Origin: Actinophytocola xinjiangensis
Lineage (GTDB): Bacteria > Actinomycetota > Actinomycetes > Mycobacteriales > Pseudonocardiaceae
Length of the DNA stretch: 64,000 bases
Direction of reading: 5' to 3'
Assembly (NCBI RefSeq): GCF_001921215.1
Contig: NZ_MSIF01000012.1
Location: forward strand, 186,001-250,000
Below the pieces are notes generated by a model. That model was not told the DNA's origin. It was given only the letters and a program-made list of their open reading frames with translations, and did no database searches. Each line of letters opens with the position of its first letter. The stretch's first letter is position 1. Below, in pieces: positions 1 to 64,000 of the stretch. Position numbers and translations under genes: made by a program.

Positions 1-22
1 GGGTGCCAAGGACGAGTCGTGA
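1..22 (+). CDS. rpsP: 30S ribosomal protein S16, 3' end only
   Basis: The first bases read in frame as G-A-K-D-E-S-stop, with the TGA at 20-22. A short acidic/lysine tail of this kind, directly before a KH protein, rimM and trmD, fits the conserved rpsP-KH-rimM-trmD-rplS order. The stop overlaps the GTG start of the KH gene (GTGA), which indicates translational coupling. Only six codons are visible, so the identification rests on context. Confidence 0.5.
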
Positions 23-258
23 GTTTCCTGGCTGATGCTTTGGAACACCTCGTGCGCGGCATCGTCGACAACCCGGACGACGTTCGCGTCGAGCTGGTGA
101 CCACGCGCCGTGGCCGCACGCTCGAACTGCACGTCAACCCGGATGACCTCGGCAAGGTGATCGGCCGGGGCGGGCGCACCGCCACGGCGCTGCGCACCGT
201 CATGGCCGGTATCGGCGGCCGCGGCATCCGAGTGGACGTCGTCGACACCGACCAGTAG
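19..258 (+). CDS. KH-domain RNA-binding protein (KhpA-like)
   Basis: This 79-residue protein is a single KH domain, a small RNA-binding fold. The GxxG-type RNA-contact loop is visible as GKVIGRGGRTA at about residues 45-55. Its length and its place between rpsP and rimM are typical of the actinobacterial RimM-associated KH protein (UPF0109/KhpA family), thought to act in RNA handling around ribosome assembly. The GTG start overlaps the rpsP stop, and its own TAG is followed at once by the rimM ATG, so all three are probably translated as one coupled unit. Confidence 0.9.
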   Translation: MSFLADALEHLVRGIVDNPDDVRVELVTTRRGRTLELHVNPDDLGKVIGRGGRTATALRTVMAGIGGRGIRVDVVDTDQ

Positions 259-777
259 ATGGCGGATCTTCTCCTGGTCGGCCGGGTGGCCAAGGCGCAC
301 GGCATCGCCGGCGAACTGGCCGTCGACATCCACACCGACTCGCCGGACGAGCGTTTCGCTCCCGGAGCCGTGCTGTCCGCACGGCTCCGGGACCGCTCGG
401 TCCGCCCGGTCACCGTGGCGACCGTGCGCGCGCACTCCGGTCGTCTGCTCGTGCGCTTCGACGAGGTGCCCGACCGCACCGCCGCGGAGACCATGCGCGG
501 CGCCCAGCTGCTGGTCGACGCCGCCGACCTGCCGCCATCGGAGGACCCGGACGCGTTCTACGACCACGAGCTGGAGGGCCTGGCCGCCGTGCTGGCCGAC
601 GGCACCGAGGTCGGCACGGTCCGCGAGATCGCCCGCAGCCCCGGCGCCGAGCTGCTGGTCATCAGCCGTCCGGACGGCACCGAGTCGCTGGTCCCGTTCG
701 TCCGCGAGATCGTCCCCGAGGTCGACGTCCGGGGCGGCCGGGTGGTCCTCGACCCGCCGGAAGGCCTGCTGAGCTAA
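259..777 (+). CDS. rimM: 16S rRNA processing protein RimM
   Basis: This is a 172-residue ribosome maturation factor that assists 30S head assembly by binding S19. The N-terminal RimM barrel begins with LLLVGRVAKAHGIAGELAV, and the C-terminal PRC-barrel half contains the FYDHELEGL and VPFVREIVPEVD segments. Length matches the family. The ATG follows the KH stop directly, and the TAA is followed directly by the trmD GTG, so there is no room for a separate promoter and the gene is a middle cistron. Confidence 0.95.
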   Translation: MADLLLVGRVAKAHGIAGELAVDIHTDSPDERFAPGAVLSARLRDRSVRPVTVATVRAHSGRLLVRFDEVPDRTAAETMRGAQLLVDAADLPPSEDPDAFYDHELEGLAAVLADGTEVGTVREIARSPGAELLVISRPDGTESLVPFVREIVPEVDVRGGRVVLDPPEGLLS

Positions 778-1554
778 GTGCGCATCGACGTCGTCACGAT
801 CTTCCCCGAGTACCTCGACCCGCTGCGCCAGGCACTGCTCGGCCGCGCGATCGACCGTGGCCTGCTCACCCTGGACGTCCACGACCTGCGGGCCTGGACC
901 CACGACGTGCACAAGGCCGTCGACGACAGCCCCTACGGCGGCGGCCCCGGCATGGTGATGAAGCCGCAGGTCTGGGGGGAGGCCCTGGACGAGCTGTGCG
1001 CGTCCGGCACGCCCCGGCTGGTCGTCCCGACCCCGGCCGGCCGCCCGTTCACCCAGGCCGTGGCCAGGGAGTACGCGGCGCAGCCGTGGCTGGTGTTCGC
1101 CTGCGGCCGGTACGAGGGCATCGACCAGCGGGTGCTCGACGACGCGGCCAGGCGGATGCCCGTCGACGAGGTCTCGATCGGCGACTACGTACTGGTCGGC
1201 GGCGAGGTCGCGGTGATGGTGATGGTCGAGGCCGTCGCCCGGCTGCTGCCGGGGGTGCTCGGCAACCCGGCCTCGGCCGAACAGGACTCCTTCTCCGACG
1301 GACTGCTCGAAGGCCCGAGCTACACCCGCCCCGAGGTCTGGCGCGATCTCGCGGTCCCTGACGTGCTGCGTTCCGGCAACCACGGCGCGATCGACCGCTG
1401 GCGCCGTGACCAGGCCCTGGCCAGGACGTTCCACCGCCGACCCGACCTGCTCGACGCCCTGCCCGAGGGCGCTCTGGACAAGCACGACCGCGCCCAACTG
1501 GGACGTCTGGGCGAGGCTTCCGGTCCCCCCGGATCTTCCGTTCCGGGGACGTGA
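778..1554 (+). CDS. trmD: tRNA (guanine-37-N1)-methyltransferase TrmD
   Basis: TrmD methylates G37 of tRNAs reading CNN codons, using S-adenosylmethionine bound in a trefoil knot. The protein has 258 residues. The start [16 protein letters not shown], the [12 protein letters not shown] loop, the [13 protein letters not shown] motif and the knot segment [15 protein letters not shown] are all present. A GTG start abuts the rimM stop. The last ~30 bases overlap a hairpin that probably ends the transcript before rplS. Confidence 0.97.
1523..1550 (+). terminator. Hairpin over the trmD 3' end
   Basis: GTCCCC and GGA pair with TCCGGGGAC across a short loop, with a two-base bulge on the left arm. 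No U-run follows, as is common in high-GC actinomycetes. It would reduce read-through from trmD into rplS. It lies inside the coding end, so it may be an attenuator rather than a full terminator. Confidence 0.4.
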
Positions 1555-1560
1555 CATACT
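1555..1560 (+). promoter_or_regulatory. Candidate -10 box for rplS
   Basis: CATACT matches the actinobacterial NANNNT -10 pattern and lies just past the trmD hairpin. It would give rplS a leader of roughly 115 nt. No convincing -35 element is visible. The leader (about 1567-1684) could house ribosomal-protein autoregulation, but I identify no known structure in it. Confidence 0.3.
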
Positions 1561-1684
1561 TGGCCAGTTGCTGCGACCGGGTGGCGCCTGGGCGCACTCG
1601 ACGTTGACTTCCCCCGAGGTTGGCTTGAGACATTGAGTCGCCGCGCCCTGGGGACGCACGAACGACACGAGGACGGATACACCG

Positions 1685-2044
1685 ATGAACACCCTGGATG
1701 CCCTGGACGCCAAGTCGCTGCGCTCCGACATCCCGGACTTCCGCCCGGGCGACACGCTGAAGGTCCACGTCCGCGTCATCGAGGGCTCCCGCGAGCGGGT
1801 TCAGGTCTTCAAGGGCGTGGTCATCCGTCGTCAGGGCGGTGGCATCCGGGAGACCTTCACGGTCCGCAAGATCTCCTTCGGCGTCGGCGTGGAGCGCACC
1901 TTCCCGGTGCACTCCCCGAACATCGCCAAGGTCGAGGTCGACCGCCGTGGCGACGTCCGGCGCGCGAAGCTGTACTACCTGCGCGAGCTGCGCGGCAAGG
2001 CCGCCAAGATCAAGGAGAAGCGCGAGACCGCGCCCACGTCCTGA
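1685..2044 (+). CDS. rplS: 50S ribosomal protein L19
   Basis: L19 sits at the 30S-50S interface of the large subunit. The 119-residue length is normal. The [20 protein letters not shown] region, [17 protein letters not shown] and the [12 protein letters not shown] strand are the family hallmarks. The ATG is preceded by a GAGGAC ribosome site. It closes the ribosomal block; the next gene has its own leaderless-type promoter. Confidence 0.98.
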
Positions 2045-2079
2045 CCGGCGACGACGCGACGAACCTTCGCGGTCTCCCG

Positions 2080-2085
2080 TAGCCT
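2080..2085 (+). promoter_or_regulatory. Leaderless-type -10 box of the first lepB
   Basis: TAGCCT lies exactly six bases before the GTG at 2092. Transcription would therefore begin at or next to the start codon. No ribosome-binding site precedes that codon, which supports a leaderless mRNA. Confidence 0.5.
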
Positions 2086-2091
2086 GGTTTT

Positions 2092-3090
2092 GTGGTCACC
2101 CCTGTGCACGCGCCATCGCCTGAGGATGATCCGGAACGCACCGACGAGATCGCGAAGGCGGACGTCGGATCCGGGAGCCCGCGGGAACCGGTGCCGGAGG
2201 TGTCCGACGACGGCGATGGGGACGATCGTGGTTCCAGACGCCGAGGTCGGCACCGTCGCCCGCCGAAGAAGCAGCCGCTGTGGCGTGAGCTGCTGACGCT
2301 GGTGGCGGTGGCGCTGCTGCTGACCTTCCTGATCCAGCAGTTCCTCGGCCGGGTCTACTCGATCCCGTCGGGGTCGATGGAGCGCACGCTGCACGGCTGT
2401 CCCGGCTGCACCGGTGACCGGGTGTTGGTCGACAAGCTCGTGTACTTCTTCGGTGACCCCGAACCGGGTGACGTCATCGTCTTCAAGGGCCCGACGTCCT
2501 GGACGGAGAACGACGTCGAGGTGCCGCGTTCGGGCAACGTCGTCGTCCGGGCGCTGCAACAGGTCGGCGCGCTGATCGGCCTCGCCCCGCCGGACGAGCG
2601 TGACTTCGTCAAACGGGTGGTCGCCGTCGGCGGCCAGACCGTCCAGTGCTGCGACGACGAGTGGCGTGTCCTGGTGGACGGCCGCCCGCTGGACGAGCCG
2701 TACATCTTCTGGCAGAACGGGAAACCGGACGGCCGTCAGCGGTTTGACCCGGTCCTGGTGCCGGAGGGATCCCTGTGGGTGATGGGCGACAACCGCAGCG
2801 ACTCCTGTGACTCCCGCTGTCAGGGCGGCGGCGGGGTGCGCGGGGTGGTCCCGGTGGACGACGTCATCGGCAAGGCCCGGTACATCGTGTTGCCGCCCTC
2901 GCGCTGGCAGGGCGTCGGCGACCACAACCCGCAGGGCGGCATTCCGCTCGCGTTGGGCGCACCGGCGTGGCAGGAAGGCCTTCCGGCGGCGGTGGGACTG
3001 CTCGCGGCGTGGCCCGTCGTGCTGGCCGGGCGGGGCCTGCGGCGGCGACGGTGGCGGTGGCGTCGGCCGCCGGGCCGAACCCCTGGCTGA
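2092..3090 (+). CDS. lepB: Type I signal peptidase (first of two)
   Basis: This membrane serine protease of 332 residues removes signal peptides from exported proteins. A charged, probably disordered cytosolic tail (1-62) leads to a membrane segment at about 66-84. The catalytic serine is in SIPSGSMERT (Ser95), the general-base lysine in DFVKRVVAVGG (Lys174), and the conserved GDNRSDS box follows at about 232. A second hydrophobic stretch followed by an Arg-rich tail ends the protein. Cysteine pairs occur in HGCPGC, CCDD and SCDSRC. The neighbour at 3176 is a clear paralogue. The GTG start is chosen because of the -10 box six bases upstream. Confidence 0.93.
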   Translation: MVTPVHAPSPEDDPERTDEIAKADVGSGSPREPVPEVSDDGDGDDRGSRRRGRHRRPPKKQPLWRELLTLVAVALLLTFLIQQFLGRVYSIPSGSMERTLHGCPGCTGDRVLVDKLVYFFGDPEPGDVIVFKGPTSWTENDVEVPRSGNVVVRALQQVGALIGLAPPDERDFVKRVVAVGGQTVQCCDDEWRVLVDGRPLDEPYIFWQNGKPDGRQRFDPVLVPEGSLWVMGDNRSDSCDSRCQGGGGVRGVVPVDDVIGKARYIVLPPSRWQGVGDHNPQGGIPLALGAPAWQEGLPAAVGLLAAWPVVLAGRGLRRRRWRWRRPPGRTPG

Positions 3091-3118
3091 GGCCGTCGAC
3101 AACACCGGAAAGATACCT

Positions 3119-3141
3119 CCGCCACGCGGGCCGCGTGGCGG
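3119..3141 (+). terminator. Hairpin between the two lepB genes
   Basis: A perfect 10-bp inverted repeat, CCGCCACGCG and CGCGTGGCGG, surrounds a three-base loop. It follows the first lepB stop and precedes a separate promoter for the second, so it probably uncouples the two genes. Confidence 0.6.
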
Positions 3142-3163
3142 CGAGTGGCCCGCCGGGCACCGG

Positions 3164-3169
3164 TAGTCT
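3164..3169 (+). promoter_or_regulatory. Leaderless-type -10 box of the second lepB
   Basis: TAGTCT lies six bases before the GTG at 3176, the same arrangement as in front of the first signal peptidase gene. This favours the GTG over the in-frame ATG at 3206. Confidence 0.5.
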
Positions 3170-3175
3170 GCACTG

Positions 3176-4102
3176 GTGGCCGACGTCGCACATTCCGGGA
3201 ACAGTATGGACAACGAGGACGATGGGGACCGGCCTGAGCCGGATCAGGAACCTGTCACCGGGCGTGGTCGCCGGCGCAAGAACAAGAAACAGCGCTCGTT
3301 CTGGAAGGAGCTGCCGATCCTGATCGGGGTCGCGCTCCTGCTGGCGTTGGTCATCCAGACGTTCATCGCGCGGGTGTTCGTGATCCCGTCGGAGTCGATG
3401 GAGCAGACCCTGCACGGCTGCCCCGGCTGCTACGGCGACCGTGTGCTGGTGGACAAGCTGGTCTACAACTTCACCGAGCCCGAGCCGGGCGAGGTCATCG
3501 TGTTCGAGCGGCCGTCGACCTGGAACCGTTCGGAGTTCCAGGCCGACCGTTCCAGCAACGGGTTCGTGTCGTGGCTCCAGGACGTCGGCGCGGCGTTCGG
3601 CCTCGCCGCCCCGGACGAGGACGATGTCGTCAAGCGCATCGTGGCGGTCGGTGGCCAGCGGGTCGAGTGCTGTGACGACCAGAACCGGGTGCTGGTGGAC
3701 GGCAAGCCGCTGGACGAGCCGTACATCTACTGGTCGGGCGGCCCGCGTGAGCAGGAGCCGTTCGAGCCGGTCACGGTGCCCGACGGGCAGCTGTGGGTGC
3801 TGGGTGACAACCGCAACCGCTCGTGTGACTCCCGCTGCCAGGGCGGCGGGGGGACCAACGGCCTGGTTCCGGTGGACAATGTGATTGGCAAGGCGCGTTA
3901 CATCGTGCTGCCGCCGTCGCGCTGGCGGGGCGTGGGCGACCACGACCCGCAGGTGACGGACGTGGCGCTGCGGTTCGGCCTGCCGCTGGGTGTCGGGTTC
4001 GCGGCCGCGTTCCCGACCCTGTGGCTGGGCCGACGGGTACGCACCGCCGTAAGGTCCATCCGATCGGGCGAATCTTCGGGATCGGCGGGAGACAAGCAGT
4101 GA
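3176..4102 (+). CDS. lepB: Type I signal peptidase (second of two)
   Basis: This 308-residue paralogue of the preceding gene keeps every catalytic feature: a membrane segment at about 46-64, Ser74 in [10 protein letters not shown], Lys153 in [10 protein letters not shown] and a GDNRNRS box. It shares the HGCPGC, CCDD and SCDSRC cysteine motifs and a C-terminal hydrophobic segment with basic residues behind it. The N-terminal tail differs almost completely from its twin, while the catalytic part is closely similar, so the pair looks like an old duplication. Its stop overlaps the rnhB start (GTGA). Confidence 0.93.
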
Positions 4103-4881
4103 CCCTGGCCCACCTCGACTGGCTGGAGTCTCGCCCCCCGAGGGCGATCATGCGTCGCGACTCCGGCAACTGGGGCTTACAGGCGGCGCTGGACCGCCGT
4201 GGTCTTGGCCCGGTGGCCGGTGTGGACGAGGCGGGCCGTGGTGCCTGCGCCGGTCCGCTCGTGGTGGCCTCGTGTGTGCTGCGTCCCGGCGACGCCGGCC
4301 GTTTCGAGGGTTTGACCGATTCGAAGTTGCTCACCGCCGCCGCGCGCGAGCGGATGTTCGACCTGATCCTCAAGCGGGCGGTCGACTACGCGGTGGTGAT
4401 CGTTCCCGTAGCAGAAGTTGACCTGATCGGTGTACACGTGTCCAACATCGAGGGAATGCGCCGGGCCATCGCCCAGCTGCGTACACACCCTGGGTATGTG
4501 CTCATCGACGGCTTCCGGGTCCCCGGACTGACCGCCCCGAGCATGCCCGTCATCAAGGGTGACCGGGCGGTGGCCTGCGTCGCGGCCGCGTCGGTGCTGG
4601 CGAAGGTGACCAGGGACCGGATCATGACGGAGTTGCACGAGACGCTGCCGGAGTACGGGTTCGACGAGCACAAGGGCTACTGCACCGGCACGCACAGCGC
4701 GGCGCTGGCCGAGCACGGTCCCAGCGACGTGCACCGCTGGTCGTTCGTGAACGTGGCGTCGGCCGGGTTGGCGCATGGTCGGCGCGCGCCGCATCCGGTG
4801 GCCTTGAGTGTGGCCGCGACCGCCGTGGTTCAGAATGGGAGGTCGACCCCCGTCGAGCTGGAGGAGCGCGAAACCGTATGA
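4099..4881 (+). CDS. rnhB: Ribonuclease HII
   Basis: RNase HII cuts RNA-DNA hybrids and single ribonucleotides in DNA. The protein has 260 residues from the GTG at 4099. The metal-binding GVDEAGRG motif (Asp43, Glu44), the LTDSKLL segment, [19 protein letters not shown] and the [18 protein letters not shown] region are all seen. An upstream in-frame ATG at 4021 exists, but the 4099 GTG overlaps the lepB stop as GTGA, which makes it the natural coupled start. The final ~45 residues after HRWSFVNV are probably a flexible tail. Confidence 0.93.
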
Positions 4882-5201
4882 GCGCGGAGGATCTCGAGAA
4901 GTACGAGACCGAGATGGAGCTGCAGCTCTACCGGGAGTATCGCGACATCGTGAGCCAGTTCTCCTACGTCGTCGAGACCGAGCGCCGGTTCTACCTGGCC
5001 AACGGCGTCGACGTGCAGGTGAGGGACTCGGACGGCGAGGTCTACTTCGAGGTGCGGATGTCGGACGCGTGGGTGTGGGACATGTACCGGCCCGCCCGGT
5101 TCGTCAAGAACGTCCGGGTGATCACGTTCAAGGACGTGAACGTGGAGGAGCTGGACAAGCCTGAGCTGCGGCTTCCTGAAGAGGGCCCCTTCGGCACCTG
5201 A
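4878..5201 (+). CDS. DUF2469 family protein
   Basis: This 107-residue acidic protein begins [20 protein letters not shown] and contains the strongly conserved [20 protein letters not shown] stretch. The family is nearly universal in actinobacteria and usually sits beside rnhB or signal peptidase genes; its function is not established. The ATG overlaps the rnhB stop (ATGA), so it is translated from the same message. No signal peptide or membrane segment is visible. Confidence 0.92.
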
Positions 5202-5320
5202 TACCACACCGGCCCGCTCCCACCGGTCGTTCACCCCCGAGTTGTCCACAGCTGGGCCGGTTGTCCACAGTTCGCCACCACCCCCTGGCATCACCGTCCG
5301 CCGGCCGGGACCGTGGACGC

Positions 5321-5701
5321 ATGACAACCAGCAACCCCCGCTCCACTCCCCGTCACCTCACCACGGGCGCACAGGGCGAAGACCTGGCCGCGCGCTACCT
5401 CCGGAACCAGGGCCTGGTCCTCCTGTCCAGGAACTGGCGCTGCCACGAAGGTGAACTCGACCTGGTGGCCACCGACGGACGAAAACTCATCGTCTGTGAA
5501 GTGAAAACAAGGACCACCACCGACTACGGCCACCCCGCCGAGGCGGTGACACCGGAGAAGGCCAACCGCATCCGCCGCCTGTCCAGGCGGTGGCGGGCAG
5601 CCCACCACGTCCGCTGGTGCCCCGAACGGTTCGACATCATCGCCATCACCTGGCCGAGAAACGCCGAACCCACCCTCCAACACTTCCCGGCAGCCTTCTG
5701 A
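5321..5701 (+). CDS. yraN: YraN family endonuclease-fold protein (UPF0102)
   Basis: The protein has 126 residues from the ATG at 5321. The motif GELDLVATDGRKLIVCEVKTR carries the acidic residues and ExK of the restriction-endonuclease-like fold typical of UPF0102. The family is thought to act on DNA, often next to dprA and yifB as here, though its reaction is not established. A longer in-frame start at 5261 would add 20 basic residues with no conservation I recognise, so it was not chosen. Confidence 0.88.
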   Translation: MTTSNPRSTPRHLTTGAQGEDLAARYLRNQGLVLLSRNWRCHEGELDLVATDGRKLIVCEVKTRTTTDYGHPAEAVTPEKANRIRRLSRRWRAAHHVRWCPERFDIIAITWPRNAEPTLQHFPAAF

Positions 5702-5786
5702 TGGGCGGCCCTGTCATCACCCCACCCGCCGCCGTTGGCGGCGGCCTCCACGACCGAGGGCCGCACACCCGGATCGGCGGCCGGTG

Positions 5787-7301
5787 ATGGCTCTTGCCCG
5801 TACCTGGTCGGTGGCCCTGTTCGGCGTCGACGGCCTGGTCGTCGAGATCGAGGCCGACATCGGCGGCGGCCGTCCCCGGACCCAGATCGTCGGCCTCCCC
5901 GACGCCTCGCTCAACGAGGCGAAGGAACGCGTCCGTGCCGCCATCCGCAACAGCGGCGAGGAGTGGCCGACCGAACTGGTCACCCTCGCCCTCTCACCAG
6001 CGGCCCTCCCCAAGGGCGGCTCCAGCTACGACCTGGCCCTGGCGTGCGCCGTGCTGACCGCCGGCGGCCGGGTCCCGCCGGACAGGCTCCCCGGCACCGC
6101 CATGATCGGTGAGCTGGCGCTGGACGGCCGGCTCCGTGCGGTGCGCGGCGTGCTTCCCGGTCTGCTGGCCGCCCGCAGAGCCGGTCTGGGCAGGGCCATC
6201 GTCCCCACGTCGACTCTCGCCGAAGCCGCCCTCGTCACCGACCTGGACGTCAAGGGAGCCGACCATCTCCACGACGTCCTCGTCTGGCTCAGGGGCGACC
6301 GCGACGCCCTCCACGACCCGTCACCCGACCGCACCCCACCTCACCAGGAGATCCCCGACCTGTCCGACGTCGTCGGCCAGACCGAGGCCCGCTGGGCGCT
6401 GGAGGTGGCCGCCGCCGGCGGCCATCACCTGCTCCTCACCGGCCCCCCGGGCACCGGCAAGACGATGCTCGCCGAGCGCCTCCCCGGCCTCCTCCCACCC
6501 CTGACCACCGAACAGTCCCTGGAGGTCACCGCGATCCGGTCGATCGCCGGCACCCTCACCCAGGAATCCCCGCTGATCACCGTCGCTCCCTTCGTGGCAC
6601 CCCATCACACGACGTCGATCTCCGGCCTCATCGGCGGCGGTACCGGCCTGGCCAAGCCCGGGGTGATCAGCCAGGCCCATCACGGCGTCCTGTTCATGGA
6701 CGAAGCCTGCGAGTTCGGAGCCCGCCACCTCGAATCCCTCAGAACCGCCGTGGAACAGGGCGAGATCCGCCTCGCCCGCCGTGACGGCGTCTGCCGCTAT
6801 CCCGCCGCGTTCCAACTGGTCCTGGCGACCAACACCTGCCCCTGCGCCCCACCGAGGGAGGTGGACTGCACGTGCTCGCCCCACACCAGACGCAGGTACC
6901 TGGGTCGCCTGTCCGGTCCGCTGCTGGACCGGGTCGACCTGAGGGTCCGCATGCGCCCCGTGACAGCCCTGTCGGCGGCCGACCGCATCACCCCGGAGTC
7001 CAGCGCCACGGTCCGAGCCAGGGTGATCAGGGCCAGGGCGAAGGCCGCGACCCGCTGGCGCCCCCACGGTTGGCTGACCAACGCCCAGGCCCCGGGCCCG
7101 TTCCTCCGTCGAGAGTTCGCCTTACCCCGACAGGCGACAGCCCTGCTCGACCGAGGCCTGTCGACAGGCGCGGTCACCGCCCGAGGCGCCGACCGCTGCC
7201 TCAGAGTCGCCTGGACCCTCAGTGACCTGGCCGACCTGGACCACCCCGAAGCCGACCACGTAGCCACCGCCCTCGAATTCCGCGACCGGAGAGCCGCATG
7301 A
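5787..7301 (+). CDS. YifB family Mg-chelatase-like AAA+ ATPase
   Basis: This 504-residue protein opens with an N-terminal S5-like/Lon-type domain (RTWSVALFGVDGLVVEIEAD), followed by the AAA+ chelatase domain with Walker A GPPGTGKTM and sensor-region LATNTCPCAPP, and a C-terminal helical part. The family (ComM/YifB) helps branch migration during natural transformation in some bacteria, consistent with dprA following directly. The cysteine cluster CPCAPPREVDCTC is typical. GTG at 5784 immediately precedes the ATG used here. The stop overlaps the dprA ATG. Confidence 0.93.
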   Translation: MALARTWSVALFGVDGLVVEIEADIGGGRPRTQIVGLPDASLNEAKERVRAAIRNSGEEWPTELVTLALSPAALPKGGSSYDLALACAVLTAGGRVPPDRLPGTAMIGELALDGRLRAVRGVLPGLLAARRAGLGRAIVPTSTLAEAALVTDLDVKGADHLHDVLVWLRGDRDALHDPSPDRTPPHQEIPDLSDVVGQTEARWALEVAAAGGHHLLLTGPPGTGKTMLAERLPGLLPPLTTEQSLEVTAIRSIAGTLTQESPLITVAPFVAPHHTTSISGLIGGGTGLAKPGVISQAHHGVLFMDEACEFGARHLESLRTAVEQGEIRLARRDGVCRYPAAFQLVLATNTCPCAPPREVDCTCSPHTRRRYLGRLSGPLLDRVDLRVRMRPVTALSAADRITPESSATVRARVIRARAKAATRWRPHGWLTNAQAPGPFLRREFALPRQATALLDRGLSTGAVTARGADRCLRVAWTLSDLADLDHPEADHVATALEFRDRRAA

Positions 7302-8857
7302 CCCCCCAACCTCCCAGCCTGATCGAACGCCTCCTGACCAGGCAGTGCACCAACACCCACCAGAAATGGTCAGAACCGGATGCCGACGAGCAGCCAGTGC
7401 TGGGCCGCGAGGAACGGAACGACGTCCGAGCGGCCGCCCCCGCGTCCACCGCCCAACCGCCAGCGGGCCTACCGGAGATGTCCACGGCCGCAACGGTTGT
7501 GCTGAGCGCCGTCGACATCGAACCGCCTGTTTCCGTGGCACTGTCTCCCGGAGCGGCCTTCACCTACCCAGGCACCGCCGGCGCCGAACCTGGCCCGACC
7601 AGTACCGAGATCCACGCCGCCTCAGGCGCCGACACCGCTGGTCCGACGACGTCCGGTCCCTCCAGGAAGAAGCCTCGGAGCAGGTCCGGTTCGTCGTCGC
7701 CCGCCACCAGGACGACGGCCGACAAGGTCGCCGAGTGTCGGCTTGCCCGCGCGTACCTGATGCGGGTCGCCGAGCCACCGGCCACGGCTCTGCTCGCGTT
7801 CGTCGACTCCGTCGGGCCGGTGGAAGCGGCGGCGGCGGTCCGTGCGGCCGCCGTTCCCGAGCGGGTCCTCGCCGAGATCTCCGCCCGCCGCCATCTCGAA
7901 CTGGCGGAGAGCGACCTGGCCGACGCCCGTCGGATCGGTGCCCGGCTGGTCGTCCCGGAGGACGAGGAGTGGCCGGCGTGGCCGCTGCTCAGTCTCGCCG
8001 CCGCCAGTGACCGGGGGCAGCGGTGGTCCGGTTCGCCGCTCGGCCTGTGGGCGAAAGGCCCCGTCCGCCTGGCCGACACCGTCGAACGCGCCGTGGCGGT
8101 CGTCGGCGCGCGGTCGGCCTCCGGGTACGGCGAGTACGTGGCCGCCGAGATCGGTCATGACCTGGCCAACGCGGGCATGACCGTCGTGTCCGGTGCCGCC
8201 TTCGGGATCGACGGCCAGGCCCACCGTGGCGCGCTCGCCGCCAAGGGCACCACCGTCGCCGTGTTGGCGTGTGGGGTCGACCTGCGTTACCCGGTCGGGC
8301 ATTCCGACCTCATCGACGAGATCGCCGCCACCGGGCTGATCCTCAGCGAGTACCCGCCGGGCACCCCGCCGGCCCGTCACCGCTTCCTCGTCCGCAACCG
8401 GCTGATCGCGGCGCTGTCGAGCGGCACCGTGGTCGTGGAGGCCGGTGTGCGCAGCGGTGCGCGGAACACCGCGACGACGGCCGCCGCGCTCGGCAAGGTC
8501 GTGCTCGCCGTGCCGGGGCCGATCACCTCCGCCACCTCGGCCGGTTGCCACGACCTGCTCCGCGCCGGCACCGCGATGCTGGCCGGGTCGGTGCCGGAGA
8601 TCCTGGAGGCCGTCGGCCCGGTCGGGGAGCATCTGGTCGAACCGCCCAGCGGCCCGGTTCGCCGCACCGACGGTCTCGGCGGTCAGGCGCTGCGCGTCTA
8701 CGAGGCCCTCAGCCGGCGCACCGCGCGCACCCCGGCGCGGGTCGCGGTCGAGTCCGGGGTGCCGATCGACCGGGTCCGCGCGCTCCTGCCCGAACTGGAG
8801 CTCACCGACCTGGCGCGCCGGTGCGACGAGGGCTGGCGCCGGGCACCGGACACGTGA
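7298..8857 (+). CDS. dprA: DNA-processing protein DprA with long N-terminal extension
   Basis: DprA loads RecA on incoming single-stranded DNA. The conserved part starts near residue 145 (VAECRLARAYLMRVAEPP). The Rossmann-like domain shows AVVGARSASGYGEY, VSGAAFGIDGQAHRGAL and CGVDLRYPVGH, followed by a winged-helix tail. The protein has 519 residues against about 300-400 for most relatives. The excess is a Pro/Thr/Ser/Ala-rich, probably disordered front. The ATG overlaps the yifB stop (ATGA), which supports the long form; an ATG at 7478 is an internal alternative. Confidence 0.9.
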   Translation: MTPQPPSLIERLLTRQCTNTHQKWSEPDADEQPVLGREERNDVRAAAPASTAQPPAGLPEMSTAATVVLSAVDIEPPVSVALSPGAAFTYPGTAGAEPGPTSTEIHAASGADTAGPTTSGPSRKKPRSRSGSSSPATRTTADKVAECRLARAYLMRVAEPPATALLAFVDSVGPVEAAAAVRAAAVPERVLAEISARRHLELAESDLADARRIGARLVVPEDEEWPAWPLLSLAAASDRGQRWSGSPLGLWAKGPVRLADTVERAVAVVGARSASGYGEYVAAEIGHDLANAGMTVVSGAAFGIDGQAHRGALAAKGTTVAVLACGVDLRYPVGHSDLIDEIAATGLILSEYPPGTPPARHRFLVRNRLIAALSSGTVVVEAGVRSGARNTATTAAALGKVVLAVPGPITSATSAGCHDLLRAGTAMLAGSVPEILEAVGPVGEHLVEPPSGPVRRTDGLGGQALRVYEALSRRTARTPARVAVESGVPIDRVRALLPELELTDLARRCDEGWRRAPDT

Positions 8858-8933
8858 GCCGGACACGTGAGCCGCCACGTGCGGGCGTGGCGGTGCTTGA
8901 CGCGGTCCCCGTCCATGGCGGAGCGTCGCCGGC

Positions 8934-10040
8934 ATGGCGGGGCGACGATCTACCGGCAGGCGGTCCACCGGCACGCGGGTCGATCTCCACCGGGTCCGCG
9001 ACCGGCTCCCGGCGTCGATCCAGGACGTGGTGCGCGACTACGAACGCCACCTCGCCCTCGAACGCGGCCTGTCGCCGCACACGGTGCGCGCCTACGTCGG
9101 CGACGTCGTCTCCCTGCTGGGATTCCTCCACTGCCTGCCGATCACCACCCCCGACCAGAACAACGACCAAGGACGCGACGACCAGGGAGACAGCGACGAA
9201 AGAAACAGTGCTGAAGGAAAAGATGACAAAGGAAAAAGTGACAGTTCACGTGAGGTGAGCACCGGAGGGATCGCGGCTCTGGATCTCCAGGCGCTCCGGG
9301 CGTGGCTGGCCGCGTTGCGGACAGCGGGTACCGGCCGGACCACGCTGGCCCGCCGGGCGGCCTCGGCGCGCACGTTCACCGCGTGGGCGCACCGGCGAGG
9401 GCATCTGCCGGCCGATCCGGGCGGTCGGCTGGCGTCACCCCGGGCGCGGCGGACGTTGCCGTCGGTGCTGCGCGAGGACCAGGCCAACGAGGTGCTGACG
9501 GCCTCCGCCTCGGGAGCCGCGCAGCGCGATGCGGTCGCTCTGCGTGATCACGCTCTACTCGAACTGCTGTACGCGACCGGGGTACGGGTGTCGGAGCTGA
9601 GCGGGCTCGACCTCGACGACGTCGATCTTGAACGACGAGTTGTAGTCGTTCTGGGAAAAGGAGGCAAGGAACGGACGGTGCCATTCGGACAACCGGCGGA
9701 ACGGGCGGTGCGCGAGTGGCTCGAACACGGGCGCCCGAGTCTCGCAAGGCCCGTCTCACCACCTGCTCTTCTGCTGGGGGCCCGCGGCGGCCGGTTCCAA
9801 CCGAGCAGCGTTCGACGTATCGTGCACGAAGCGCTGAGTAGTGTTCCGGGTGCTCCCGTCATGGGACCGCACGGTCTGCGTCACACTGCCGCGACTCATT
9901 TGCTCGAGGGGGGTGCCGATCTTCGTAGCGTCCAGGAACTGCTTGGTCACGCTACGCTCGCTACCACCCAGCTATACACACACGTGACCGTCGAACGGCT
10001 GAAGGCAATTCATGACCGAGCCCACCCCCGCTCCCAGTGA
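8934..10040 (+). CDS. xerC: XerC-like tyrosine recombinase with a hydrophilic insertion
   Basis: This 368-residue site-specific recombinase probably resolves chromosome dimers. The N-terminal SAM-like DNA-binding domain includes [19 protein letters not shown]. The catalytic domain has Arg in [11 protein letters not shown], Lys in [41 protein letters not shown] and the tyrosine nucleophile in that last motif. A charged stretch at about residues 74-110, rich in D/N/K/S/E, splits the N-terminal domain and is encoded by unusually A-rich DNA. The 3' end overlaps whiG by 29 nt. Confidence 0.9.
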
Positions 10041-10935
10041 TCTCGGGGACGTCTTCGGGACACCGGGACCGACGCACACCGGCACCGCCGCCGGTGCGTC
10101 GACCAACGGTCATGTGATTTCCTTCGGCGTCGGCGACACCGCCGGCGTCCTGCCGGGCGACCAACGCACCTTCGACGACGTCGAGGCGGGCATCGTCGCG
10201 CTGTGGCGGTCCTTCGGCGAGCGCCGGGAGCAGACGCTGCGCGACCGGCTCGTGTTGCACTACGCGCCGCTGGTCAAGTACGTCGCCGGCCGGGTCGGCA
10301 CCGGGCTGCCGGCGCACGTCGAGGTGGCCGACCTGATCCAGTCGGGCATCTTCGGCCTGGTCGACGCGATCGAGAAGTTCGAACCCGAGCGCGGGCTCAA
10401 GTTCGAGACCTACGCCATGCAGCGCATCCGGGGCGCGATCCTCGACGACCTCCGCGCCCAGGACTGGGTGCCGCGCTCGGTCCGTGGCCGCGCCCGTGAG
10501 GTCGAGCGCGCCCTCGAACGCCTCGGCGCCCACCTGCGGCGCACCCCCACCGACGCCGAACTGGCCGCCGAACTCGGCATCACCGTCGACGAGCTGCGCG
10601 ACATCTACGCCCAGCTTCAGCTCACCAGCGTCGTCGCGCTGGACGAACTGGCCGCGGCCGGCCGGGGCACCCCGCTCGCCGACATCCTGGAGGACCAGGA
10701 GGCGCTGGACCCGGTCGCCCTCCTCGTGGACCAGGACAACCGCAGACAGCTCGCCGAAGCCATCCGCCACCTCACCGAGCGTGACCGAGTCGTGGTGACC
10801 CTCTACTACTTCGAGAACCTCACCCTCGCCGAGATCGGCCGGGTGCTCGGCGTCACCGAGTCCCGTGTCTGCCAGCTCCACACCAGGGCCGTCCTGCGCC
10901 TACGCGCCAAACTCCTCGAAAAGTCCGAGGTCTGA
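10012..10935 (+). CDS. whiG: WhiG/FliA-family RNA polymerase sigma factor
   Basis: The 307-residue sigma-28-type factor resembles WhiG, which starts spore formation in aerial hyphae of streptomycetes. Region 2 is seen in [36 protein letters not shown] and [19 protein letters not shown]. Region 3 follows at DWVPRSVR, and region 4 at [21 protein letters not shown]. About 60 residues precede region 2, longer than usual. The ATG lies inside xerC, and its position after dprA/xerC and before rpsB matches the streptomycete whiG locus. Whether this organism sporulates cannot be read from the window. Confidence 0.92.
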
Positions 10936-11059
10936 CCCGCGCCGCACCCGCCAGGCCGACGGCGCGAACGACCGCCAGGCTGGCGGCGCGGCCGGCGGCG
11001 CGAACGACGGCGCCGTTGGCCGCCCGGACGTGATCGCCCAGGCTCCGCGAGGCAGGTCA

Positions 11060-11848
11060 TCAGCGCGGTTCGTGATCCTCCTTCCAGGGCAGGAGCCGTA
11101 CCCGGCCGCCGGCGGGCGGGACCAGGGTGAGCGGGTCCAGGTACTCCCCGCCCTTCCGCACGCCCCAGTGCAGGCACGCGGGCACCGTCCGGCAGTGGCC
11201 GGGGCGCAGGACACCCAGCACCTCACCGGCGGCGACGTGCTGGCCGGGCTCCACCGACGGGCCGATCGGCTCGTAGGTCGTGCGCAGACCGCCCGGGTGG
11301 TCGACCGACACCACGCCACGACCCGCCAGTTGACCGGCGAACACGACCACTCCACCGGCGGCGGCGACGACCTGGTCACCCGTCGCGCCGCCGAGGTCGA
11401 CGCCGCGATGGCCAGGTCCGTACGGCGTCGCCGGCGGTTCGAACGGCCGCAGCACCGGGTGCGGGGGCGCCAGCGGCCACGCGAACCAGCCCAGCGGCGT
11501 GCCGGGCACGTCCGGTGGCTGGCGGACGCGTCGCGGCCCGCCCCCGGGCAAGGACGGCGCGTGCCCCGACAGGGCCGGCGCGCCCTCCTGTATCGCCCGC
11601 GCGCCGCCGGGCGCCGGTTCGCCCTCGGGCTGCGGCGCGCCCGCCGACAGGTGCGGCGCGGCGCCAGGCGGCGCCGAGAACGGAGACAGGGCCGAAGACG
11701 GAGACAGCGCCGAGGACGGAGGCAGGGCCGCGGACAGCGGCGGGGCGGCCGGCGGTACCGCGGCCGAGGCGGTCACGCCCAGCAGGAAAGGGGCCGTGAG
11801 CAGGGCAAGGACGGCGGCGAGCAGCGGGTGGGGCGGGGTGGGAGCCAT
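11060..11848 (-). CDS. Secreted M23 (LytM-type) peptidase
   Basis: This 262-residue exported protein begins MAPTPPHPLLAAVLALLTAP, a signal peptide ending near TASAA. A Pro/Ser/Ala linker (about 30-125) with repeated SSALSP units leads to the peptidase domain: GHRGVDLGGATGDQVVAAAGG with the zinc-binding H-x3-D pattern, and CLHWGVRKGGEYLDPL near the end. It probably cleaves or binds peptidoglycan cross-links. The start is placed at the ATG before the signal peptide; upstream codons in frame continue for 96 more but lack export features. An M23 gene next to rpsB is common in actinomycetes. Confidence 0.87.
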   Translation of the reverse strand: MAPTPPHPLLAAVLALLTAPFLLGVTASAAVPPAAPPLSAALPPSSALSPSSALSPFSAPPGAAPHLSAGAPQPEGEPAPGGARAIQEGAPALSGHAPSLPGGGPRRVRQPPDVPGTPLGWFAWPLAPPHPVLRPFEPPATPYGPGHRGVDLGGATGDQVVAAAGGVVVFAGQLAGRGVVSVDHPGGLRTTYEPIGPSVEPGQHVAAGEVLGVLRPGHCRTVPACLHWGVRKGGEYLDPLTLVPPAGGRVRLLPWKEDHEPR

Positions 11849-12195
11849 GCCGTCAACCCTGCCCCGGCCGGCGGCCCGGTGACGGGCCGTGAGGGAATCT
11901 GTGGACAACCGGAGCGGTTGTGGACAACTGGCAGGTGGAAGGACGGGTCTGTCCTGTTGAGGGCGACCCGACCGCGTACACTTCCCATCGCGGTCCGTGT
12001 GAGTACGGATCGACTTCGCGTGCCAGTGCACCAGCCATGCGCTAACGGCATCCGGCGGTCCCACAGCAGAGTTCGTTGCGGGTCCGGCTGCCGGCACCGG
12101 CACCAGGGCGGCACCCGAACACGGGCGCCGCGACAACCGACATCGTGCCTGGTGGACGCCAGGCGCGCTGAGCAGAAGAGGGTGCGAACCAGGCC
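11849..12195. promoter_or_regulatory. Divergent intergenic region, M23 peptidase and rpsB
   Basis: No gene is supported in these 347 bases. TACACT at 11977-11982 is a plausible -10 box for rpsB and would leave a leader of roughly 200 nt, which could carry S2-type autoregulation. Two copies of TGTGGACAACNGG-like sequence occur at about 11900-11935. I could not fit a known RNA family to the leader. Confidence 0.4.
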
Positions 12196-13047
12196 ATGGC
12201 CGTCGTCACCATGAAGCAACTGCTGGATTCCGGCGTGCACTTCGGGCATCAGACCCGCCGCTGGAACCCGAAGATGAAGCGCTACATCCTCACCGAGCGC
12301 AACGGCATCTACATCATCGACCTCGAGCAGACGCTGTCCTACATCGGGCGCGCCTACGAGTTCATCAAGGAGACCGTCGCCCACGGCGGGTCGATCCTGT
12401 TCGTCGGCACGAAGAAGCAGGCGCAGGAGGCCATCGCCAACGAGGCGCTGCGGGTCGGCATGCCCTTCGTCAACCAGCGCTGGCTGGGCGGCATGCTCAC
12501 CAACTTCTCCACCGTCCACAAGCGCCTCCAGCGCCTCAAGGAGCTGGAGTCCATGGAGCAGACCGGCGGCTTCCAGGGTCTCACCAAGAAAGAGATCCTG
12601 ATGCTCACCCGCGAGAAGGACAAGCTCGAGCGCACGCTGGGCGGTATCCGCGACATGGCGAAGGTTCCCTCCGCCGTCTGGATCGTGGACACCAAGAAGG
12701 AGCACATCGCCGTCGGTGAGGCGCGCAAGCTCAACATCCCGGTCGTCGCGATCCTGGACACCAACTGCGACCCGGACGAGGTCGACTACCCGATCCCGGG
12801 CAACGACGACGCGATCCGGTCGGCCGCGCTGCTGACCAAGGTCGTCGCCGAGGCCGCGGCCGCCGGTCTGATGGCCCGCTCCGGCGTGCGCAACGGTGTG
12901 CCGGACGGCGAGGACAAGCCGGCTCCGGGCGTCGCCACGGACGAGCCGCTGCCCGAGTGGGAGAAGGAGCTGCTCGTGGGTCAGAACGCGCCGGCCGCGC
13001 CGGCCGCTGAGGCCGCCGCGCCCGCCGAGCAGCCGAGCGAGTCCTGA
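12196..13047 (+). CDS. rpsB: 30S ribosomal protein S2
   Basis: The protein has 283 residues and binds the small-subunit body near S1. Hallmarks are [20 protein letters not shown] at the start, [17 protein letters not shown] in the middle and [20 protein letters not shown] near residue 190. The last ~50 residues are an Ala/Pro/Glu-rich tail common in actinobacteria. It is followed after 45 bases by tsf, the usual pair. Confidence 0.98.
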
Positions 13048-13092
13048 CCAACCGCGCCCCACTCACCGAAAGAAGGAATGGACAGAGCCACG

Positions 13093-13908
13093 ATGGCTAA
13101 CTACACCACGGCCGACCTCAAGCGGCTCCGGGAGCTCACCGGCGCCGGCATGATGGCCTGCAAGAAGGCCCTCGACGAGGCCGACGGCGACTTCGACAAG
13201 GCCGTCGAGATCCTGCGCATCAAGGGCGCCAAGGACGTCGGCAAGCGGGCCGAGCGCACCACCGCCAACGGTCTGGTCGCCGCCGCCGCCGGGGTCATGG
13301 TCGAGCTGAACTGCGAGACCGACTTCGTCGCCAAGAACGCCGACTTCCAGGGCCTGGCCGACCGCGTCATCGCGGTCGCCAAGGACACCAAGCCGGCCGA
13401 CCTGGACGCCCTGGCCTCGGCCGCGCTCGACGGTGGCACGGTCAGCGACGCCGTCCAGCAGCTCTCCGCCAAGATCGGCGAGAAGCTGGAGCTGCGTCGG
13501 GTCGTCGCCTACGACGGCCCGGTCGCGACCTACCTGCACCGCCGCGACCCCGACCTGCCGCCGACCGTCGGCGTGCTGGTCGAGTACACCGGTGATGACG
13601 CGGAGGCCGCTCGCGGCGCCGCCATGCAGATCGCGGCGATGAAGCCCCGGTACGTCACCCGTGACGAGATCCCCGAGGACGTCGTCGCCACCGAGCGGCG
13701 GATCGCCGAGGAGACCGCGCGCGAGGAGGGCAAGCCGGAGGCGGCGCTGCCCAAGATCGTCGAGGGCCGGGTCAACGGCTTCTACAAGGACTCGGTGCTC
13801 CTTGAGCAGTCGTCCGTGCAGGACTCCAAGAAGACCGTCAAGGCCCTCCTCGACGCCGCTGGCGTGACCGTCACCCGGTTCGCCCGCTTCGAGATCGGCC
13901 AGTCCTGA
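13093..13908 (+). CDS. tsf: Translation elongation factor Ts
   Basis: EF-Ts exchanges GDP for GTP on EF-Tu. The 271-residue protein begins [20 protein letters not shown], with the conserved [14 protein letters not shown] and [12 protein letters not shown] motifs. The C-terminal [16 protein letters not shown] is also typical. An in-frame ATG at 13078 abuts an AGAAGGA sequence with no spacing, while the one at 13093 matches the family N-terminus, so 13093 is used. A strong hairpin follows the stop, separating tsf from pyrH. Confidence 0.97.
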
Positions 13909-13931
13909 CAGGGAAATCTCGATCCCGGGCA

Positions 13932-13966
13932 GTGCCCCGCCCTCGCGTTCGCCGAGGGCGGGGCAC
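13932..13966 (+). terminator. Intrinsic terminator after tsf
   Basis: GTGCCCCGCCCTCG and CGAGGGCGGGGCAC form a perfect 14-bp stem around a seven-base loop. No T-run follows. It ends the rpsB-tsf transcript 23 bases after the tsf stop. Confidence 0.85.
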
Positions 13967-14004
13967 AGTCCTGTAGTCACTCGCACGCGAGAGAGGACGT
14001 CGTG

Positions 14005-14736
14005 ATGGAAGGCCGCGGACACGGGTTCCGCCGGGTGTTGCTCAAACTGGGCGGTGAGATGTTCGGCGGCGGCGAGGTCGGCGTCGATCCGGACGTCGTG
14101 CAGACCGTGGCGCGCCAGATCGCCGAGGTCGTGCGGGACGGCGTACAGGTCTCGGTGGTGATCGGCGGCGGCAACTTCTTCCGTGGCGCCGAACTCTCCC
14201 AGCGGGGCATGGACCGGGACCGTGCCGACTACATGGCAATGCTCGGTACCGTGATGAACTGCCTGGCGTTGCAGGACTTCCTGGAGAAGCTCGGCATCGA
14301 CACCCGGGTCCAGACCGCGATCACCATGGGTCAGGTCGCCGAGCCCTACATCCCGCGTCGTGCCGAGCGGCACCTGGAGAAGGGCCGGGTCGTGATCTTC
14401 GCCGGCGGCGTCGGCATGCCCTACTTCTCCACCGACACCGCGGCCGCCCAGCGAGCGCTGGAGATCGGCTGCGAGGTCGTCCTGATGGCCAAGTCGGTCG
14501 ACGGGGTCTACACCGACGACCCCAAGACCACCCCGGACGCCGAGATGTTCGAGCACATCACGCACCGGGAGGTGTTGGAGCGCGGCCTGAACGTCGCCGA
14601 CTCGACGGCGTTCAGCCTCTGCATGGACAACAACATGCCGATCATCGTCTTCAACCTGCTTGTCGAGGGGAACATCGCGCGCGCGGTGCGTGGTGAGAGG
14701 ATCGGCACCGTCGTCAGCACTCCCGGGCAGCGCTGA
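14005..14736 (+). CDS. pyrH: Uridylate kinase (UMP kinase)
   Basis: PyrH phosphorylates UMP to UDP. The 243-residue amino-acid-kinase-fold protein shows [14 protein letters not shown] at the start, [31 protein letters not shown] and [20 protein letters not shown]. The ATG at 14005 stands seven bases behind a GAGAGGA ribosome site; the GTG at 14002 is possible but is spaced more tightly. It heads the pyrH-frr-cdsA group. Confidence 0.97.
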
Positions 14737-14770
14737 GCCGCCGCCGGGAAGCCAACCACAGGAGCACGCT

Positions 14771-15328
14771 TTGATCGACGAGACACTCCTCGACGCCGAG
14801 GAGAAGATGGAAAAGGCCGTGTCGGTGGCCAAGGAGGAACTCGGCACGGTGCGGACCGGACGCGCGAACCCCGCGATGTTCGCGCGCATCGTCGTCGACT
14901 ACTACGGTTCGCCGACCCCGCTCAACCAGATCGCCGGGGTCAGCATCCCCGAGGCCAGGATGGCCGTCGTCAAGCCCTACGACGTGAGTCAGCTCGCCGC
15001 TGTCGAGCGCGCGATCCGCGACTCCGACCTGGGGGTCAACCCGTCCAACGACGGCACGATCATCCGCGTGGTGATCCCGCAGCTGTCCGAGGAGCGTCGC
15101 CGCGAGATGGTCAAGGTGGCCAAGAGCAAGGGCGAGGACGCCAAGGTCTCCATCCGTAACGTGCGCCGCAAGGCCAACGAGGAGCTGCACCGCATCGCCA
15201 AGGAGGGCGAGGCCGGTGAGGACGAGGTCGGTCGCGCCGAGAAGGAGCTCCAGCAGGTCACCGACAAGTACGTCGCGCAGATCGAGGAGCTGGTCAAGCA
15301 CAAGGAAGCCGAGCTGCTCGAGGTCTGA
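14771..15328 (+). CDS. frr: Ribosome recycling factor
   Basis: RRF splits post-termination ribosomes together with EF-G. The start is the TTG at 14771, six bases after AGGAG at 14760-14764, giving the standard 185 residues. Upstream in-frame codons would run into pyrH and are not conserved. Typical segments are [52 protein letters not shown] and the helical [14 protein letters not shown] region. Confidence 0.96.
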
Positions 15329-15349
15329 GCCAGCTCGATCGGGTGAATC

Positions 15350-16477
15350 ATGACCAGCGACATGTCCAGTGGCATCACCAGCGACATCACCAGCGACATC
15401 ACCAGCGACACGGCCAGTGAACTGGCCGATCCGCCCGCCGGCCCACCGGCGGCGCCGGCCGAGAGGAGCCGAGTGACGACCGGGTCCACACCCGACGGGT
15501 CATCGCCCGACCGGCCGTCGCGCGCGGAGCGTGCTGGACAGTCACCCACCGGGTCGTCCCCCGACGAGCCTCCGGCCGATCGTGGGGCCGCCGGGAACCC
15601 GGGGGAGCGGACGACGTCGCCAGCTGGTCAGGAGACCGGCGGGGCGTCGGCGGCCAAGGCCGCCGGGTCGCGGGCCGGGCGCAATGTGCCGGTGTCGATC
15701 GCCGTCGGGGTGGCGTTGGGGGCCACCGTGTTGGTGGCGTTGCTGACCGTGCGGCATGTTTTCGTCGGGGTGGTGGCGGTGGCGGTGGCCATCGGCACCG
15801 TGGAGTTGGCCGGGGCGCTGCGGCGGGCGGCGGACATCCGGATCGCGTTGCCGACGGTGTTGGTCGGCGGGCAGGCGATGGTGTGGCTGACCTGGCCGTT
15901 CGGTCTGGACGGGCTGCTGGCGGCCTTCGTGCTGACCGTGTTGGCGAGCATGGTGTGGCGTTTCCGCGGCGGGATCGACGGGTACGTGCGTGACCTGTCC
16001 GCGTCGGTGCTCGCGGCGGCCTATGTTCCGTTGCTGGCCTCGTTCGCGGCGATGTTGGTGTTGCCCGAGGACGGCGTGGACAGGGTGCTGTGCTTCCTGA
16101 TCCTGGTCGTCTGTTCGGACACCGGCGGGTTCGCCGCCGGGGTGCTGTTCGGCAGGCACCCGATGTCGAAGGTGATCAGCCCGAGGAAGTCCTGGGAGGG
16201 TTTCGGCGGGTCGATGGTCGCCGGCATCACGGCGGGCGTGCTGTCGGTGACCCTGCTGCTGGAGGGCCAGTGGTGGCAGGGCGCCCTGTTCGGCGCGGCG
16301 CTGGTGCTCACGGCCACCATCGGCGATCTGGTCGAGTCGCTGATCAAGCGTGACCTCAAGATCAAGGACATGGGCACGTTGCTGCCCGGTCACGGTGGTC
16401 TGATGGATCGGCTGGACTCGCTGCTGCCCTCGGCTGTGGTGTCCTGGCTGCTGCTCAGCCTGTTCATCCCGGCCTGA
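15350..16477 (+). CDS. cdsA: Phosphatidate cytidylyltransferase with extended N-terminus
   Basis: CdsA makes CDP-diacylglycerol, the precursor of phosphatidylinositol, phosphatidylglycerol and cardiolipin, in the cytoplasmic membrane. The protein has 375 residues with several membrane helices from about 113 onward. The signature near the C-terminus is seen in SPRKSWEGFGGSM, ATIGDLVESLIKRDLKIKD and LPGHGGLMDRLDSL. The first ~110 residues are hydrophilic and low-complexity, starting with MTSDMSSGITSDITSDITSD, which is encoded by a 12-nt tandem repeat. Confidence 0.94.
   Translation: MTSDMSSGITSDITSDITSDTASELADPPAGPPAAPAERSRVTTGSTPDGSSPDRPSRAERAGQSPTGSSPDEPPADRGAAGNPGERTTSPAGQETGGASAAKAAGSRAGRNVPVSIAVGVALGATVLVALLTVRHVFVGVVAVAVAIGTVELAGALRRAADIRIALPTVLVGGQAMVWLTWPFGLDGLLAAFVLTVLASMVWRFRGGIDGYVRDLSASVLAAAYVPLLASFAAMLVLPEDGVDRVLCFLILVVCSDTGGFAAGVLFGRHPMSKVISPRKSWEGFGGSMVAGITAGVLSVTLLLEGQWWQGALFGAALVLTATIGDLVESLIKRDLKIKDMGTLLPGHGGLMDRLDSLLPSAVVSWLLLSLFIPA
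15353..15412 (+). repeat. 12-nt in-frame tandem repeat at the cdsA start
   Basis: About five units of ACCAGCGACATC follow the start codon, three of them (15377-15412) nearly exact. They encode T-S-D-I. Because the unit is a multiple of three, copy-number change would lengthen or shorten the N-terminus without a frameshift. Confidence 0.8.
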
Positions 16478-16496
16478 TTCCTGGTTTGCTGGAAGT

Positions 16497-17252
16497 GTGG
16501 GATTGATGTCCAGGGCGCGGGAGCGCATCGCCGCCGTGCGCCGGGGCGTTGACACGTTGCCGAGCCCGAACATCTGGCACTGGCCCGAGGTCTACGAGGT
16601 GGAGAACCGGGCCCAGGACGTCGACGGCGAGATCTGGCGGGTCCTCGCGGGCCTGGTCGACTGGACCGGCCGCGACGTCGCCGACGTCGGCTGCGGCGAC
16701 GGTTTCCACCTGCCGAGGTTCGCCACGACGGCCCGCCGGGTGGTCGGTGTCGAACCGCATCCGCCGCTGGTCGAGCGGGCCAGGGCGAGGGTGGCGGAGC
16801 TGCCCACCGTCGAGGTGCTGGCCGGGGCGGCGCAACGGCTGCCGCTGCCGGACGCGAGCGTGGACGTGGTGCACGCCCGCACCGCCTACTTCTTCGGCCC
16901 GGGGTGTGAACCGGGCCTGGCCGAGGCCGATCGCGTGCTGCGGCCGGGCGGCCGCCTGGTGATCGTCGACCTGGACGTGCGGCACCGGCCCTACGGCGAC
17001 TGGATGCTGGCCGACCTGCCGAGCTACGACCCCCGCGAGATCGACGAGTTCTTCGCGCGCCTCGGGTTCGGGATCAGGCACGTGCCGACGCTGTGGCGGT
17101 TCGACAGCCGCGCGCAGCTCTCGGCGGTGCTGCGGATCGAGTTCTCGGCGGCCGTGGCGGCGCGGGCGCTCACCGAGATCCCCGGCCTGACGGTGCCGGT
17201 CGGCTACCGCGTGCTGTACCGCGACAAGCCGACCGGCCTGGTCAGACCCTGA
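16497..17252 (+). CDS. Class I SAM-dependent methyltransferase
   Basis: The 251-residue protein carries motif I in VADVGCGDGFHLPRF (about 61-75), an acidic residue after the next strand in VVGVEPHPPLVERARARV, and the post-motif LRPGGRLVIVDLD. This is the UbiE/Methyltransf_11 type, so the acceptor cannot be named. It follows cdsA by 19 bases and is probably co-transcribed. GTG at 16497 is used; the ATG at 16506 is an alternative, since GGAAG at about 16490 is poorly spaced for either. Confidence 0.85.
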   Translation: MGLMSRARERIAAVRRGVDTLPSPNIWHWPEVYEVENRAQDVDGEIWRVLAGLVDWTGRDVADVGCGDGFHLPRFATTARRVVGVEPHPPLVERARARVAELPTVEVLAGAAQRLPLPDASVDVVHARTAYFFGPGCEPGLAEADRVLRPGGRLVIVDLDVRHRPYGDWMLADLPSYDPREIDEFFARLGFGIRHVPTLWRFDSRAQLSAVLRIEFSAAVAARALTEIPGLTVPVGYRVLYRDKPTGLVRP

Positions 17253-17280
17253 CCGCACCGATCAGACGCCGATCAGTTGA

Positions 17281-17853
17281 TCAGTCGGCGATCCGTGCGA
17301 ACTGGTAGCGGGTCTGGCCGGTCTCGTCGCCGGAGTGCTGGCGGCCGACCATGACCTCGTAGTCGCCGGCCTTGGCGTAGCTGCCGCTCTCCCGCTGGGC
17401 CGGGGTCCAGCGGTAGGAGGCCAGCTCCACCGTTCGTCCCCAGGCGCTCAGGGTGGCGGTCGCGTACCGCGTCGAGCCGTTCTCGTCACCGGTGTGCTGG
17501 CGGCCGACCAGGACCTGGTCGGCGGGAGCCGTGAAGAACGAGTTGCTCTCCCGCTGGTCGGTGCTCCAGGTCGGCGCGCTGACCTGGGCCATCTGCCCGT
17601 CGATGAGGAGCAGGCCGCAGTAGTAGGTGGTGCTGCCGTTCTCGTCACCGGAGTGCGACTGGCCGAGCAGGACCTGGTTGGCGGGGCAGAGGACCGGGGT
17701 GCCCGAGGACTCCACCACAGTCTGGGTGTACCCGTCGATGACGATGGTCTCGGCGGCGGCCTCAGCCGCGGTCACCGTGACCAGCCCTGCGCAGGCGAGA
17801 CCGACACCGACCAGGGCGCCGGCCCGTCTGGCCAAACGAGAGAAAAGCTTCAC
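17281..17853 (-). CDS. Secreted protein with three GDENG repeats
   Basis: The 190-residue protein has a signal peptide (MKLFSRLARRAGALVGVGLA, cleavage likely near AEAAAE). The mature part has three units of about 55 residues, each with LxGxxHxGDExGxTxY: LLGQSHSGDENGSTTY, LVGRQHTGDENGSTRY and MVGRQHSGDETGQTRY. Conserved His, Asp and Glu in each unit suggest a metal- or ligand-binding beta repeat; I cannot assign it to a characterised family. The first unit has two cysteines that may form a disulfide. AAAGGATG precedes the start. It lies downstream of the PadR gene but a terminator separates them. Confidence 0.75.
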   Translation of the reverse strand: MKLFSRLARRAGALVGVGLACAGLVTVTAAEAAAETIVIDGYTQTVVESSGTPVLCPANQVLLGQSHSGDENGSTTYYCGLLLIDGQMAQVSAPTWSTDQRESNSFFTAPADQVLVGRQHTGDENGSTRYATATLSAWGRTVELASYRWTPAQRESGSYAKAGDYEVMVGRQHSGDETGQTRYQFARIAD

Positions 17854-17972
17854 GAATCATCCTTTCGAAACAACTCAGCGTACAAACGCGATCACGCTAA
17901 GGCTTGGAGAGGTGATCCACCGGCTCGCGGGGCCGCACGGGTTCGAAGATCACCCGGCGGTGTGGTCTGGTC

Positions 17973-18001
17973 CGCTGGCCGACCGTCACGGTCGGCCAGC
18001 G
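17973..18001 (-). terminator. Terminator after the PadR gene
   Basis: CGCTGGCCGACCG and CGGTCGGCCAGCG make a perfect 13-bp stem with a TCA loop, ten bases past the PadR stop on the minus strand. Confidence 0.8.
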
Positions 18002-18010
18002 GGTGGGGAA

Positions 18011-18763
18011 CTACTCCTGTTCATCGTCGGTCGGCGCGGGTTCGGTTTCGCCGAGGAGGGTGTACAGCTCGCGGCGGGCGGTGTTGAGCACCTCGATCGC
18101 GCGCTTCTTCTGGCCCTCGGTGGCGGCGTTGGCGACCTGGACGGTCGCGCCCATCAGTTGGCCGATGGCGTCGCGCAGGGACACGTCCGTCGGGTCGACG
18201 TCCTGGGCGATCTGCTCCCACGGGGGGTTGCCCTCGTGTTTGGCGGCGGCCTGGCGGCCCTCGTCGGTCAGGGCGTAGTGGCGTTTGCTGCCGCTGCCCT
18301 CGGTGATCTCCACCAGGCCCTCGTCGGCCAGCAGCTGGAGGGTCGGGTAGACCGAGCCGGGGCTCGGGCGCCAGTACTGGCCGCTGCGTTCGGTGATCTC
18401 CTGGATCATCTCGTAGCCGTGCATCGGCCGTTCGGCCAGCAGGGCCAGGATCGCGGCGCGGACGTCGCCGCGGCGGCTGCGCCGGCCGGGGCCACGCCGG
18501 TGTCCCCGGCCTCGGGGCCCGCCGGGCTCGCCGAAGGACGGGCCGGGCGGCCAGCCGAACGGGGGGACCGGCGGCATCGGCGGGAACGGGCCGCGTGCCT
18601 GCGGCGGCGCGAACGGGCCGAACCCGCGCTGGCCGCCGAAGTGGCCGCCGGGCTCGTCGCCGAACGGGTGGCCGCCGGGCTCGCGGTGGCCGGGGTGCCG
18701 GTCGTGGTGTCGGCCGGGGTGAACGTGCTGGTCGTGCTCGTGGTGTCCAAAGCTGGGACGCAT
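18011..18763 (-). CDS. PadR-family transcriptional regulator with His/Gly/Pro-rich N-terminus
   Basis: The 250-residue protein has a winged-helix PadR domain beginning near residue 97: RRGDVRAAILALLAERPMHGYEMIQ, then SPGSVYPTLQLLADEGLVEI and the ALTDEGRQAA wing. A helical C-terminal dimerisation region follows. The first ~95 residues are unusual: a His-rich patch (HHEHDQHVHPGRHHDRHPGH) and then Gly/Pro/Phe-rich sequence, which could bind metal or be disordered. The ATG is preceded by AGGAGG. A palindrome cluster in its promoter suggests autorepression. Confidence 0.9.
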   Translation of the reverse strand: MRPSFGHHEHDQHVHPGRHHDRHPGHREPGGHPFGDEPGGHFGGQRGFGPFAPPQARGPFPPMPPVPPFGWPPGPSFGEPGGPRGRGHRRGPGRRSRRGDVRAAILALLAERPMHGYEMIQEITERSGQYWRPSPGSVYPTLQLLADEGLVEITEGSGSKRHYALTDEGRQAAAKHEGNPPWEQIAQDVDPTDVSLRDAIGQLMGATVQVANAATEGQKKRAIEVLNTARRELYTLLGETEPAPTDDEQE

Positions 18764-18793
18764 GATGTCCTCCTGTTGTCGATCATCGCGCTG

Positions 18794-18833
18794 TATCGCG
18801 ATAGGTTTACGATATATCGGAACATGTCGCGAT
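18794..18833 (-). promoter_or_regulatory. Palindromic operator cluster upstream of the PadR gene
   Basis: TATCGCGATA (18794-18803) and CGATATATCG (18810-18819) are perfect 10-bp palindromes, followed by a third, related TGTCGCGATG (18825-18834 region). Their centres are 15-16 bp apart. The stretch is AT-rich against a very GC-rich background and lies about 30-70 bp before the start codon, where an autorepressor would bind. Confidence 0.6.
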
Positions 18834-18879
18834 GCAACGTTATTCCGCGTGGTGGTCAACCCAGGAGGTCGCCAGACGA

Positions 18880-18914
18880 CTGTGGGCGGGCCGGATGATC
18901 CGGCCCGCCCACAG
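18880..18914 (-). terminator. Terminator after the cold-shock gene
   Basis: CTGTGGGCGGGCCGGAT and its exact reverse complement flank a single base, giving a very strong hairpin 22 bases past the cold-shock gene stop. Its symmetry would also stop transcription from the other side. Confidence 0.85.
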
Positions 18915-18936
18915 GAACGCTGAGTGTGTCGTCGAG

Positions 18937-19362
18937 TCAGCCCTCGACCCAGCCGTGGTCGGTGGCCAGGGAGATCATGCTCCGCCTGACCTGCACGATC
19001 TGCTGCGCGGTGAGCGTCGGCACCGCCGCCAGCAGGGCCTCGGTGACCTCGGACGTCAGCTCGGAGTGCGACATGATGTCGCACATTCCGTCGTCGCTCC
19101 CGCCGTCGTCGTGGGAGTGGCTGGTGACGCGGGGCGCGGGCAGGGGCTGGTCGACGATCTGGACCCGGGAGGCCTTGAGTCCGCGCTGCCCCTCCTCGGC
19201 GACGAACTGCACCCTGGTGCCCGGCGTGAGCAGCCGCTTGTCGAAACTCAGGTCGTTCACGTGCAGGAAGACGTCCTCGCTGCCGGTGTCCGGGGCGACG
19301 AAGCCGTAACCCCGGGCCTCGTCGAATCGGATCACCTTGCCGGTCAACACTGCCATCTCCAT
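18937..19362 (-). CDS. Cold-shock domain protein with C-terminal extension
   Basis: The 141-residue protein has an N-terminal cold-shock (OB-fold) domain with TGKVIRFDEARGYGFVAPD and DVFLHVNDLSF holding the RNP1 and RNP2 motifs. It binds single-stranded RNA or DNA. After about residue 75 comes a linker and a helical tail, SEVTEALLAAVPTLTAQQIV, that the 67-residue CspA proteins lack. The start is the ATG at 19362; the ATG at 19356 is nearly as good. Long upstream in-frame sequence overlaps rlmN and is not coding. Confidence 0.87.
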   Translation of the reverse strand: MEMAVLTGKVIRFDEARGYGFVAPDTGSEDVFLHVNDLSFDKRLLTPGTRVQFVAEEGQRGLKASRVQIVDQPLPAPRVTSHSHDDGGSDDGMCDIMSHSELTSEVTEALLAAVPTLTAQQIVQVRRSMISLATDHGWVEG

Positions 19363-19558
19363 AACCACACCACCCAATTCCAGGTTCTGCGAGCCTCGTG
19401 GCCGGTACCACCCGACCCGTGCTCCACTGAGCGCCCCACCGATTCGCTGATTCACCAGCCTACCCGGGCCTGTCCGACAGGCCACAAACTGTGCACGACC
19501 GGTCGCTGTCAGGGGCCGGCGGCCCGGTCGCGGGCTGGGTGAAGGGCACTTTCCGGTC

Positions 19559-20683
19559 ATGGGACCATGGACGGTTGTGAAGTCCCTTCCGCTGGTCCTC
19601 GACGCGCCTCGGCGCGGGCTGCCGCCGTCGCACCTGGTGGATCTGTCCCCTGACGAACGCCGCGCGGCGGTCGTCGCGCTCGGCGAGAAACCGTTCCGTG
19701 CCAAGCAGTTGGAGAACCACTACTTCCGGCGCCTGAACGTCGACCCGGGCGCCATGACCGACATCCCGGCGGCCAGCCGCGACGAGCTGGTGCGCCAGCT
19801 GCTGCCCCAGCTGGTGACCGTCGTGCGCACGGTCAGCTGCGACGACGACCAGACCCGCAAGGCGCTGCTGCGCGCGCACGACGGCACGCTGATCGAGAGC
19901 GTCCTGATGCGCTACCCGGACCGCGCCACGGTGTGCGTGTCCAGCCAGGCCGGCTGCGGGATGGCGTGCCCGTTCTGCGCCACCGGCCAGGGCGGTCTGA
20001 CCAGGAACCTGTCGACCGCCGAGATCGTCGAGCAGGTCCGCCTCGCCGCCGTCGCCGCCCGCGACGGTGACCTCGGCGGTGACCCGGTGCGGCTGTCCAA
20101 CATCGTGTTCATGGGCATGGGTGAGCCGCTGGCCAACTATCGCCGGGTCGTGGAGGCCGTGCGCCGGATCACCGAGCCGGCGCCGCATGGCCTCGGCATC
20201 TCCCAGCGTTCGGTGACCGTGTCGACCGTCGGCCTGGCACCGGCGATCCGCAAGCTCGCCGACGAGCGGATGCAGGTCCGCCTCGCCGTCTCCCTGCACA
20301 CCCCCGACGACGAACTGCGCGACACCCTGGTGCCGGTGAACAACCGCTGGTCGGTCGACGAGGTCCTGGAGGCCGCGCGGTACTACGCCGACGTCACCGG
20401 CCGCCGGGTGTCCATCGAGTACGCCCTGATCCGCGATGTCAACGACCAGCCGTGGCGGGCCGACCTGCTGGCGAAACGTTTGCGCCAGCACCTCAACCAG
20501 CTGGTGCACGTCAACGTCATCCCGCTGAACCCGACCCCCGGCAGCGAGTGGGACGCCGCGCCCAAGCCGGTGGAGCGCGAGTTCGTCCGCCGGGTCAACG
20601 AGGGCGGCGTGGCCTGCACGGTCCGCGACACCCGGGGCCAGGAGATCGCCGCCGCCTGCGGCCAACTCGCCGCCGAGGGCTGA
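19559..20683 (+). CDS. rlmN: 23S rRNA A2503 / tRNA A37 C2-methyltransferase
   Basis: RlmN is a radical-SAM enzyme that methylates C2 of A2503 in 23S rRNA. The [4Fe-4S]-binding CxxxCxxC lies at CGMACPFC (Cys133, 137, 140), and the methyl-carrying cysteine is in the C-terminal AACGQL (Cys367). [10 protein letters not shown]-type and [11 protein letters not shown] motifs are also present. The protein has 374 residues. The ATG at 19559 is used, although relatives usually begin near [13 protein letters not shown], which would fit the GTG at 19577. Confidence 0.95.
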
Positions 20684-20717
20684 CCCGACTCACCCCTACG
20701 GCCTCACTTTCTCGCTG

Positions 20718-21764
20718 TCAGCGGTCGGCGAGGGTGACGTCCTTGGTCATGGTCTCGGTGCCTCGGAGGAAGGTGACCTTGACCTTGTCGCCCGGGGACA
20801 GGGACACCAGGACGGCGTTCAGTTCCGCGACGGTCGTGGTCGCGGTCTCGTTGAGTTTCGTGATGACGTCGCCGGCCTGGATGCCGGCTGCCGCCGCCGC
20901 GCCGCCGGGGGTGGCCTCGACGACGCCGACGCCGACGGGTTGGGCGTCGCGGTCGGCGACGGTTCTGGCGAGGATGTCCAGCGCCGCGCGGCCGGTGTCG
21001 GTCACCTTTCCGTCCCGCACGATCTGGTCGACGATCCGTTTGACCGTGTTGCTGGCGATGGCGAAGCCGATGCCTGGCGCGGCCCCGCCGAGTTCCTGGT
21101 CGGTGGCCGCCAGCGTCGGGATGCCGATCACCTGGTTGCTCATGTCGACCAGCGCACCGCCACTGTTGCCGGGGTTGATCGGCGCCGAGGTCTGGATCAT
21201 GTCGGGAATCGTGGTGGCGGGTGAGGTCGCGGTGGCGGGTTCGGTGACGGTGCGGCCCATGGCCGACACGATGCCGTTGGACACGCTCGCTGACAGCCCC
21301 AGCGGGTTGCCCATGGCGAGCACCAGCTGACCGACGGCCAGCTTGCTGGAGTCCCCGAAGCTCGCCGGGCCGACCGGCAGGTCACCGTCCACTTTGATCA
21401 CCGCGAGGTCCTCCGGCTGGTAGCTGGCCACCAGCGTCGCCGTGACCGGGTTACCGCCGGTCACGAAACTGACCTCGAAAGTGTTACTGGTCCCCACGAC
21501 GTGGGCGTTGGTGACGATGTGGCCCTGGTCGTCGTACACCACGCCGGATCCCAGCCCGTCGGCGGTGTTGATCTGCACGATCGAGGGCAGCACCTTGTGC
21601 GCCACCTGCTCGAAGCTCTGCTCGGTGTCCGACGCCGGTTCGGCGGGAGCCGCGCCCGACGAGCCGCCCGATTCGCCCGATCCGTTCGAGTCGCCCGATG
21701 TGCAGCCGGCGAGCAGGACGCCGACGGCACCACACGACACCACGAACCGAATCCCTCTGCGCAT
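20718..21764 (-). CDS. HtrA-like serine protease lipoprotein with PDZ domain
   Basis: The 348-residue protein has a lipobox, VGVLLAGC, with acylated Cys21, then a Ser/Gly-rich linker. The trypsin-like domain carries the triad His88 (VTNAHVV), Asp119 (PEDLAVIKV) and Ser201 (INPGNSGGALVD). A PDZ domain (about 250-345, GGAAAAAGIQAGDVITKLNE) ends it. It probably degrades or chaperones misfolded proteins outside the membrane. A GAGGGGA ribosome site is eight bases upstream. It is convergent with rlmN. Confidence 0.93.
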   Translation of the reverse strand: MRRGIRFVVSCGAVGVLLAGCTSGDSNGSGESGGSSGAAPAEPASDTEQSFEQVAHKVLPSIVQINTADGLGSGVVYDDQGHIVTNAHVVGTSNTFEVSFVTGGNPVTATLVASYQPEDLAVIKVDGDLPVGPASFGDSSKLAVGQLVLAMGNPLGLSASVSNGIVSAMGRTVTEPATATSPATTIPDMIQTSAPINPGNSGGALVDMSNQVIGIPTLAATDQELGGAAPGIGFAIASNTVKRIVDQIVRDGKVTDTGRAALDILARTVADRDAQPVGVGVVEATPGGAAAAAGIQAGDVITKLNETATTTVAELNAVLVSLSPGDKVKVTFLRGTETMTKDVTLADR

Positions 21765-21870
21765 GTCAGCGTCCCCTCGGGCCTCACCGGCTGGGTCAGC
21801 CCAGGGTCGCCCCGCGACGTCCTGGCCCGCAGCCGGAGACCGGGAAACCCACTCGAACAGGTGGCTGGGG

Positions 21871-21876
21871 CATGAT
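21871..21876 (+). promoter_or_regulatory. Candidate leaderless -10 box of the TetR gene
   Basis: CATGAT lies seven bases before the GTG at 21884, matching the spacing seen at several other genes here. The same bases contain the two alternative ATG codons. Confidence 0.35.
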
Positions 21877-21883
21877 GGGGCGG

Positions 21884-22477
21884 GTGAGCACCGACTCCGT
21901 GACCGGGGGCTACCTCAAGGGGCGGATCCGCCGGGAGGACATCCTCACCGCCGCCGTCGCCGTCTACGGGGAGGCCGGGTACCACGGGTCGTCGCTGCGG
22001 GAGGTCGCCAAACGTGCCGGGATCACCCACGCCGGGCTGCTCTACTACTTCCCGACGAAGGAAGCGCTGCTCGCGGCCGTGCTGGAGCGGCGTGACGCCG
22101 AGGACGCCGAGCGGGAGCACCTCGGGGCCCCGCCCGGCCTGGAGGTCCTGCGCAACCTGATCGCGCTGGCCGAGTACAACGTCGCCCATCCGGGGATCGT
22201 GGACCTGTACTCGCGGCTCGCGGCCGAGGCGGTGGCGCCCGACCATCCGGCGCACGACTACTTCGTGCGGCACTACCGGCTGGTGCGGACCTCGGCGTCG
22301 GAGTCGTTCCGGGTGTTGGCCGGGCGGGGGGAGTTGCGGGCGGGGATCGACCCGAGGGTCGCGGCGACGACGTTCGTCGCGTTGATGGACGGGTTGCAGG
22401 TGCAGTGGCTGACCACGCCGGACGAGGTGGACCTCGTCGCGACGTTGCGCCGCTACCTGGACAGCGTGCTCGCGTAG
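21884..22477 (+). CDS. TetR-family transcriptional regulator
   Basis: The 197-residue regulator has an N-terminal helix-turn-helix: RREDILTAAVAVYGEAGYHG, then LREVAKRAGITHAGLLYYFP and TKEALLAAVLE. The C-terminal ligand domain is not diagnostic. GTG at 21884 is chosen because of the -10-like CATGAT seven bases upstream; ATGs at 21872 and 21875 are alternatives. Its 3' end overlaps the convergent oxidoreductase by 25 bp. It is a reasonable but unproven candidate regulator of that neighbouring operon. Confidence 0.88.
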   Translation: MSTDSVTGGYLKGRIRREDILTAAVAVYGEAGYHGSSLREVAKRAGITHAGLLYYFPTKEALLAAVLERRDAEDAEREHLGAPPGLEVLRNLIALAEYNVAHPGIVDLYSRLAAEAVAPDHPAHDYFVRHYRLVRTSASESFRVLAGRGELRAGIDPRVAATTFVALMDGLQVQWLTTPDEVDLVATLRRYLDSVLA

Positions 22478-23559
22478 GGGTCCCAGGTCGCCGGCAGGGC
22501 CGGTGGGACCTCGACGCTGCTGGTCACCTCGACCGGGCGGTGGGCGGTCAGCGACTCGTCGATCGAGAGCATGGTGTCCAGCACGTGGTAGGCCACCTCG
22601 CCGGACGCACGCTCGGGGACACCGGCCCGGACCGCCCTGGCCAGTTCGAGCGCGCCGGTGCCCCGGGAGGCGCCGTGACCGGTCGGGGACAGCTCACGCG
22701 GCTCCTCGGACTCGGGCGTGTACAGCAGCGTGGTGCCGGTGAACGTGTTCGGGTCGGGGAGCACGGCCGCGCCCAGCGTGCCGGTGACCTCCAGGGTCAC
22801 CCGGCGCAGCGCCGAGTCGAAGCTGAGCACCAGTTGGGCGGCGCCGCCGCGTTCGAACTCGACCAGCGCGCTGACCGTGGTCGGCACGGCGACCGGGAAC
22901 TCGGTGCCGGCCCGGGGCCCCGAGCCGATGACCCGGGTCGCGCGGGTGGCGCCGCCGGCCGCGCTGACCCGGCCGACCGGTCCGAACAGCTGCACCAGCT
23001 CGGTCAGGTAGTAGGGGCCCATGTCCAGCAGCGGGCCGCCGCCGGCCGCGTAGAGGAACTCCGGCGCGGGGTGCCAGCTTTCCGGGCCGGGGGTCTGGAA
23101 CACGGCCAGCGCGGCGCGCGGCTCGCCGATCCGGCCGGCGTCCACGGCCCGGCGCGCGGTCTGCAGACCGGCGCCGAGCACGGTGTCCGGCGCGCTGGCC
23201 ACCCGCAGACCTTTCTCGCGTGCCCGGTCCAGCAGCTTGCGGCCGCTTTCCCGGTCCAGGGCGAGGGGTTTCTCGGCCCACACGTGTTTGCCGGCGTCGA
23301 GGGCGGCGAGCCCGACCTCGACGTGCGCGGCCGGGATCGTCAGGTTCACCACCAGCTCGATCTCCGGGTCGGCGAGCAGTTCGGCGACGCTGCCCGAGCG
23401 GGGGACGCCGTGGTTGGCGGCCTGGGTGTTGGCCCGCTCCAGGTCGAGGTCGGCGACCATGAGCACCCGCAGGTCGGGGAAGCTGGTCAGGTTCGTCAGG
23501 TACGTGTCGCTGATGACGCCGGCGCCGATGACGCCGACGCCGACCTGTCCGGTGCTCAC
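22453..23559 (-). CDS. Gfo/Idh/MocA family oxidoreductase
   Basis: The 368-residue NAD(P)-dependent oxidoreductase acts on a sugar or inositol derivative. It begins with the Rossmann motif GVGVIGAGVISDTYL and has the family EKP motif in HVWAEKPLALD at about residue 95. GGGPLLDMGPYYLTELVQ is the substrate-side segment. The GTG start overlaps the stop of the isomerase-like gene upstream (GTGA), so the two are translationally coupled. The exact substrate cannot be told. Confidence 0.9.
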   Translation of the reverse strand: MSTGQVGVGVIGAGVISDTYLTNLTSFPDLRVLMVADLDLERANTQAANHGVPRSGSVAELLADPEIELVVNLTIPAAHVEVGLAALDAGKHVWAEKPLALDRESGRKLLDRAREKGLRVASAPDTVLGAGLQTARRAVDAGRIGEPRAALAVFQTPGPESWHPAPEFLYAAGGGPLLDMGPYYLTELVQLFGPVGRVSAAGGATRATRVIGSGPRAGTEFPVAVPTTVSALVEFERGGAAQLVLSFDSALRRVTLEVTGTLGAAVLPDPNTFTGTTLLYTPESEEPRELSPTGHGASRGTGALELARAVRAGVPERASGEVAYHVLDTMLSIDESLTAHRPVEVTSSVEVPPALPATWDPYASTLSR

Positions 23560-24290
23560 CGCGTGCCCCCGTTCAGGTAGGCCCGGCTGGCGGCCAGGCC
23601 GTCGAAGATGTCCCCGGCGTACTGGTCGAACTCGACGACGCGCAGGGCGTCGGGCGCGGCGGCGAGCACGTTGGCGATCGGCATCCGGCCTTGGCCGGCG
23701 GGGACCTGGCCGGTGGCGTCGGTGGCCAGGTCGCCGTCCTTGACGTGCAGTGCGCGGACCCGGGAACCCAGGCGCCGCAACAGGTCCGGGGCGTCGGCGC
23801 CGCCGGCGGCTGCCCAGTAGGTGTCGACCTCCAGCACCACCTGGGGGTCGAGGTGGTCGACGAGCACCTCGAGTGCGGTGCGCCCGCCGAGCTGGATCTC
23901 CAGCTCCCACCAGTGGTTGTGGTAGCCGACGGTCAGGCCGTGGCCGGCGGCCAGTGCGGCGGCCTCGTTGAGTGCGGTCGCGGTGGCCGCCACGTCGGCC
24001 TCGGTCCGCCAGTGTTCGGCGGGCACGTGCGGTTCGATGACCAGCTCCACGCCGCACTCGGCGGCGGCGGCGAACACGGCGGGCTGGTCGGCGTCGACGA
24101 GCGCGGCGTGGGTGGTCGGGGCGGTGAGTCCGGCCGAGGTCAGGCCGGTGCGCAGGATCTGGGCGTGGTCGAGCAGCCGGAAGGGCTCGACCTGGGTGAA
24201 CCCCAGGCCGGCCAGCCGGTCGAGGGTCTCGGTCGGCCGGTCCGCGAACGCCTCGCGGACCGAGTACAGCTGGACGGACAGATTGCTCAT
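23556..24290 (-). CDS. Sugar phosphate isomerase/epimerase-like TIM-barrel protein
   Basis: The 244-residue protein belongs to the xylose-isomerase-like (AP endonuclease family 2) TIM barrels. Seen are the N-terminal NLSVQLYSVREAF, the HNHWWELE metal-region motif, VLEVDTYWAAAGG and HVKDGDL. Such proteins are usually paired with Gfo/Idh/MocA dehydrogenases in sugar or inositol catabolism, as here. The ATG at 24290 is the first of the operon, just behind two palindromic operators. In-frame codons upstream to 24365 would run through those operators and are not used. Confidence 0.88.
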   Translation of the reverse strand: MSNLSVQLYSVREAFADRPTETLDRLAGLGFTQVEPFRLLDHAQILRTGLTSAGLTAPTTHAALVDADQPAVFAAAAECGVELVIEPHVPAEHWRTEADVAATATALNEAAALAAGHGLTVGYHNHWWELEIQLGGRTALEVLVDHLDPQVVLEVDTYWAAAGGADAPDLLRRLGSRVRALHVKDGDLATDATGQVPAGQGRMPIANVLAAAPDALRVVEFDQYAGDIFDGLAASRAYLNGGTR

Positions 24291-24321
24291 GCCAAACCCC
24301 CTGGCCTCGGCAGAGTGGGTG

Positions 24322-24337
24322 ATGGGAGCGCTCCCAT
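24322..24337 (-). promoter_or_regulatory. LacI-family-type operator
   Basis: ATGGGAGCGCTCCCAT is a perfect 16-bp palindrome. Its core TGGGAGCGCTCCCA is the sequence I know as the CebR-type LacI-family operator of streptomycetes. It lies 31 bp before the isomerase-like gene start. Confidence 0.8.
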
Positions 24338-24339
24338 AC

Positions 24340-24361
24340 ATTTCTACCACGTGGTAGAAAT
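24340..24361 (-). promoter_or_regulatory. Second perfect palindromic operator
   Basis: The 20-bp core TTTCTACCACGTGGTAGAAA is a perfect palindrome, extended to 22 bp by an A/T pair. It sits two bases from the LacI-type site, so two regulators, or one with two dimers, may meet on this promoter. I do not recognise the regulator. Confidence 0.75.
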
Positions 24362-24404
24362 TCACACCAGAGTCTTGCCGTGACCGCCCGCTCGGACCCC
24401 CGCC

Positions 24405-25673
24405 TCAGACCGCCGGGGCCAGCTCCAGCCGCCGTTCCCGGCGCAGCGTCGCCGCCAGCGCCAGCCAGCCCACCGCCGCGCCGCCGGTCATCGTGATCGC
24501 CATCGCCGGCCCGTTGTTGCCCAGCACCCCGACCAGCGGCGCGATCGCCGCGCCGAGCCCGAACTGGGTCGCCCCGAGCAGCGCCGCCGCCGTCCCGGCC
24601 GCCTCGCCGTGGCGCGACAACGCCAGCGCCGGGGCGTTGGGCAGCACGAACCCGATCGCGCCGAGCAGCACGAACAGCGGCACGACGAAACCGACCAGGC
24701 CGCCCGTTCCGGTCGCGGTCAGCACCACCAGCACCATGCCCGAGCCGACGGCCGCGCTCAGCGCGTGCAGCACGATCCGCGCCGGGGTCAGCCGGTTGAG
24801 CAGTACCACGTTGAACTGGGACGCCGCGATGATCGCGATCGCGCCGATGCCGAACACCAGCCCGAACTCCTGCTGGTCGAGCCCGTAGTGGTCCTGCAGC
24901 ACGAACGACGAGCCGGACACGTAGGAGAACAGCGCCGACATCCCCAGCGCCGCCACCAGGGCCAGCACCACGAACTCACGGTCGAGCACCAGCGAGCGGT
25001 AGGTCGCCAGCACTGGCCGCAGCGCGCCCGTGCGGCGCCGGTGCGGCGGCAGCGTCTCCTTCAGCAGGAAGATCGCGACCAGGACCAGCACCACGCCGAG
25101 CGCGGCCAGCACCGCGAACACGCCCCGCCACGACCCGCGCAGCAGCACCGCCGCGCCCAGCGTCGGGGCCAGGATGGGCGCGACGCCCATCACCAGCATC
25201 AGCCTGGACAGCACGGTCGCCGCCGCGCGCCCGCTGAACAGGTCACGGACGACGGCCATCGCGACGACCATCGCCGCCGCCGCGCCGACACCCTGGAACA
25301 GGCGGAACACGCCGAGTACGGCCACGTTCGGCGCGACCAGGCACAGCACGGAGGACACGATGTGCAGCACCGTGCCGGCGATCAGCGGTAGCCGGCGGCC
25401 GACGGCGTCGGAGAGCGGGCCGACGATCAGCTGACCGAGTCCCAGGCCGAGCAGCGTTCCGGTGAGGGTGAGCTGCACGGCCGAGGACGTGGTCATCAGG
25501 TCGTCGGCGATGGCCGGCAACGCCGGCAGATACATGTCGATGGTCAGGGGACCGAGGGCGATCAACGCGCCGAGCACGAGGATCAGCCGGAGCCGGGCAA
25601 GCCCGGTCGGGGCTAACTCGCCGTCAGGCGCGGTGTCCGAAGTGGACTTTGTGGGCAGCGTGGCGTGCGCCAT
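24405..25673 (-). CDS. Bcr/CflA-type MFS drug efflux transporter
   Basis: The 422-residue protein has about 12 membrane helices and is a proton-driven exporter of the DHA1 Bcr/CflA type. The family start [20 protein letters not shown], the motif A-like [13 protein letters not shown] loop and motif C-like [12 protein letters not shown] are seen. ATG at 25673 is used; a TTG directly before it is not needed. The gene is on the same strand as DUF2631 but 122 bases apart. Substrate is unknown. Confidence 0.9.
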
Positions 25674-25795
25674 CAACGAGACCTTTCACAACAGGGAGAA
25701 CCGTGGACAGACGCCGGTGTCTCCCTGGATCAGCAACCCGGTCCGGACGTTTGTTCCAAGATCCCAGGATGTGATTCGGTCTCAGGTGGGAGGAA

Positions 25796-26059
25796 TCAGC
25801 GACGCCAGGCGGTGCGCTGCCGCACGCGCGACCAGACCAGGCCCGCGACCAGCGCGACGCCGATCCCGATCAGCCAGATCTGCTCGGTGGCGGCCACGTG
25901 GTTGCCGATGAAGGCCATCAGGAACATCGCGATCGCGGTGAACCAGCCGGCGATCTCACGGCCACGCGGGAACCGGCCGTGCCAACCCCACTCCGCGGAC
26001 GGCTCCTCGTGGGGGTCGACCGCGTTCTTCGGCCGCTTCACCAGCTGTGCGCCTGCCAC
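25796..26059 (-). CDS. DUF2631 membrane protein
   Basis: This 87-residue protein has the motif [12 protein letters not shown] typical of the actinobacterial DUF2631 family, then two hydrophobic segments ([17 protein letters not shown] and [16 protein letters not shown]). The basic C-terminus is probably cytosolic. GTG at 26059 follows GGGAGGG by three bases. Such proteins lie next to dxr in mycobacteria too, head to head as here. The function is unknown. Confidence 0.85.
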
Positions 26060-26162
26060 GTTCCCTCCCGGCACCCGAACATTCCTTGCCCGCACATGCT
26101 CCCACACCGCCCCGACCGGTCGCGCGCACCATCCGCGAGCCCCCCGCCGGCCATCGGGAACA

Positions 26163-27404
26163 ATGTGCCCGGTGACCAGACGTACCGTCCTCGTTCTCGG
26201 TTCGACCGGCTCGGTGGGCGTCCAGGCACTGGACGTGCTGACCGCCAACCCGGACAGGTTCGAGGTGGTCGGCGTCGCGGCCGGCGGCGGGAACCCGCGG
26301 GCGCTGGCCGCGCAGGCGGTCACGAGCGGTGCGCGAGCGATCGCCGTGTCCCGCCCGACCGCCGCCGAGGACGTCGCGCTCGCCCTCTACGCCGAGGCCA
26401 AGAAGCGCGGCTACGAGTCCGGCGACTTCCCGATGCCGCGCATCCTCGCCGGCCAGGACGCGATCGGTGAGCTGATCGACAGCACCCCGGCCGACATCGT
26501 GCTCAACGCCATCACCGGCTCGATCGGCCTGGAGCCGACGCTGCGCGCGCTGGCCACCGGCTCGACGCTGGCGCTGGCCAACAAGGAGTCGCTGATCGCC
26601 GGCGGCCCGCTGGTGCTGCGCGCGGCGAAGCCGGGGCAGATCGTGCCGGTCGACTCCGAACACTCGGCGATCGCCCAGTGCCTGCGGGCCGGCTCGGCCG
26701 CCGAGGTCGAGCGGCTGGTGCTGACCGCGTCCGGCGGCCCGTTCCGTGGCCGCCGCGCCGAGGACCTGACCGACGTCACCGTCGCCGACGCCCTGGCCCA
26801 CCCCACCTGGAACATGGGCCCGGTGGTCACGATCAACTCGGCGACCCTGGTCAACAAGGGCCTGGAGCTGATCGAGGCGCACCTGCTGTTCGGGGTGCCC
26901 TACGAGCGGATCGACGTCGTCGTCCACCCCCAGTCGATGATTCACTCGATGGTGGAGTTCGTGGACGGCTCGACCATCGCCCAGGCCAGCCCGCCGGACA
27001 TGCGGCTGCCGATCGCGCTGGCGCTGGGCTGGCCCGACCGGGTCCCCGGCGCGGCCCGCCCCGCGCGCTTCGACACGGCCTCGGCCTGGACGTTCGAGCC
27101 GCTGGACGACGTGAACTTCCCCGCTGTCCGGCTGGCCAGGCAGGCCGGTGAGGCGGGCGGCTGCCTGCCGGCGATCTACAACGCCGCGAACGAGGAGGCG
27201 GTGGCGGCCTTCGTGGAAGGACACACCACCTTCACCGCCATTGTGGACACTGTGCACCGGGTACTTGACGACGCCGACGACTGGCGGACCGACCCGTCCG
27301 GCGTCGACGAGGTGCTCGCCGCCGAGACCTGGGCACGGGCCCAGGCCGGCAGGCGGCTCGGGGCGACAGCGCGGCTCGGCACGTCCGGGCGGGGAGAGGA
27401 CTGA
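26163..27404 (+). CDS. dxr: 1-deoxy-D-xylulose 5-phosphate reductoisomerase
   Basis: Dxr converts DXP to 2-C-methyl-D-erythritol 4-phosphate with NADPH, the committed step of the MEP isoprenoid pathway. The NADPH motif [40 protein letters not shown] and [20 protein letters not shown] (metal and substrate sites) are present. The protein has 413 residues from ATG 26163; GTG at 26172 is the alternative. ispG lies two genes on, so two MEP-pathway steps flank the site-2 protease. Confidence 0.95.
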
Positions 27405-27410
27405 CGGAAC

Positions 27411-28619
27411 GTGCTCGTATGGATCCTGGGGATCATCCTCTTCGCGCTCGGAATCTGTATCTCGGTCGCCCTGCATGAGGCTGGTCACATGTGGGCGGCC
27501 AAGGCGTTCGGCATGCGGGTGCGCCGCTACTTCGTCGGCTTCGGCCCGACCCTGTGGTCCTTCCGCCGGGGCGAGACCGAGTACGGCCTCAAGGGCATCC
27601 CCTTCGGCGGCTTCTGCGACATCGCCGGCATGACCGCGATGGACGAGGTCACCCCGGAGGAGGCGCCCCGGGCCATGTGGCGCTTCGCCACGTGGAAACG
27701 CTTCGTGGTGATGGTGTCCGGTTCGATCACCCACTTCATCGTCGGCTTCGTCATCCTCTACCTGATGGCGGTCACCATGGGCCTGCCGAACACGGAGGTC
27801 AACACGGTCGCCGAGCCGCCGAGGGTGGCCACGGTCAACGACTGCGTGGTCGACAAGGGCTCCAGTTCCGCCGACGGCTGCGCGGCCGGCGCGCCGGCGC
27901 CCGCCAAGGACGCCGGCCTGCGCCCCGGTGACCTGGTGGTCTCTGTGGCCGGCACCCCCACGCCCACCTGGGGCGACATGGTGAAGAAGGTCGAGGGCCT
28001 GTCGGGCCCGACCGACTTCGAGGTCCGCCGGGGCGACCAGACCCTGAACCTGACGGTGGACGTCGCCCAGGTCACGGCCGCCAACGGCGGTAAGGCGGGT
28101 GCGATCGGCGTCACCGTCCAACTGCCGCCGGCGATGATCGCCTACAGCCCGCTGGACGGCTTCGGCGGTGCGATCAGCTACACCGGCGACATGTTCGTCG
28201 GCGTGTGGAACGGCCTGCTGGCGTTCCCGGAGAAGATCCCGAAGGTCATCGAGGCCATCGGCGGCGGGGAGCGGGACCCGGAGACCCCGGTCAGCGTGGT
28301 CGGCGCGTCCATCATCGGCGGCGACGCGGTGGAGCGCGGCATCTGGGAGCTGTTCCTGATCGTGCTGGCCACGCTGAACTTCTTCATCGGCGTGTTCAAC
28401 CTGCTGCCGCTGCTGCCGCTGGACGGCGGGCACATCGCGGTCCTGTTCTACGAGAAGATCCGCGACTGGCTGCGCAAGCTGCGCGGCAAGCCCGCCGGCG
28501 GCCCGGTCGACTACAACCGGTTGTCGGCCGTCACCATGGTGTTCGTCCTGATCGGTGGTGCGGTGGTCGTATTGACCGTCACCGCTGACATTGTGAATCC
28601 GATCCGACTACCTCAGTAG
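27411..28619 (+). CDS. Site-2 (M50/RseP-Rip1-type) intramembrane zinc protease
   Basis: The 402-residue membrane protease cleaves anti-sigma factors and other membrane proteins. The zinc motif HEAGH (22-26) lies in the first helix, PFGGFCDIAGM follows, a PDZ-like domain covers about 165-230 (AGLRPGDLVVSVAGTPTPTW), and the third ligand is in LPLLPLDGGHIAVLFYEK. Gene order dxr-protease-ispG equals that of Mycobacterium rip1. GTG start six bases after the dxr stop. Confidence 0.94.
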   Translation: MLVWILGIILFALGICISVALHEAGHMWAAKAFGMRVRRYFVGFGPTLWSFRRGETEYGLKGIPFGGFCDIAGMTAMDEVTPEEAPRAMWRFATWKRFVVMVSGSITHFIVGFVILYLMAVTMGLPNTEVNTVAEPPRVATVNDCVVDKGSSSADGCAAGAPAPAKDAGLRPGDLVVSVAGTPTPTWGDMVKKVEGLSGPTDFEVRRGDQTLNLTVDVAQVTAANGGKAGAIGVTVQLPPAMIAYSPLDGFGGAISYTGDMFVGVWNGLLAFPEKIPKVIEAIGGGERDPETPVSVVGASIIGGDAVERGIWELFLIVLATLNFFIGVFNLLPLLPLDGGHIAVLFYEKIRDWLRKLRGKPAGGPVDYNRLSAVTMVFVLIGGAVVVLTVTADIVNPIRLPQ

Positions 28620-28647
28620 CGATGAGCGCCCCGCGAGCATCGATCGT

Positions 28648-28653
28648 TAGGCT
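28648..28653 (+). promoter_or_regulatory. Leaderless-type -10 box of ispG
   Basis: TAGGCT is followed by six bases and the ATG at 28660. No ribosome site precedes the start codon. Confidence 0.55.
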
Positions 28654-28659
28654 GAAAGC

Positions 28660-29817
28660 ATGACCGAGAGCATCATGTTGGGAACGCCCACGCCGCCGCC
28701 GCTGCTGGCGGAGCGGCGCAAGACCCGACAGCTGATGGTCGGACGCGTGGGCGTCGGCAGCGATCACCCGGTCTCGGTGCAGTCGATGACCACGACGCTC
28801 ACCGCCGACGTCAACGCGACGCTCCAGCAGATCGCCGAGCTGACCGCCGCCGGCTGTGACATCGTGCGGGTGGCCTGCCCGTCGGCCGACGACGCGCTGG
28901 CGCTGCCCGCGATCGCGGCGAAGTCGCAGATCCCGGTGATCGCCGACATCCACTTCCAGCCCAAGTACGTCTTCGCCGCCATCGAGGCGGGCTGCGCGGC
29001 GGTCCGGGTCAACCCGGGCAACATCAAGAAGTTCGACGACAAGGTCGCCGAGATCGCCCGGGCCGCCCGCGACCACGGCACCCCGATCCGCATCGGCGTC
29101 AACGCCGGCTCGCTGGACCCTCGGCTGATGGCCAAGCACGGCAGGGCCACCCCGGAGGCACTGGCCGAGTCGGCGCTGTGGGAGGCGTCGCTGTTCGCCG
29201 AGCACGACTTCCACGACCTGAAGATCTCGGTCAAGCACAACGACCCGGTGGTGATGATCCGGGCCTACGAGATCCTCGCCGAGCAGTGCGACTACCCGCT
29301 GCACCTGGGCGTCACCGAGGCCGGCCCGGCGTTCCAGGGCACGATCAAGTCGGCGGTGGCCTTCGGCGCGCTGCTGCGCCAGGGCATCGGCGACACGATC
29401 CGGGTGTCGCTGTCGGCGCCGCCGGTCGAGGAGGTCAAGGTCGGCACGCAGATCCTCCAGTCGCTGAACCTGCGCCCGCGCAAGCTGGAGATCGTGTCCT
29501 GCCCGTCCTGCGGGCGCGCCCAGGTCGACGTCTACAAGCTGGCCGACGAGGTGACCGCCGGGCTGGAGGGCATGGAGGTCCCGCTGCGGGTGGCCGTCAT
29601 GGGCTGTGTGGTCAACGGCCCGGGGGAGGCCCGCGAGGCCGACCTCGGTGTCGCCTCCGGCAACGGCAAGGGCCAGATCTTCGTGAAGGGCCAGGTCATC
29701 AAGACCGTGCCCGAGCACCAGATCGTGGAGACGCTGATCGAGGAGGCCATGCGCATCGCCGAGGAGGCGGGCGAGACCGCCGGGTCGGCCGGCTCCCCGG
29801 TCGTCACCGTTTCCTGA
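28660..29817 (+). CDS. ispG: 4-hydroxy-3-methylbut-2-en-1-yl diphosphate synthase (flavodoxin)
   Basis: IspG reduces MEcPP to HMBPP in the MEP pathway using a [4Fe-4S] cluster. The 385-residue actinobacterial form has an N-terminal TIM barrel ([26 protein letters not shown]) and a C-terminal cluster domain with Cys281 and Cys284 (SCPSCGR) and Cys316 ([10 protein letters not shown]). It stands after the M50 protease with its own leaderless-type promoter and is followed by a strong terminator. Confidence 0.97.
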
Positions 29818-29827
29818 TTTCTGCCCT

Positions 29828-29862
29828 CAAGGGACACACCAGGCGTACTGGTGTGTCCCTTG
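29828..29862 (+). terminator. Intrinsic terminator after ispG
   Basis: CAAGGGACACACCAG and CTGGTGTGTCCCTTG form a perfect 15-bp stem with a five-base loop, ten bases beyond the ispG stop. Confidence 0.9.
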
Positions 29863-29887
29863 ACTGTCACTGGAGCCAGACTTCTGG

Positions 29888-29893
29888 CACGCT
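29888..29893 (+). promoter_or_regulatory. Leaderless-type -10 box of the GNAT gene
   Basis: CACGCT stands seven bases before the GTG at 29901, directly after the ispG terminator. Confidence 0.4.
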
Positions 29894-29900
29894 GGACGAT

Positions 29901-30755
29901 GTGTTGCGGCTTGCTGGAGCGCGGCTGCTCGACGAGCGTGATCGAATGGCCGTGCGCGCGATGCTCACGGCGGATCCGGTCTCGTCCTGCATGGTCGCCT
30001 CGCGCATCGAGACCCTCGGCATGGACCCGTGGCGGCTGGGCGGTGAGCTGTGGGGCTGCGAGCCCCGCGGGTTCCGCGGCAGCCGCCTCGACTCGCTGTG
30101 CTTCGCCGGGTCGAACCTGATTCCGTTGCAGGGCAACCGGGCGGCGCTGCGCGCGTTCGCCGACCGGGCCCTGCGTCGCCGGCGGATGTGTTCGTCGGTG
30201 GTCGGGCCGGCCGAGCAGGTGCTCGGCCTGTGGGAGGAACTGGAACTGGACTGGGGGCCGGCCCGCGAGGTGCGGGCCGAACAGCCCCTGATGTCGATGG
30301 ACCGCCCGGCGGCGATCACCGCCGATCCGCTGGTCCGGGCGGTGCACCCGGCGGAGCTGGACCGGTACCTGCCGGCGGCGATCGCGATGTTCATCGAGGA
30401 GGTCGGCGTCGACCCGCGCACCGGCGACGGTGGCGCGAGCTACCGGGCGCGGGTGGCGGAGCTGATCGCCGGCGGCCGCGCGTTCGCCCGGTTCGAGGGC
30501 GGCGAGGTGGTGTTCAAGGCGGAGATCGGCGCGCTGTCGAACACCGTCGGCCAGATCCAGGGCGTGTGGGTGCACCCGGACCGGCGTGGGCAGGGCCTCG
30601 GCTCCAGCGGCACGGCCGCGGTGGCCAACCGGCTGGTCTGCGGGCTGGGCCGGACGGCGAGCCTGTACGTCAACGGGTACAACGTGGTCGCCCAGGCCGC
30701 GTACAAGCGGATCGGCTTCGCCACGACCGGGCAGTACGCCACGGTGCTGTTCTGA
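29901..30755 (+). CDS. GNAT N-acetyltransferase with DUF4081 domain
   Basis: The 284-residue protein has an N-terminal DUF4081-like region (LTADPVSSCMVASRIE, GSRLDSLCFAGSNLIPLQ) and a C-terminal GNAT fold with the acetyl-CoA loop in GVWVHPDRRGQGLGSSGTAAV. The acceptor is unknown. Its position after ispG matches Mycobacterium Rv2867c next to gcpE. GTG at 29901 is supported by the -10 box; longer in-frame starts would run through the terminator. Confidence 0.9.
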   Translation: MLRLAGARLLDERDRMAVRAMLTADPVSSCMVASRIETLGMDPWRLGGELWGCEPRGFRGSRLDSLCFAGSNLIPLQGNRAALRAFADRALRRRRMCSSVVGPAEQVLGLWEELELDWGPAREVRAEQPLMSMDRPAAITADPLVRAVHPAELDRYLPAAIAMFIEEVGVDPRTGDGGASYRARVAELIAGGRAFARFEGGEVVFKAEIGALSNTVGQIQGVWVHPDRRGQGLGSSGTAAVANRLVCGLGRTASLYVNGYNVVAQAAYKRIGFATTGQYATVLF

Positions 30756-30786
30756 CGGTGCTGTTCCGGGTGTCGGTGTGCTCAGC

Positions 30787-30792
30787 CATACT
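30787..30792 (+). promoter_or_regulatory. Leaderless-type -10 box of the PBP gene
   Basis: CATACT is followed by six bases and the GTG at 30799. Confidence 0.45.
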
Positions 30793-30798
30793 CGCCGG

Positions 30799-32595
30799 GT
30801 GCGTGCCCTCCGTCTGATCCTGGCTGTGCTGCTCACGGCGTCGCTGGCCGGCTGTGGCCTGTTCGGTGACTCGGGGCCGGGGCCGGCCGACGCGGCCAGC
30901 GACTATCTCGGGGCGTTCGCGGCCGGCGACAACGCCCGGGCCGCCGGGGTGACCGATTCGCCCGAGTCGGCGCAGGCGCTGCTCGACGAGGTCCGGGCGA
31001 AGCTGTCGCCGGAGAAGGTGTCGGCCCAGCTGGGGAACGTGGCCGCCAACGAGGACGAGACGTCGGCGTGGGCGAACTTCGAGGTGGCGTGGGATTTCGG
31101 TCACGGCCGGGAGTGGCGGTACGGCGGCCGGATGGAGCTGCGGTCGCGCGACGGCGCGTGGCAGGTGCACTGGACCAGCAAGGTCGTGCATCCGGAGCTG
31201 CAGGCGCAGCAGTCGATCGCGTTGGAGAACGAGCAGCCCGACCTGGCGCCGGTGCTGGACCGGGACAGCGCACTGCTGATGTCCCCCGAGCACGTGGTGT
31301 CGGTGCTGCTGGAGCCGGCGAAGGCCGGTGACGTGCGGGCGGTGGCCGGGGCGCTGGCGACGTCGCTGGCCAGGTTCGACAGGGCGATCACCCAGAAGTC
31401 GATCCTCGACGGCGCGGCGAAGGCCAAGGAGGGCCAGCCCTACCAGGTGGTGACGCTGCGTGCCGGGGACTACGAACGGGTGAAGCCGAGGATCTACGAC
31501 CTGCCGGGGGTGCGGTTCACGTCGTCGCCGAGGCTGCTGCCGGTCGACAAGGCGCTGGCGCCGACGGTGTTGCCGGGGGTGCGCAAGCTGGTCGAGGACG
31601 AGCTGATCGGCAAGTCGGGTTGGCGGGTGTACACGACCGACGTGTCGGGGGCGGAGGTCGCGGAGCTGCACGCCCAGCCTCCGCAGCCGGCGGAGGCCGC
31701 GCGGGTGACGTTGAGCCGGGCGGTGCAGGGCGCGGCGCAGGCGGCGCTGGCGGGGGAGCGCACGGCGTCGATGATCGTGGCGATGGAGGCGTCGAGCGGG
31801 GAGTTACTCGCGGTGGCGCAGAACCCGGTGGCCGACAAGGAGGGGCCGGTGGCGTTGACCGGCCGGTACCCGCCGGGGTCGACGTTCAAGATCGTGACCA
31901 CCATCGCGGCGGTGGAGGAGGGCAAGGCGCGGCCGGACCAGCCGGTCGGTTGCCCGCCGACGGTGGTGATCGACGGTCGGGAGATTCCCAACAACGACCG
32001 TTTCGACAAGGGGACGCTGCCGCTGCACAGCGCGTTCGCCTACTCCTGCAACACGACGTTCGCCACGCTGGCGGCGGAGCTGCCCGCGTCCTCGATGACC
32101 GACGTGGCCCGCCGCCTCGGCCTGGGTGCCGATTTCGTCATGCCCGGCGCGACCACCGTCACCGGCTCGGTCCCACCGGCGACGAACGTGGTCGAACGCG
32201 CCGAGGACGCCATCGGCCAGGGAAAGGTCGTGGCGAGCCCGTTCGGCATGGCCCTGGTGGCCTCGACGGTGGCGTCCGGAACGATGCCCACCCCGAGCCT
32301 GCTGTCGGGTTCGGAGACCGAGAGCGACACGGAGAACCCGGACAAGGTCGACCAGGCGTTACTGACGTCGCTGCGGTCGATGATGGCCGAGGTGGTCGCG
32401 CTGACGCCCGCGCTCAAGCCCTACCCGGGCGTGCACGGGAAGACCGGCACGGCCCAGTTCGGCGACGGGAAGCGTTCGCACGGGTGGTTCGTCGGGTTCC
32501 GGGGGGACCTGGCGTTCGCGGTGCTGATCACCGATGCCGGCACCTCGGCCAAGGCGGTGACCGCGGCGACGAAGTTCCTCAACGGAGTCCGCTGA
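30799..32595 (+). CDS. Penicillin-binding transpeptidase lipoprotein
   Basis: The 598-residue cell-wall transpeptidase has a lipobox TASLAGC (Cys19), an NTF2-like/MecA_N domain (about 30-145), a dimerisation region and a transpeptidase domain. The active-site motifs are SxxK at STFK (Ser361, Lys364), SCN at Ser416, and KTG at 548-550. It corresponds in context and layout to mycobacterial Rv2864c. The MecA_N type resembles low-affinity PBP2a proteins, but resistance cannot be inferred. Its 3' end overlaps a convergent DUF397 gene by 17 bp. Confidence 0.94.
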   Translation: MRALRLILAVLLTASLAGCGLFGDSGPGPADAASDYLGAFAAGDNARAAGVTDSPESAQALLDEVRAKLSPEKVSAQLGNVAANEDETSAWANFEVAWDFGHGREWRYGGRMELRSRDGAWQVHWTSKVVHPELQAQQSIALENEQPDLAPVLDRDSALLMSPEHVVSVLLEPAKAGDVRAVAGALATSLARFDRAITQKSILDGAAKAKEGQPYQVVTLRAGDYERVKPRIYDLPGVRFTSSPRLLPVDKALAPTVLPGVRKLVEDELIGKSGWRVYTTDVSGAEVAELHAQPPQPAEAARVTLSRAVQGAAQAALAGERTASMIVAMEASSGELLAVAQNPVADKEGPVALTGRYPPGSTFKIVTTIAAVEEGKARPDQPVGCPPTVVIDGREIPNNDRFDKGTLPLHSAFAYSCNTTFATLAAELPASSMTDVARRLGLGADFVMPGATTVTGSVPPATNVVERAEDAIGQGKVVASPFGMALVASTVASGTMPTPSLLSGSETESDTENPDKVDQALLTSLRSMMAEVVALTPALKPYPGVHGKTGTAQFGDGKRSHGWFVGFRGDLAFAVLITDAGTSAKAVTAATKFLNGVR

Positions 32596-32752
32596 GGAAC
32601 CCCCTGAACGCGGAGGCGGGGAGGACCAGCTGCCCGGCGGCGGGCTCCTTGGAGTCCCGTACCCGCGCCAGGCCCGGGGTTAACCGCACCTCGACACAGT
32701 TGTCACTCGCGGCTGAGCTGTAGCCGCTCTTGAACCAGCCGGTGTCACGCAT
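32579..32752 (-). CDS. DUF397 protein, third tandem copy
   Basis: This 57-residue protein begins MRDTGWFKSGYSSAASDNCV and has the DUF397 core: W-x-KSSxS-x-DNCVEV, VRDSKEP and LVLPASAFRGFL. Its coding sequence has diverged from the two upstream copies. The start overlaps the preceding copy's stop by eight bases (ATGCGTGA). DUF397 proteins accompany XRE/DUF5753 regulators across actinomycetes, often as presumed partners. Confidence 0.85.
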   Translation of the reverse strand: MRDTGWFKSGYSSAASDNCVEVRLTPGLARVRDSKEPAAGQLVLPASAFRGFLSGLR

Positions 32753-32924
32753 CTCGGGTCTTGCGAAGCAGGGCCGAGAACGCCGAGGACGGGACGGACA
32801 GCTGTCCGTCGCTGGGGTTCTTGGAGTCACGGAGACGGGCGAGGGTGTCGGTTAACCGCACCTCGACGCAGTTGTCGCTGCCGGAAGTGCTGTGGCTGCT
32901 CTTGAGCCAGCCGGTGTCACGCAT
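32745..32924 (-). CDS. DUF397 protein, second tandem copy
   Basis: A 59-residue protein, MRDTGWLKSSHSTSGSDNCV at the start, whose last ~41 residues (from about DNCVEV to the end) are identical to those of the first copy. Start and stop overlap the neighbours by eight bases on both sides. The near-perfect DNA identity with copy one shows a recent duplication or gene conversion. Confidence 0.87.
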   Translation of the reverse strand: MRDTGWLKSSHSTSGSDNCVEVRLTDTLARLRDSKNPSDGQLSVPSSAFSALLRKTRDA

Positions 32925-33050
32925 CTCGGGTCTTGCGAAGCAGGGCCGAGAACGCCGAGGACGGGACGGACAGCTGTCCGTCGCTGGGGTTCTTGGAGTC
33001 ACGGAGACGGGCGAGGGTGTCGGTTAACCGCACCTCGACGCAGTTGTCGC
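32745..33050 (-). repeat. Direct repeat of 172-bp period inside the DUF397 array
   Basis: Bases 32745-32878 and 32917-33050 are identical as far as I can read, with a period of 172 bp. The identity stops at the codons just before DNCV. It covers most of two DUF397 genes and their junctions. Confidence 0.85.
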
Positions 33051-33096
33051 CCCCGGACGAACTGCGGCTGCTCTTGAACCACCCGGTGTCACGCAT
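32917..33096 (-). CDS. DUF397 protein, first tandem copy
   Basis: A 59-residue protein beginning MRDTGWFKSSRSSSGGDNCV, followed by VRLTDTLARLRDSKNPSDGQ and LSVPSSAFSALLRKTRDA. Its ATG follows the XRE gene stop with one base between (TGACATG), so it is translationally coupled to the regulator. It differs from copy two only near the N-terminus, which could alter partner choice. Confidence 0.88.
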   Translation of the reverse strand: MRDTGWFKSSRSSSGGDNCVEVRLTDTLARLRDSKNPSDGQLSVPSSAFSALLRKTRDA

Positions 33097-33097
33097 G

Positions 33098-33961
33098 TCA
33101 ACTCTCCTTCTCGATCCGGCGAATCAGCCTGGCAGAGCTGTCGCGGTCCAGCGCCAGATCCATGACGCTCCGGAAGGCACGCGACAGTGCGGCTGTGTCG
33201 GACTCCTGGTGGTAGTAGGTCGACGGGCCGAAGACGGACGGGAGGAAGCCTACGGGCTTTCCCTTGTCGCCGAACCCAAGCAGCGCGATCCCACCTCCGC
33301 GAGCCGGGTTGTCCACGGCTGTGTCAGGCAAGACGTGCACGTCCAGATTCTGCCGCTTCTCCAGGAGCGTGAGAATATGCCGACGTTGGTCGTGCATGAC
33401 GTCGGGGTGGAAGCCGGCGCGCAGGGCGTTCTCGGTCACGATGAAGGACAGAGCCTTTGGCTCGGCGGCGTCCAACACTCGATCCTGCCTGTCAAGCCTG
33501 AACTTGATGCGTTGCTCACGCTCGCGATTCGAGGCGGGCCACCAGATGCCGTCACCACAATCGATGGTGGCGCGCACGTAGCCCAGTGACTGCAACAGAC
33601 CTGGGACGAGGCCGAACTCGTAGGTTTCGATCTCGGTAGCGCTCATCTCCAGGTCGGCCAACCGCTGAAACGAGCCGGGAAGAAGGTCGGTGTAGGTCCT
33701 GTACTTCGGCCTCGCCCTGGCCAGCGCGCCCAGTTTGAGCGCGGTGTGGCGCTCTTCGCCGGTGACGCCGTACAGGTCAAGAAGGTTCGAGAGGTGGTCG
33801 ATGGTGACGGTGAACTTGCCATCCTCCAGCTCGCCGATCCGTGTGCGTGCCTTCTTCACCACATGCGCTGCCTCCAGCTGGGACTTTCCGGCCTGCTCCC
33901 GGAGCCGCCGGAGCATGAGGCCCAGCTGGCGTCGCTCGAACGTCTGGCGGGCCTGAGCCAT
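33098..33961 (-). CDS. XRE-family regulator with DUF5753 domain (Scr1-like)
   Basis: The 287-residue protein has an N-terminal helix-turn-helix (LGLMLRRLREQAGKSQLEAA, about 13-65) and a DUF5753 domain containing ETYEFGLVPGLLQSLGYVRA and the FIVTENALR region. Such regulators pair with DUF397 proteins in actinomycetes and often influence development or antibiotic production. It is the first gene of a coupled XRE-DUF397-DUF397-DUF397 operon. A small protein is encoded divergently upstream. Confidence 0.92.
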   Translation of the reverse strand: MAQARQTFERRQLGLMLRRLREQAGKSQLEAAHVVKKARTRIGELEDGKFTVTIDHLSNLLDLYGVTGEERHTALKLGALARARPKYRTYTDLLPGSFQRLADLEMSATEIETYEFGLVPGLLQSLGYVRATIDCGDGIWWPASNREREQRIKFRLDRQDRVLDAAEPKALSFIVTENALRAGFHPDVMHDQRRHILTLLEKRQNLDVHVLPDTAVDNPARGGGIALLGFGDKGKPVGFLPSVFGPSTYYHQESDTAALSRAFRSVMDLALDRDSSARLIRRIEKES

Positions 33962-34028
33962 CTCTACTCGCTTTCACTCGAATGAACCTGGCTATCTGTC
34001 GTGCCATGTACCAAAATTTACCGTGCTG

Positions 34029-34047
34029 CACGAGGAAATATCTCGTG
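34029..34047. promoter_or_regulatory. Inverted repeat between the XRE gene and the small divergent gene
   Basis: CACGAG and CTCGTG flank seven AT-rich bases. The site lies 68 bp before the XRE start and 34 bp before the small gene, where one bound regulator could affect both. Confidence 0.45.
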
Positions 34048-34080
34048 TCATGCGTAACTCTAGCCATGGAGGTTGTCACT

Positions 34081-34326
34081 GTGAGTATGGGTCTGTTTGG
34101 GCAGTCGGGCGTCTACCAGGAGTCCTGGGTGGAGATGCGTGCCGATGTCACCATGAGCTACGAAGTCGACCGGGACAACAAGATCGCCACCCTGACCTTC
34201 GGGTCGCGGAACGAGTACAGCCTTGCCATCGGGCTGCGTAATCTCGAACAGCTTCTCGAACTCGCGTCGGCGGCTCGGCTTGATCTCGTGGCCCACGCCG
34301 AGCGGGAACCGGTCCTGGAACGGTAG
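34081..34326 (+). CDS. Small protein divergent from the XRE regulator
   Basis: The 81-residue protein starts at the GTG at 34081, eight bases after GGAGG, giving [20 protein letters not shown]. ATGs at 34066 and 34087 are alternatives. The middle, [20 protein letters not shown], looks like beta strands, followed by a helix [13 protein letters not shown] see no signal peptide, membrane helix or known domain. Its placement suggests a link to the XRE/DUF397 system, but this is inference. Confidence 0.65.
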
Positions 34327-34356
34327 ATCCGGTTCTGGCGCCCCGAATTTGCGTCG

Positions 34357-34362
34357 TAGGGT
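34357..34362 (+). promoter_or_regulatory. Leaderless-type -10 box of map
   Basis: TAGGGT is followed by seven bases and the ATG at 34370. The intervening GGTGGA could also serve weakly as a ribosome site. Confidence 0.45.
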
Positions 34363-34369
34363 GGAACCC

Positions 34370-35227
34370 ATGCCAGTTCGTGCACCGTTGCAGCCCGGCG
34401 TCCAGACCCCACGCCGGGCCGTTCCGTCCGTCATCGTGCGGCCGGAGTACGTCGACAAGCCAGCGCCCAAGCGCAACACCGAGCCCTGGGTGCAGACCGA
34501 CGAGACCATCGAGGCCATGAGGGTCGCCGGGCGGATCGCCGCGCAAGCCCTCCAGGAAGGCGGCAAAGCCGTCAAACCGGGCGCGCTGACCGATGACATC
34601 GATGCCGTGGTGCACGAGTTCCTCCTCGACCACGGGGCCTATCCGTCGACCCTCGGTTACCGGGGATTCCCCAAATCGTGTTGCACGTCCCTCAATGAGG
34701 TGATTTGTCACGGGATTCCGGATTCGACGGTGATCGAGGACGGCGACATCGTCAACATCGATGTCACCGCCTACCTCGGCGGTGTCCACGGCGACACCAA
34801 CGCGACGTTCCTCGCGGGGGACGTCCGCGACGAGGTCCGGCTGCTCGTGGAACGCACGCACGAGGCGACCATGCGGGCGATCAAGGCCGTCCGGCCGGGG
34901 CGCGCCCTCAACGTCATCGGCCGCGTGATCGAGTCCTACGCCAAGCGCTTCGACTACGGCGTCGTCCGCGACTTCACCGGGCACGGGATCGCCCGCTCGT
35001 TCCACAGCGGGCTGGTCATCCTGCACTACGAGGAGCCGTCGGTGGACACCGTGATCGAGAAGGGCATGACGTTCACCATCGAGCCGATGATCACCCTCGG
35101 CGGCATCGACTACGACATGTGGTCCGACGGCTGGACGGTCACCACCAAGGACAAGAGCTGGACCGCGCAGTTCGAGCACACCATGGTCGTCAACGACGAC
35201 GGCGCGGAGATCCTCACCCTGCCGTGA
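34370..35227 (+). CDS. map: Methionine aminopeptidase, type I
   Basis: MetAP removes the starting methionine from new proteins. The 285-residue protein has an N-terminal Pro-rich extension ([19 protein letters not shown]) like mycobacterial MetAP1c, then the pita-bread fold with metal ligands in [43 protein letters not shown] and QFEHTMVV. In mycobacteria map follows the PBP gene directly; here the DUF397/XRE locus lies between them. Confidence 0.96.
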
Positions 35228-35927
35228 GCAGCTCGCCGAGCACCTCCAGCACGGCCCGCGCCACCGGCTCCGGGTCGGCGGCCGGCGCGAGGTGGGTCGA
35301 GTCCAACACCCGGACCGGCCAGCCACGCGCCGTCGCCGCCTCGGCGTCGGCGGCGTAGGGCGCGGACAACGCGACATAGCCGGCGGGCCCGGTCCACGCG
35401 ACGTCCGGGCGGGGCTCCTTGAGAAACGCCACCGGCACCTCGGGAGCCTCGTCGGCGATCTCCGAACGCAACTGTTCGTCGGCGACCAGTTCGGTCAGCG
35501 GATCCGCGTCGAACCAGCGCTGCCAACGCGGCAGCTGCCCCTCCCGCGCCATGCCCTTGAGCTGCCCGTACAACTCCGGCGGCGCGTTGTCCCGCCAACT
35601 CCGGCCCGGGGTCGGCAGCCCGGCGTCCACGAACACCAGCCCGGTGACCGTGTCCTCCAACGCGTCGGCGAACGCCGGCAACAGCGGGCCGGCGCCGCTG
35701 TGCCCGATCAGCACCACCTCGCCGGCCAACTCCTCCTCGCTCATCGCGTCGGCGAACGCGCCGAGCAGCACCTGGTGCACCGGCGGCGCGACCACACTGG
35801 GCCGCAGGTCCAACAACACCGCCGGATGCCCGTGCGCGGCCAGCGCGTCGGCCAACGGACGCAGGCTCGCCGGCCCCAGAAACGGGCTGTGCACCAGAAC
35901 CGCGGTGAGCGGCGATACGGGGTCCAC
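35214..35927 (-). CDS. Alpha/beta hydrolase
   Basis: The 237-residue alpha/beta hydrolase starts at the GTG at 35927, which has AGGAGGG eight bases upstream. The nucleophile elbow is GHSGAG, and the catalytic His is probably in DSTHLAP near the end. An early strand, [20 protein letters not shown], supports the chosen start; an ATG at 36023 would add 32 residues. Substrate is unknown. The 3' end overlaps map by 14 bp. Confidence 0.82.
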
Positions 35928-36099
35928 GTCCCCCACCCTCCTCGGCAGGGCGCCGTCAAAGTCGATCACCTGTGTGAGGGCGGGCACGACCTCTGGTTGA
36001 TCATGTGATCGTCGCCGTCCCATGATCCAGTGCGAGCTCGCGCCTGCCGTGCCATCATCTCCGATCCCCGCGACATCCGATCGACTGGGGCGGTCACGC

Positions 36100-36400
36100 T
36101 GAGGACTGCCAACCGGGTGCCGGGTACGCCAGCACAGAAGTCGGCGCTTTGGCCTGGCGACCCGGGGCCGCTGTTCACGGCGACAACGAATGTCGGTGCT
36201 GCTGTGGCTTGGCGAACGGCAACCGTTGATCGCGGCGGCAACAGAGGTCGGCGCGGTGTTGGCCCGGCGTGCCGGGACCGCCGATCACGACCACAACAAC
36301 CCGGCGCGGCCACAGCCGGCGAACCGGGGCCGCTGATCACGACCGCAACATCCTCGGCGCGGCCGTGGCCTGGCGTGCTGGGAGCGGTGAGGGCGTTGGG
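36100..36400 (+). repeat. Degenerate ~55-bp tandem repeat in a gene-free region
   Basis: Units begin near 36150, 36205, 36260, 36313 and 36366, each starting with TGGCNTGGCG-like sequence, then CCGNTGATCACGACNRCAACA and GGTCGGCGCGG. A fainter unit precedes them. The period is 53-55 bp. No reading frame across it looks like a gene. The region 35928-36808 is the longest gene-free stretch in the window. Confidence 0.65.
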
Positions 36401-36419
36401 GTTGTCGGCGGGCCACGGT

Positions 36420-36443
36420 GGGGCAGGGCGCCAGCCCTGCCCC
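36420..36443. terminator. Hairpin in the gene-free region
   Basis: GGGGCAGGG and CCCTGCCCC form a 9-bp stem with a six-base loop, and a second small hairpin (GCCCTG-CTT-CAGGGC) follows at about 36448. They could end transcription from the repeat region. Confidence 0.45.
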
Positions 36444-36478
36444 TTGAGCCCTGCTTCAGGGCGGCGGAGGCTCACGGG

Positions 36479-36536
36479 TCAAGAGGCCCACAGGTGAACA
36501 CGAACCCAGACCCCAGCCCATGTCAGGGCCTCTTGA
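36479..36536. repeat. Long-range inverted repeat
   Basis: TCAAGAGGCCC (36479-36489) and GGGCCTCTTGA (36526-36536) are exact 11-bp reverse complements 36 bases apart. The function is unknown. Confidence 0.6.
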
Positions 36537-36544
36537 GGCGTGAG

Positions 36545-36700
36545 TGGCCGCCCGGACAATCCGCCGACAACCCCAACCCCACCCCGCACAAAACCCACCA
36601 CCCAGACCCCCGGGCGAACCCACCACCCCGACCCCTCAAACACCCCACAACCCCAACAAACCAACCCCACCCAACAGGTAGGTAGACCCCCACCCACCAC
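36545..36700. other. C-rich tract with strong strand asymmetry
   Basis: The plus strand is almost free of G for about 130 bases, with many CCCC/CCC/ACCC runs; the minus strand therefore has many closely spaced G3-G4 runs. Just beyond, at 36726-36760, the plus strand itself turns G-rich. G-quadruplex formation is possible. No gene is supported here. Confidence 0.6.
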
Positions 36701-36808
36701 GGGGGGCGTCCCTTGGCCAGTCTATCGGGGAGAAGGGGGTGGGGGAGGGGGTGTTGGTCGTGGTTGTGGATAACTGGGGGCGTGGTTGGGGGTGGCGGTG
36801 TGGCCGCG

Positions 36809-38377
36809 ATGATGGTGGGCGTGCGTGGAGGATTGCTGGTCGCCGGTACGTCGTCGGATGCCGGTAAGAGTGTGGTGGTCGCTGGGGTGTGTCGGTGGCT
36901 GGCGCGCCAGGGGGTGCGGGTGGCGCCGTTCAAGGCGCAGAACATGTCCAACAACTCGGCGGTGACGCCCGATGGCGGCGAGATCGGGCGCGCGCAGGCG
37001 ATGCAGGCCGCCGCGTGTGGGTTGGAGCCCAGTGTGCGGTTCAACCCCGTCCTGCTCAAACCTGGGGCGGACAACAGCTCTCAGGTGGTGGTCCTCGGCC
37101 GGCCGGCGGGGCAGGTCGGCGCACTGTCCTACCGCGACCGGCGGGCCGCGCTGGCCGACGTCGTACTGTCCACATTGGACGAGCTGCGGGCGGAGTTCGA
37201 CGTCGTGGTGTGTGAGGGGGCCGGCTCCCCGGCGGAGATCAACCTGCGGGCGGGGGACATCGCCAACCTCGGGCTTGCCCGGGCGGCGGGTCTGCCGGTG
37301 CTGGTCGTCGGCGACATCGACCGGGGCGGCGTGCTGGCCCACCTGTTCGGCACGCTGGCGATCCTCGACCCGGCTGACCAGGCGCACCTCGCGGCGTTCG
37401 CGATCAACAAGTTCCGGGGCGACCCCGCGCTGCTCGCCCCCGGACTGACCAGGCTGACCGAACTGACCGGGCGCCCGGTGCTCGGCGTCCTGCCCTGGCA
37501 CCCCGACCTGTGGCTGGAGGCCGAGGACTCGCTGTCCTACACCGCCGACGGTGTCATCGGCCGTCCCGCGCCGCCGGTGGGGGAGCAGTGGCTGCGGGTC
37601 GCGGTCGTGCGGTTGCCCCGGATCTCCAACGCCACCGACGTGGAGGCCCTGGCCTGCGAGCCGGGGGTGTCGGTGCGGTTCGTGACCGAACCGTCACGGT
37701 TGGCCGACGCGGACCTGGTCGTCCTACCGGGCACCAAGGCCACCGTTGACGACCTGCGCTGGCTGCGCTCCCAGGGGCTGGCCGACGCGATCACCAGCCA
37801 CGTTCGCGCCGGCCGGCCCCTGCTGGCGATCTGTGGCGGCTACCAGATGCTGGCGGGCACGATCGTCGACGGCGTCGAGTCGGGCGCTGGTGAGGTCCAC
37901 GGACTCGGCCTGCTTGATCTCACCGTGACCTTCGCGACCGCCAAGACCCTCGCCCGGCCCAGCGGAACCGCGTTCGGTGAACCTGTCTCCGGGTACGAGA
38001 TCCACCACGGGCAGGTCACCCGCCGGGGGTCGGTGCCGCCGCTGGTCGACACCGCCGACGGGCCCGAGGGCGCGTTGTCCGGCGCGGTCGCCGCCACCCA
38101 CTGGCACGGGCTGCTCGACAACGACCCGTTCCGCCGCGCCCTGCTGCGCTGGGCCGCCGCCCACGCCGGCCGCCACCGCTTCCGGCCCGCCGAGGACACC
38201 GACGCCACCGCCACCCGCCAGGCCCAGCTCGACCTGCTCGGCGACCTCGTCGCCGAGCACCTGGACACCGACGCCCTCACCAGCCTGATCGACCACGGCG
38301 TGCCCGCAGGCCTGCCGACACTGACGGTCAGTCCAGGGGAAGATCCAGGGGGAGGGCCAGCAGCGCGTTCTCGATGA
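36809..38377 (+). CDS. cobQ: Cobyric acid synthase
   Basis: CobQ amidates four carboxylates of adenosyl-cobyrinate a,c-diamide with glutamine and ATP. The 522-residue protein has the P-loop-like [20 protein letters not shown], the [15 protein letters not shown] motif, and the GATase domain with the cysteine nucleophile in [13 protein letters not shown] and the histidine in [14 protein letters not shown] 36809 is used; ATG 36812 and GTG 36815 are alternatives. No cob gene adjoins it, and I see no cobalamin riboswitch upstream. The 3' end overlaps mtr by 50 bp. Confidence 0.94.
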
Positions 38378-39716
38378 GTTCCGGCACCGACGGGTGGATC
38401 CAGTACTGGCCCCGCGCCATGGACCGCGCGTCCAGGCCGAAGCTCATCGCCTGGATCAGCGGCTGGATCAGCGTCGCCGCCTGCGGGCCGATGATGTGTG
38501 CGCCCAACAACAGGCCGGTCGCCGGGTCGGCCAGCACCTTCGCGAACCCGGTGGTGTCCTCCATCGCCCAGCCGTAGGCGATGCCGGCGTAGTCCCGCGT
38601 CCCGGTCACGTACCGGACCCCGGCCGCCCGCGCCTGCTCCTCGGTCAACCCCACCGACGCGACCTGCGGCGAGCTGAACACCGCGTGCGGCACGAACCGG
38701 TGGTCGGCGGTCACCGGCTCGTCGGGGTGCAGCAGGTTGTGCTGCACGACCCGCGCCTCGTGGTTGGCGACGTGCTTGAGCTCGTAGTGCGACGAGACGT
38801 CGCCCAGCGCCCACACGCCCCGCGCCGTGGTGGCCTGGGTGTCGTCGACGACCACGTGACCGGTCGGGTCCACCTCGACGCCGGCGGCCGGCAGGTCCAG
38901 CAGGTCCGAGTTGGGCACCCGGCCGACGGCCACCAGCAGCAGGTCGGTCTCCAGCGACGTGCCGTCGGTCAGGTCCACCCGGATCCCGCCGTCGACCGCC
39001 CGCGCGCCGGTGGCGGTCGTCGACGCCCGCAGGTCCCAGCGCTCGCGGGCCAGCTCGGTGAACCGCGCGCTGATGTCGGCGTCCTCGTGGCGCAGCATCG
39101 CCCCCGAGCGGCCCAGGATCGTCACGTCCACACCGAACGACGAGAACACGTGCGCGAACTCGGCGGCCACGAAACCGGTGCCCACGATCGTCATCCGCCG
39201 GGGCAGCTCGTCCAGGCGCATCACCGTGTCGCTGGTGTGGTGGGGCGCGTCGGCCAGTTCGTCGGGCACGACCGCGCGGCTGCCCGCGGCGATCACCACC
39301 CGGTCGGCGGTCAGGTCGGCGGTCGACCCGTCGGCCAGGTCGACGCGCAGCGCGCGCGGGCCGGTGAACCGGGCGGTGCCCTCGAAGACCGTGACGTTCT
39401 CGTTGTCCCGGTGCGTGCGGCGGTACTCGCGGCCACCCCGGGCGATCGGGTCGATGCGGCCGAAGATCCGGTCACGCACCTCGGCCCAGCGCACGTCCCG
39501 CAGCTCCAGGTCGACCCCCAGCTTGCCGGCCGAGGCCGGGGTCGACGCCAGGTCGGCGGTGTGCACGAACATCTTCGTCGGGATGCAGCCCACGTTGAGG
39601 CACACGCCGCCGAACGTGCCCTTCTCCACGATCGCCACCCGCCAGCCGGCGAACCGCTTGTCGAGGATCGAGTTGCCGGAACCGGTGCCGATGATGACCA
39701 GGTCGAAGTGCGTCAC
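38328..39716 (-). CDS. mtr: Mycothione reductase
   Basis: Mtr is a flavin disulfide reductase that regenerates mycothiol from mycothione with NADPH. The 462-residue protein has the FAD motif [10 protein letters not shown], the redox pair Cys39-Cys44 in [13 protein letters not shown], the NADPH motif [16 protein letters not shown] and the C-terminal [16 protein letters not shown]. The GxxxGN start and lack of a Trp-rich glutathione site distinguish it from lipoamide or glutathione reductases. GTG at 39716 follows GGAGG. Confidence 0.92.
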
Positions 39717-39760
39717 ACGTCCTCCAACCCCGTCACCACCGGCGGGCATTCCCGGGTGGC

Positions 39761-40297
39761 TCAGTGCTGGTAGGTCGGCGTGATGATCGCGCGGGCCAGG
39801 GTGTGGAAGGCCAGGTTGAAGCTCACCACGGCGGCCGACGCGTCCGGCGTGACGTCCAGCGCGTCCACGTCGACCGCGTGCACCACGAAGTAGTACCGGT
39901 GCACCTGGTCGCCCTGCGGGGGAGCGGAGCCGCCGTAGTCGCGGGTGGAGAAGTCGCTGCGCACGTGGAAGGCGTCGCCGGGCAGGCTGTCGTCGCCGGC
40001 CCCGGCGCCGGCCGGCAGCTCGGTGGTCGACGCGGGCAGGTTCACCGCGATCCAGTGCCAGAAACCGCCGGGGATCGGCGCGTCCGGGTCGTAGCAGGTG
40101 ACCACGAAACTCTTGGTGTCCGCGGGGAAACCCGACCAGGACAGCTGCGGCGAGAGGTTCTGGCCGCCGGCGCTGTGGTGCACCGCGCTCATCGGCAGCT
40201 GCTGCCCGTCGGTCACGTCGGTGGAGGTCACGGCGAACTCGCCGACGGCCGGCAGCAACGTGTAGGGGTCAGGCGAAACGGGACGCTCCAGGCTCAT
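39761..40297 (-). CDS. YbhB/YbcL-type PEBP family protein
   Basis: The 178-residue protein belongs to the phosphatidylethanolamine-binding/Raf kinase inhibitor-like family. Hallmarks are VVTCYDPDAPIPGGFWHWIA and DYGGSAPPQGDQVHRYYFVV, which form the anion-binding pocket. There is no signal peptide. The biological role of the bacterial members is not known. It lies 44 bases upstream of mtr on the same strand and may be co-transcribed. Confidence 0.92.
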   Translation of the reverse strand: MSLERPVSPDPYTLLPAVGEFAVTSTDVTDGQQLPMSAVHHSAGGQNLSPQLSWSGFPADTKSFVVTCYDPDAPIPGGFWHWIAVNLPASTTELPAGAGAGDDSLPGDAFHVRSDFSTRDYGGSAPPQGDQVHRYYFVVHAVDVDALDVTPDASAAVVSFNLAFHTLARAIITPTYQH

Positions 40298-40411
40298 CGT
40301 CGTCTCCCGGTGGTGATCTTTTGGTGAGCGCCGTTCACCCTAGTCTGCCCGCATCGGCCCCGCCGGGTCCGGATCCGGCCTACCCTGGCCGTGACCGAGG
40401 GAGTGGTGTCA

Positions 40412-41485
40412 GTGAGCGACGAAGACGCGCGGGCCGACGAGTTGGAGCCCACGACCAGGGTGCGGTTCCCGGGGATCAGCCCGAGGGCCTACGAACACCC
40501 GGCCGACCGGGGAGCGATGGCGACCTTACGGGCGGTGCCGGGGGTGACCTCGGTGCTCAAGGCGGTGGCCGGCATGTGGAACGAACGCGCCGAGCGGTTG
40601 TTCGCGGTGGCCTCGTCGATCCGGGTCAGCGACAACCAGTACCCGAGGATCAACCGGATGCGGGTGGACTGCGCCGAGACCCTCGACCTGGACACCACGC
40701 CGGACCTGTTCGTGGCGCGCAGCCCGATCGCCAACGCCTACGCGATCGGCATCGACAAGCCGTTCATCGTGCTGACCACCGGGCTGGTCGAGGCCATGGA
40801 CCGGGACAGCCTGCGGGTGGTGATCGGCCACGAGACCGGGCACATCCTGTCCGGGCACAACGTCCTGCGCACGCTGCTGATGCGGCTGCTTCGCCTGCAG
40901 GCCACCGTGTCCTGGATGCCGATCGGCGCGCTGGGGCTGCGCGCGGTGATCGCCGCGCTGCTGGAGTGGTACCGCAAGGCGGAGCTGACCGCCGACCGCG
41001 CGGGCCTGCTCTGCGGGCAGGACCCGGCGGCGGCGTTGCGCCAGCACGTGTACATGGCCGGCGGCACCAGCATGGACGACATCGACATCCCCGAGTTCAT
41101 GGCGCAGGCCAAGGAGTACGAGGAGGTCGACGACATCCGCGACAGCATCCTCAAGCTGTTGACGGTGGAGAACATGAGTCACCCGTTCTCCGTGGTCCGG
41201 GCCGCGCAGTTGCAGCGCTGGGCGGCCTCGGAGGAGTACCGGGCGATCCTCGCCGGGGACTACCTGCGCCGCGACGACGACGCCCCGTCCAGCTCGATGA
41301 TGGACGACATCAAGTCGGCCGGACGCTCCTACAAGGACTCCTGGTCGAACTCGACCGACCCGCTGACCAAGGTCCTCAGCGACGTCGGCGAGGCCGTCTC
41401 TGGCGCGGCCGGCAAGGTGTTCAACCGGTTCGGCGGCGGAGGGTCCACTTCGGACACCGACAACGAGGGGAACGACCGGAACTAG
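40412..41485 (+). CDS. M48 family metalloprotease
   Basis: The 357-residue protein shows the zinc motif HETGH (140-144), with the third ligand Glu191 in AELTADRAGLL. Surrounding segments LTTGLVEAMDRDSLRVVIG and LLRLQATVSWMPIGALG fit the M48/HtpX-like fold. The C-terminus is Gly/Ser-rich. GTG at 40412 stands eight bases after GGGAG; GTG at 40391, four bases after TACCCT, is an alternative start for a leaderless form. It is divergent from the PEBP gene. Confidence 0.85.
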   Translation: MSDEDARADELEPTTRVRFPGISPRAYEHPADRGAMATLRAVPGVTSVLKAVAGMWNERAERLFAVASSIRVSDNQYPRINRMRVDCAETLDLDTTPDLFVARSPIANAYAIGIDKPFIVLTTGLVEAMDRDSLRVVIGHETGHILSGHNVLRTLLMRLLRLQATVSWMPIGALGLRAVIAALLEWYRKAELTADRAGLLCGQDPAAALRQHVYMAGGTSMDDIDIPEFMAQAKEYEEVDDIRDSILKLLTVENMSHPFSVVRAAQLQRWAASEEYRAILAGDYLRRDDDAPSSSMMDDIKSAGRSYKDSWSNSTDPLTKVLSDVGEAVSGAAGKVFNRFGGGGSTSDTDNEGNDRN

Positions 41486-42075
41486 ACCGTGATCCCCCGG
41501 TCCTCGGCGAACACCTTGCGGCACACGGAGGCGCAGAAGCCGTAGGTCCGGCCGTCGTGGGTCAGGGTGAACGGCGCCTTCGCCAGCTCGATCGTCATGC
41601 CACACACCGGGTCGATGACGCTTCCCTCCGGTGCCTCGTCCCGCTGGCCGGAGGAGCGGTACTCGTCGGTGATCATCCTGGTGACATCACTGCCGGTCGT
41701 CACGCGGCCGAGTGTGCCGAGGTTGTGTTCGCGCAGGTCGACGACGTGCACGACGCAGTGCGGCTCCCGGCTCAGGCGCTCGGGGTCGTCCTCGAAGGAC
41801 GCGATGATCTCGCTGATCCTCGGGACGGCGTACTCGCCGAACTTGTTGCTGCTCCACGAGCCGGGGATGGTGAGCCGGACGAGGTAGCGGGTGCCGTCCG
41901 ACCCGCCGGTCGCCCAGGTGACCGGATCGTGCACGAGGACGTGGGTGAGTTCACGGGCGTTGGCGACCACCGAGTCGGGTGCGCCGCCCTCGCCGACGAG
42001 ATCGTGCAGCAGCCGCTCGGCGAGTTCGTGCTTGTGTGGCAGGGCGCGGTTGGTGAACACCTCGACGGTCATCAT
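41482..42075 (-). CDS. YHS-domain protein with uncharacterised N-terminal domain
   Basis: The 197-residue protein ends in a YHS domain (about 150-195): VIDPVCGMTIELAKAPFT and YGFCASVCRKVF, whose cysteines often bind metal. The first ~140 residues (MMTVEVFTNRALPHKHELAE, LTIPGSWSSNKFGEYAVPRI) look like an alpha/beta domain; a tautomerase-like fold is possible but unproven. The ATG overlaps the stop of the peroxiredoxin-like gene (ATGA), so both are made together. AAGGAGG precedes the start. Confidence 0.8.
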   Translation of the reverse strand: MMTVEVFTNRALPHKHELAERLLHDLVGEGGAPDSVVANARELTHVLVHDPVTWATGGSDGTRYLVRLTIPGSWSSNKFGEYAVPRISEIIASFEDDPERLSREPHCVVHVVDLREHNLGTLGRVTTGSDVTRMITDEYRSSGQRDEAPEGSVIDPVCGMTIELAKAPFTLTHDGRTYGFCASVCRKVFAEDRGITV

Positions 42076-42593
42076 GGGTGGACCTCCTTGGGTACCAGGC
42101 TGAGCAGTTCGTCGACCGACCACTGGTCGTTGGCGTGCACCCCGAGCTTGCTGGCGAGGTGGGTGCCGTCGGGGGCGATCAGGAAGTCGCCGGGCAGGCC
42201 GAGCCGGCCGCCGGCGACGCGCAGCGGCGGTGGCCGGTCGCCCCGGCGCAGCAGGGCGATGCTTCCGCGCACCATGCCCGGCCAGGCCCCGGGGTGCAGC
42301 AGCGAGCGGGGCGCGGACTCGACGCCGTACTCGCGGTAGAGGTGCCGCCGCGGGTCGGCGATCACCGCGAACGGCAGGTCGCCGGCGTGGACCAGCAGTT
42401 CCTCGGTCGGGGAGTGGAACACGACGACCTCGCGGAGGCCGGCGGCCTCGATCTGGTCGTGCCGGGCGACGATCGAGCGCAGGTGCAGGTTGCAGATCGG
42501 GCAGCCGGCGAACCGGCGGAACTGCAGGTGTACGAGGCGGTCCGGATCGGGTAACGGCACCGGGGTGCCGTCGATGGCGGTGAGTGTGCGCAA
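42072..42593 (-). CDS. Peroxiredoxin-like thioredoxin-fold protein
   Basis: The 173-residue protein carries a CxxC, FRRFAGCPICNLHLRSI (Cys31, Cys34), and an AhpC/TSA-type fold: VVVFHSPTEELLVHAGDLPF, then FAVIADPRRHLYREYGV and GDFLIAPDG. It probably reduces peroxides or exchanges disulfides. The start is a TTG at 42593, four bases after GGAGG. It heads a two-gene operon with the YHS gene and is divergent from a TetR gene across twin palindromes. Confidence 0.85.
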   Translation of the reverse strand: MRTLTAIDGTPVPLPDPDRLVHLQFRRFAGCPICNLHLRSIVARHDQIEAAGLREVVVFHSPTEELLVHAGDLPFAVIADPRRHLYREYGVESAPRSLLHPGAWPGMVRGSIALLRRGDRPPPLRVAGGRLGLPGDFLIAPDGTHLASKLGVHANDQWSVDELLSLVPKEVHP

Positions 42594-42611
42594 CGGGTCC
42601 TCCCGCGTAGG

Positions 42612-42624
42612 TGTACAACGTACA
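42612..42624. promoter_or_regulatory. Operator 1 of the TetR/peroxiredoxin locus
   Basis: TGTACAACGTACA: perfect 5-bp arms around AAC. It lies next to the peroxiredoxin-like gene and overlaps a TACGTT -10-like box on the minus strand. Confidence 0.65.
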
Positions 42625-42637
42625 TCTACGGTTTAGC

Positions 42638-42652
42638 GCGTACCTTGTACGC
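42638..42652. promoter_or_regulatory. Operator 2 of the TetR/peroxiredoxin locus
   Basis: GCGTACCTTGTACGC: perfect 6-bp arms around CTT, sharing the GTAC-N3-GTAC core with operator 1. Its centre is 27 bp away. It covers most of TACGCT (42648-42653), the probable -10 box of the TetR gene. Confidence 0.65.
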
Positions 42653-42661
42653 TGTCAACTC

Positions 42662-43291
42662 GTGCCCCGACCACGCTCGCTGACCAGGCAGGGAATCGCC
42701 GCCGCCGCGCTCGCGGTGATCGACCGCGACGGCCTGGACGCGCTCACCATGCGCACCGCCGCCAGGGAGCTCGGCGTGGCGACGATGTCGCTGTACCGCT
42801 ACGTCGCCGACCGCGACGAGCTGGAGGTGCTGGTCATCGACCACGTCGTGGCGGACCTGGACCTGTCGGTGCCGGACGCGGGCTGGCGCGAGCGGCTCAC
42901 GGTGCTGGCCGGGCGGCTGCGGGCGGCCAGCTGCGCGCACCGGGGTGTGGTGCCGCTGCTGCTGCGCCACCGGCACACCTCGCCGGCGGCGCTGCGCTGG
43001 ATCGAGGCGACGCTCGGGGTGCTGACCGAGGCCGGGTTCACCGGCCGGCGGCGGGTCGTCGCCCAGCGCACGCTCGTCGCCTTCGTGTTCGGGGCGTTGC
43101 AGAACGAGTACTACGGCCCGCTCGCCGGTGCCGGTACCGCCGCCATGGCCCAACTGTCCATAAAGGACTTCCCGGTACTGGCGGCGACCGCGAGGCAGGC
43201 CAGGGAACTGTCCCCGGAGGAGGAGTTCCACGACGGACTGGCCGCCGTCCTGGTCGGCCTGGAACGCTCGGGCGTCGAAGAACCCAAATAG
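42662..43291 (+). CDS. TetR-family regulator divergent from the peroxiredoxin-like gene
   Basis: The 209-residue regulator has the helix-turn-helix RQGIAAAALAVIDRDGLDAL, MRTAARELGVATMSLYRYVA, DRDELEVLVIDHVV, and a TetR_C-like ligand domain. The GTG at 42662 lies eight bases after a TACGCT box. It probably represses itself and the divergent redox operon through the twin operators. Longer in-frame codons from 42611 would run through the operators. The ligand is unknown. Confidence 0.9.
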   Translation: MPRPRSLTRQGIAAAALAVIDRDGLDALTMRTAARELGVATMSLYRYVADRDELEVLVIDHVVADLDLSVPDAGWRERLTVLAGRLRAASCAHRGVVPLLLRHRHTSPAALRWIEATLGVLTEAGFTGRRRVVAQRTLVAFVFGALQNEYYGPLAGAGTAAMAQLSIKDFPVLAATARQARELSPEEEFHDGLAAVLVGLERSGVEEPK

Positions 43292-43394
43292 CGCAACGGT
43301 TTTCACCACATCGGGCGACATGGTCAACTTGCTCGTGCGGACGCCCGCGCGAAACTCTTGGCGGCGCACTGTCGACCATCATGAGGAGTTGGAC

Positions 43395-44168
43395 ATGGGA
43401 GTAACCTCCCGGTTCGCGCGGCTGTTGCTGGCCGCGGTCGTGGCCGCCACCGGCGCGGTCGCCGCAGGAGTGGCCCAGGCTGGTGCCGAGGAACGGATCG
43501 TCGGCGGATCACTGGCCAACATCGAGGACTACGGGTACACCGTCTATCTGTCCACACAGGACGGATTCCAGTACTGCGGCGGCACGCTGGTCAGCCAGGA
43601 CAAGGTGGTCACCGCCGCGCACTGCTCCGCCGGCAAGGCCGCCTCGGAGATCCTCGTGGTCGGCGGACGGGAGGACAAGGACAGCGTCGAGGGCACCGTC
43701 TCCCCGGTGCGCGGCATCTGGGTGCACCCCGGCTTCACCGACATCCGCTCCGGCGCGGACATCTCGGTACTCACGCTGGCCACCCCCATGCCCTACGACA
43801 CCGCCCCGCTCGCCACCCCCGACGACACCCCGCTGTACAGGCCGGGCGTGGTCGGCGTGATCCTCGGCTGGGGCCGCACCGCCGCCGACGGCGCCGTGTC
43901 CCCCCAGCTGCGCAGGGCGAGCGTGCCGCTGGTCGCCGACACCAGCTGCCAGCAGGCCTACCCGTCGTTCCTGCCGGCGTCGATGGTCTGCGCCGGGCTG
44001 CCCCAGGGCGGCATCGACACCTGCCAGGGCGACTCCGGCGGACCGCTGACCGTCAGCGGCGTGCTCGTCGGCGTCACCTCCTGGGGCGAGGGCTGCGCCG
44101 AACCCAACCGGCCGGGCGTCTACACCCGCGTCGCCGCCTATGCGGATGAACTCGCCGCCCAGATCTGA
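43395..44168 (+). CDS. Secreted trypsin-like serine protease (S1)
   Basis: The 257-residue exported protease has a signal peptide (MGVTSRFARLLLAAVVAATG to about VAQA), a short propeptide, and a mature start at IVGGSLAN after Arg34. The triad is His76 (TAAHC), Asp122 (GADISVLTL) and Ser214 (CQGDSGGPL). Asp208 in GGIDTCQGDSGG at the base of the pocket predicts cleavage after Arg/Lys. Four to six cysteines match chymotrypsin disulfides. GAGGAG lies six bases before the ATG. Confidence 0.94.
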   Translation: MGVTSRFARLLLAAVVAATGAVAAGVAQAGAEERIVGGSLANIEDYGYTVYLSTQDGFQYCGGTLVSQDKVVTAAHCSAGKAASEILVVGGREDKDSVEGTVSPVRGIWVHPGFTDIRSGADISVLTLATPMPYDTAPLATPDDTPLYRPGVVGVILGWGRTAADGAVSPQLRRASVPLVADTSCQQAYPSFLPASMVCAGLPQGGIDTCQGDSGGPLTVSGVLVGVTSWGEGCAEPNRPGVYTRVAAYADELAAQI

Positions 44169-44180
44169 TATCCAGCAGGG

Positions 44181-44633
44181 GTGACCGATCTGCGTTTCGC
44201 CGGGGGCGACGAACTGACCGCCGCCGAACTGTATGCCCTGCTCACCCTGCGTACGCGGGTGTTCGTGGTCGAGCAGCAGGCGCCCTACCCCGAGCTGGAC
44301 GGGCGCGACCTGCTGCCCGACACCGAACACATCTGGTACCCGTCGTCCGGCGAGCCGCAGGCCTACCTGCGCCTGCTGCGTGAACCGGACGGCGGGTGGC
44401 GGATCGGCCGGGTCTGCACCACCCGGGCCACCCGGGGAACCGGCCTCGGCGCGCGGGTGATGACCGCCGCCATGGACCGCATCGGCGACGACCCGGCCGT
44501 GCTCGACGCGCAGACCTACGCCACCGACTTCTACGCCCGCTTCGGCTTCACCACCGAGGGCGAGCCCTACGCCGACGAGGACGGCATCGAGCACATCACG
44601 ATGCGCCGGCGCGCGGTGGAGCGCAGCGGGTGA
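44181..44633 (+). CDS. ElaA-type GNAT acetyltransferase
   Basis: The 150-residue protein shows the ElaA signature LYALLTLRTRVFVVEQQAPY followed by LDGRDLLPDTEHIWY, then a GNAT loop in IGRVCTTRATRGTGLGARVM. The acceptor is unknown. GTG start 12 bases after the protease stop. The last 38 bases overlap the convergent bioF gene. Confidence 0.9.
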   Translation: MTDLRFAGGDELTAAELYALLTLRTRVFVVEQQAPYPELDGRDLLPDTEHIWYPSSGEPQAYLRLLREPDGGWRIGRVCTTRATRGTGLGARVMTAAMDRIGDDPAVLDAQTYATDFYARFGFTTEGEPYADEDGIEHITMRRRAVERSG

Positions 44634-45750
44634 TCACCTCGACCGCCCGGTCGACCTCGCCCTCGGTCAGGTCGGCGCGGGCGGTCAGCCGCAGCCGGGA
44701 CACCCCGTCGGGCACCGACGGCGGACGGAAACAGCCCACCCACACCCCGGCCGACCGGCAGTCCTCCGCCCAGCGCAGCGCCGCCTCCGGCGTCGGCGCG
44801 AGCACCGACACCACCGCCGCGGCCGGCTCGGTCGCCCGCAGCCCGGCCGCGCGCAGCCGCTGGGACAGGGCCAGCGCGTTGCCCCGCACCCGGCCCGGCA
44901 GGTCCGGCTCGTCGCGCAGGATGTTCAGCGCGGTCAGCGCGGCGGCCGTGCTCGCCGGCGCCAGACCGGTGTCGAAGATGAAGCTGCGGGCCGAGTCGAC
45001 CAGGTGCTTGATCACCCGCCGGGGCCCGAGCACCGCCCCGCCCTGGGCGCCCAGCGCCTTGGACAGGGTCACCGTGGTCACCACGTCCGGCTCGCCGATC
45101 AGGCCGGCGTCGGCCACCGCGCCCCGCCCGCCCTCACCCAGCACACCGAGGCCGTGGGCGTCGTCGACCACCAACGCGGCCCTGGTCTCCCGGCACGCCG
45201 CGTGCAGCGCGGGCAGCGCCGCCAGGTCGCCGTCGACGGAGAACACCGAGTCGGTGACCATCAGCGCGCGCTCGGTGCGCCGGGTGCGCAGCGCGTGCGC
45301 CGCCGCCGAAGGGTCGCCGTGCGCGACGACCGCGACGTCGGCGCGGGACAGCCGGCAGCCGTCGATCAGCGAGGCGTGCAGGTAGGCGTCGGTGACGATC
45401 GCGCTGCCCTTGCCGGACAGCGCGGTGACCGCGCCCAGGTTGGCGGTGAACCCGGAGGAGAACACCAGCGCCGCCTGCGTCCCGCAGAACGAGGCCAGCT
45501 CGTGCTCCAACTCGGTGTGCGCCTCGATGGTGCCGGTGACCAGCCGCGAGCCGGTCGCGCCCGCGCCCCAGCGCAGGGTCGCCGCGGCCGCCGCCCCGGC
45601 CACCCGCTTGTCCCGGGACAGGCCGAGGTAGTCGTTGCCCGCCAGGTCGAGCAGGTCGGAGTCGGGGCGGCGGGGGCGCAGCGTGCGGGTCAGGCCGGCC
45701 CGCCGCCGCTCGTCGGCGCGGGTGTCCAGCCAGTCGAAAACCGAGGTCAC
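44596..45750 (-). CDS. bioF: 8-amino-7-oxononanoate synthase (biotin synthesis)
   Basis: BioF is a PLP enzyme that joins pimeloyl-thioester and alanine. The 384-residue protein has LAGNDYLGLSRD, GSRLVTGTIEAHTELE, VDDAHGLGVLGEGGRG and the PLP lysine in TVTLSKALGAQGG (Lys231). Related alpha-oxoamine synthases (KBL, ALAS) look alike, so the name is likely rather than certain; no other bio gene is in the window. GTG 45750 is used, seven bases after CAGACT; GTG 45756 is possible. Confidence 0.85.
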   Translation of the reverse strand: MTSVFDWLDTRADERRRAGLTRTLRPRRPDSDLLDLAGNDYLGLSRDKRVAGAAAAATLRWGAGATGSRLVTGTIEAHTELEHELASFCGTQAALVFSSGFTANLGAVTALSGKGSAIVTDAYLHASLIDGCRLSRADVAVVAHGDPSAAAHALRTRRTERALMVTDSVFSVDGDLAALPALHAACRETRAALVVDDAHGLGVLGEGGRGAVADAGLIGEPDVVTTVTLSKALGAQGGAVLGPRRVIKHLVDSARSFIFDTGLAPASTAAALTALNILRDEPDLPGRVRGNALALSQRLRAAGLRATEPAAAVVSVLAPTPEAALRWAEDCRSAGVWVGCFRPPSVPDGVSRLRLTARADLTEGEVDRAVEVITRCAPPRAGAS

Positions 45751-45870
45751 GGGCACGAGTCTGACATTGCGCCGATCGGTCCCGGCTCGAGGCTGGCACA
45801 TCGCGCCGCCGGTAACGGTTCGGCATGATCCTTGCCCGATTTCGCCGAGAGCCGTTACCGTCCGTTCCGG

Positions 45871-45888
45871 ACGTGATCGACGTCACGT
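45871..45888. promoter_or_regulatory. Inverted repeat upstream of the transporter operon
   Basis: ACGTGA and TCACGT flank six bases in the 187-bp gap between bioF and the ABC operon, 50 bp before the first ATPase gene. It could be the operator of a regulator encoded elsewhere. Confidence 0.4.
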
Positions 45889-45937
45889 GCACAGGGTCGG
45901 GGATGGTTCGGGGTCAGGGGCTCATCGCGGAGCGGCC

Positions 45938-46740
<803 letters not shown>

Positions 46741-46753
<13 letters not shown>

Positions 46754-47513
46754 GCCCGCTGCTGGCGGTGGCGGACCTGAGCCTGCGTTTCGGCGGGGTG
46801 ACCGCGCTCGATGGGGTCGGCTTCGAGGTCGCCCGGGGCGAACTGTTCGCGGTGATCGGCCCCAACGGCGCCGGCAAGACCTCGATCCTCAACTGCCTCA
46901 ACGGGGTCTACCGCCCCCAGCGCGGCACGATCACCCTGGCCGGGGAGCGGATCGACGGCCGCTCACCGGCCGCGATCGCCGGGCTGGGGGTGGCCCGCAC
47001 GTTCCAGAACCTCGGCCTGTTCGAGCAGCTGACGCTGGTGGAGAACCTGATGCTGGGCCGCCACCACCTGATGCGCACCGGGATGCTGGCCGGGATGGTC
47101 TGGTGGGGCCGAGCCAAGCGCGAGGAGATCACCCACCGCGCGGCCGTCGAGGAGATCGTCGAGCTGCTGGAGTTGGAGCCCTACCGGCACACGCTGGCCG
47201 GCCTGCTGCCCTACGGCGTGGCCAAGCGCGCCGAGCTCGGCCGGGCGCTGGCGATGGCGCCGACACTGCTGCTGCTCGACGAGCCGGTCGCCGGGATGAA
47301 CGTCGAGGAGACCGAGGACCTGGCGCGGTACCTGGTGGAGGTCCGCCGCGAGCTGGGCGTGGCGATGATCCTCGTCGAGCACGACATGCGACTGGTGATG
47401 GACCTGGCCGACCGGGTGCTGGCGCTGGACTTCGGCGTGCCGGTCGCCACCGGCACCCCGGCCGACATCCAGCGCGACCCGAAGGTGATCGAGGCCTACC
47501 TCGGGGGTGGCGT

Positions 47514-47517
<4 letters not shown>
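46741..47517 (+). CDS. livG: Branched-chain-type ABC transporter ATPase (LivG-like)
   Basis: The 258-residue ATPase has Walker [16 protein letters not shown], the Q-loop [10 protein letters not shown], a degenerate signature [17 protein letters not shown], Walker [12 protein letters not shown] and the switch [18 protein letters not shown]. NxEE at the LivG position ([10 protein letters not shown]) is typical. The ATG lies 13 bases inside livF and the stop overlaps the next gene as GTGA. Confidence 0.93.
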
Positions 47518-49336
<1,819 letters not shown>

Positions 49337-49340
<4 letters not shown>

Positions 49341-50233
49341 ACGCCCTGCTCACCAACGTGTTCGCCGGGCTGGCGCTCGGGTCGACCTACGCCCTGGTGG
49401 CCCTGGGCTTCGTGGTGATCTTCAAGTCCACCGGGGTGATCAACTTCGCTCAGGGCGGCCTGCTGGCCCTTGGCGCCTACCTCGGCTACACCTTCGCCGG
49501 CGACCTCGCCCTGGCCTTCGGCGTCGCGGTCGTGCTGGCCTGCCTGGCCGCCGCGGTCGCCGGCGCCAGCGTGGAACGGTTGGTACTGCGGCGAATGGTC
49601 GGCCAGCCGCCGTTCGCGGTGATCATGATCACCATCGGGCTGCTGTTCGTCATCGAGCCGCTGATCACCGCGATCTGGGGCTTCCACACCCTCAACGTCC
49701 CCAACCCGTGGAACATCCGGACCGTCGAGATCGGCGGGCTGGTGCTCGGCGTACGGGACCTGTGGACGATCGGGCTGACCGCCGTGGTCGTCGTCGGCTT
49801 CTTCCTGTTCTTCCGGTACACCGCCTTCGGCCTGGCCATGCGGGCCACCGCGTTCGACCCGGAGGCCGCGCTGGCGCAGGGGATCAGCGCGCGCCGGGTG
49901 TACGCGGTGTCCTGGGCGATCGCCGCCGCGCTGGCCGCGCTCGCCGGGATCACGCTGGCCGCCGGGCCGGGCGGGCTGTCGCCGTCGATCAGCTTCATCG
50001 CGCTGGCCGCGTTCCCGGCGATGATCCTCGGCGGGCTGGACTCCCCGTCCGGCGCGGTGCTCGGCGGCCTGATCATCGGCCTGGCCGAGGCGCTCACCCG
50101 GGGCTACCAGGACCAGCTGTTCTCCTGGGCCGGCTCGAACGTGTCGGTGATCGTGCCCTACGTCCTGATGATCGTCATCCTGCTGATCCGGCCCTACGGG
50201 CTGCTGGGAACCAAGGACGTGAGGCGGATCTGA
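49337..50233 (+). CDS. livH: Branched-chain-type ABC transporter permease (LivH-like)
   Basis: The 298-residue permease has about eight membrane helices. Family marks are GSTYALVALGFVVIFKSTGV, INFAQGGLLALGAYLGY, the loop RATAFDPEAALAQGISARRV and FPAMILGGLDSPSGAVLGGL. The ATG overlaps the synthetase stop, and the final A of its TGA is the A of the livM ATG. Confidence 0.94.
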
Positions 50234-51339
50234 TGGCACGGGCCGTGAAACCGCACCGCAACCTCGTCCTGGACTACTCCCAGGACCTCCGGTTGTTCGG
50301 TACCCCGTTGGCGCGCACCGGACTCGGGCTGATGCTGGTCACCCTGCTCGTGCTGCCGACCGTGGTCCAGGACGACTTCTGGCTGTCGGTGCTGATCTAC
50401 TCCGGGATCACCGCGATCGGCGCGATCGGGCTGAACCTGCTGACCGGCTACTGCGGACAGATCTCGCTCGGGCACGCGTTCTTCATCGGCGCCGGCGCCT
50501 ACTGCGCGGCACTGGCCGGCGGCCGGGCCGGGTTGCCGCTGCCGCTGTGGCTGCTGGTCTCGGCGCTGGTCGGTGCGGTGCTCGGCGGCCTGATCGGGCC
50601 GTTCGCGCTGCGGCTGCGCGGGCACTACCTGGCGATCATCACCCTCGGGCTGGTGTTCATCGGCGAGCACCTGTGGCGCAACCTGCGCGAGGTCACCGGC
50701 GGCAACAACGGCACCTCGGTCCTCGCCCAGGCCACCATCGGCCCGGTCGACCTCGGCGCGCTGGAACTGGCGGGGGAGAGCTACTCGCGCAACCAGGGCT
50801 GGTTCTGGCTGGTGTGGGTGCTGGTGGCGGTGATCGCGTTGCTGGCCAAGAACATCGCGCGCACCCGGCCCGGCCGCGCGTTGCGCGCGGTCCGCGACCA
50901 CGACCAGGCCGCCGAGGTGATCGGCGTGCGCGCCGGCCGGTACAAGGTCGGCGCGTTCATGGTCTCCAGTGCGATCGCGGCGGTGGCCGGCGCGCTGTTC
51001 GGCGCCTACCAGCAGCACGTCACGCCGGACGAGTGGACCCTGCTGCTGTCGATCCAGTACATCGCGATCATCATCGTCGGTGGGCTGGGCACGGTGTTCG
51101 GCTCGATCCTGGGCGCGGTGTTCGTCGGCGCGCTGCCGGCGCTGATCGAGGAGTACTCCGAGTACATCCCCGGGGTGGCCGACTCGGCCGGCGGTGACGG
51201 GTTCATCAGCGTGTTCGCGCTCAACCAGGCCATCTTCGGGCTGCTGATCGTGGTGTTCCTGGTCTTCGAACCCCGGGGGCTGGCCGGCATCTGGTTCCGG
51301 GTCAGGGCCTACTTCAGGACCTGGCCCTTCTCCTACTGA
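50233..51339 (+). CDS. livM: Branched-chain-type ABC transporter permease (LivM-like)
   Basis: The 368-residue permease has about nine helices. Family marks are GAIGLNLLTGYCGQISLGHA, LRLRGHYLAIITLGL, the coupling loop RAVRDHDQAAEVIGVRAGRY and YIAIIIVGGLGTVFGSILGA. An insertion of about 40 residues (VTGGNNGTSVLAQATIGPVD onward) before the fifth helix is common in LivM. It is coupled to livH by TGATG. Confidence 0.94.
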   Translation: MARAVKPHRNLVLDYSQDLRLFGTPLARTGLGLMLVTLLVLPTVVQDDFWLSVLIYSGITAIGAIGLNLLTGYCGQISLGHAFFIGAGAYCAALAGGRAGLPLPLWLLVSALVGAVLGGLIGPFALRLRGHYLAIITLGLVFIGEHLWRNLREVTGGNNGTSVLAQATIGPVDLGALELAGESYSRNQGWFWLVWVLVAVIALLAKNIARTRPGRALRAVRDHDQAAEVIGVRAGRYKVGAFMVSSAIAAVAGALFGAYQQHVTPDEWTLLLSIQYIAIIIVGGLGTVFGSILGAVFVGALPALIEEYSEYIPGVADSAGGDGFISVFALNQAIFGLLIVVFLVFEPRGLAGIWFRVRAYFRTWPFSY

Positions 51340-51357
51340 ACGCTTGGAGGCGTCGAC

Positions 51358-52638
51358 ATGCGGACGAGGTGGCGGGGGCTGGCGGCCGGGTTCACCGGCC
51401 TGGTGTTGGTGGTGAGCGCCTGCGGCGGCGCGGGGCAGGACGACGACGGGGGCGGCGGCCAGGCGGGGGAGCCGGTGCCCACCACCGGCTTCGACGGCAC
51501 GACCATCAAGCTCGGTGTGCTGACCCCGCTGTCCGGGACGGTCGCGGTGATCGGCCAGCCGCTGACCGCCGGCAACGAGGTGTGGTTCGAGGCGCTCAAC
51601 GCCCAGGGCGGCGTCGCCGGCAGGTACCCGGTGGAGCTGGTGCAGGAGGACACCCAGTACCAGCCGGACGTCGCCGTGCAGCGGTACAACAAGATCAAGG
51701 GTGACGTGGTGGCGTTCACCCAGGTCCTGGGGACCGCGCCGACGCTGGCCGTGCTGCCCCAACTGCGCACCGACCGGATCCTGGCGGCGCCGGCGTCGCT
51801 GGACGCGTTGTGGGTGCGGGAGGAGAACCTGCTGCCGGTCGGCGCGCCGTACCAGGTGCAGGCGATCAACGCGATGGACTACTGGTTCGCCGACGGCGGC
51901 GGGTCCACCAGCGACCGGATCTGCACGATGATCCAGGACGACGTGTACGGCGAGGCCGGCCAGCAGGGCATCGACTTCGCCGCCGACAAGTACGGGTTCT
52001 CGGTCACCAACACGCAGAAGTTCAAGGTGGGTACGGAGAACTACGCCGGGCAGATCGGCGCGCTGGCCGGCGCGGGCTGTCAGGTCGTGTTCCTGGTGGC
52101 GACCCCGTCGGACGCCGCGCGGATCTGGGGGACCGCCGCCCAGGCCCGGTTCGCGCCGCAGTGGTTCGGCCAGTCGCCCAGCTACACCGGGGCGCTGGCG
52201 CAGTCGGCGATCGCGCCCTACCTCCAGCAGTCGGTGCTGATCGTGGCCGAGGGCACGGAGTGGGGCGACGAGTCGGTGCCCGGCATGAAGCGGATGGTCG
52301 CCGACCTGGAGGCGCACGCGCCCGACGAGCCGCCGGACTACTACTTCGCGTTCGGCTACAACCAGGGCCGGGCGATGACCGAGGTGCTGGAGAAGGCGGT
52401 CGAGCTGGGTGACCTGTCCCGCGACGGGATCCTGGAGGCTTCCCGCCAGCTCGGTACGGTCGGTTTCGACGGTCTCACCGGCGACTACCGCTACGGGCCG
52501 GCCGCCGAGCGGAATCCGCCCAGGTCGACGACCATCTTCCGGGTCGACCCGAGCAAGCCGTTCGGCCTGGCCACGGTGGCCTACCTGCTGGAGTCGGAGG
52601 CGGCCCGGCAGTACGAGTTCAAGAAGGCCGATCTCTGA
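51358..52638 (+). CDS. ABC transporter substrate-binding lipoprotein
   Basis: The 426-residue protein has a lipobox, LVLVVSACGG, and a Gly/Asp-rich linker, then a type I periplasmic binding fold (Peripla_BP_6): TIKLGVLTPLSGTVAVIGQP, FTQVLGTAPTLAVLPQL and MIQDDVYGEAGQQGIDFAA. It delivers the substrate to LivHM. GGAGG lies 11 bases before the ATG. Binding residues differ enough from LivJ that the ligand may not be an amino acid, but that is inference. Confidence 0.92.
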   Translation: MRTRWRGLAAGFTGLVLVVSACGGAGQDDDGGGGQAGEPVPTTGFDGTTIKLGVLTPLSGTVAVIGQPLTAGNEVWFEALNAQGGVAGRYPVELVQEDTQYQPDVAVQRYNKIKGDVVAFTQVLGTAPTLAVLPQLRTDRILAAPASLDALWVREENLLPVGAPYQVQAINAMDYWFADGGGSTSDRICTMIQDDVYGEAGQQGIDFAADKYGFSVTNTQKFKVGTENYAGQIGALAGAGCQVVFLVATPSDAARIWGTAAQARFAPQWFGQSPSYTGALAQSAIAPYLQQSVLIVAEGTEWGDESVPGMKRMVADLEAHAPDEPPDYYFAFGYNQGRAMTEVLEKAVELGDLSRDGILEASRQLGTVGFDGLTGDYRYGPAAERNPPRSTTIFRVDPSKPFGLATVAYLLESEAARQYEFKKADL

Positions 52639-52697
52639 TACTGATTACTTGGAAATTTTCCCCCACCGATCCTTTCGGGCATGGTCGAATTGGTCGC

Positions 52698-53954
52698 ATG
52701 ACGGCAACCGTGACCGTGGTCGGCGTGAACGGGCACAACCTCCCGCCAGGGGTGGAATCCGCCATCGCCGCCGCCAGGCTCGTCGTCGGCAGCCGCCCGG
52801 CGCTCCAGCGCTGGTCGGCCACCGCACGAGCCGCCGGCGGCGGCAGCGCGGCGATCCACGACCAGCCGCGCACCATCGAACTGACCACGCCCGACGTGAT
52901 CCCCGACCCCACGCTCGCCGAGCTCGCCGCCGCCGTCGAGGCCGACGAACCGGTCGTCGTGCTGGTCGCCGGCGACCCCGGCTACTTCGGCGTGCTGCGC
53001 GCGCTGCGTGGCCACCGCCTGCCGACCGTGTGCTGGCCGTCGGTGTCCTACCTGCAGCGGGTCGCCGCCATGATCCAGCGGCCGTGGGACGACGTCACCG
53101 TCGTCAACGCCGGCGACGGCGGCCTACGCCGCGCGGTCAACCTGTGCCGCGCCCGGCCCGCGGTGTGCGTCTACACCGCGCCCGGCGCCGGCCCGGCCGA
53201 ACTCGGCACCGAACTGGTCGGCTGGCGCCGCACGCTGGTCGTCGTCGAGGACCCCGGCGGGCCGGCCGAACGGCTCTCGATCGTCGACCCGGCCGAGGCC
53301 ACCGCCCGCACCTGGGGCGAACCGGCCGTCGTGCTCTGCCTCGCGGACCTCGACCAGGTCGGCACCGCCGGCTGGCTCGCCGGCGGCGAACCGGTGCCAC
53401 CGGCCAACGGCTGGGCGCTGCCCCAGGACGAGTTCACCCACCGCGAGGGCTTCGGCAGCCAACCCGAGCTGCGCGCGCTGGCCCTGGCCAGGCTCGCGCC
53501 CCGCCCGGGAACACTGGTGTGGGACGTCGCCGCCGGCTCCGGCGCGCTGGGGGTGGAGGCCGCCCGACTGGGCGCGGCGGTGATCGCCGTCGAGCACGAC
53601 CCCGGCCTGTGCGTGCGGATCATGGCCAACGCCAAGCGCTACGGCGTGGACGTGCGCCTGGTGGACGGCCAGGCCCCCGAGTCGCTGGCGGGGCTGCCCC
53701 GGCCGGACGCGGTGTTCGTGGCCACCACCAGACCCGACGTGCTGGCGGCCTGCGCGGGCGCCGGCGCGCACCGGATCGTCGTCGAGGTCCGCGACTTCGG
53801 CGGCATCGGCCCGGCCCGCGACGTGCTCGCCGACGCCGGCTACACCGTTGATGGACGGCTGCTGTTCGCCGCGCCGATCGAGGGCCTCGCCAGGGGATCG
53901 GCCGGCATCGAACAGGCCGCCTCGACCCTGCTGCTGTGGGGAACCCGCCGCTGA
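52698..53954 (+). CDS. cobL: Precorrin-6Y C5,15-methyltransferase (decarboxylating)
   Basis: CobL methylates C5 and C15 and removes a carboxyl in the corrin ring. The 418-residue protein fuses a CbiE-like half (VTVVGVNGHNLPPGVESAIA, VVVLVAGDPGYFGVLRALRG) and a CbiT-like half from about residue 245 (PGTLVWDVAAGSGALGVEAA, VIAVEHDPGLCVRIMANAKR). At the junction the usual TKREVRA-like motif is replaced by FGSQPELRALALARL. No other cobalamin gene is adjacent; cobQ and cysG lie elsewhere in the window. Confidence 0.85.
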   Translation: MTATVTVVGVNGHNLPPGVESAIAAARLVVGSRPALQRWSATARAAGGGSAAIHDQPRTIELTTPDVIPDPTLAELAAAVEADEPVVVLVAGDPGYFGVLRALRGHRLPTVCWPSVSYLQRVAAMIQRPWDDVTVVNAGDGGLRRAVNLCRARPAVCVYTAPGAGPAELGTELVGWRRTLVVVEDPGGPAERLSIVDPAEATARTWGEPAVVLCLADLDQVGTAGWLAGGEPVPPANGWALPQDEFTHREGFGSQPELRALALARLAPRPGTLVWDVAAGSGALGVEAARLGAAVIAVEHDPGLCVRIMANAKRYGVDVRLVDGQAPESLAGLPRPDAVFVATTRPDVLAACAGAGAHRIVVEVRDFGGIGPARDVLADAGYTVDGRLLFAAPIEGLARGSAGIEQAASTLLLWGTRR

Positions 53955-54181
53955 ACCGACCCGGTTGTTCCTGACCGTCACAGGCTGTTGGTGGTGAAGT
54001 TCAGCCGATCGTCTGATGGTCGTTCACGTTCGTGTTTGCCCTGGTCGTAGCGCGAAAACCGACGCAACTACCCCGATCGGACTACTACGAACGGGCGTTG
54101 TGGCTAGTGGTGAGCGCCTTGTAGCCATGAGTCAACCCGTGAGGACTCGCGCTCGCGGGAGCGAACAAGGGAGAAGAGACT

Positions 54182-55006
54182 ATGGCTGAGGCAAGGCGCC
54201 TACGCCGCCTGGTCGGGGTTGCCACAGCGGTTCTCGCGTCGGTTCTCGCGTCGGTCGGAATGTCGGCCATGTCGACCGCGAGCGCGGACGACGTACCGGA
54301 CACCGTGCAGCCGTTGATCATCGGTGGCGAGGAGACCACCACCGAGGAAAACCCGTTCGTGGTCGCACTGACCACGCCGGACGGGTTCCAGTTCTGCGGC
54401 GGCACGATCGTCGCACCGACGAAGGTGCTCACGGCCGCGCACTGCACCGAGGGAACGGACCCGGCCGAGATCCAGGTGGTCGCCGGCCGCACCGATCTCA
54501 CCGGCGACGCGGGCACGGTCGCCGGCGTGACCGACATCTGGATCCACCCGGAGTGGGACTCCGCGGCGCTGACCAACGACGCCTCGGTGCTCACCCTGGA
54601 CGCCAGCCTCACCGAGACGCCGATCGCGCTGGCCTCCCCGGAGGACACCGACCTGTACCGGGAAGGCGCCGACTCGACGGTCTTCGGCTGGGGCGTGACC
54701 GACACCGGCTCGCCCTCCGACACCCTGCGCAAGGTCACGATCCCGGTGACCGCCGACGACACCTGCGGTGAGTCCTACCCGGACTCGTTCGTCGCCGAGT
54801 CGATGGTCTGCGCCGGGCTGCCCGAGGGCGGCAAGGACAGCTGCCAGGGTGACTCCGGTGGCCCGCTGGAGGGCGTCGCCGCCGACGGCACCCGCAAGCT
54901 GATCGGCATCGTGTCGTGGGGCCAGGGCTGCGCCGAGGCCGGCTACTACGGCGTGTACGGCCGGGTCGCGGCCTTCCACGACCTGATCCAGGAGCAGATC
55001 GGCTGA
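54182..55006 (+). CDS. Second secreted trypsin-like serine protease (S1)
   Basis: The 274-residue exported protease has a signal peptide (to about TASA), a short propeptide and a mature start at IIGGEETTTEENPF. The triad is His87 (TAAHC), Asp133 (TNDASVLTL) and Ser225 (CQGDSGGPL), with Asp219 in GGKDSCQGDSGG setting Arg/Lys specificity. Unlike most trypsins the residue before the mature start is Leu, not Arg, so activation may differ. A 12-bp direct repeat lies in the signal-peptide codons (VLAS twice). About 225 non-coding bases precede it. Confidence 0.93.
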   Translation: MAEARRLRRLVGVATAVLASVLASVGMSAMSTASADDVPDTVQPLIIGGEETTTEENPFVVALTTPDGFQFCGGTIVAPTKVLTAAHCTEGTDPAEIQVVAGRTDLTGDAGTVAGVTDIWIHPEWDSAALTNDASVLTLDASLTETPIALASPEDTDLYREGADSTVFGWGVTDTGSPSDTLRKVTIPVTADDTCGESYPDSFVAESMVCAGLPEGGKDSCQGDSGGPLEGVAADGTRKLIGIVSWGQGCAEAGYYGVYGRVAAFHDLIQEQIG

Positions 55007-55020
55007 CACCGCCGCGTCCT

Positions 55021-55059
55021 GCCGGGGCCGTTCCCGTTCGCGGGGGCGGCCCTGTCGGC
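55021..55059. terminator. Imperfect bidirectional terminator
   Basis: GCCGGGGCCGTTCCCG pairs with CGGGGGCGGCCCTGTCGGC with a short bulge, between the trypsin stop and the convergent thioredoxin-like gene. Confidence 0.5.
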
Positions 55060-55062
55060 TGC

Positions 55063-55614
55063 CTAGGCCCACTTGACCGAGCAGCCGACGCTGGGCAGCT
55101 GACCGACCTCGACCGGCTCCCCGGCGACCACCGAGGCGACGGCCGCGTCCAGCTCGTCGCCGGTGACCGGGACGCCGTTGCCGGGGCGGGCGGCGTCGAA
55201 CCGGCCCCGGTAGACCAGCCGGCGGCCGGCGTCGTAGAGGAAGAAGTCCGGGGTGCACACCGCGCCGTAGGCGCGCGCCACGACCTGCTCGGGGTCGGCG
55301 AGATACGGGAACGTCCAGCGCCAGGCCGCGGCCCGCTCGGCCATCCGCGCGGGCAGCTCGTCGGGGTAGGCGTGCGGGTCGTTGGGGTTGATCCCGGCGA
55401 CGCCGAGGCCCTGCTGGCGCCAGCGGGCGGCGGCCGCGCCGAACGGGACGGCGATGTGCCGCACGAACGGGCAGTGGTTGCACAGGAAGGCGACCAGCGT
55501 GCCGCGCGGGCCGGCGACCCGGTCCAGGGTCCAGGTCACCCCCTCCGGGTCGGGCAGCGCGAAGGCCGGTGCCTCGGTGCCCAGCGGGACCATGCTGGAG
55601 TTCAACGCGACCAT
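55063..55614 (-). CDS. Thioredoxin-like AhpC/TSA family protein
   Basis: The 183-residue thioredoxin-fold protein has the motif TLVAFLCNHCPFVRHIAVPF (Cys45, Cys48) and AVCTPDFFLYDAGRRLVYRG. The NHCPFV variety of redoxin is widespread but its substrate is unclear. The ATG at 55614 lies six bases after TACGGT on the minus strand, a leaderless arrangement; ATG 55593 is internal. It is divergent from cysG. Confidence 0.88.
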   Translation of the reverse strand: MVALNSSMVPLGTEAPAFALPDPEGVTWTLDRVAGPRGTLVAFLCNHCPFVRHIAVPFGAAAARWRQQGLGVAGINPNDPHAYPDELPARMAERAAAWRWTFPYLADPEQVVARAYGAVCTPDFFLYDAGRRLVYRGRFDAARPGNGVPVTGDELDAAVASVVAGEPVEVGQLPSVGCSVKWA

Positions 55615-55653
55615 GTGCCGACCGTACCGGGCCGGCCGGGCATGCTGGTGACC
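55615..55653. promoter_or_regulatory. Back-to-back leaderless promoters
   Basis: On the minus strand TACGGT (55621-55626) stands six bases before the thioredoxin-like ATG. On the plus strand CATGCT (55641-55646) stands seven bases before the cysG ATG. Only 39 bp separate the two start codons, so the -35 zones lie inside each other's genes. Confidence 0.5.
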
Positions 55654-56886
55654 ATGACGGAGCTGCACTACCTGGCCGGACTCGACCTGGCCGGCCGCCG
55701 TGTCGTGGTGGTCGGCGGCGGGACGGTGGCCGCGCGCCGGCTGCCGCGACTGGTGGAGTCGGGCGCGGCGGTCGAGGTGATCTCGCCGGACGCCACGCCC
55801 GCCGTGGTCGGCCTGGCCGACGGCGGAGCGCTGGTCTGGCACCAGCGCCCCTACGCCGAGGGCGACCTCGACGGCGCCTGGTACGTGCTGTGCTGCACGT
55901 CCGCGCCGGAGGTGAACGAGGCCGTGTCGGCCGAGGCGCAGGCCCGGCGGGTGTTCTGCGTGCGCGCGGACGCCGGCTCGGCCGGCAGCGCGGTGACCCC
56001 GGCGACCGGCAACCACGACGGCCTGCTGGTCGGCGTGCTGGCCGGCGGCGCGCACCGCCGGTCGGCGACCGTGCGGGACGGGCTGTTGCTGGCGCTGCGC
56101 ACCGGCGCGGTGTCGGCGTCGGTGCCGGCCGCCGCGCGCCCGACCGGGGTGGCGCTGGTCGGCGGCGGGCCGGGCGACCCGGACCTGATCACCGTGCGCG
56201 GCCGGCAGCTGCTGTCGGTGGCCGACGTGGTGATCGCCGACCGGCTGGCGCCGGGGTCGCTGCTCGACGAGCTGCCGCCGGGCGTCGAGGTGGTCGACGC
56301 GGCGAAGATCCCCTACGGGCGGGCGGCGTCCCAGGACGCGATCAACGCGCTGCTGGTCGACCACGCGCGTGCCGGCCGGTTCGTCGTCCGGCTCAAGGGC
56401 GGTGACCCGTTCGTGTTCGGCCGGGGCTTCGAGGAGGTCCTGGCGTGCGCGGCGGCCGGTGTACCGGTGACCGTGGTGCCCGGGGTGACCTCGGCGTTCG
56501 CCGTGCCGGCGGTGGCCGGGGTGCCGGTGACCCACCGCGGGGTGGCGCACGAGGTGGTGGTGGTCTCCGGGCACCTGCCGCCGGGCCACCCGGAGTCCCT
56601 TGTGGACTGGCCGGCCCTGGCGGCGCTGCGCGGAACACTGGTGCTGATGATGGCCGTGGAACGCGCGCCCGCGTTCGCCGAGGTCCTGATGGCCGGCGGA
56701 CGCGCACCGGACACGCCGGCGGCGATCGTCCAGGAAGGCACCACCCGGGCCCAGCGCGTCGTCCGGTCCACGTTGTCCACCCTGGCCGACGACGTCGCGG
56801 CCCAGGGCATTCGCCCACCGGCGGTGATCGTGGTCGGCCCGGTGGCGGCACTGTCGGTCAGCCACGCCTCGTCGCCACCGGCCTGA
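55654..56886 (+). CDS. cysG: Fused precorrin-2 dehydrogenase / uroporphyrinogen-III C-methyltransferase
   Basis: The 410-residue protein makes precorrin-2 and sirohydrochlorin for siroheme or cobalamin. The N-terminal NAD-binding half shows AGRRVVVVGGGTVAARRLPR (about 13-32). The C-terminal SUMT half (from about 165) shows VALVGGGPGDPDLITVRGRQ, IPYGRAASQDAINALLVDHA and RLKGGDPFVFGRGFEEVLAC. ATG at 55654 is supported by the -10 box; ATG 55642 is an alternative. Confidence 0.94.
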   Translation: MTELHYLAGLDLAGRRVVVVGGGTVAARRLPRLVESGAAVEVISPDATPAVVGLADGGALVWHQRPYAEGDLDGAWYVLCCTSAPEVNEAVSAEAQARRVFCVRADAGSAGSAVTPATGNHDGLLVGVLAGGAHRRSATVRDGLLLALRTGAVSASVPAAARPTGVALVGGGPGDPDLITVRGRQLLSVADVVIADRLAPGSLLDELPPGVEVVDAAKIPYGRAASQDAINALLVDHARAGRFVVRLKGGDPFVFGRGFEEVLACAAAGVPVTVVPGVTSAFAVPAVAGVPVTHRGVAHEVVVVSGHLPPGHPESLVDWPALAALRGTLVLMMAVERAPAFAEVLMAGGRAPDTPAAIVQEGTTRAQRVVRSTLSTLADDVAAQGIRPPAVIVVGPVAALSVSHASSPPA

Positions 56887-56904
56887 CGGTCACGCTGACG
56901 ACGA

Positions 56905-56932
56905 CGCGGGGTGCGGTTTCCCGCACCCCGCG
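56905..56932. terminator. Bidirectional terminator between cysG and the helicase gene
   Basis: CGCGGGGTGCGG and CCGCACCCCGCG form a perfect 12-bp stem with a TTTC loop, 18 bases past cysG and 11 past the convergent helicase gene. Confidence 0.85.
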
Positions 56933-56943
56933 CCGTCGGGTGG

Positions 56944-58821
56944 TCAGCGGTCGGTGCGGCGGGGGCGGGGACGGCCGGGGCGGTTGCCGAAGCGGCCGCG
57001 CTGGCCCGCCGGCCGGGACGGGCGGCGGACCGGCTCCGGGTCGACCACCGGGTCGCCCGAGGGGATCCGGGCGCCGGTGATGCGGACCAGGTCCGCGTCG
57101 CCGGGGGTGACCTTGGTGCGCTCGGGGGAGACGCCGGCCTGCTCGGTCATGCGGAAGACGGTGCGGCGTTCCTGGTGGGTCACCAGGGTGACGACGGTGC
57201 CCGTCTCGCCGGCCCGGGCGGTGCGGCCGGCGCGGTGCAGGTAGCCCTTGGCGTCGGCCGGCGGGTCCACGTGGACCACCAGGCTGATGCCGTCCACGTG
57301 AATGCCCCGGGCGGCCACGTCGGTCGCCACCAGCACGGGCAGCGAACCGTCGCGGAACTCGCCCAGGACGCGGTTGCGGGCGCCCTGGGGCTTGCCGCCG
57401 TGCAGCGCCCCGGCGCGCACCCCGACCGAACGCAGCTGCTTGGTCAGCCGGTCGACGTGGTGCTTGGTGCGCAGGAACAGGATCGTGCGGCCGTCACGCG
57501 CCGCCATCTCGGTCACCACCGCCTGCTTGTCCTCACGGGACACCAGCAGCAGGTGGTGGTCCATCGTGTCCACCGCCGCCGTCGCCGGGGAGACCGAGTG
57601 GGTCACCGGGTCGGTCAGGTAGCGGTTGACGAGCTGGCTGACGTCCTTGTCGAGCGTCGCCGAGAACAGCATGCGCTGGCCGTCGTCGGGCACCAGGTCC
57701 AGGATGGCGCGGACCTGGGGCAGGAACCCCATGTCGGCCATCTGGTCGGCCTCGTCCAGCGCGGTGAACCGCACGTCGTCGAGAATCAGGGTGCCCTGCC
57801 GCACGTGGTCGGACAGCCGGCCGGGGGTGGCGATCAGCAGGTCGACGCCCCGGCGCAGCTGGTCGACCTGGCGGGAGAACGACATCCCGCCGACGACCGT
57901 GCGGCACCACAGGTCAAGCGACCTGGCCAGCGGACGCAGCGCGTCCTCCACCTGCATCGCCAGCTCACGGGTCGGCACCAGGATCAGCCCGCGAGGCCGC
58001 TGCGGGCGGCTGTTGCCCCGGGCGAGCCGGGTCAGCAGCGCCAGCCCGAACGCCAGCGTCTTGCCCGACCCCGTCTGCGCGCGGCCCAGCACGTCCCGGC
58101 CGGCCAGCGCGTCGGGCAGGGTCGCCGACTGGATCGGGAACGGTGCGTCGATACCGGCGGCGGACAGCGCCTCCAGCAGCGGGGTCGGCAGACCCAGCTC
58201 GGCGAAGCCGACCGACTGGCGGCGGCGCTGCGGCGTGTCGACGATCTCGCCGTCCCAGGCGGGACCGTCCTGCTCACGCCGGGCGGTCGCGGGCGGACGG
58301 TCCTGGCCACGCTGGGGCCGCCGGCTGCCCTGCGCACGCTGGCCGTCCTCGCGGCGGTTGCCGCCGAACGAGCGGCCGTCCTTGCGGTCCTGACCGAACG
58401 AGCGCCGGTCACCGCCGGACGCCCGCCGGTCCCCGTCGAACGAACGGTCCTGGGAGCGCCGGTTGTCACCGAACGAGCGGCGGTCGTCGCCGGCCGGGCG
58501 GCGGTCGCCGTTGAACGAACGACGGTCACCGCCGTAGGAGCGGCCCTCACCGGAGGGACGCCGGTCGCCGTAGGAGCGGCGGTCGTCACCGGAGGGACGG
58601 CGGTCGCCGTGGGAGCGGCGCTGGTCGTCGCCGTGGGAACGGCGGGAGTCGGAGTACTGGCCGCGGTGGTTGCCGCGACCGGTGTTCTCGTCCTGCTGGC
58701 GCGGCTCGTCCGACCAGGTACGGCGGCGCGGGTTGTCGTGGTGGGACCGGTTGGCCCGCGCTGAGGTGTTCTTGCGCGGCTTGGTGCTGTGCGCGCTGGC
58801 GCGCACGGTGCTGTTCGGCAC
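56944..58821 (-). CDS. DEAD-box RNA helicase with repetitive Arg/Asp/Ser/Gly N-terminus
   Basis: The 625-residue helicase core (about 205-590) has AQTGSGKT, PTRELA, ATPGRL, DEAD at LDEADQM, SAT, FLRTKHHVDRLTKQL and HRAGRTARAG. Before it, about 25-200, lie roughly a dozen DRRS[FYH]G-type units such as DRRSYGDRRPSGEGRSYGGD, a low-complexity region able to bind RNA or condense. The C-terminus is Arg/Pro/Gly-rich. The GTG at 58821 follows GGAGAGGA; earlier in-frame ATGs are possible. It probably unwinds RNA in ribosome assembly or cold adaptation. Confidence 0.9.
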   Translation of the reverse strand: MPNSTVRASAHSTKPRKNTSARANRSHHDNPRRRTWSDEPRQQDENTGRGNHRGQYSDSRRSHGDDQRRSHGDRRPSGDDRRSYGDRRPSGEGRSYGGDRRSFNGDRRPAGDDRRSFGDNRRSQDRSFDGDRRASGGDRRSFGQDRKDGRSFGGNRREDGQRAQGSRRPQRGQDRPPATARREQDGPAWDGEIVDTPQRRRQSVGFAELGLPTPLLEALSAAGIDAPFPIQSATLPDALAGRDVLGRAQTGSGKTLAFGLALLTRLARGNSRPQRPRGLILVPTRELAMQVEDALRPLARSLDLWCRTVVGGMSFSRQVDQLRRGVDLLIATPGRLSDHVRQGTLILDDVRFTALDEADQMADMGFLPQVRAILDLVPDDGQRMLFSATLDKDVSQLVNRYLTDPVTHSVSPATAAVDTMDHHLLLVSREDKQAVVTEMAARDGRTILFLRTKHHVDRLTKQLRSVGVRAGALHGGKPQGARNRVLGEFRDGSLPVLVATDVAARGIHVDGISLVVHVDPPADAKGYLHRAGRTARAGETGTVVTLVTHQERRTVFRMTEQAGVSPERTKVTPGDADLVRITGARIPSGDPVVDPEPVRRPSRPAGQRGRFGNRPGRPRPRRTDR

Positions 58822-59047
58822 GGATTCCTCTCCGAGTGCGGCACGTCTCGGGAGGCCTCGGTCGAGGCTGCAATCTCGCGCGGACGAGCCCGGTGCCCAG
58901 GTGGCACCGTCAGTAGAAACGATCAGTGAATCATCAGGTCCATCGCCTGCCAGCCGACCTCGTCGCCGGGTGGGGTGCGGCACGGACCGCTCGCGATGCT
59001 CGATCAAGGCTACCTGATCGGTCGCGGCGGCCCGTGCCCGGTGGCGC

Positions 59048-60061
59048 TCAGTCGAGGCCGGCGGCGGCCAGCAACCGGCCCGTGACGTGGTCGGCGTCCA
59101 GCAGATCCTCCGGCAGACCCCGCGAACGGAACCAGCCCATGACGTTCGCCACGTCGCGGGCCAGGAACTCCGACCCGCGCGGGTTGGCGACCACGTCGAC
59201 GATCTGCGGCAGGTCGATCAGCACGATCTGCCCGTCGTGCACCAACAGGTTGTACGCCGACAGGTCACCGTGGGTCATCCCCTCGCTGGCCAGGATCTCC
59301 AGCGCCGCCAGCAGCTGGTGCCACAGCTCCGTGAGCTCCTCGGGCCCCGGCCGGGTCTCGGCCAGGCGGGGAGCGGCGGTGCCGTCGGCGTCGCCGATGA
59401 ACTCCAGCAGCAGCTCGGTGCCGCTGCGCTGCACGGGGTAGGGCACCGGCACGCCGATCGACCACAGTCGCGACAGCGCCGCGAACTCGGCGACCGTCCA
59501 CTGCTCGGCGATCAGGTTCCGGCCGAAGGAGGTGCGGTTCTCGATGGCCCGCATCTCCCGGCTGCGGCGCATCCGCCGGCCCTCGAGGTAACCGGCGTCC
59601 CGGTGGAACATCCGGTGCTCGTTGCTGCGGTAGCGCTTGGCGGCCATCACGGCGGCCCGGTCGGTGTCGGGCACCGCCCGGCGGATCAGGTGGACATCGG
59701 CCTCCTTGCCGGTCTTGAGCACACCCAGTTCGGTGTCGGCCGCGGCCAGTTCGGTCACGACCCAGTCGGGCCGGGGGTGCGGTCCCTGCTCGCCGTCGCC
59801 CCAGGTGCTCCAGCGATCGGCACCGGGGGGCAGCGGCGGGCCGGCGAACGCGCTCTCCCGCACGGCGGCGAGCCGGGCGCGTTCCTGTTCGGTGAGCCGG
59901 CCGGAGCGGCGGGACTGCGGGTCGAAGACGTCCTCGGCCTCGTGGGACCGGGCGATCTCCGACTTCTTCGGTCGCCGCGCCCGGCGGCGACCGAAGGAGT
60001 GGTCCTCGTCGAGCGAGTCGAACGAATCGGAGTACGAATCGGAAAAGTCGTGCGAACGCAC
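59048..60061 (-). CDS. RIO1-family serine/threonine protein kinase
   Basis: The 337-residue atypical kinase has an acidic/Ser-rich N-terminus (SDSYSDSFDSLDED), the nucleotide region LGVLKTGKEADVHLIRRAV, catalytic MTHGDLSAYNLLVHDGQI and metal-binding IVLIDLPQIVDVV. RIO kinases help ribosome maturation in archaea and eukaryotes; the bacterial role is unclear. GTG at 60061 follows GAGGAGAA by eight bases. A DEAD-box helicase gene lies downstream on the same strand. Confidence 0.9.
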   Translation of the reverse strand: MRSHDFSDSYSDSFDSLDEDHSFGRRRARRPKKSEIARSHEAEDVFDPQSRRSGRLTEQERARLAAVRESAFAGPPLPPGADRWSTWGDGEQGPHPRPDWVVTELAAADTELGVLKTGKEADVHLIRRAVPDTDRAAVMAAKRYRSNEHRMFHRDAGYLEGRRMRRSREMRAIENRTSFGRNLIAEQWTVAEFAALSRLWSIGVPVPYPVQRSGTELLLEFIGDADGTAAPRLAETRPGPEELTELWHQLLAALEILASEGMTHGDLSAYNLLVHDGQIVLIDLPQIVDVVANPRGSEFLARDVANVMGWFRSRGLPEDLLDADHVTGRLLAAAGLD

Positions 60062-60130
60062 TGGTGGGTTCTCCTCAGGAAAGCGAGTTGAGCGCCCCAC
60101 CGGCGCGTGGCGAACGAGACCAGGCGACTC

Positions 60131-60184
60131 TCAGCGGGGCGGGCGGACGAGGGCGAGCCCCGTCCAGGCGACCGTCTTCATCAC
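60131..60184 (-). CDS. Candidate leader peptide upstream of the RIO kinase gene
   Basis: A 17-codon frame, MMKTVAWTGLALVRPPR, begins at the GTG at 60184, seven bases after AGGGAGG (ATG 60181 is next). It ends 70 bases before the kinase start. The strong ribosome site and the position suggest a leader or small protein. I know no function for it, and chance cannot be excluded. Confidence 0.4.
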   Translation of the reverse strand: MMKTVAWTGLALVRPPR

Positions 60185-60283
60185 TGGGGCACCTCCCTGA
60201 CGTGTCCGCCGGCCAACCACCGGCGCGCGGATCTGTTGTACGCAGGTTGCCCGAGGACAGTCCCCGGCGCAACCGAATTAACG

Positions 60284-60634
60284 TCAGTGCGGCGAACCGA
60301 CGCAGAACTCGTTGCCCTCCGGGTCGGTGAGCACGGTCCACTCCAGCCCCGGCACCGCGTGGTCGGCGCCCCGGGAGGCGCCCAGCCCGACCAGCCGGGC
60401 GACCTCGCCCTCCCGGTCGTCGGTGGCCAGGTCGAGGTGGACGCGGTTCTTGACGGTCTTGGACTCGGCCACCCGCTGCAGGGCCACCATCGGCCGGCCG
60501 TCACCGCCACCCAGCTGGATGTACTCGCCCTCGGCGTCGAAGGCGACCTCCAGGCCCAGTGCCCTGGTCCAGAAGCCGGCGAGGGTGCGTGGATCGGCGC
60601 AGTCGATGGTGACTCCGCCCAGGTTGAGGTTCAT
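60284..60634 (-). CDS. VOC-family (glyoxalase/bleomycin-resistance-like) protein
   Basis: The 116-residue protein has the paired beta-alpha-beta-beta-beta fold of VOC proteins: GGVTIDCADPRTLAGFWTRA at the start, KNRVHLDLATDDREGEVARL in the middle and VLTDPEGNEFCVGSPH at the end, with likely metal ligands His and Glu in the last two. Substrate is unknown. The ATG lies seven bases after TACCGT on the minus strand. It is divergent from mtnA. Confidence 0.9.
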   Translation of the reverse strand: MNLNLGGVTIDCADPRTLAGFWTRALGLEVAFDAEGEYIQLGGGDGRPMVALQRVAESKTVKNRVHLDLATDDREGEVARLVGLGASRGADHAVPGLEWTVLTDPEGNEFCVGSPH

Positions 60635-60641
60635 GGAGGCG

Positions 60642-60667
60642 ACGGTAGGACCGAACACCGACAGAAT
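60642..60667. promoter_or_regulatory. Divergent leaderless -10 boxes of the VOC gene and mtnA
   Basis: TACCGT on the minus strand (60642-60647) is seven bases from the VOC ATG. CAGAAT on the plus strand (60662-60667) is six bases from the mtnA ATG at 60674. Confidence 0.45.
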
Positions 60668-60673
60668 GGAGGC

Positions 60674-61657
60674 ATGCGCTCCCTCGACTGGCGGGACGGC
60701 CACATCGTCGCGATCGACCAGACCCGGCTGCCCGGCGGTCTGGTGGAGATCGTCATCGGCTCGGTGGAGGAGCTGGTCATCGCCATCCAGCGGCTGGCCA
60801 TCCGGGGCGCGCCGGCCCTGGGGGCGGCCGGCGCGCTCGGGGCGGCGCTGGCCGTGCGGGCCGACCCGGCCCGACGTGACCAGGATCTCGCCGCGCTGCG
60901 CTCGGCCAGGCCGACCGCCGTGAACCTGGCCTGGGGTGTGGACCGGGCGCTGGCCCGCGTGGACGACGGCCCGGACGCGGTGCTCGCCGAGGCGCTGACC
61001 GTGCTGGCCGAGGACGTCGACCGCAACCGGGCGCTGGGCCGTCGGGGCGCCGACTGGCTCGGGGAGCAGGTCGACGGCCCGGTCTCGGTGCAGACCCACT
61101 GCAACGCCGGCAGCCTGGCGTGCGTCGAGTGGGGGACCGCGCTGGGGGTGGTGCGGTCGCTGCACGACCGTGGCCGGCTACGCCACGTGTACGTCGACGA
61201 GACCCGGCCGCTGCTGCAGGGCGTGCGGCTGACCGCCTGGGAGCTGGCCCACCTCGGCGTCCAGCACACCGTCGTCGCCGACTCGGCCGGCCCGTCGGTG
61301 CTGGCCAGGGGGCTGGCCGACGCGGTGGTCGTCGGGGCGGACCGGATCGTGGCCAACGGCGACGTGGTCAACAAGATCGGCACGTACCCGCTGGCGCTGG
61401 CCGCGGCGCGGGCCGGGGTGCCGTTCCTGGTGGCCGCGCCGGAGTCGACGATCGACGCCGCCATCCCGTCGGGCGACCTGGTGGAGATCGAGGTGCGGGA
61501 CGGGTCGGAGCTGCTGAACTTCTGCGGCACCCGGACCGCGCCCAGCGGCACCCAGGCGCTGAACCTCGCCTTCGACGTGACGCCGGCGGACCTGGTGTCG
61601 GCGATCGTCACCGAGGACCGGTTGATCAGGCCGGCACGGGGTGAGCGCCCCGCGTAA
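60674..61657 (+). CDS. mtnA: S-methyl-5-thioribose-1-phosphate isomerase
   Basis: MtnA converts methylthioribose-1-phosphate to the ribulose form in methionine salvage. The 327-residue eIF2B-fold protein has RLAIRGAPALGAAGALG, the catalytic cysteine in VQTHCNAGSLAC (Cys143), the aspartate in VVVGADRIVANGDVVNKIGT (Asp223) and YVDETRPLLQGVRLTAWEL. GGAGG lies one base before the ATG, too close to work well, so a leaderless message from the CAGAAT box is more likely. No other mtn gene is in the window. Confidence 0.93.
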   Translation: MRSLDWRDGHIVAIDQTRLPGGLVEIVIGSVEELVIAIQRLAIRGAPALGAAGALGAALAVRADPARRDQDLAALRSARPTAVNLAWGVDRALARVDDGPDAVLAEALTVLAEDVDRNRALGRRGADWLGEQVDGPVSVQTHCNAGSLACVEWGTALGVVRSLHDRGRLRHVYVDETRPLLQGVRLTAWELAHLGVQHTVVADSAGPSVLARGLADAVVVGADRIVANGDVVNKIGTYPLALAAARAGVPFLVAAPESTIDAAIPSGDLVEIEVRDGSELLNFCGTRTAPSGTQALNLAFDVTPADLVSAIVTEDRLIRPARGERPA

Positions 61658-61723
61658 CCGGGTGGAGCCGCTCGGACGCCGTTCACTACGCTTCCGGCAG
61701 TTTCGCCGACAAGGAGTACTGCC

Positions 61724-63472
61724 GTGATCACCAGGATGTCGTCGCTGTTCCTGCGCACTCTGCGTGACGATCCGGCGGACGCCGAGGTGCCGAGCCACAA
61801 GCTGCTGGTGCGCGCCGGGTACGTCCGCCGCGTCGCGCCGGGCGGCTACTCCTGGTTGCCGTTGGGGCTGCGGGTGCTGCGCAGGATCGAGCAGATCGTG
61901 CGCGAGGAGATGGACGCCATGGGCGGCCAGGAGATCCAGTTCCCCGCGCTGCTGCCTCGCGAGCCCTACGAGGCCACCAACCGCTGGACCGAGTACGGCG
62001 AGAGCCTGTTCCGGCTCAAGGACCGCCGGGGCGCGGACTACCTGCTCGGCCCGACGCACGAGGAGCTGTTCACGCTCACGGTGAAGGGCGAGTACAACTC
62101 CTACCGGGACTTCCCGGTGGTGCTCTACCAGGTGCAGACCAAGTACCGCGACGAGGCGCGGCCGCGCGCGGGCATCCTGCGCGGGCGCGAGTTCCTGATG
62201 AAGGACTCCTACTCGTTCGACCTGTCCGACGAGGGGCTCGCCGAGTCCTACCAGCGCCACCGCGACACCTATATCCGGATCTTCGACCGCCTCGGCCTGT
62301 CGTACGTGATCGTCTCGGCGATGTCCGGGGCGATGGGCGGCTCGGCGTCCGAGGAGTTCCTGGCCGACGCGCCGACCGGTGAGGACACCTTCGTCCGCAG
62401 CACCGAGTCCGACTACGCGGCCAACGTCGAGGCCGTGGTGACACCCGCGCCGCCGGCCCGGCCGGTCGAGGACCAGCCCGCCGCGCAGGTCCACCACACG
62501 CCGGACACGCCGACCATCGAGACCCTGGTGAACTTCCTGAACGCCGCGGGGCTGGACCGGACGTTCACCGCCGCCGACACGCTGAAGAACGTGCTGGTGA
62601 AGGTGCGGGCGCCCGGGTCGGACAAGGCGGAGCTGCTGGCGGTGGCCGTGCCGGGCGACCGCGAGGTCGACGCCAAGCGTCTCGAGGCGGCGGTGTACCC
62701 GGCCGAGGTCGCGCTGCTGGAGGAGGCCGACTTCACCGCCAACCCGTTCCTGGTGAAGGGCTACATCGGGCCGAAGGCGTTGCAGGACAACGGGGTTCGC
62801 TACCTGGTCGACCCGCGCGTCGTCACCGGGACGGCGTGGGTCACCGGCGCGGACAAGGTCGACCACCACGTGGTGGACCTGGTGTGTGGGCGCGACTTCA
62901 CCCCCGACGGCACGATCGACGTTGCCGACGTGCGCGAGGGCGACCCGTCGCCCGACGGCCACGGCACGCTGGTGGCCGCGCGCGGTATCGAGATCGGGCA
63001 CATCTTCCAGCTGGGCCGCAAGTTCGCCGACGCGTTCGGTCTGGACGCGCTGGGCGTGGACGGCAAGCCGATCCGGATCACCATGGGCTCCTACGGCATC
63101 GGCGTGTCCCGGCTGGTGGCCGCGATCGCCGAGCAGTCCCACGACGAGCACGGCCTGGTGTGGCCGCGCGCGGTGGCGCCGGCGGACGTGCACCTGGTGA
63201 TCGCCGGCAAGGACGAGTCGATCCGCGAGGGCGCCGAGCGGCTCGCCGGGCAGTTGGACGCGGCCGGGCTGTCGGTGATGCTGGACGACCGCACCGCCAC
63301 CCCCGGCGTGAAGTTCGCCGACGCCGAGCTGATCGGCGTGCCGACGATCGTCGTGGTCGGCCGGGGGCTGGCCAAGGGCGTGGTGGAGGTCAAGGACCGG
63401 GCGAGCGGGGAGCGGGTCGAGGTCGCGGTGGACGAGGCCGTCGCGCACCTGACCGGTCTGGTGCGCGGCTAG
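61724..63472 (+). CDS. proS: Prolyl-tRNA synthetase (bacterial type)
   Basis: ProS charges tRNA-Pro. The 582-residue class II synthetase has motif 1-like [20 protein letters not shown], motif 2 [20 protein letters not shown], motif 3 [18 protein letters not shown], an inserted YbaK-like editing domain (about 245-395) and a C-terminal anticodon domain. GTG 61724 follows AAGGAG by six bases; ATG 61736 is an alternative. TACGCT at about 61687 is a likely -10 box. Confidence 0.96.
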
Positions 63473-64000
63473 CCGGGCTGCGCCAGGCGCCGCGCGGCGT
63501 GCCGGAGTGCGGCCCTGGGGTCCCCGGGGGCGTCGGCGTGTGTCATGCGGGCCATCTGCGGGACGGCGTACCACCAGCCGGCGAGCGCCAGGACGAGGAA
63601 CGCGAGGTCGGCGGGCGGCAGGGTGTCACTGATCAGGCCGGCGCGCTGGGCGCGGGCGAACGTGTCGACCTTGGCCTGGTAGTACCGGGTTCTGGTCGTC
63701 TCGTCCGGCACGCGCGGCAGGCCGGCGAGGCCTTCCCAGAGCAGTAGCCGGGTCAGTTCGGGGTGCGCGGCGTGGTAGTCGTGGACCGCGCCCGCGTAGT
63801 CGGCCACGGCGTCCGGCCCGTCGAGGTGGTCGAGGGGGACCGCCGCCGCGACCTTGTTGAGCTCGTCGGCCAGGACCGTGGCGAACAGGCTGTTCTTGTC
63901 GCCGAAGTAGTTGTAGAGCCGTTCCTTGTTGACCCCGGCCCGGCGCGCGACGCGTTCCATCGTCGTGCCGCCGGGGCCGTGGGCGGCGAACTCGGCGACG
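63469..64000 (-). CDS. TetR-family regulator, 5' end beyond the window
   Basis: The visible frame runs to the window edge as [20 protein letters not shown], then [20 protein letters not shown], the recognition part of a TetR helix-turn-helix. The first helix is therefore cut off, and the internal ATG at 63960 is not the true start. The C-terminal ligand domain is intact to the stop, which overlaps the proS stop by four bases. Confidence 0.88.

Follow-up and report, generated by a model that had tools for sequence, protein, structure and literature searches.

Operators of the LacI type are expected to carry a fixed central CG between their half-sites, and several proteins of that family share similar operator cores. 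Among TetR proteins autoregulation is common, and the operator of Escherichia coli RutR has the consensus TTGACCAnnTGGTCAA. This operator is palindromic and about 16 bp long, according to the parts of the source used here (PMC10891134). The consensus operator of the LacI-family repressor CebR in Streptomyces is given as TGGGAGCGCTCCCA in the portion of PMC5332605 used here, and proteins of the PF01261 family are paired with Gfo proteins in levoglucosan metabolism (PMC10066097, in the portion used).

Here we describe a promoter of the soil actinobacterium Actinophytocola xinjiangensis, found in a 64-kb stretch of DNA (the window, that is, the whole stretch that was analyzed), in which two palindromes of different sequence lie side by side. 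From sequence comparison we read it as a composite promoter, with a TetR-type repressor predicted to act on one palindrome (P2) and a CebR-type repressor on the other (P1), and we give this reading, including binding, repression, release by a ligand and the way in which the two would act jointly, a probability of roughly four in five.

Two adjacent palindromes upstream of the XI-Gfo operon

The features around the two palindromes are as follows.

21875..22477, plus strand: TetR-family regulator gene (tetR), about 200 aa, start codon uncertain; Pfam TetR_N and TetR_C_6; candidate P2-binding repressor
22453..23559, minus strand: Gfo/Idh/MocA oxidoreductase gene (Gfo), 368 aa; Pfam PF01408 (GFO_IDH_MocA) and PF22725
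23556..24290, minus strand: xylose-isomerase-like TIM-barrel gene (XI), 244 aa; Pfam PF01261 (AP_endonuc_2), E 1.7e-12; first gene of the operon
24322..24337, no strand: P1, predicted CebR (LacI-family) operator, containing the CebR box TGGGAGCGCTCCCA; 24 exact genomic copies
24340..24361, no strand: P2, predicted operator of the adjacent TetR-family regulator; one strong genomic copy found, present in 57 of 60 orthologous promoters and co-occurring with TetR

An earlier note on this DNA had described two distinct perfect palindromes two bases apart in front of a coupled isomerase-like/Gfo-Idh-MocA gene pair, and this description holds. P1 (ATGGGAGCGCTCCCAT, 16 bp, 24322-24337) and P2 (ATTTCTACCACGTGGTAGAAAT, 22 bp, 24340-24361) are both perfect and separated by two bases, the Pfam matches identify the two enzyme genes, and these genes overlap by 4 bp. 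P1 ends 31 bp before the XI ATG (start codon at 24290); since the operon is encoded by the minus strand, P2 is the more upstream of the two sites. The TetR-family gene is convergent with the Gfo gene and overlaps its end by 25 bp. The pairing of PF01261 with Gfo proteins led us to consider levoglucosan metabolism for XI-Gfo, and this was rejected at 49 bits for the Gfo protein against a levoglucosan dehydrogenase cutoff of 650.

The claim that palindromes of such length are rare by chance stands for the 22-mer and falls for the 16-mer. When the window was resampled 100 times under a first-order Markov model, chance gave an expectation of 0.07 perfect palindromes of exactly 22 bp per 64-kb window, as against 2.4 of 16 bp. 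P2 is the longest perfect palindrome within the window. The 22-mer alone is improbable by chance, and the striking feature is the adjacency of P1 and P2. Elsewhere in the window one perfect 18-bp palindrome, GACGGACAGCTGTCCGTC, is present in two copies (32793-32810 and 32965-32982) within a direct repeat with a period of 172 bp, which presumably reflects tandem DUF397-type genes.

P1 and the predicted CebR regulon

The CebR/LacI-type core that the earlier note saw in the 16-bp palindrome is present as an exact match to the 14-bp CebR consensus, near the start of the target gene (PMC5332605, in the portion used). Over the 9.5 Mb of the genome this core is found 24 times without a mismatch, and 32 times when at most one mismatch is allowed, against four for the pattern read backward. 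Fifteen of the loci with the 24 exact boxes were examined, and ten proteins at nine of these were scanned with Pfam: three LPMO_10 proteins, a GH5 cellulase, a ThuA/GSDH protein, a GSDH protein, an adjoining LacI-family regulator and solute-binding protein (SBP), a BNR/sortilin-type repeat protein, and one protein without a Pfam match. The LacI-family gene, which has a CebR box before it and adjoins the SBP gene, is on the same contig (C4). Because the consensus occurs in 24 exact copies, some of them by LPMO, cellulase and lacI-type genes, P1 is most likely a member of the CebR regulon, as a predicted site.

A LacI-family repressor other than CebR, with a similar box, is an unlikely but plausible occupant of P1. 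Similar cores are common to several proteins of the family, and promoters of the g28 (Kibdelosporangium-type) genomes, like a second Kutzneria site described below, carry TGAGAGCGCTTCCA, two bases off the CebR consensus. What weighs against such a repressor is the set of 24 exact consensus copies, some of which stand before LPMO_10, GH5 and lacI-type/SBP genes, an arrangement described for the CebR regulon of Streptomyces (PMC5332605, in the portion used). A cluster of three CebR boxes lies within 3.1 kb of the same genome (C1:1054727-1057828, L006-L008), and the protein next to its first box combines ThuA and glucose/sorbosone dehydrogenase domains, a hint that the cellulose regulon of this genome includes sugar oxidation.

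Conservation of P2 across orthologous promoters

An XI protein match at E<=1e-70 was found in 60 of the 346 genomes of the window's family, and all 60 regions were examined. P2 lies upstream of XI-Gfo in 57 of these orthologous operons, and is missing upstream in G031 and G066, both of the window's genus, and in G344; a position weight matrix (PWM) scan agrees, with a best score of 11.3 in G031 and nothing found at the G066 and G344 promoters. The earlier note had made its reading depend on the palindromes being kept before orthologous operons in related genomes, which they are: P2 in 57 of 60, with a CebR-type box beside it in 27 of the 57. Two public record titles look wrong, with L221 named "Rhodococcus rhodnii" as against a g28 genome (G093) and L239 named "Melainabacteria" as against G011, of the window's family.

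Weighted by genus, the motif of the 57 sites is AATTTyTACCAnnTGGTAGAAATT; because the rows were selected by the pattern ACC[AG]NNTGGTA or by a looser one, the selection itself accounts for part of the invariance at those letters. Depending on the genus, the first half usually reads TTTCTACCA, TTTTGACCA or TACTTACCA, while the downstream half, TGGTAGAAAT, is less variable, and the two central bases are free (CG, GG, AG, CC, GA and others). Across 986 kb of loci the PWM, built from the same sites that it then scored, finds one site of at least 32 in each of the 57 and nothing else above 14.4. In many g16 (Amycolatopsis) promoters, for example L086 and L101, CCGTCCGG and CGGACGG arms are seen by eye on both sides of P2.

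A search of the A. xinjiangensis genome with the 18-bp core of P2 at up to three mismatches returned the exact site and two places at three mismatches, against two for the backward pattern, and a looser pattern (two mismatches) matched at least three places besides P2. One of these scored 21.0 with the PWM against 43.4 for P2, and look-alikes of it turn up in the TetR-less G031 and G066; P2 as an operator with many targets in this genome was not borne out by the matches listed. The check proposed in the earlier note, whether the second palindrome recurs before other sugar operons of the genome, gave no second strong P2 among the matches listed in these searches.

In the family as a whole, a pattern scan matched in 37 of 346 genomes, with 17 matches at the XI promoter and 20 at other places (hand counts). 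The backward control matched in 19 of 346 (hand count), so the 20 non-promoter matches look like background. Unrelated-looking places picked by pattern genome-wide reach PWM scores of up to 26.7, and scores near 20 are thus weak evidence. Among 394 class genomes one match outside the family to part of P2, in G554 (the backward control also matched in one genome), was dismissed as chance, with a score of 15.8, no operon gene near and no second half-site.

Co-occurrence of P2 with a TetR-family gene

The protein encoded at 21875..22477 contains a TetR_N DNA-binding domain (55.2 bits against a cutoff of 24, E 6.1e-15) and a TetR_C_6 ligand domain (41.6 bits against 27, E 1.6e-10). At E<=1e-60, an orthologue of it is present in 56 of the 346 family genomes; these 56 belong to the 60 that have the operon, none of the other 286 has one, and P2 is present in 56 of 56. 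The earlier note had proposed looking for a regulator gene that co-occurs with the second palindrome across relatives, and the TetR gene beside the operon is such a gene. The orthologue set equals the 60 operon genomes minus G031, G066, G344 and G011 (lists compared by eye), so that the operons without P2 sit in genomes without a TetR orthologue: G031 and G066 have nothing at E<=1e-30, and the best match in G344 is 47% identical. G011 has P2 and no detectable orthologue (40% at best) in an assembly that is 74% complete and whose contig ends in the XI gene. In G132, a sixth genome of the genus, XI (E<=1e-60), TetR (E<=1e-30) and P2 are all absent.

The regulator gene lies in the operon locus in 52 of 60 loci. 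In G322 the operon locus stops at a contig edge and tetR is on another contig; in three g23 genomes (two Umezawaea) tetR lies away from the operon, yet P2 is kept at the operon, and no P2 was found within 12 kb of the displaced gene. A wider set of 80 of 353 loci, many from the same genomes as the 60, has P2 in 45, with TetR inside the locus in 41. The remaining four comprise two Umezawaea (with tetR elsewhere), Nucisporomicrobium (about 4 kb past the operon) and G011 (broken contig), and the 35 P2-less loci, some of them shortened by contig ends, gave no TetR match at E<=1e-6. Outside the family, TetR and P2 occur together in two Virgisporangium, Nucisporomicrobium and Stackebrandtia, and 16 other outgroup genomes have no TetR match above 46% identity and no P2 in the operon locus. 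Among 23 named genomes searched for TetR, with P2 looked for in operon loci only, four with P2 have an orthologue of 65-77% identity; the 19 without P2 have a match of 47% at best, and eight of these have nothing at E<=1e-30.

A quick tree built from 80 XI proteins (60 family and 20 outgroup loci) shows concordant TetR and P2 states in 79 of 79 rows scored, with four changes each. This amounts to four independent contrasts on the best tree and one on well-supported branches, so few that a sign test cannot reach significance. As gene and site co-occur across genomes, the neighboring TetR-family protein is probably the regulator of P2, and the best candidate. The orientation of tetR, convergent and not divergent to its supposed target operon, counts against it. 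Autoregulation of tetR through P2 was considered and set aside, as the tetR promoters of the scanned loci yielded no P2.

P2 does not have the fixed central CG of LacI-type operators, as its two central bases vary over the 57 sites; this free center, and the way the site tracks the TetR gene, led us to reject P2 as a second LacI-family site. The more general proposal, that P2 is bound by some other regulator (a second LacI-family protein or a paralogous TetR) and that this TetR is a passive inherited neighbor, we regard as quite improbable. With tetR near the operon in 52 of 60 loci and few independent changes, the co-occurrence could be hitchhiking, and a 48% identical TetR paralogue in Virgisporangium has a P2-like site of its own. 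Yet in the three g23 genomes tetR is found elsewhere and is retained with P2, and both within the window's genus and in Nonomuraea the operon stays while P2 is absent where TetR is absent; the free center, as against the central CG of LacI-type sites, also speaks against this proposal.

Promoter layout and proposed mechanism

Two further elements, both tentative, are placed on the minus strand.

24365..24370, minus strand: CTGGTG, tentative -35 element (inferred), 18 nt upstream of TAGAAA; CTGG 0.95-1.00 conserved, genus-weighted, in 57 promoters
24341..24346, minus strand: TAGAAA, tentative -10 element (inferred), inside the P2 downstream half TGGTAGAAAT; TACAAA is kept in G031

Across promoters the upstream element takes the form CTGGyG, 18 bp from TAGAAA, and a sigma-70 scan found no consensus promoter here. 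The TetR-less G031 (A. gossypii) keeps CTGG, the CebR box and, together with TACAAA, the TGGTA half, and has TTCCGTGCA in place of the TTTCTACCA half of P2; an operator decaying over a promoter still in use would look like this. In G066 (A. xanthii) P2 is wholly gone and a CebR-like box is kept.

The stricter conservation of the downstream half, which fits an overlapping -10 region, could also mean that P2 is a promoter or structural element (a conserved -10 region or a leader hairpin) and no protein operator. We consider this very improbable, as the dyad symmetry of P2 is near-perfect around a free center, no terminator-like site was found at P2, and in G031 the promoter-like parts are kept while the other half-site has gone along with TetR. 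P2 is, moreover, found in none of the 33 non-Actinophytocola loci that lack TetR in the locus and have no known linked or unlinked orthologue.

In all 27 of the 57 promoters that have both sites, the centers of P2 and P1 are 20, 21 or 23 bp apart. The CebR-type box is missing in the other 30, namely 24 g16 (Amycolatopsis), five g20 (Kutzneria) and one g12; from this distribution, control by TetR looks general in the group and control by CebR facultative. Four Kutzneria g20 promoters (L114, L117, L118 and L120) have a dyad like GGTGACGnCGGTCACC on the immediate downstream side of P2, at the position that the CebR box takes in other genera, and this is possibly the site of yet another repressor.

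We propose that P2 serves as operator for the TetR-family protein whose gene lies at the operon's far end, and that P1, centered 21 bp downstream, is a CebR operator that would tie the operon to the cellulose/cello-oligosaccharide regulon. As 21 bp is close to two helical turns, the two sites would lie on the same face of the DNA. A TetR dimer on P2 probably covers the spacer between the -35-like CTGGTG and the -10-like TAGAAA, with CebR on P1 probably lying over the start of transcription, so that full expression would need both repressors to be released. What was observed directly are the palindromes, the way they are conserved and spaced, and the co-occurrence of P2 with TetR. Of the earlier suggestion that the operon may integrate two sugar signals through two repressors, the idea of two repressors is supported, with two candidate regulator genes to fit two sites; the second sugar signal is not supported, and the probable partner of P2 is TetR-type.

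Recurrence of the two-site arrangement

A search of 15 genomes turned up a second P2 site in Kutzneria sp. 744 (G157), AATCTTGACCATATGGTAGAAATT, with a PWM score of 38.0 (L167:1440-1530; G157:C1:9694735). A CebR-type box, TGAGAGCGCTTCCA, is centered 21 bp away, and the pair stands directly before an MFS transporter gene; the XI promoter of the same genome is without a CebR-type box. In this one relative the second palindrome thus does recur, a recurrence that the earlier note had proposed to look for, here as a P2 and CebR-type pair before a transporter gene. Matches to the P2 pattern, with strands summed, number 32 against six backward in the five g20 genomes and 59 against 11 in the eight g28 genomes, and the known XI-promoter site gives at most two of those matches per genome. 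This excess over the backward controls suggests that there may be more P2 sites in g20 and g28, of which the G157 site is one.

The widest reading of these observations is tentative, and we rate it somewhat short of even odds: an undescribed TetR subfamily would respond to metabolites of beta-glucosides or 3-keto-sugars; P2 and a CebR-type box, 21 bp apart, would form a portable two-repressor AND gate; and the enzyme pair would have had its sensor (TetR or ROK) swapped and its CebR operator gained or lost over actinobacterial evolution. If this were true, the gate would open only with cello-oligosaccharides and a downstream glucoside intermediate both present; the module also stands before the Kutzneria transporter gene.

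Discussion

Each part of this promoter is of a known kind. We did not find this pairing of TetR regulator and P2 operator in the literature searched, the motif gave none plainly relevant among the matches listed, and a literature search for a TetR-family repressor with a GH3 beta-glucosidase in Streptomyces gave no match. The TetR-family regulator gains a predicted DNA site, a target operon and a candidate partner (CebR), and with these a ligand can be sought for the operon. Operator loss tracks repressor loss within one genus, and the same two enzymes would stand under TetR with CebR, TetR alone, or ROK according to lineage, a natural case of regulator replacement.

Comparison with E. coli RutR rests on a local alignment that spans the DNA-binding region only, in which 24 of 54 residues (44%) are identical. 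The consensus TTGACCAnnTGGTCAA resembles the g16 half-site of P2, TTTTGACCA, while the other g16 half, TGGTAGAA, differs. In the E. coli rutA-rutR stretch the consensus has one match at three mismatches, and 17 of 200 shuffles match too. The protein misses the RutR equivalog cutoffs (46.4 against 368 bits for TIGR03613, 48.2 against 230 for NF011584), and its best NCBIfam match is a ScbR-type model at 68 bits against a cutoff of 150.

TetR proteins 48-52% identical to this one occur in five of the 394 class genomes besides its own, in three families. A GH3 beta-glucosidase gene adjoins the roughly 50% identical TetR in L276 and L278, and L280 looks alike (not Pfam-scanned); in L277 the neighbors are a solute-binding protein and a Sde182-like protein. 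Palindromes like P2 precede the relatives' own tetR in L278 (PWM 20.1) and L280 (18.9), and those in L276, L277 and L279 score only 10-13.5. The 48% paralogue of Virgisporangium ochraceum (G757) is immediately preceded by AATTCCAACCACCTGGTAAGTATT (L331:2673-2696); opposite it stand a divergent MFS-like gene and, further on, a GH3-like gene (both judged by eye). At a PWM score of 32.0 this site equals the weakest true P2 sites, and the site specificity of the two TetRs may therefore overlap. The relatives (L276-L278, L280 and L331) resemble the present system in being about 50% identical and in having similarly arranged palindromes ahead of their own genes, with clear examples in L278, L280 and L331; they differ in their divergent layout, which is convergent here, and in their partners, which are GH3, MFS or SBP/Sde182 and not XI-Gfo. 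Since such relatives adjoin GH3 beta-glucosidase genes, our best guess by analogy is that a glucoside-derived metabolite is the ligand of the TetR.

Where TetR and P2 are both absent, a different arrangement is seen. In 16 of 33 such outgroup loci (L246, L247, L248, L251, L254, L257, L258, L260, L262, L263, L265, L268, L269, L270, L272 and L273) an inverted repeat, ACTTTTG-N12-CAAAAGT, lies upstream of XI. A ROK-type gene, assigned by Pfam in L248 only, stands on the other strand in 16 of 16 of these, and two more loci have the gene without a matched repeat. The repeat lies mostly over a TTGAC element. This ROK repressor of Leifsonia and Arthrobacter is comparable in that, judged by position, it would control XI-Gfo through a conserved inverted repeat; its protein family and DNA site are unrelated to TetR and P2.

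Another close system is the CebR/CelR regulon of Streptomyces, with which this genome shares the exact box, here too before LPMO, cellulase and lacI-type/SBP genes (PMC5332605, in the portion used). XI-Gfo is not among the Streptomyces scabies CebR targets in the portion of that source's table used here (PMC5332605). Unlike in Streptomyces, the box here shares its promoter with a second, unrelated putative operator.
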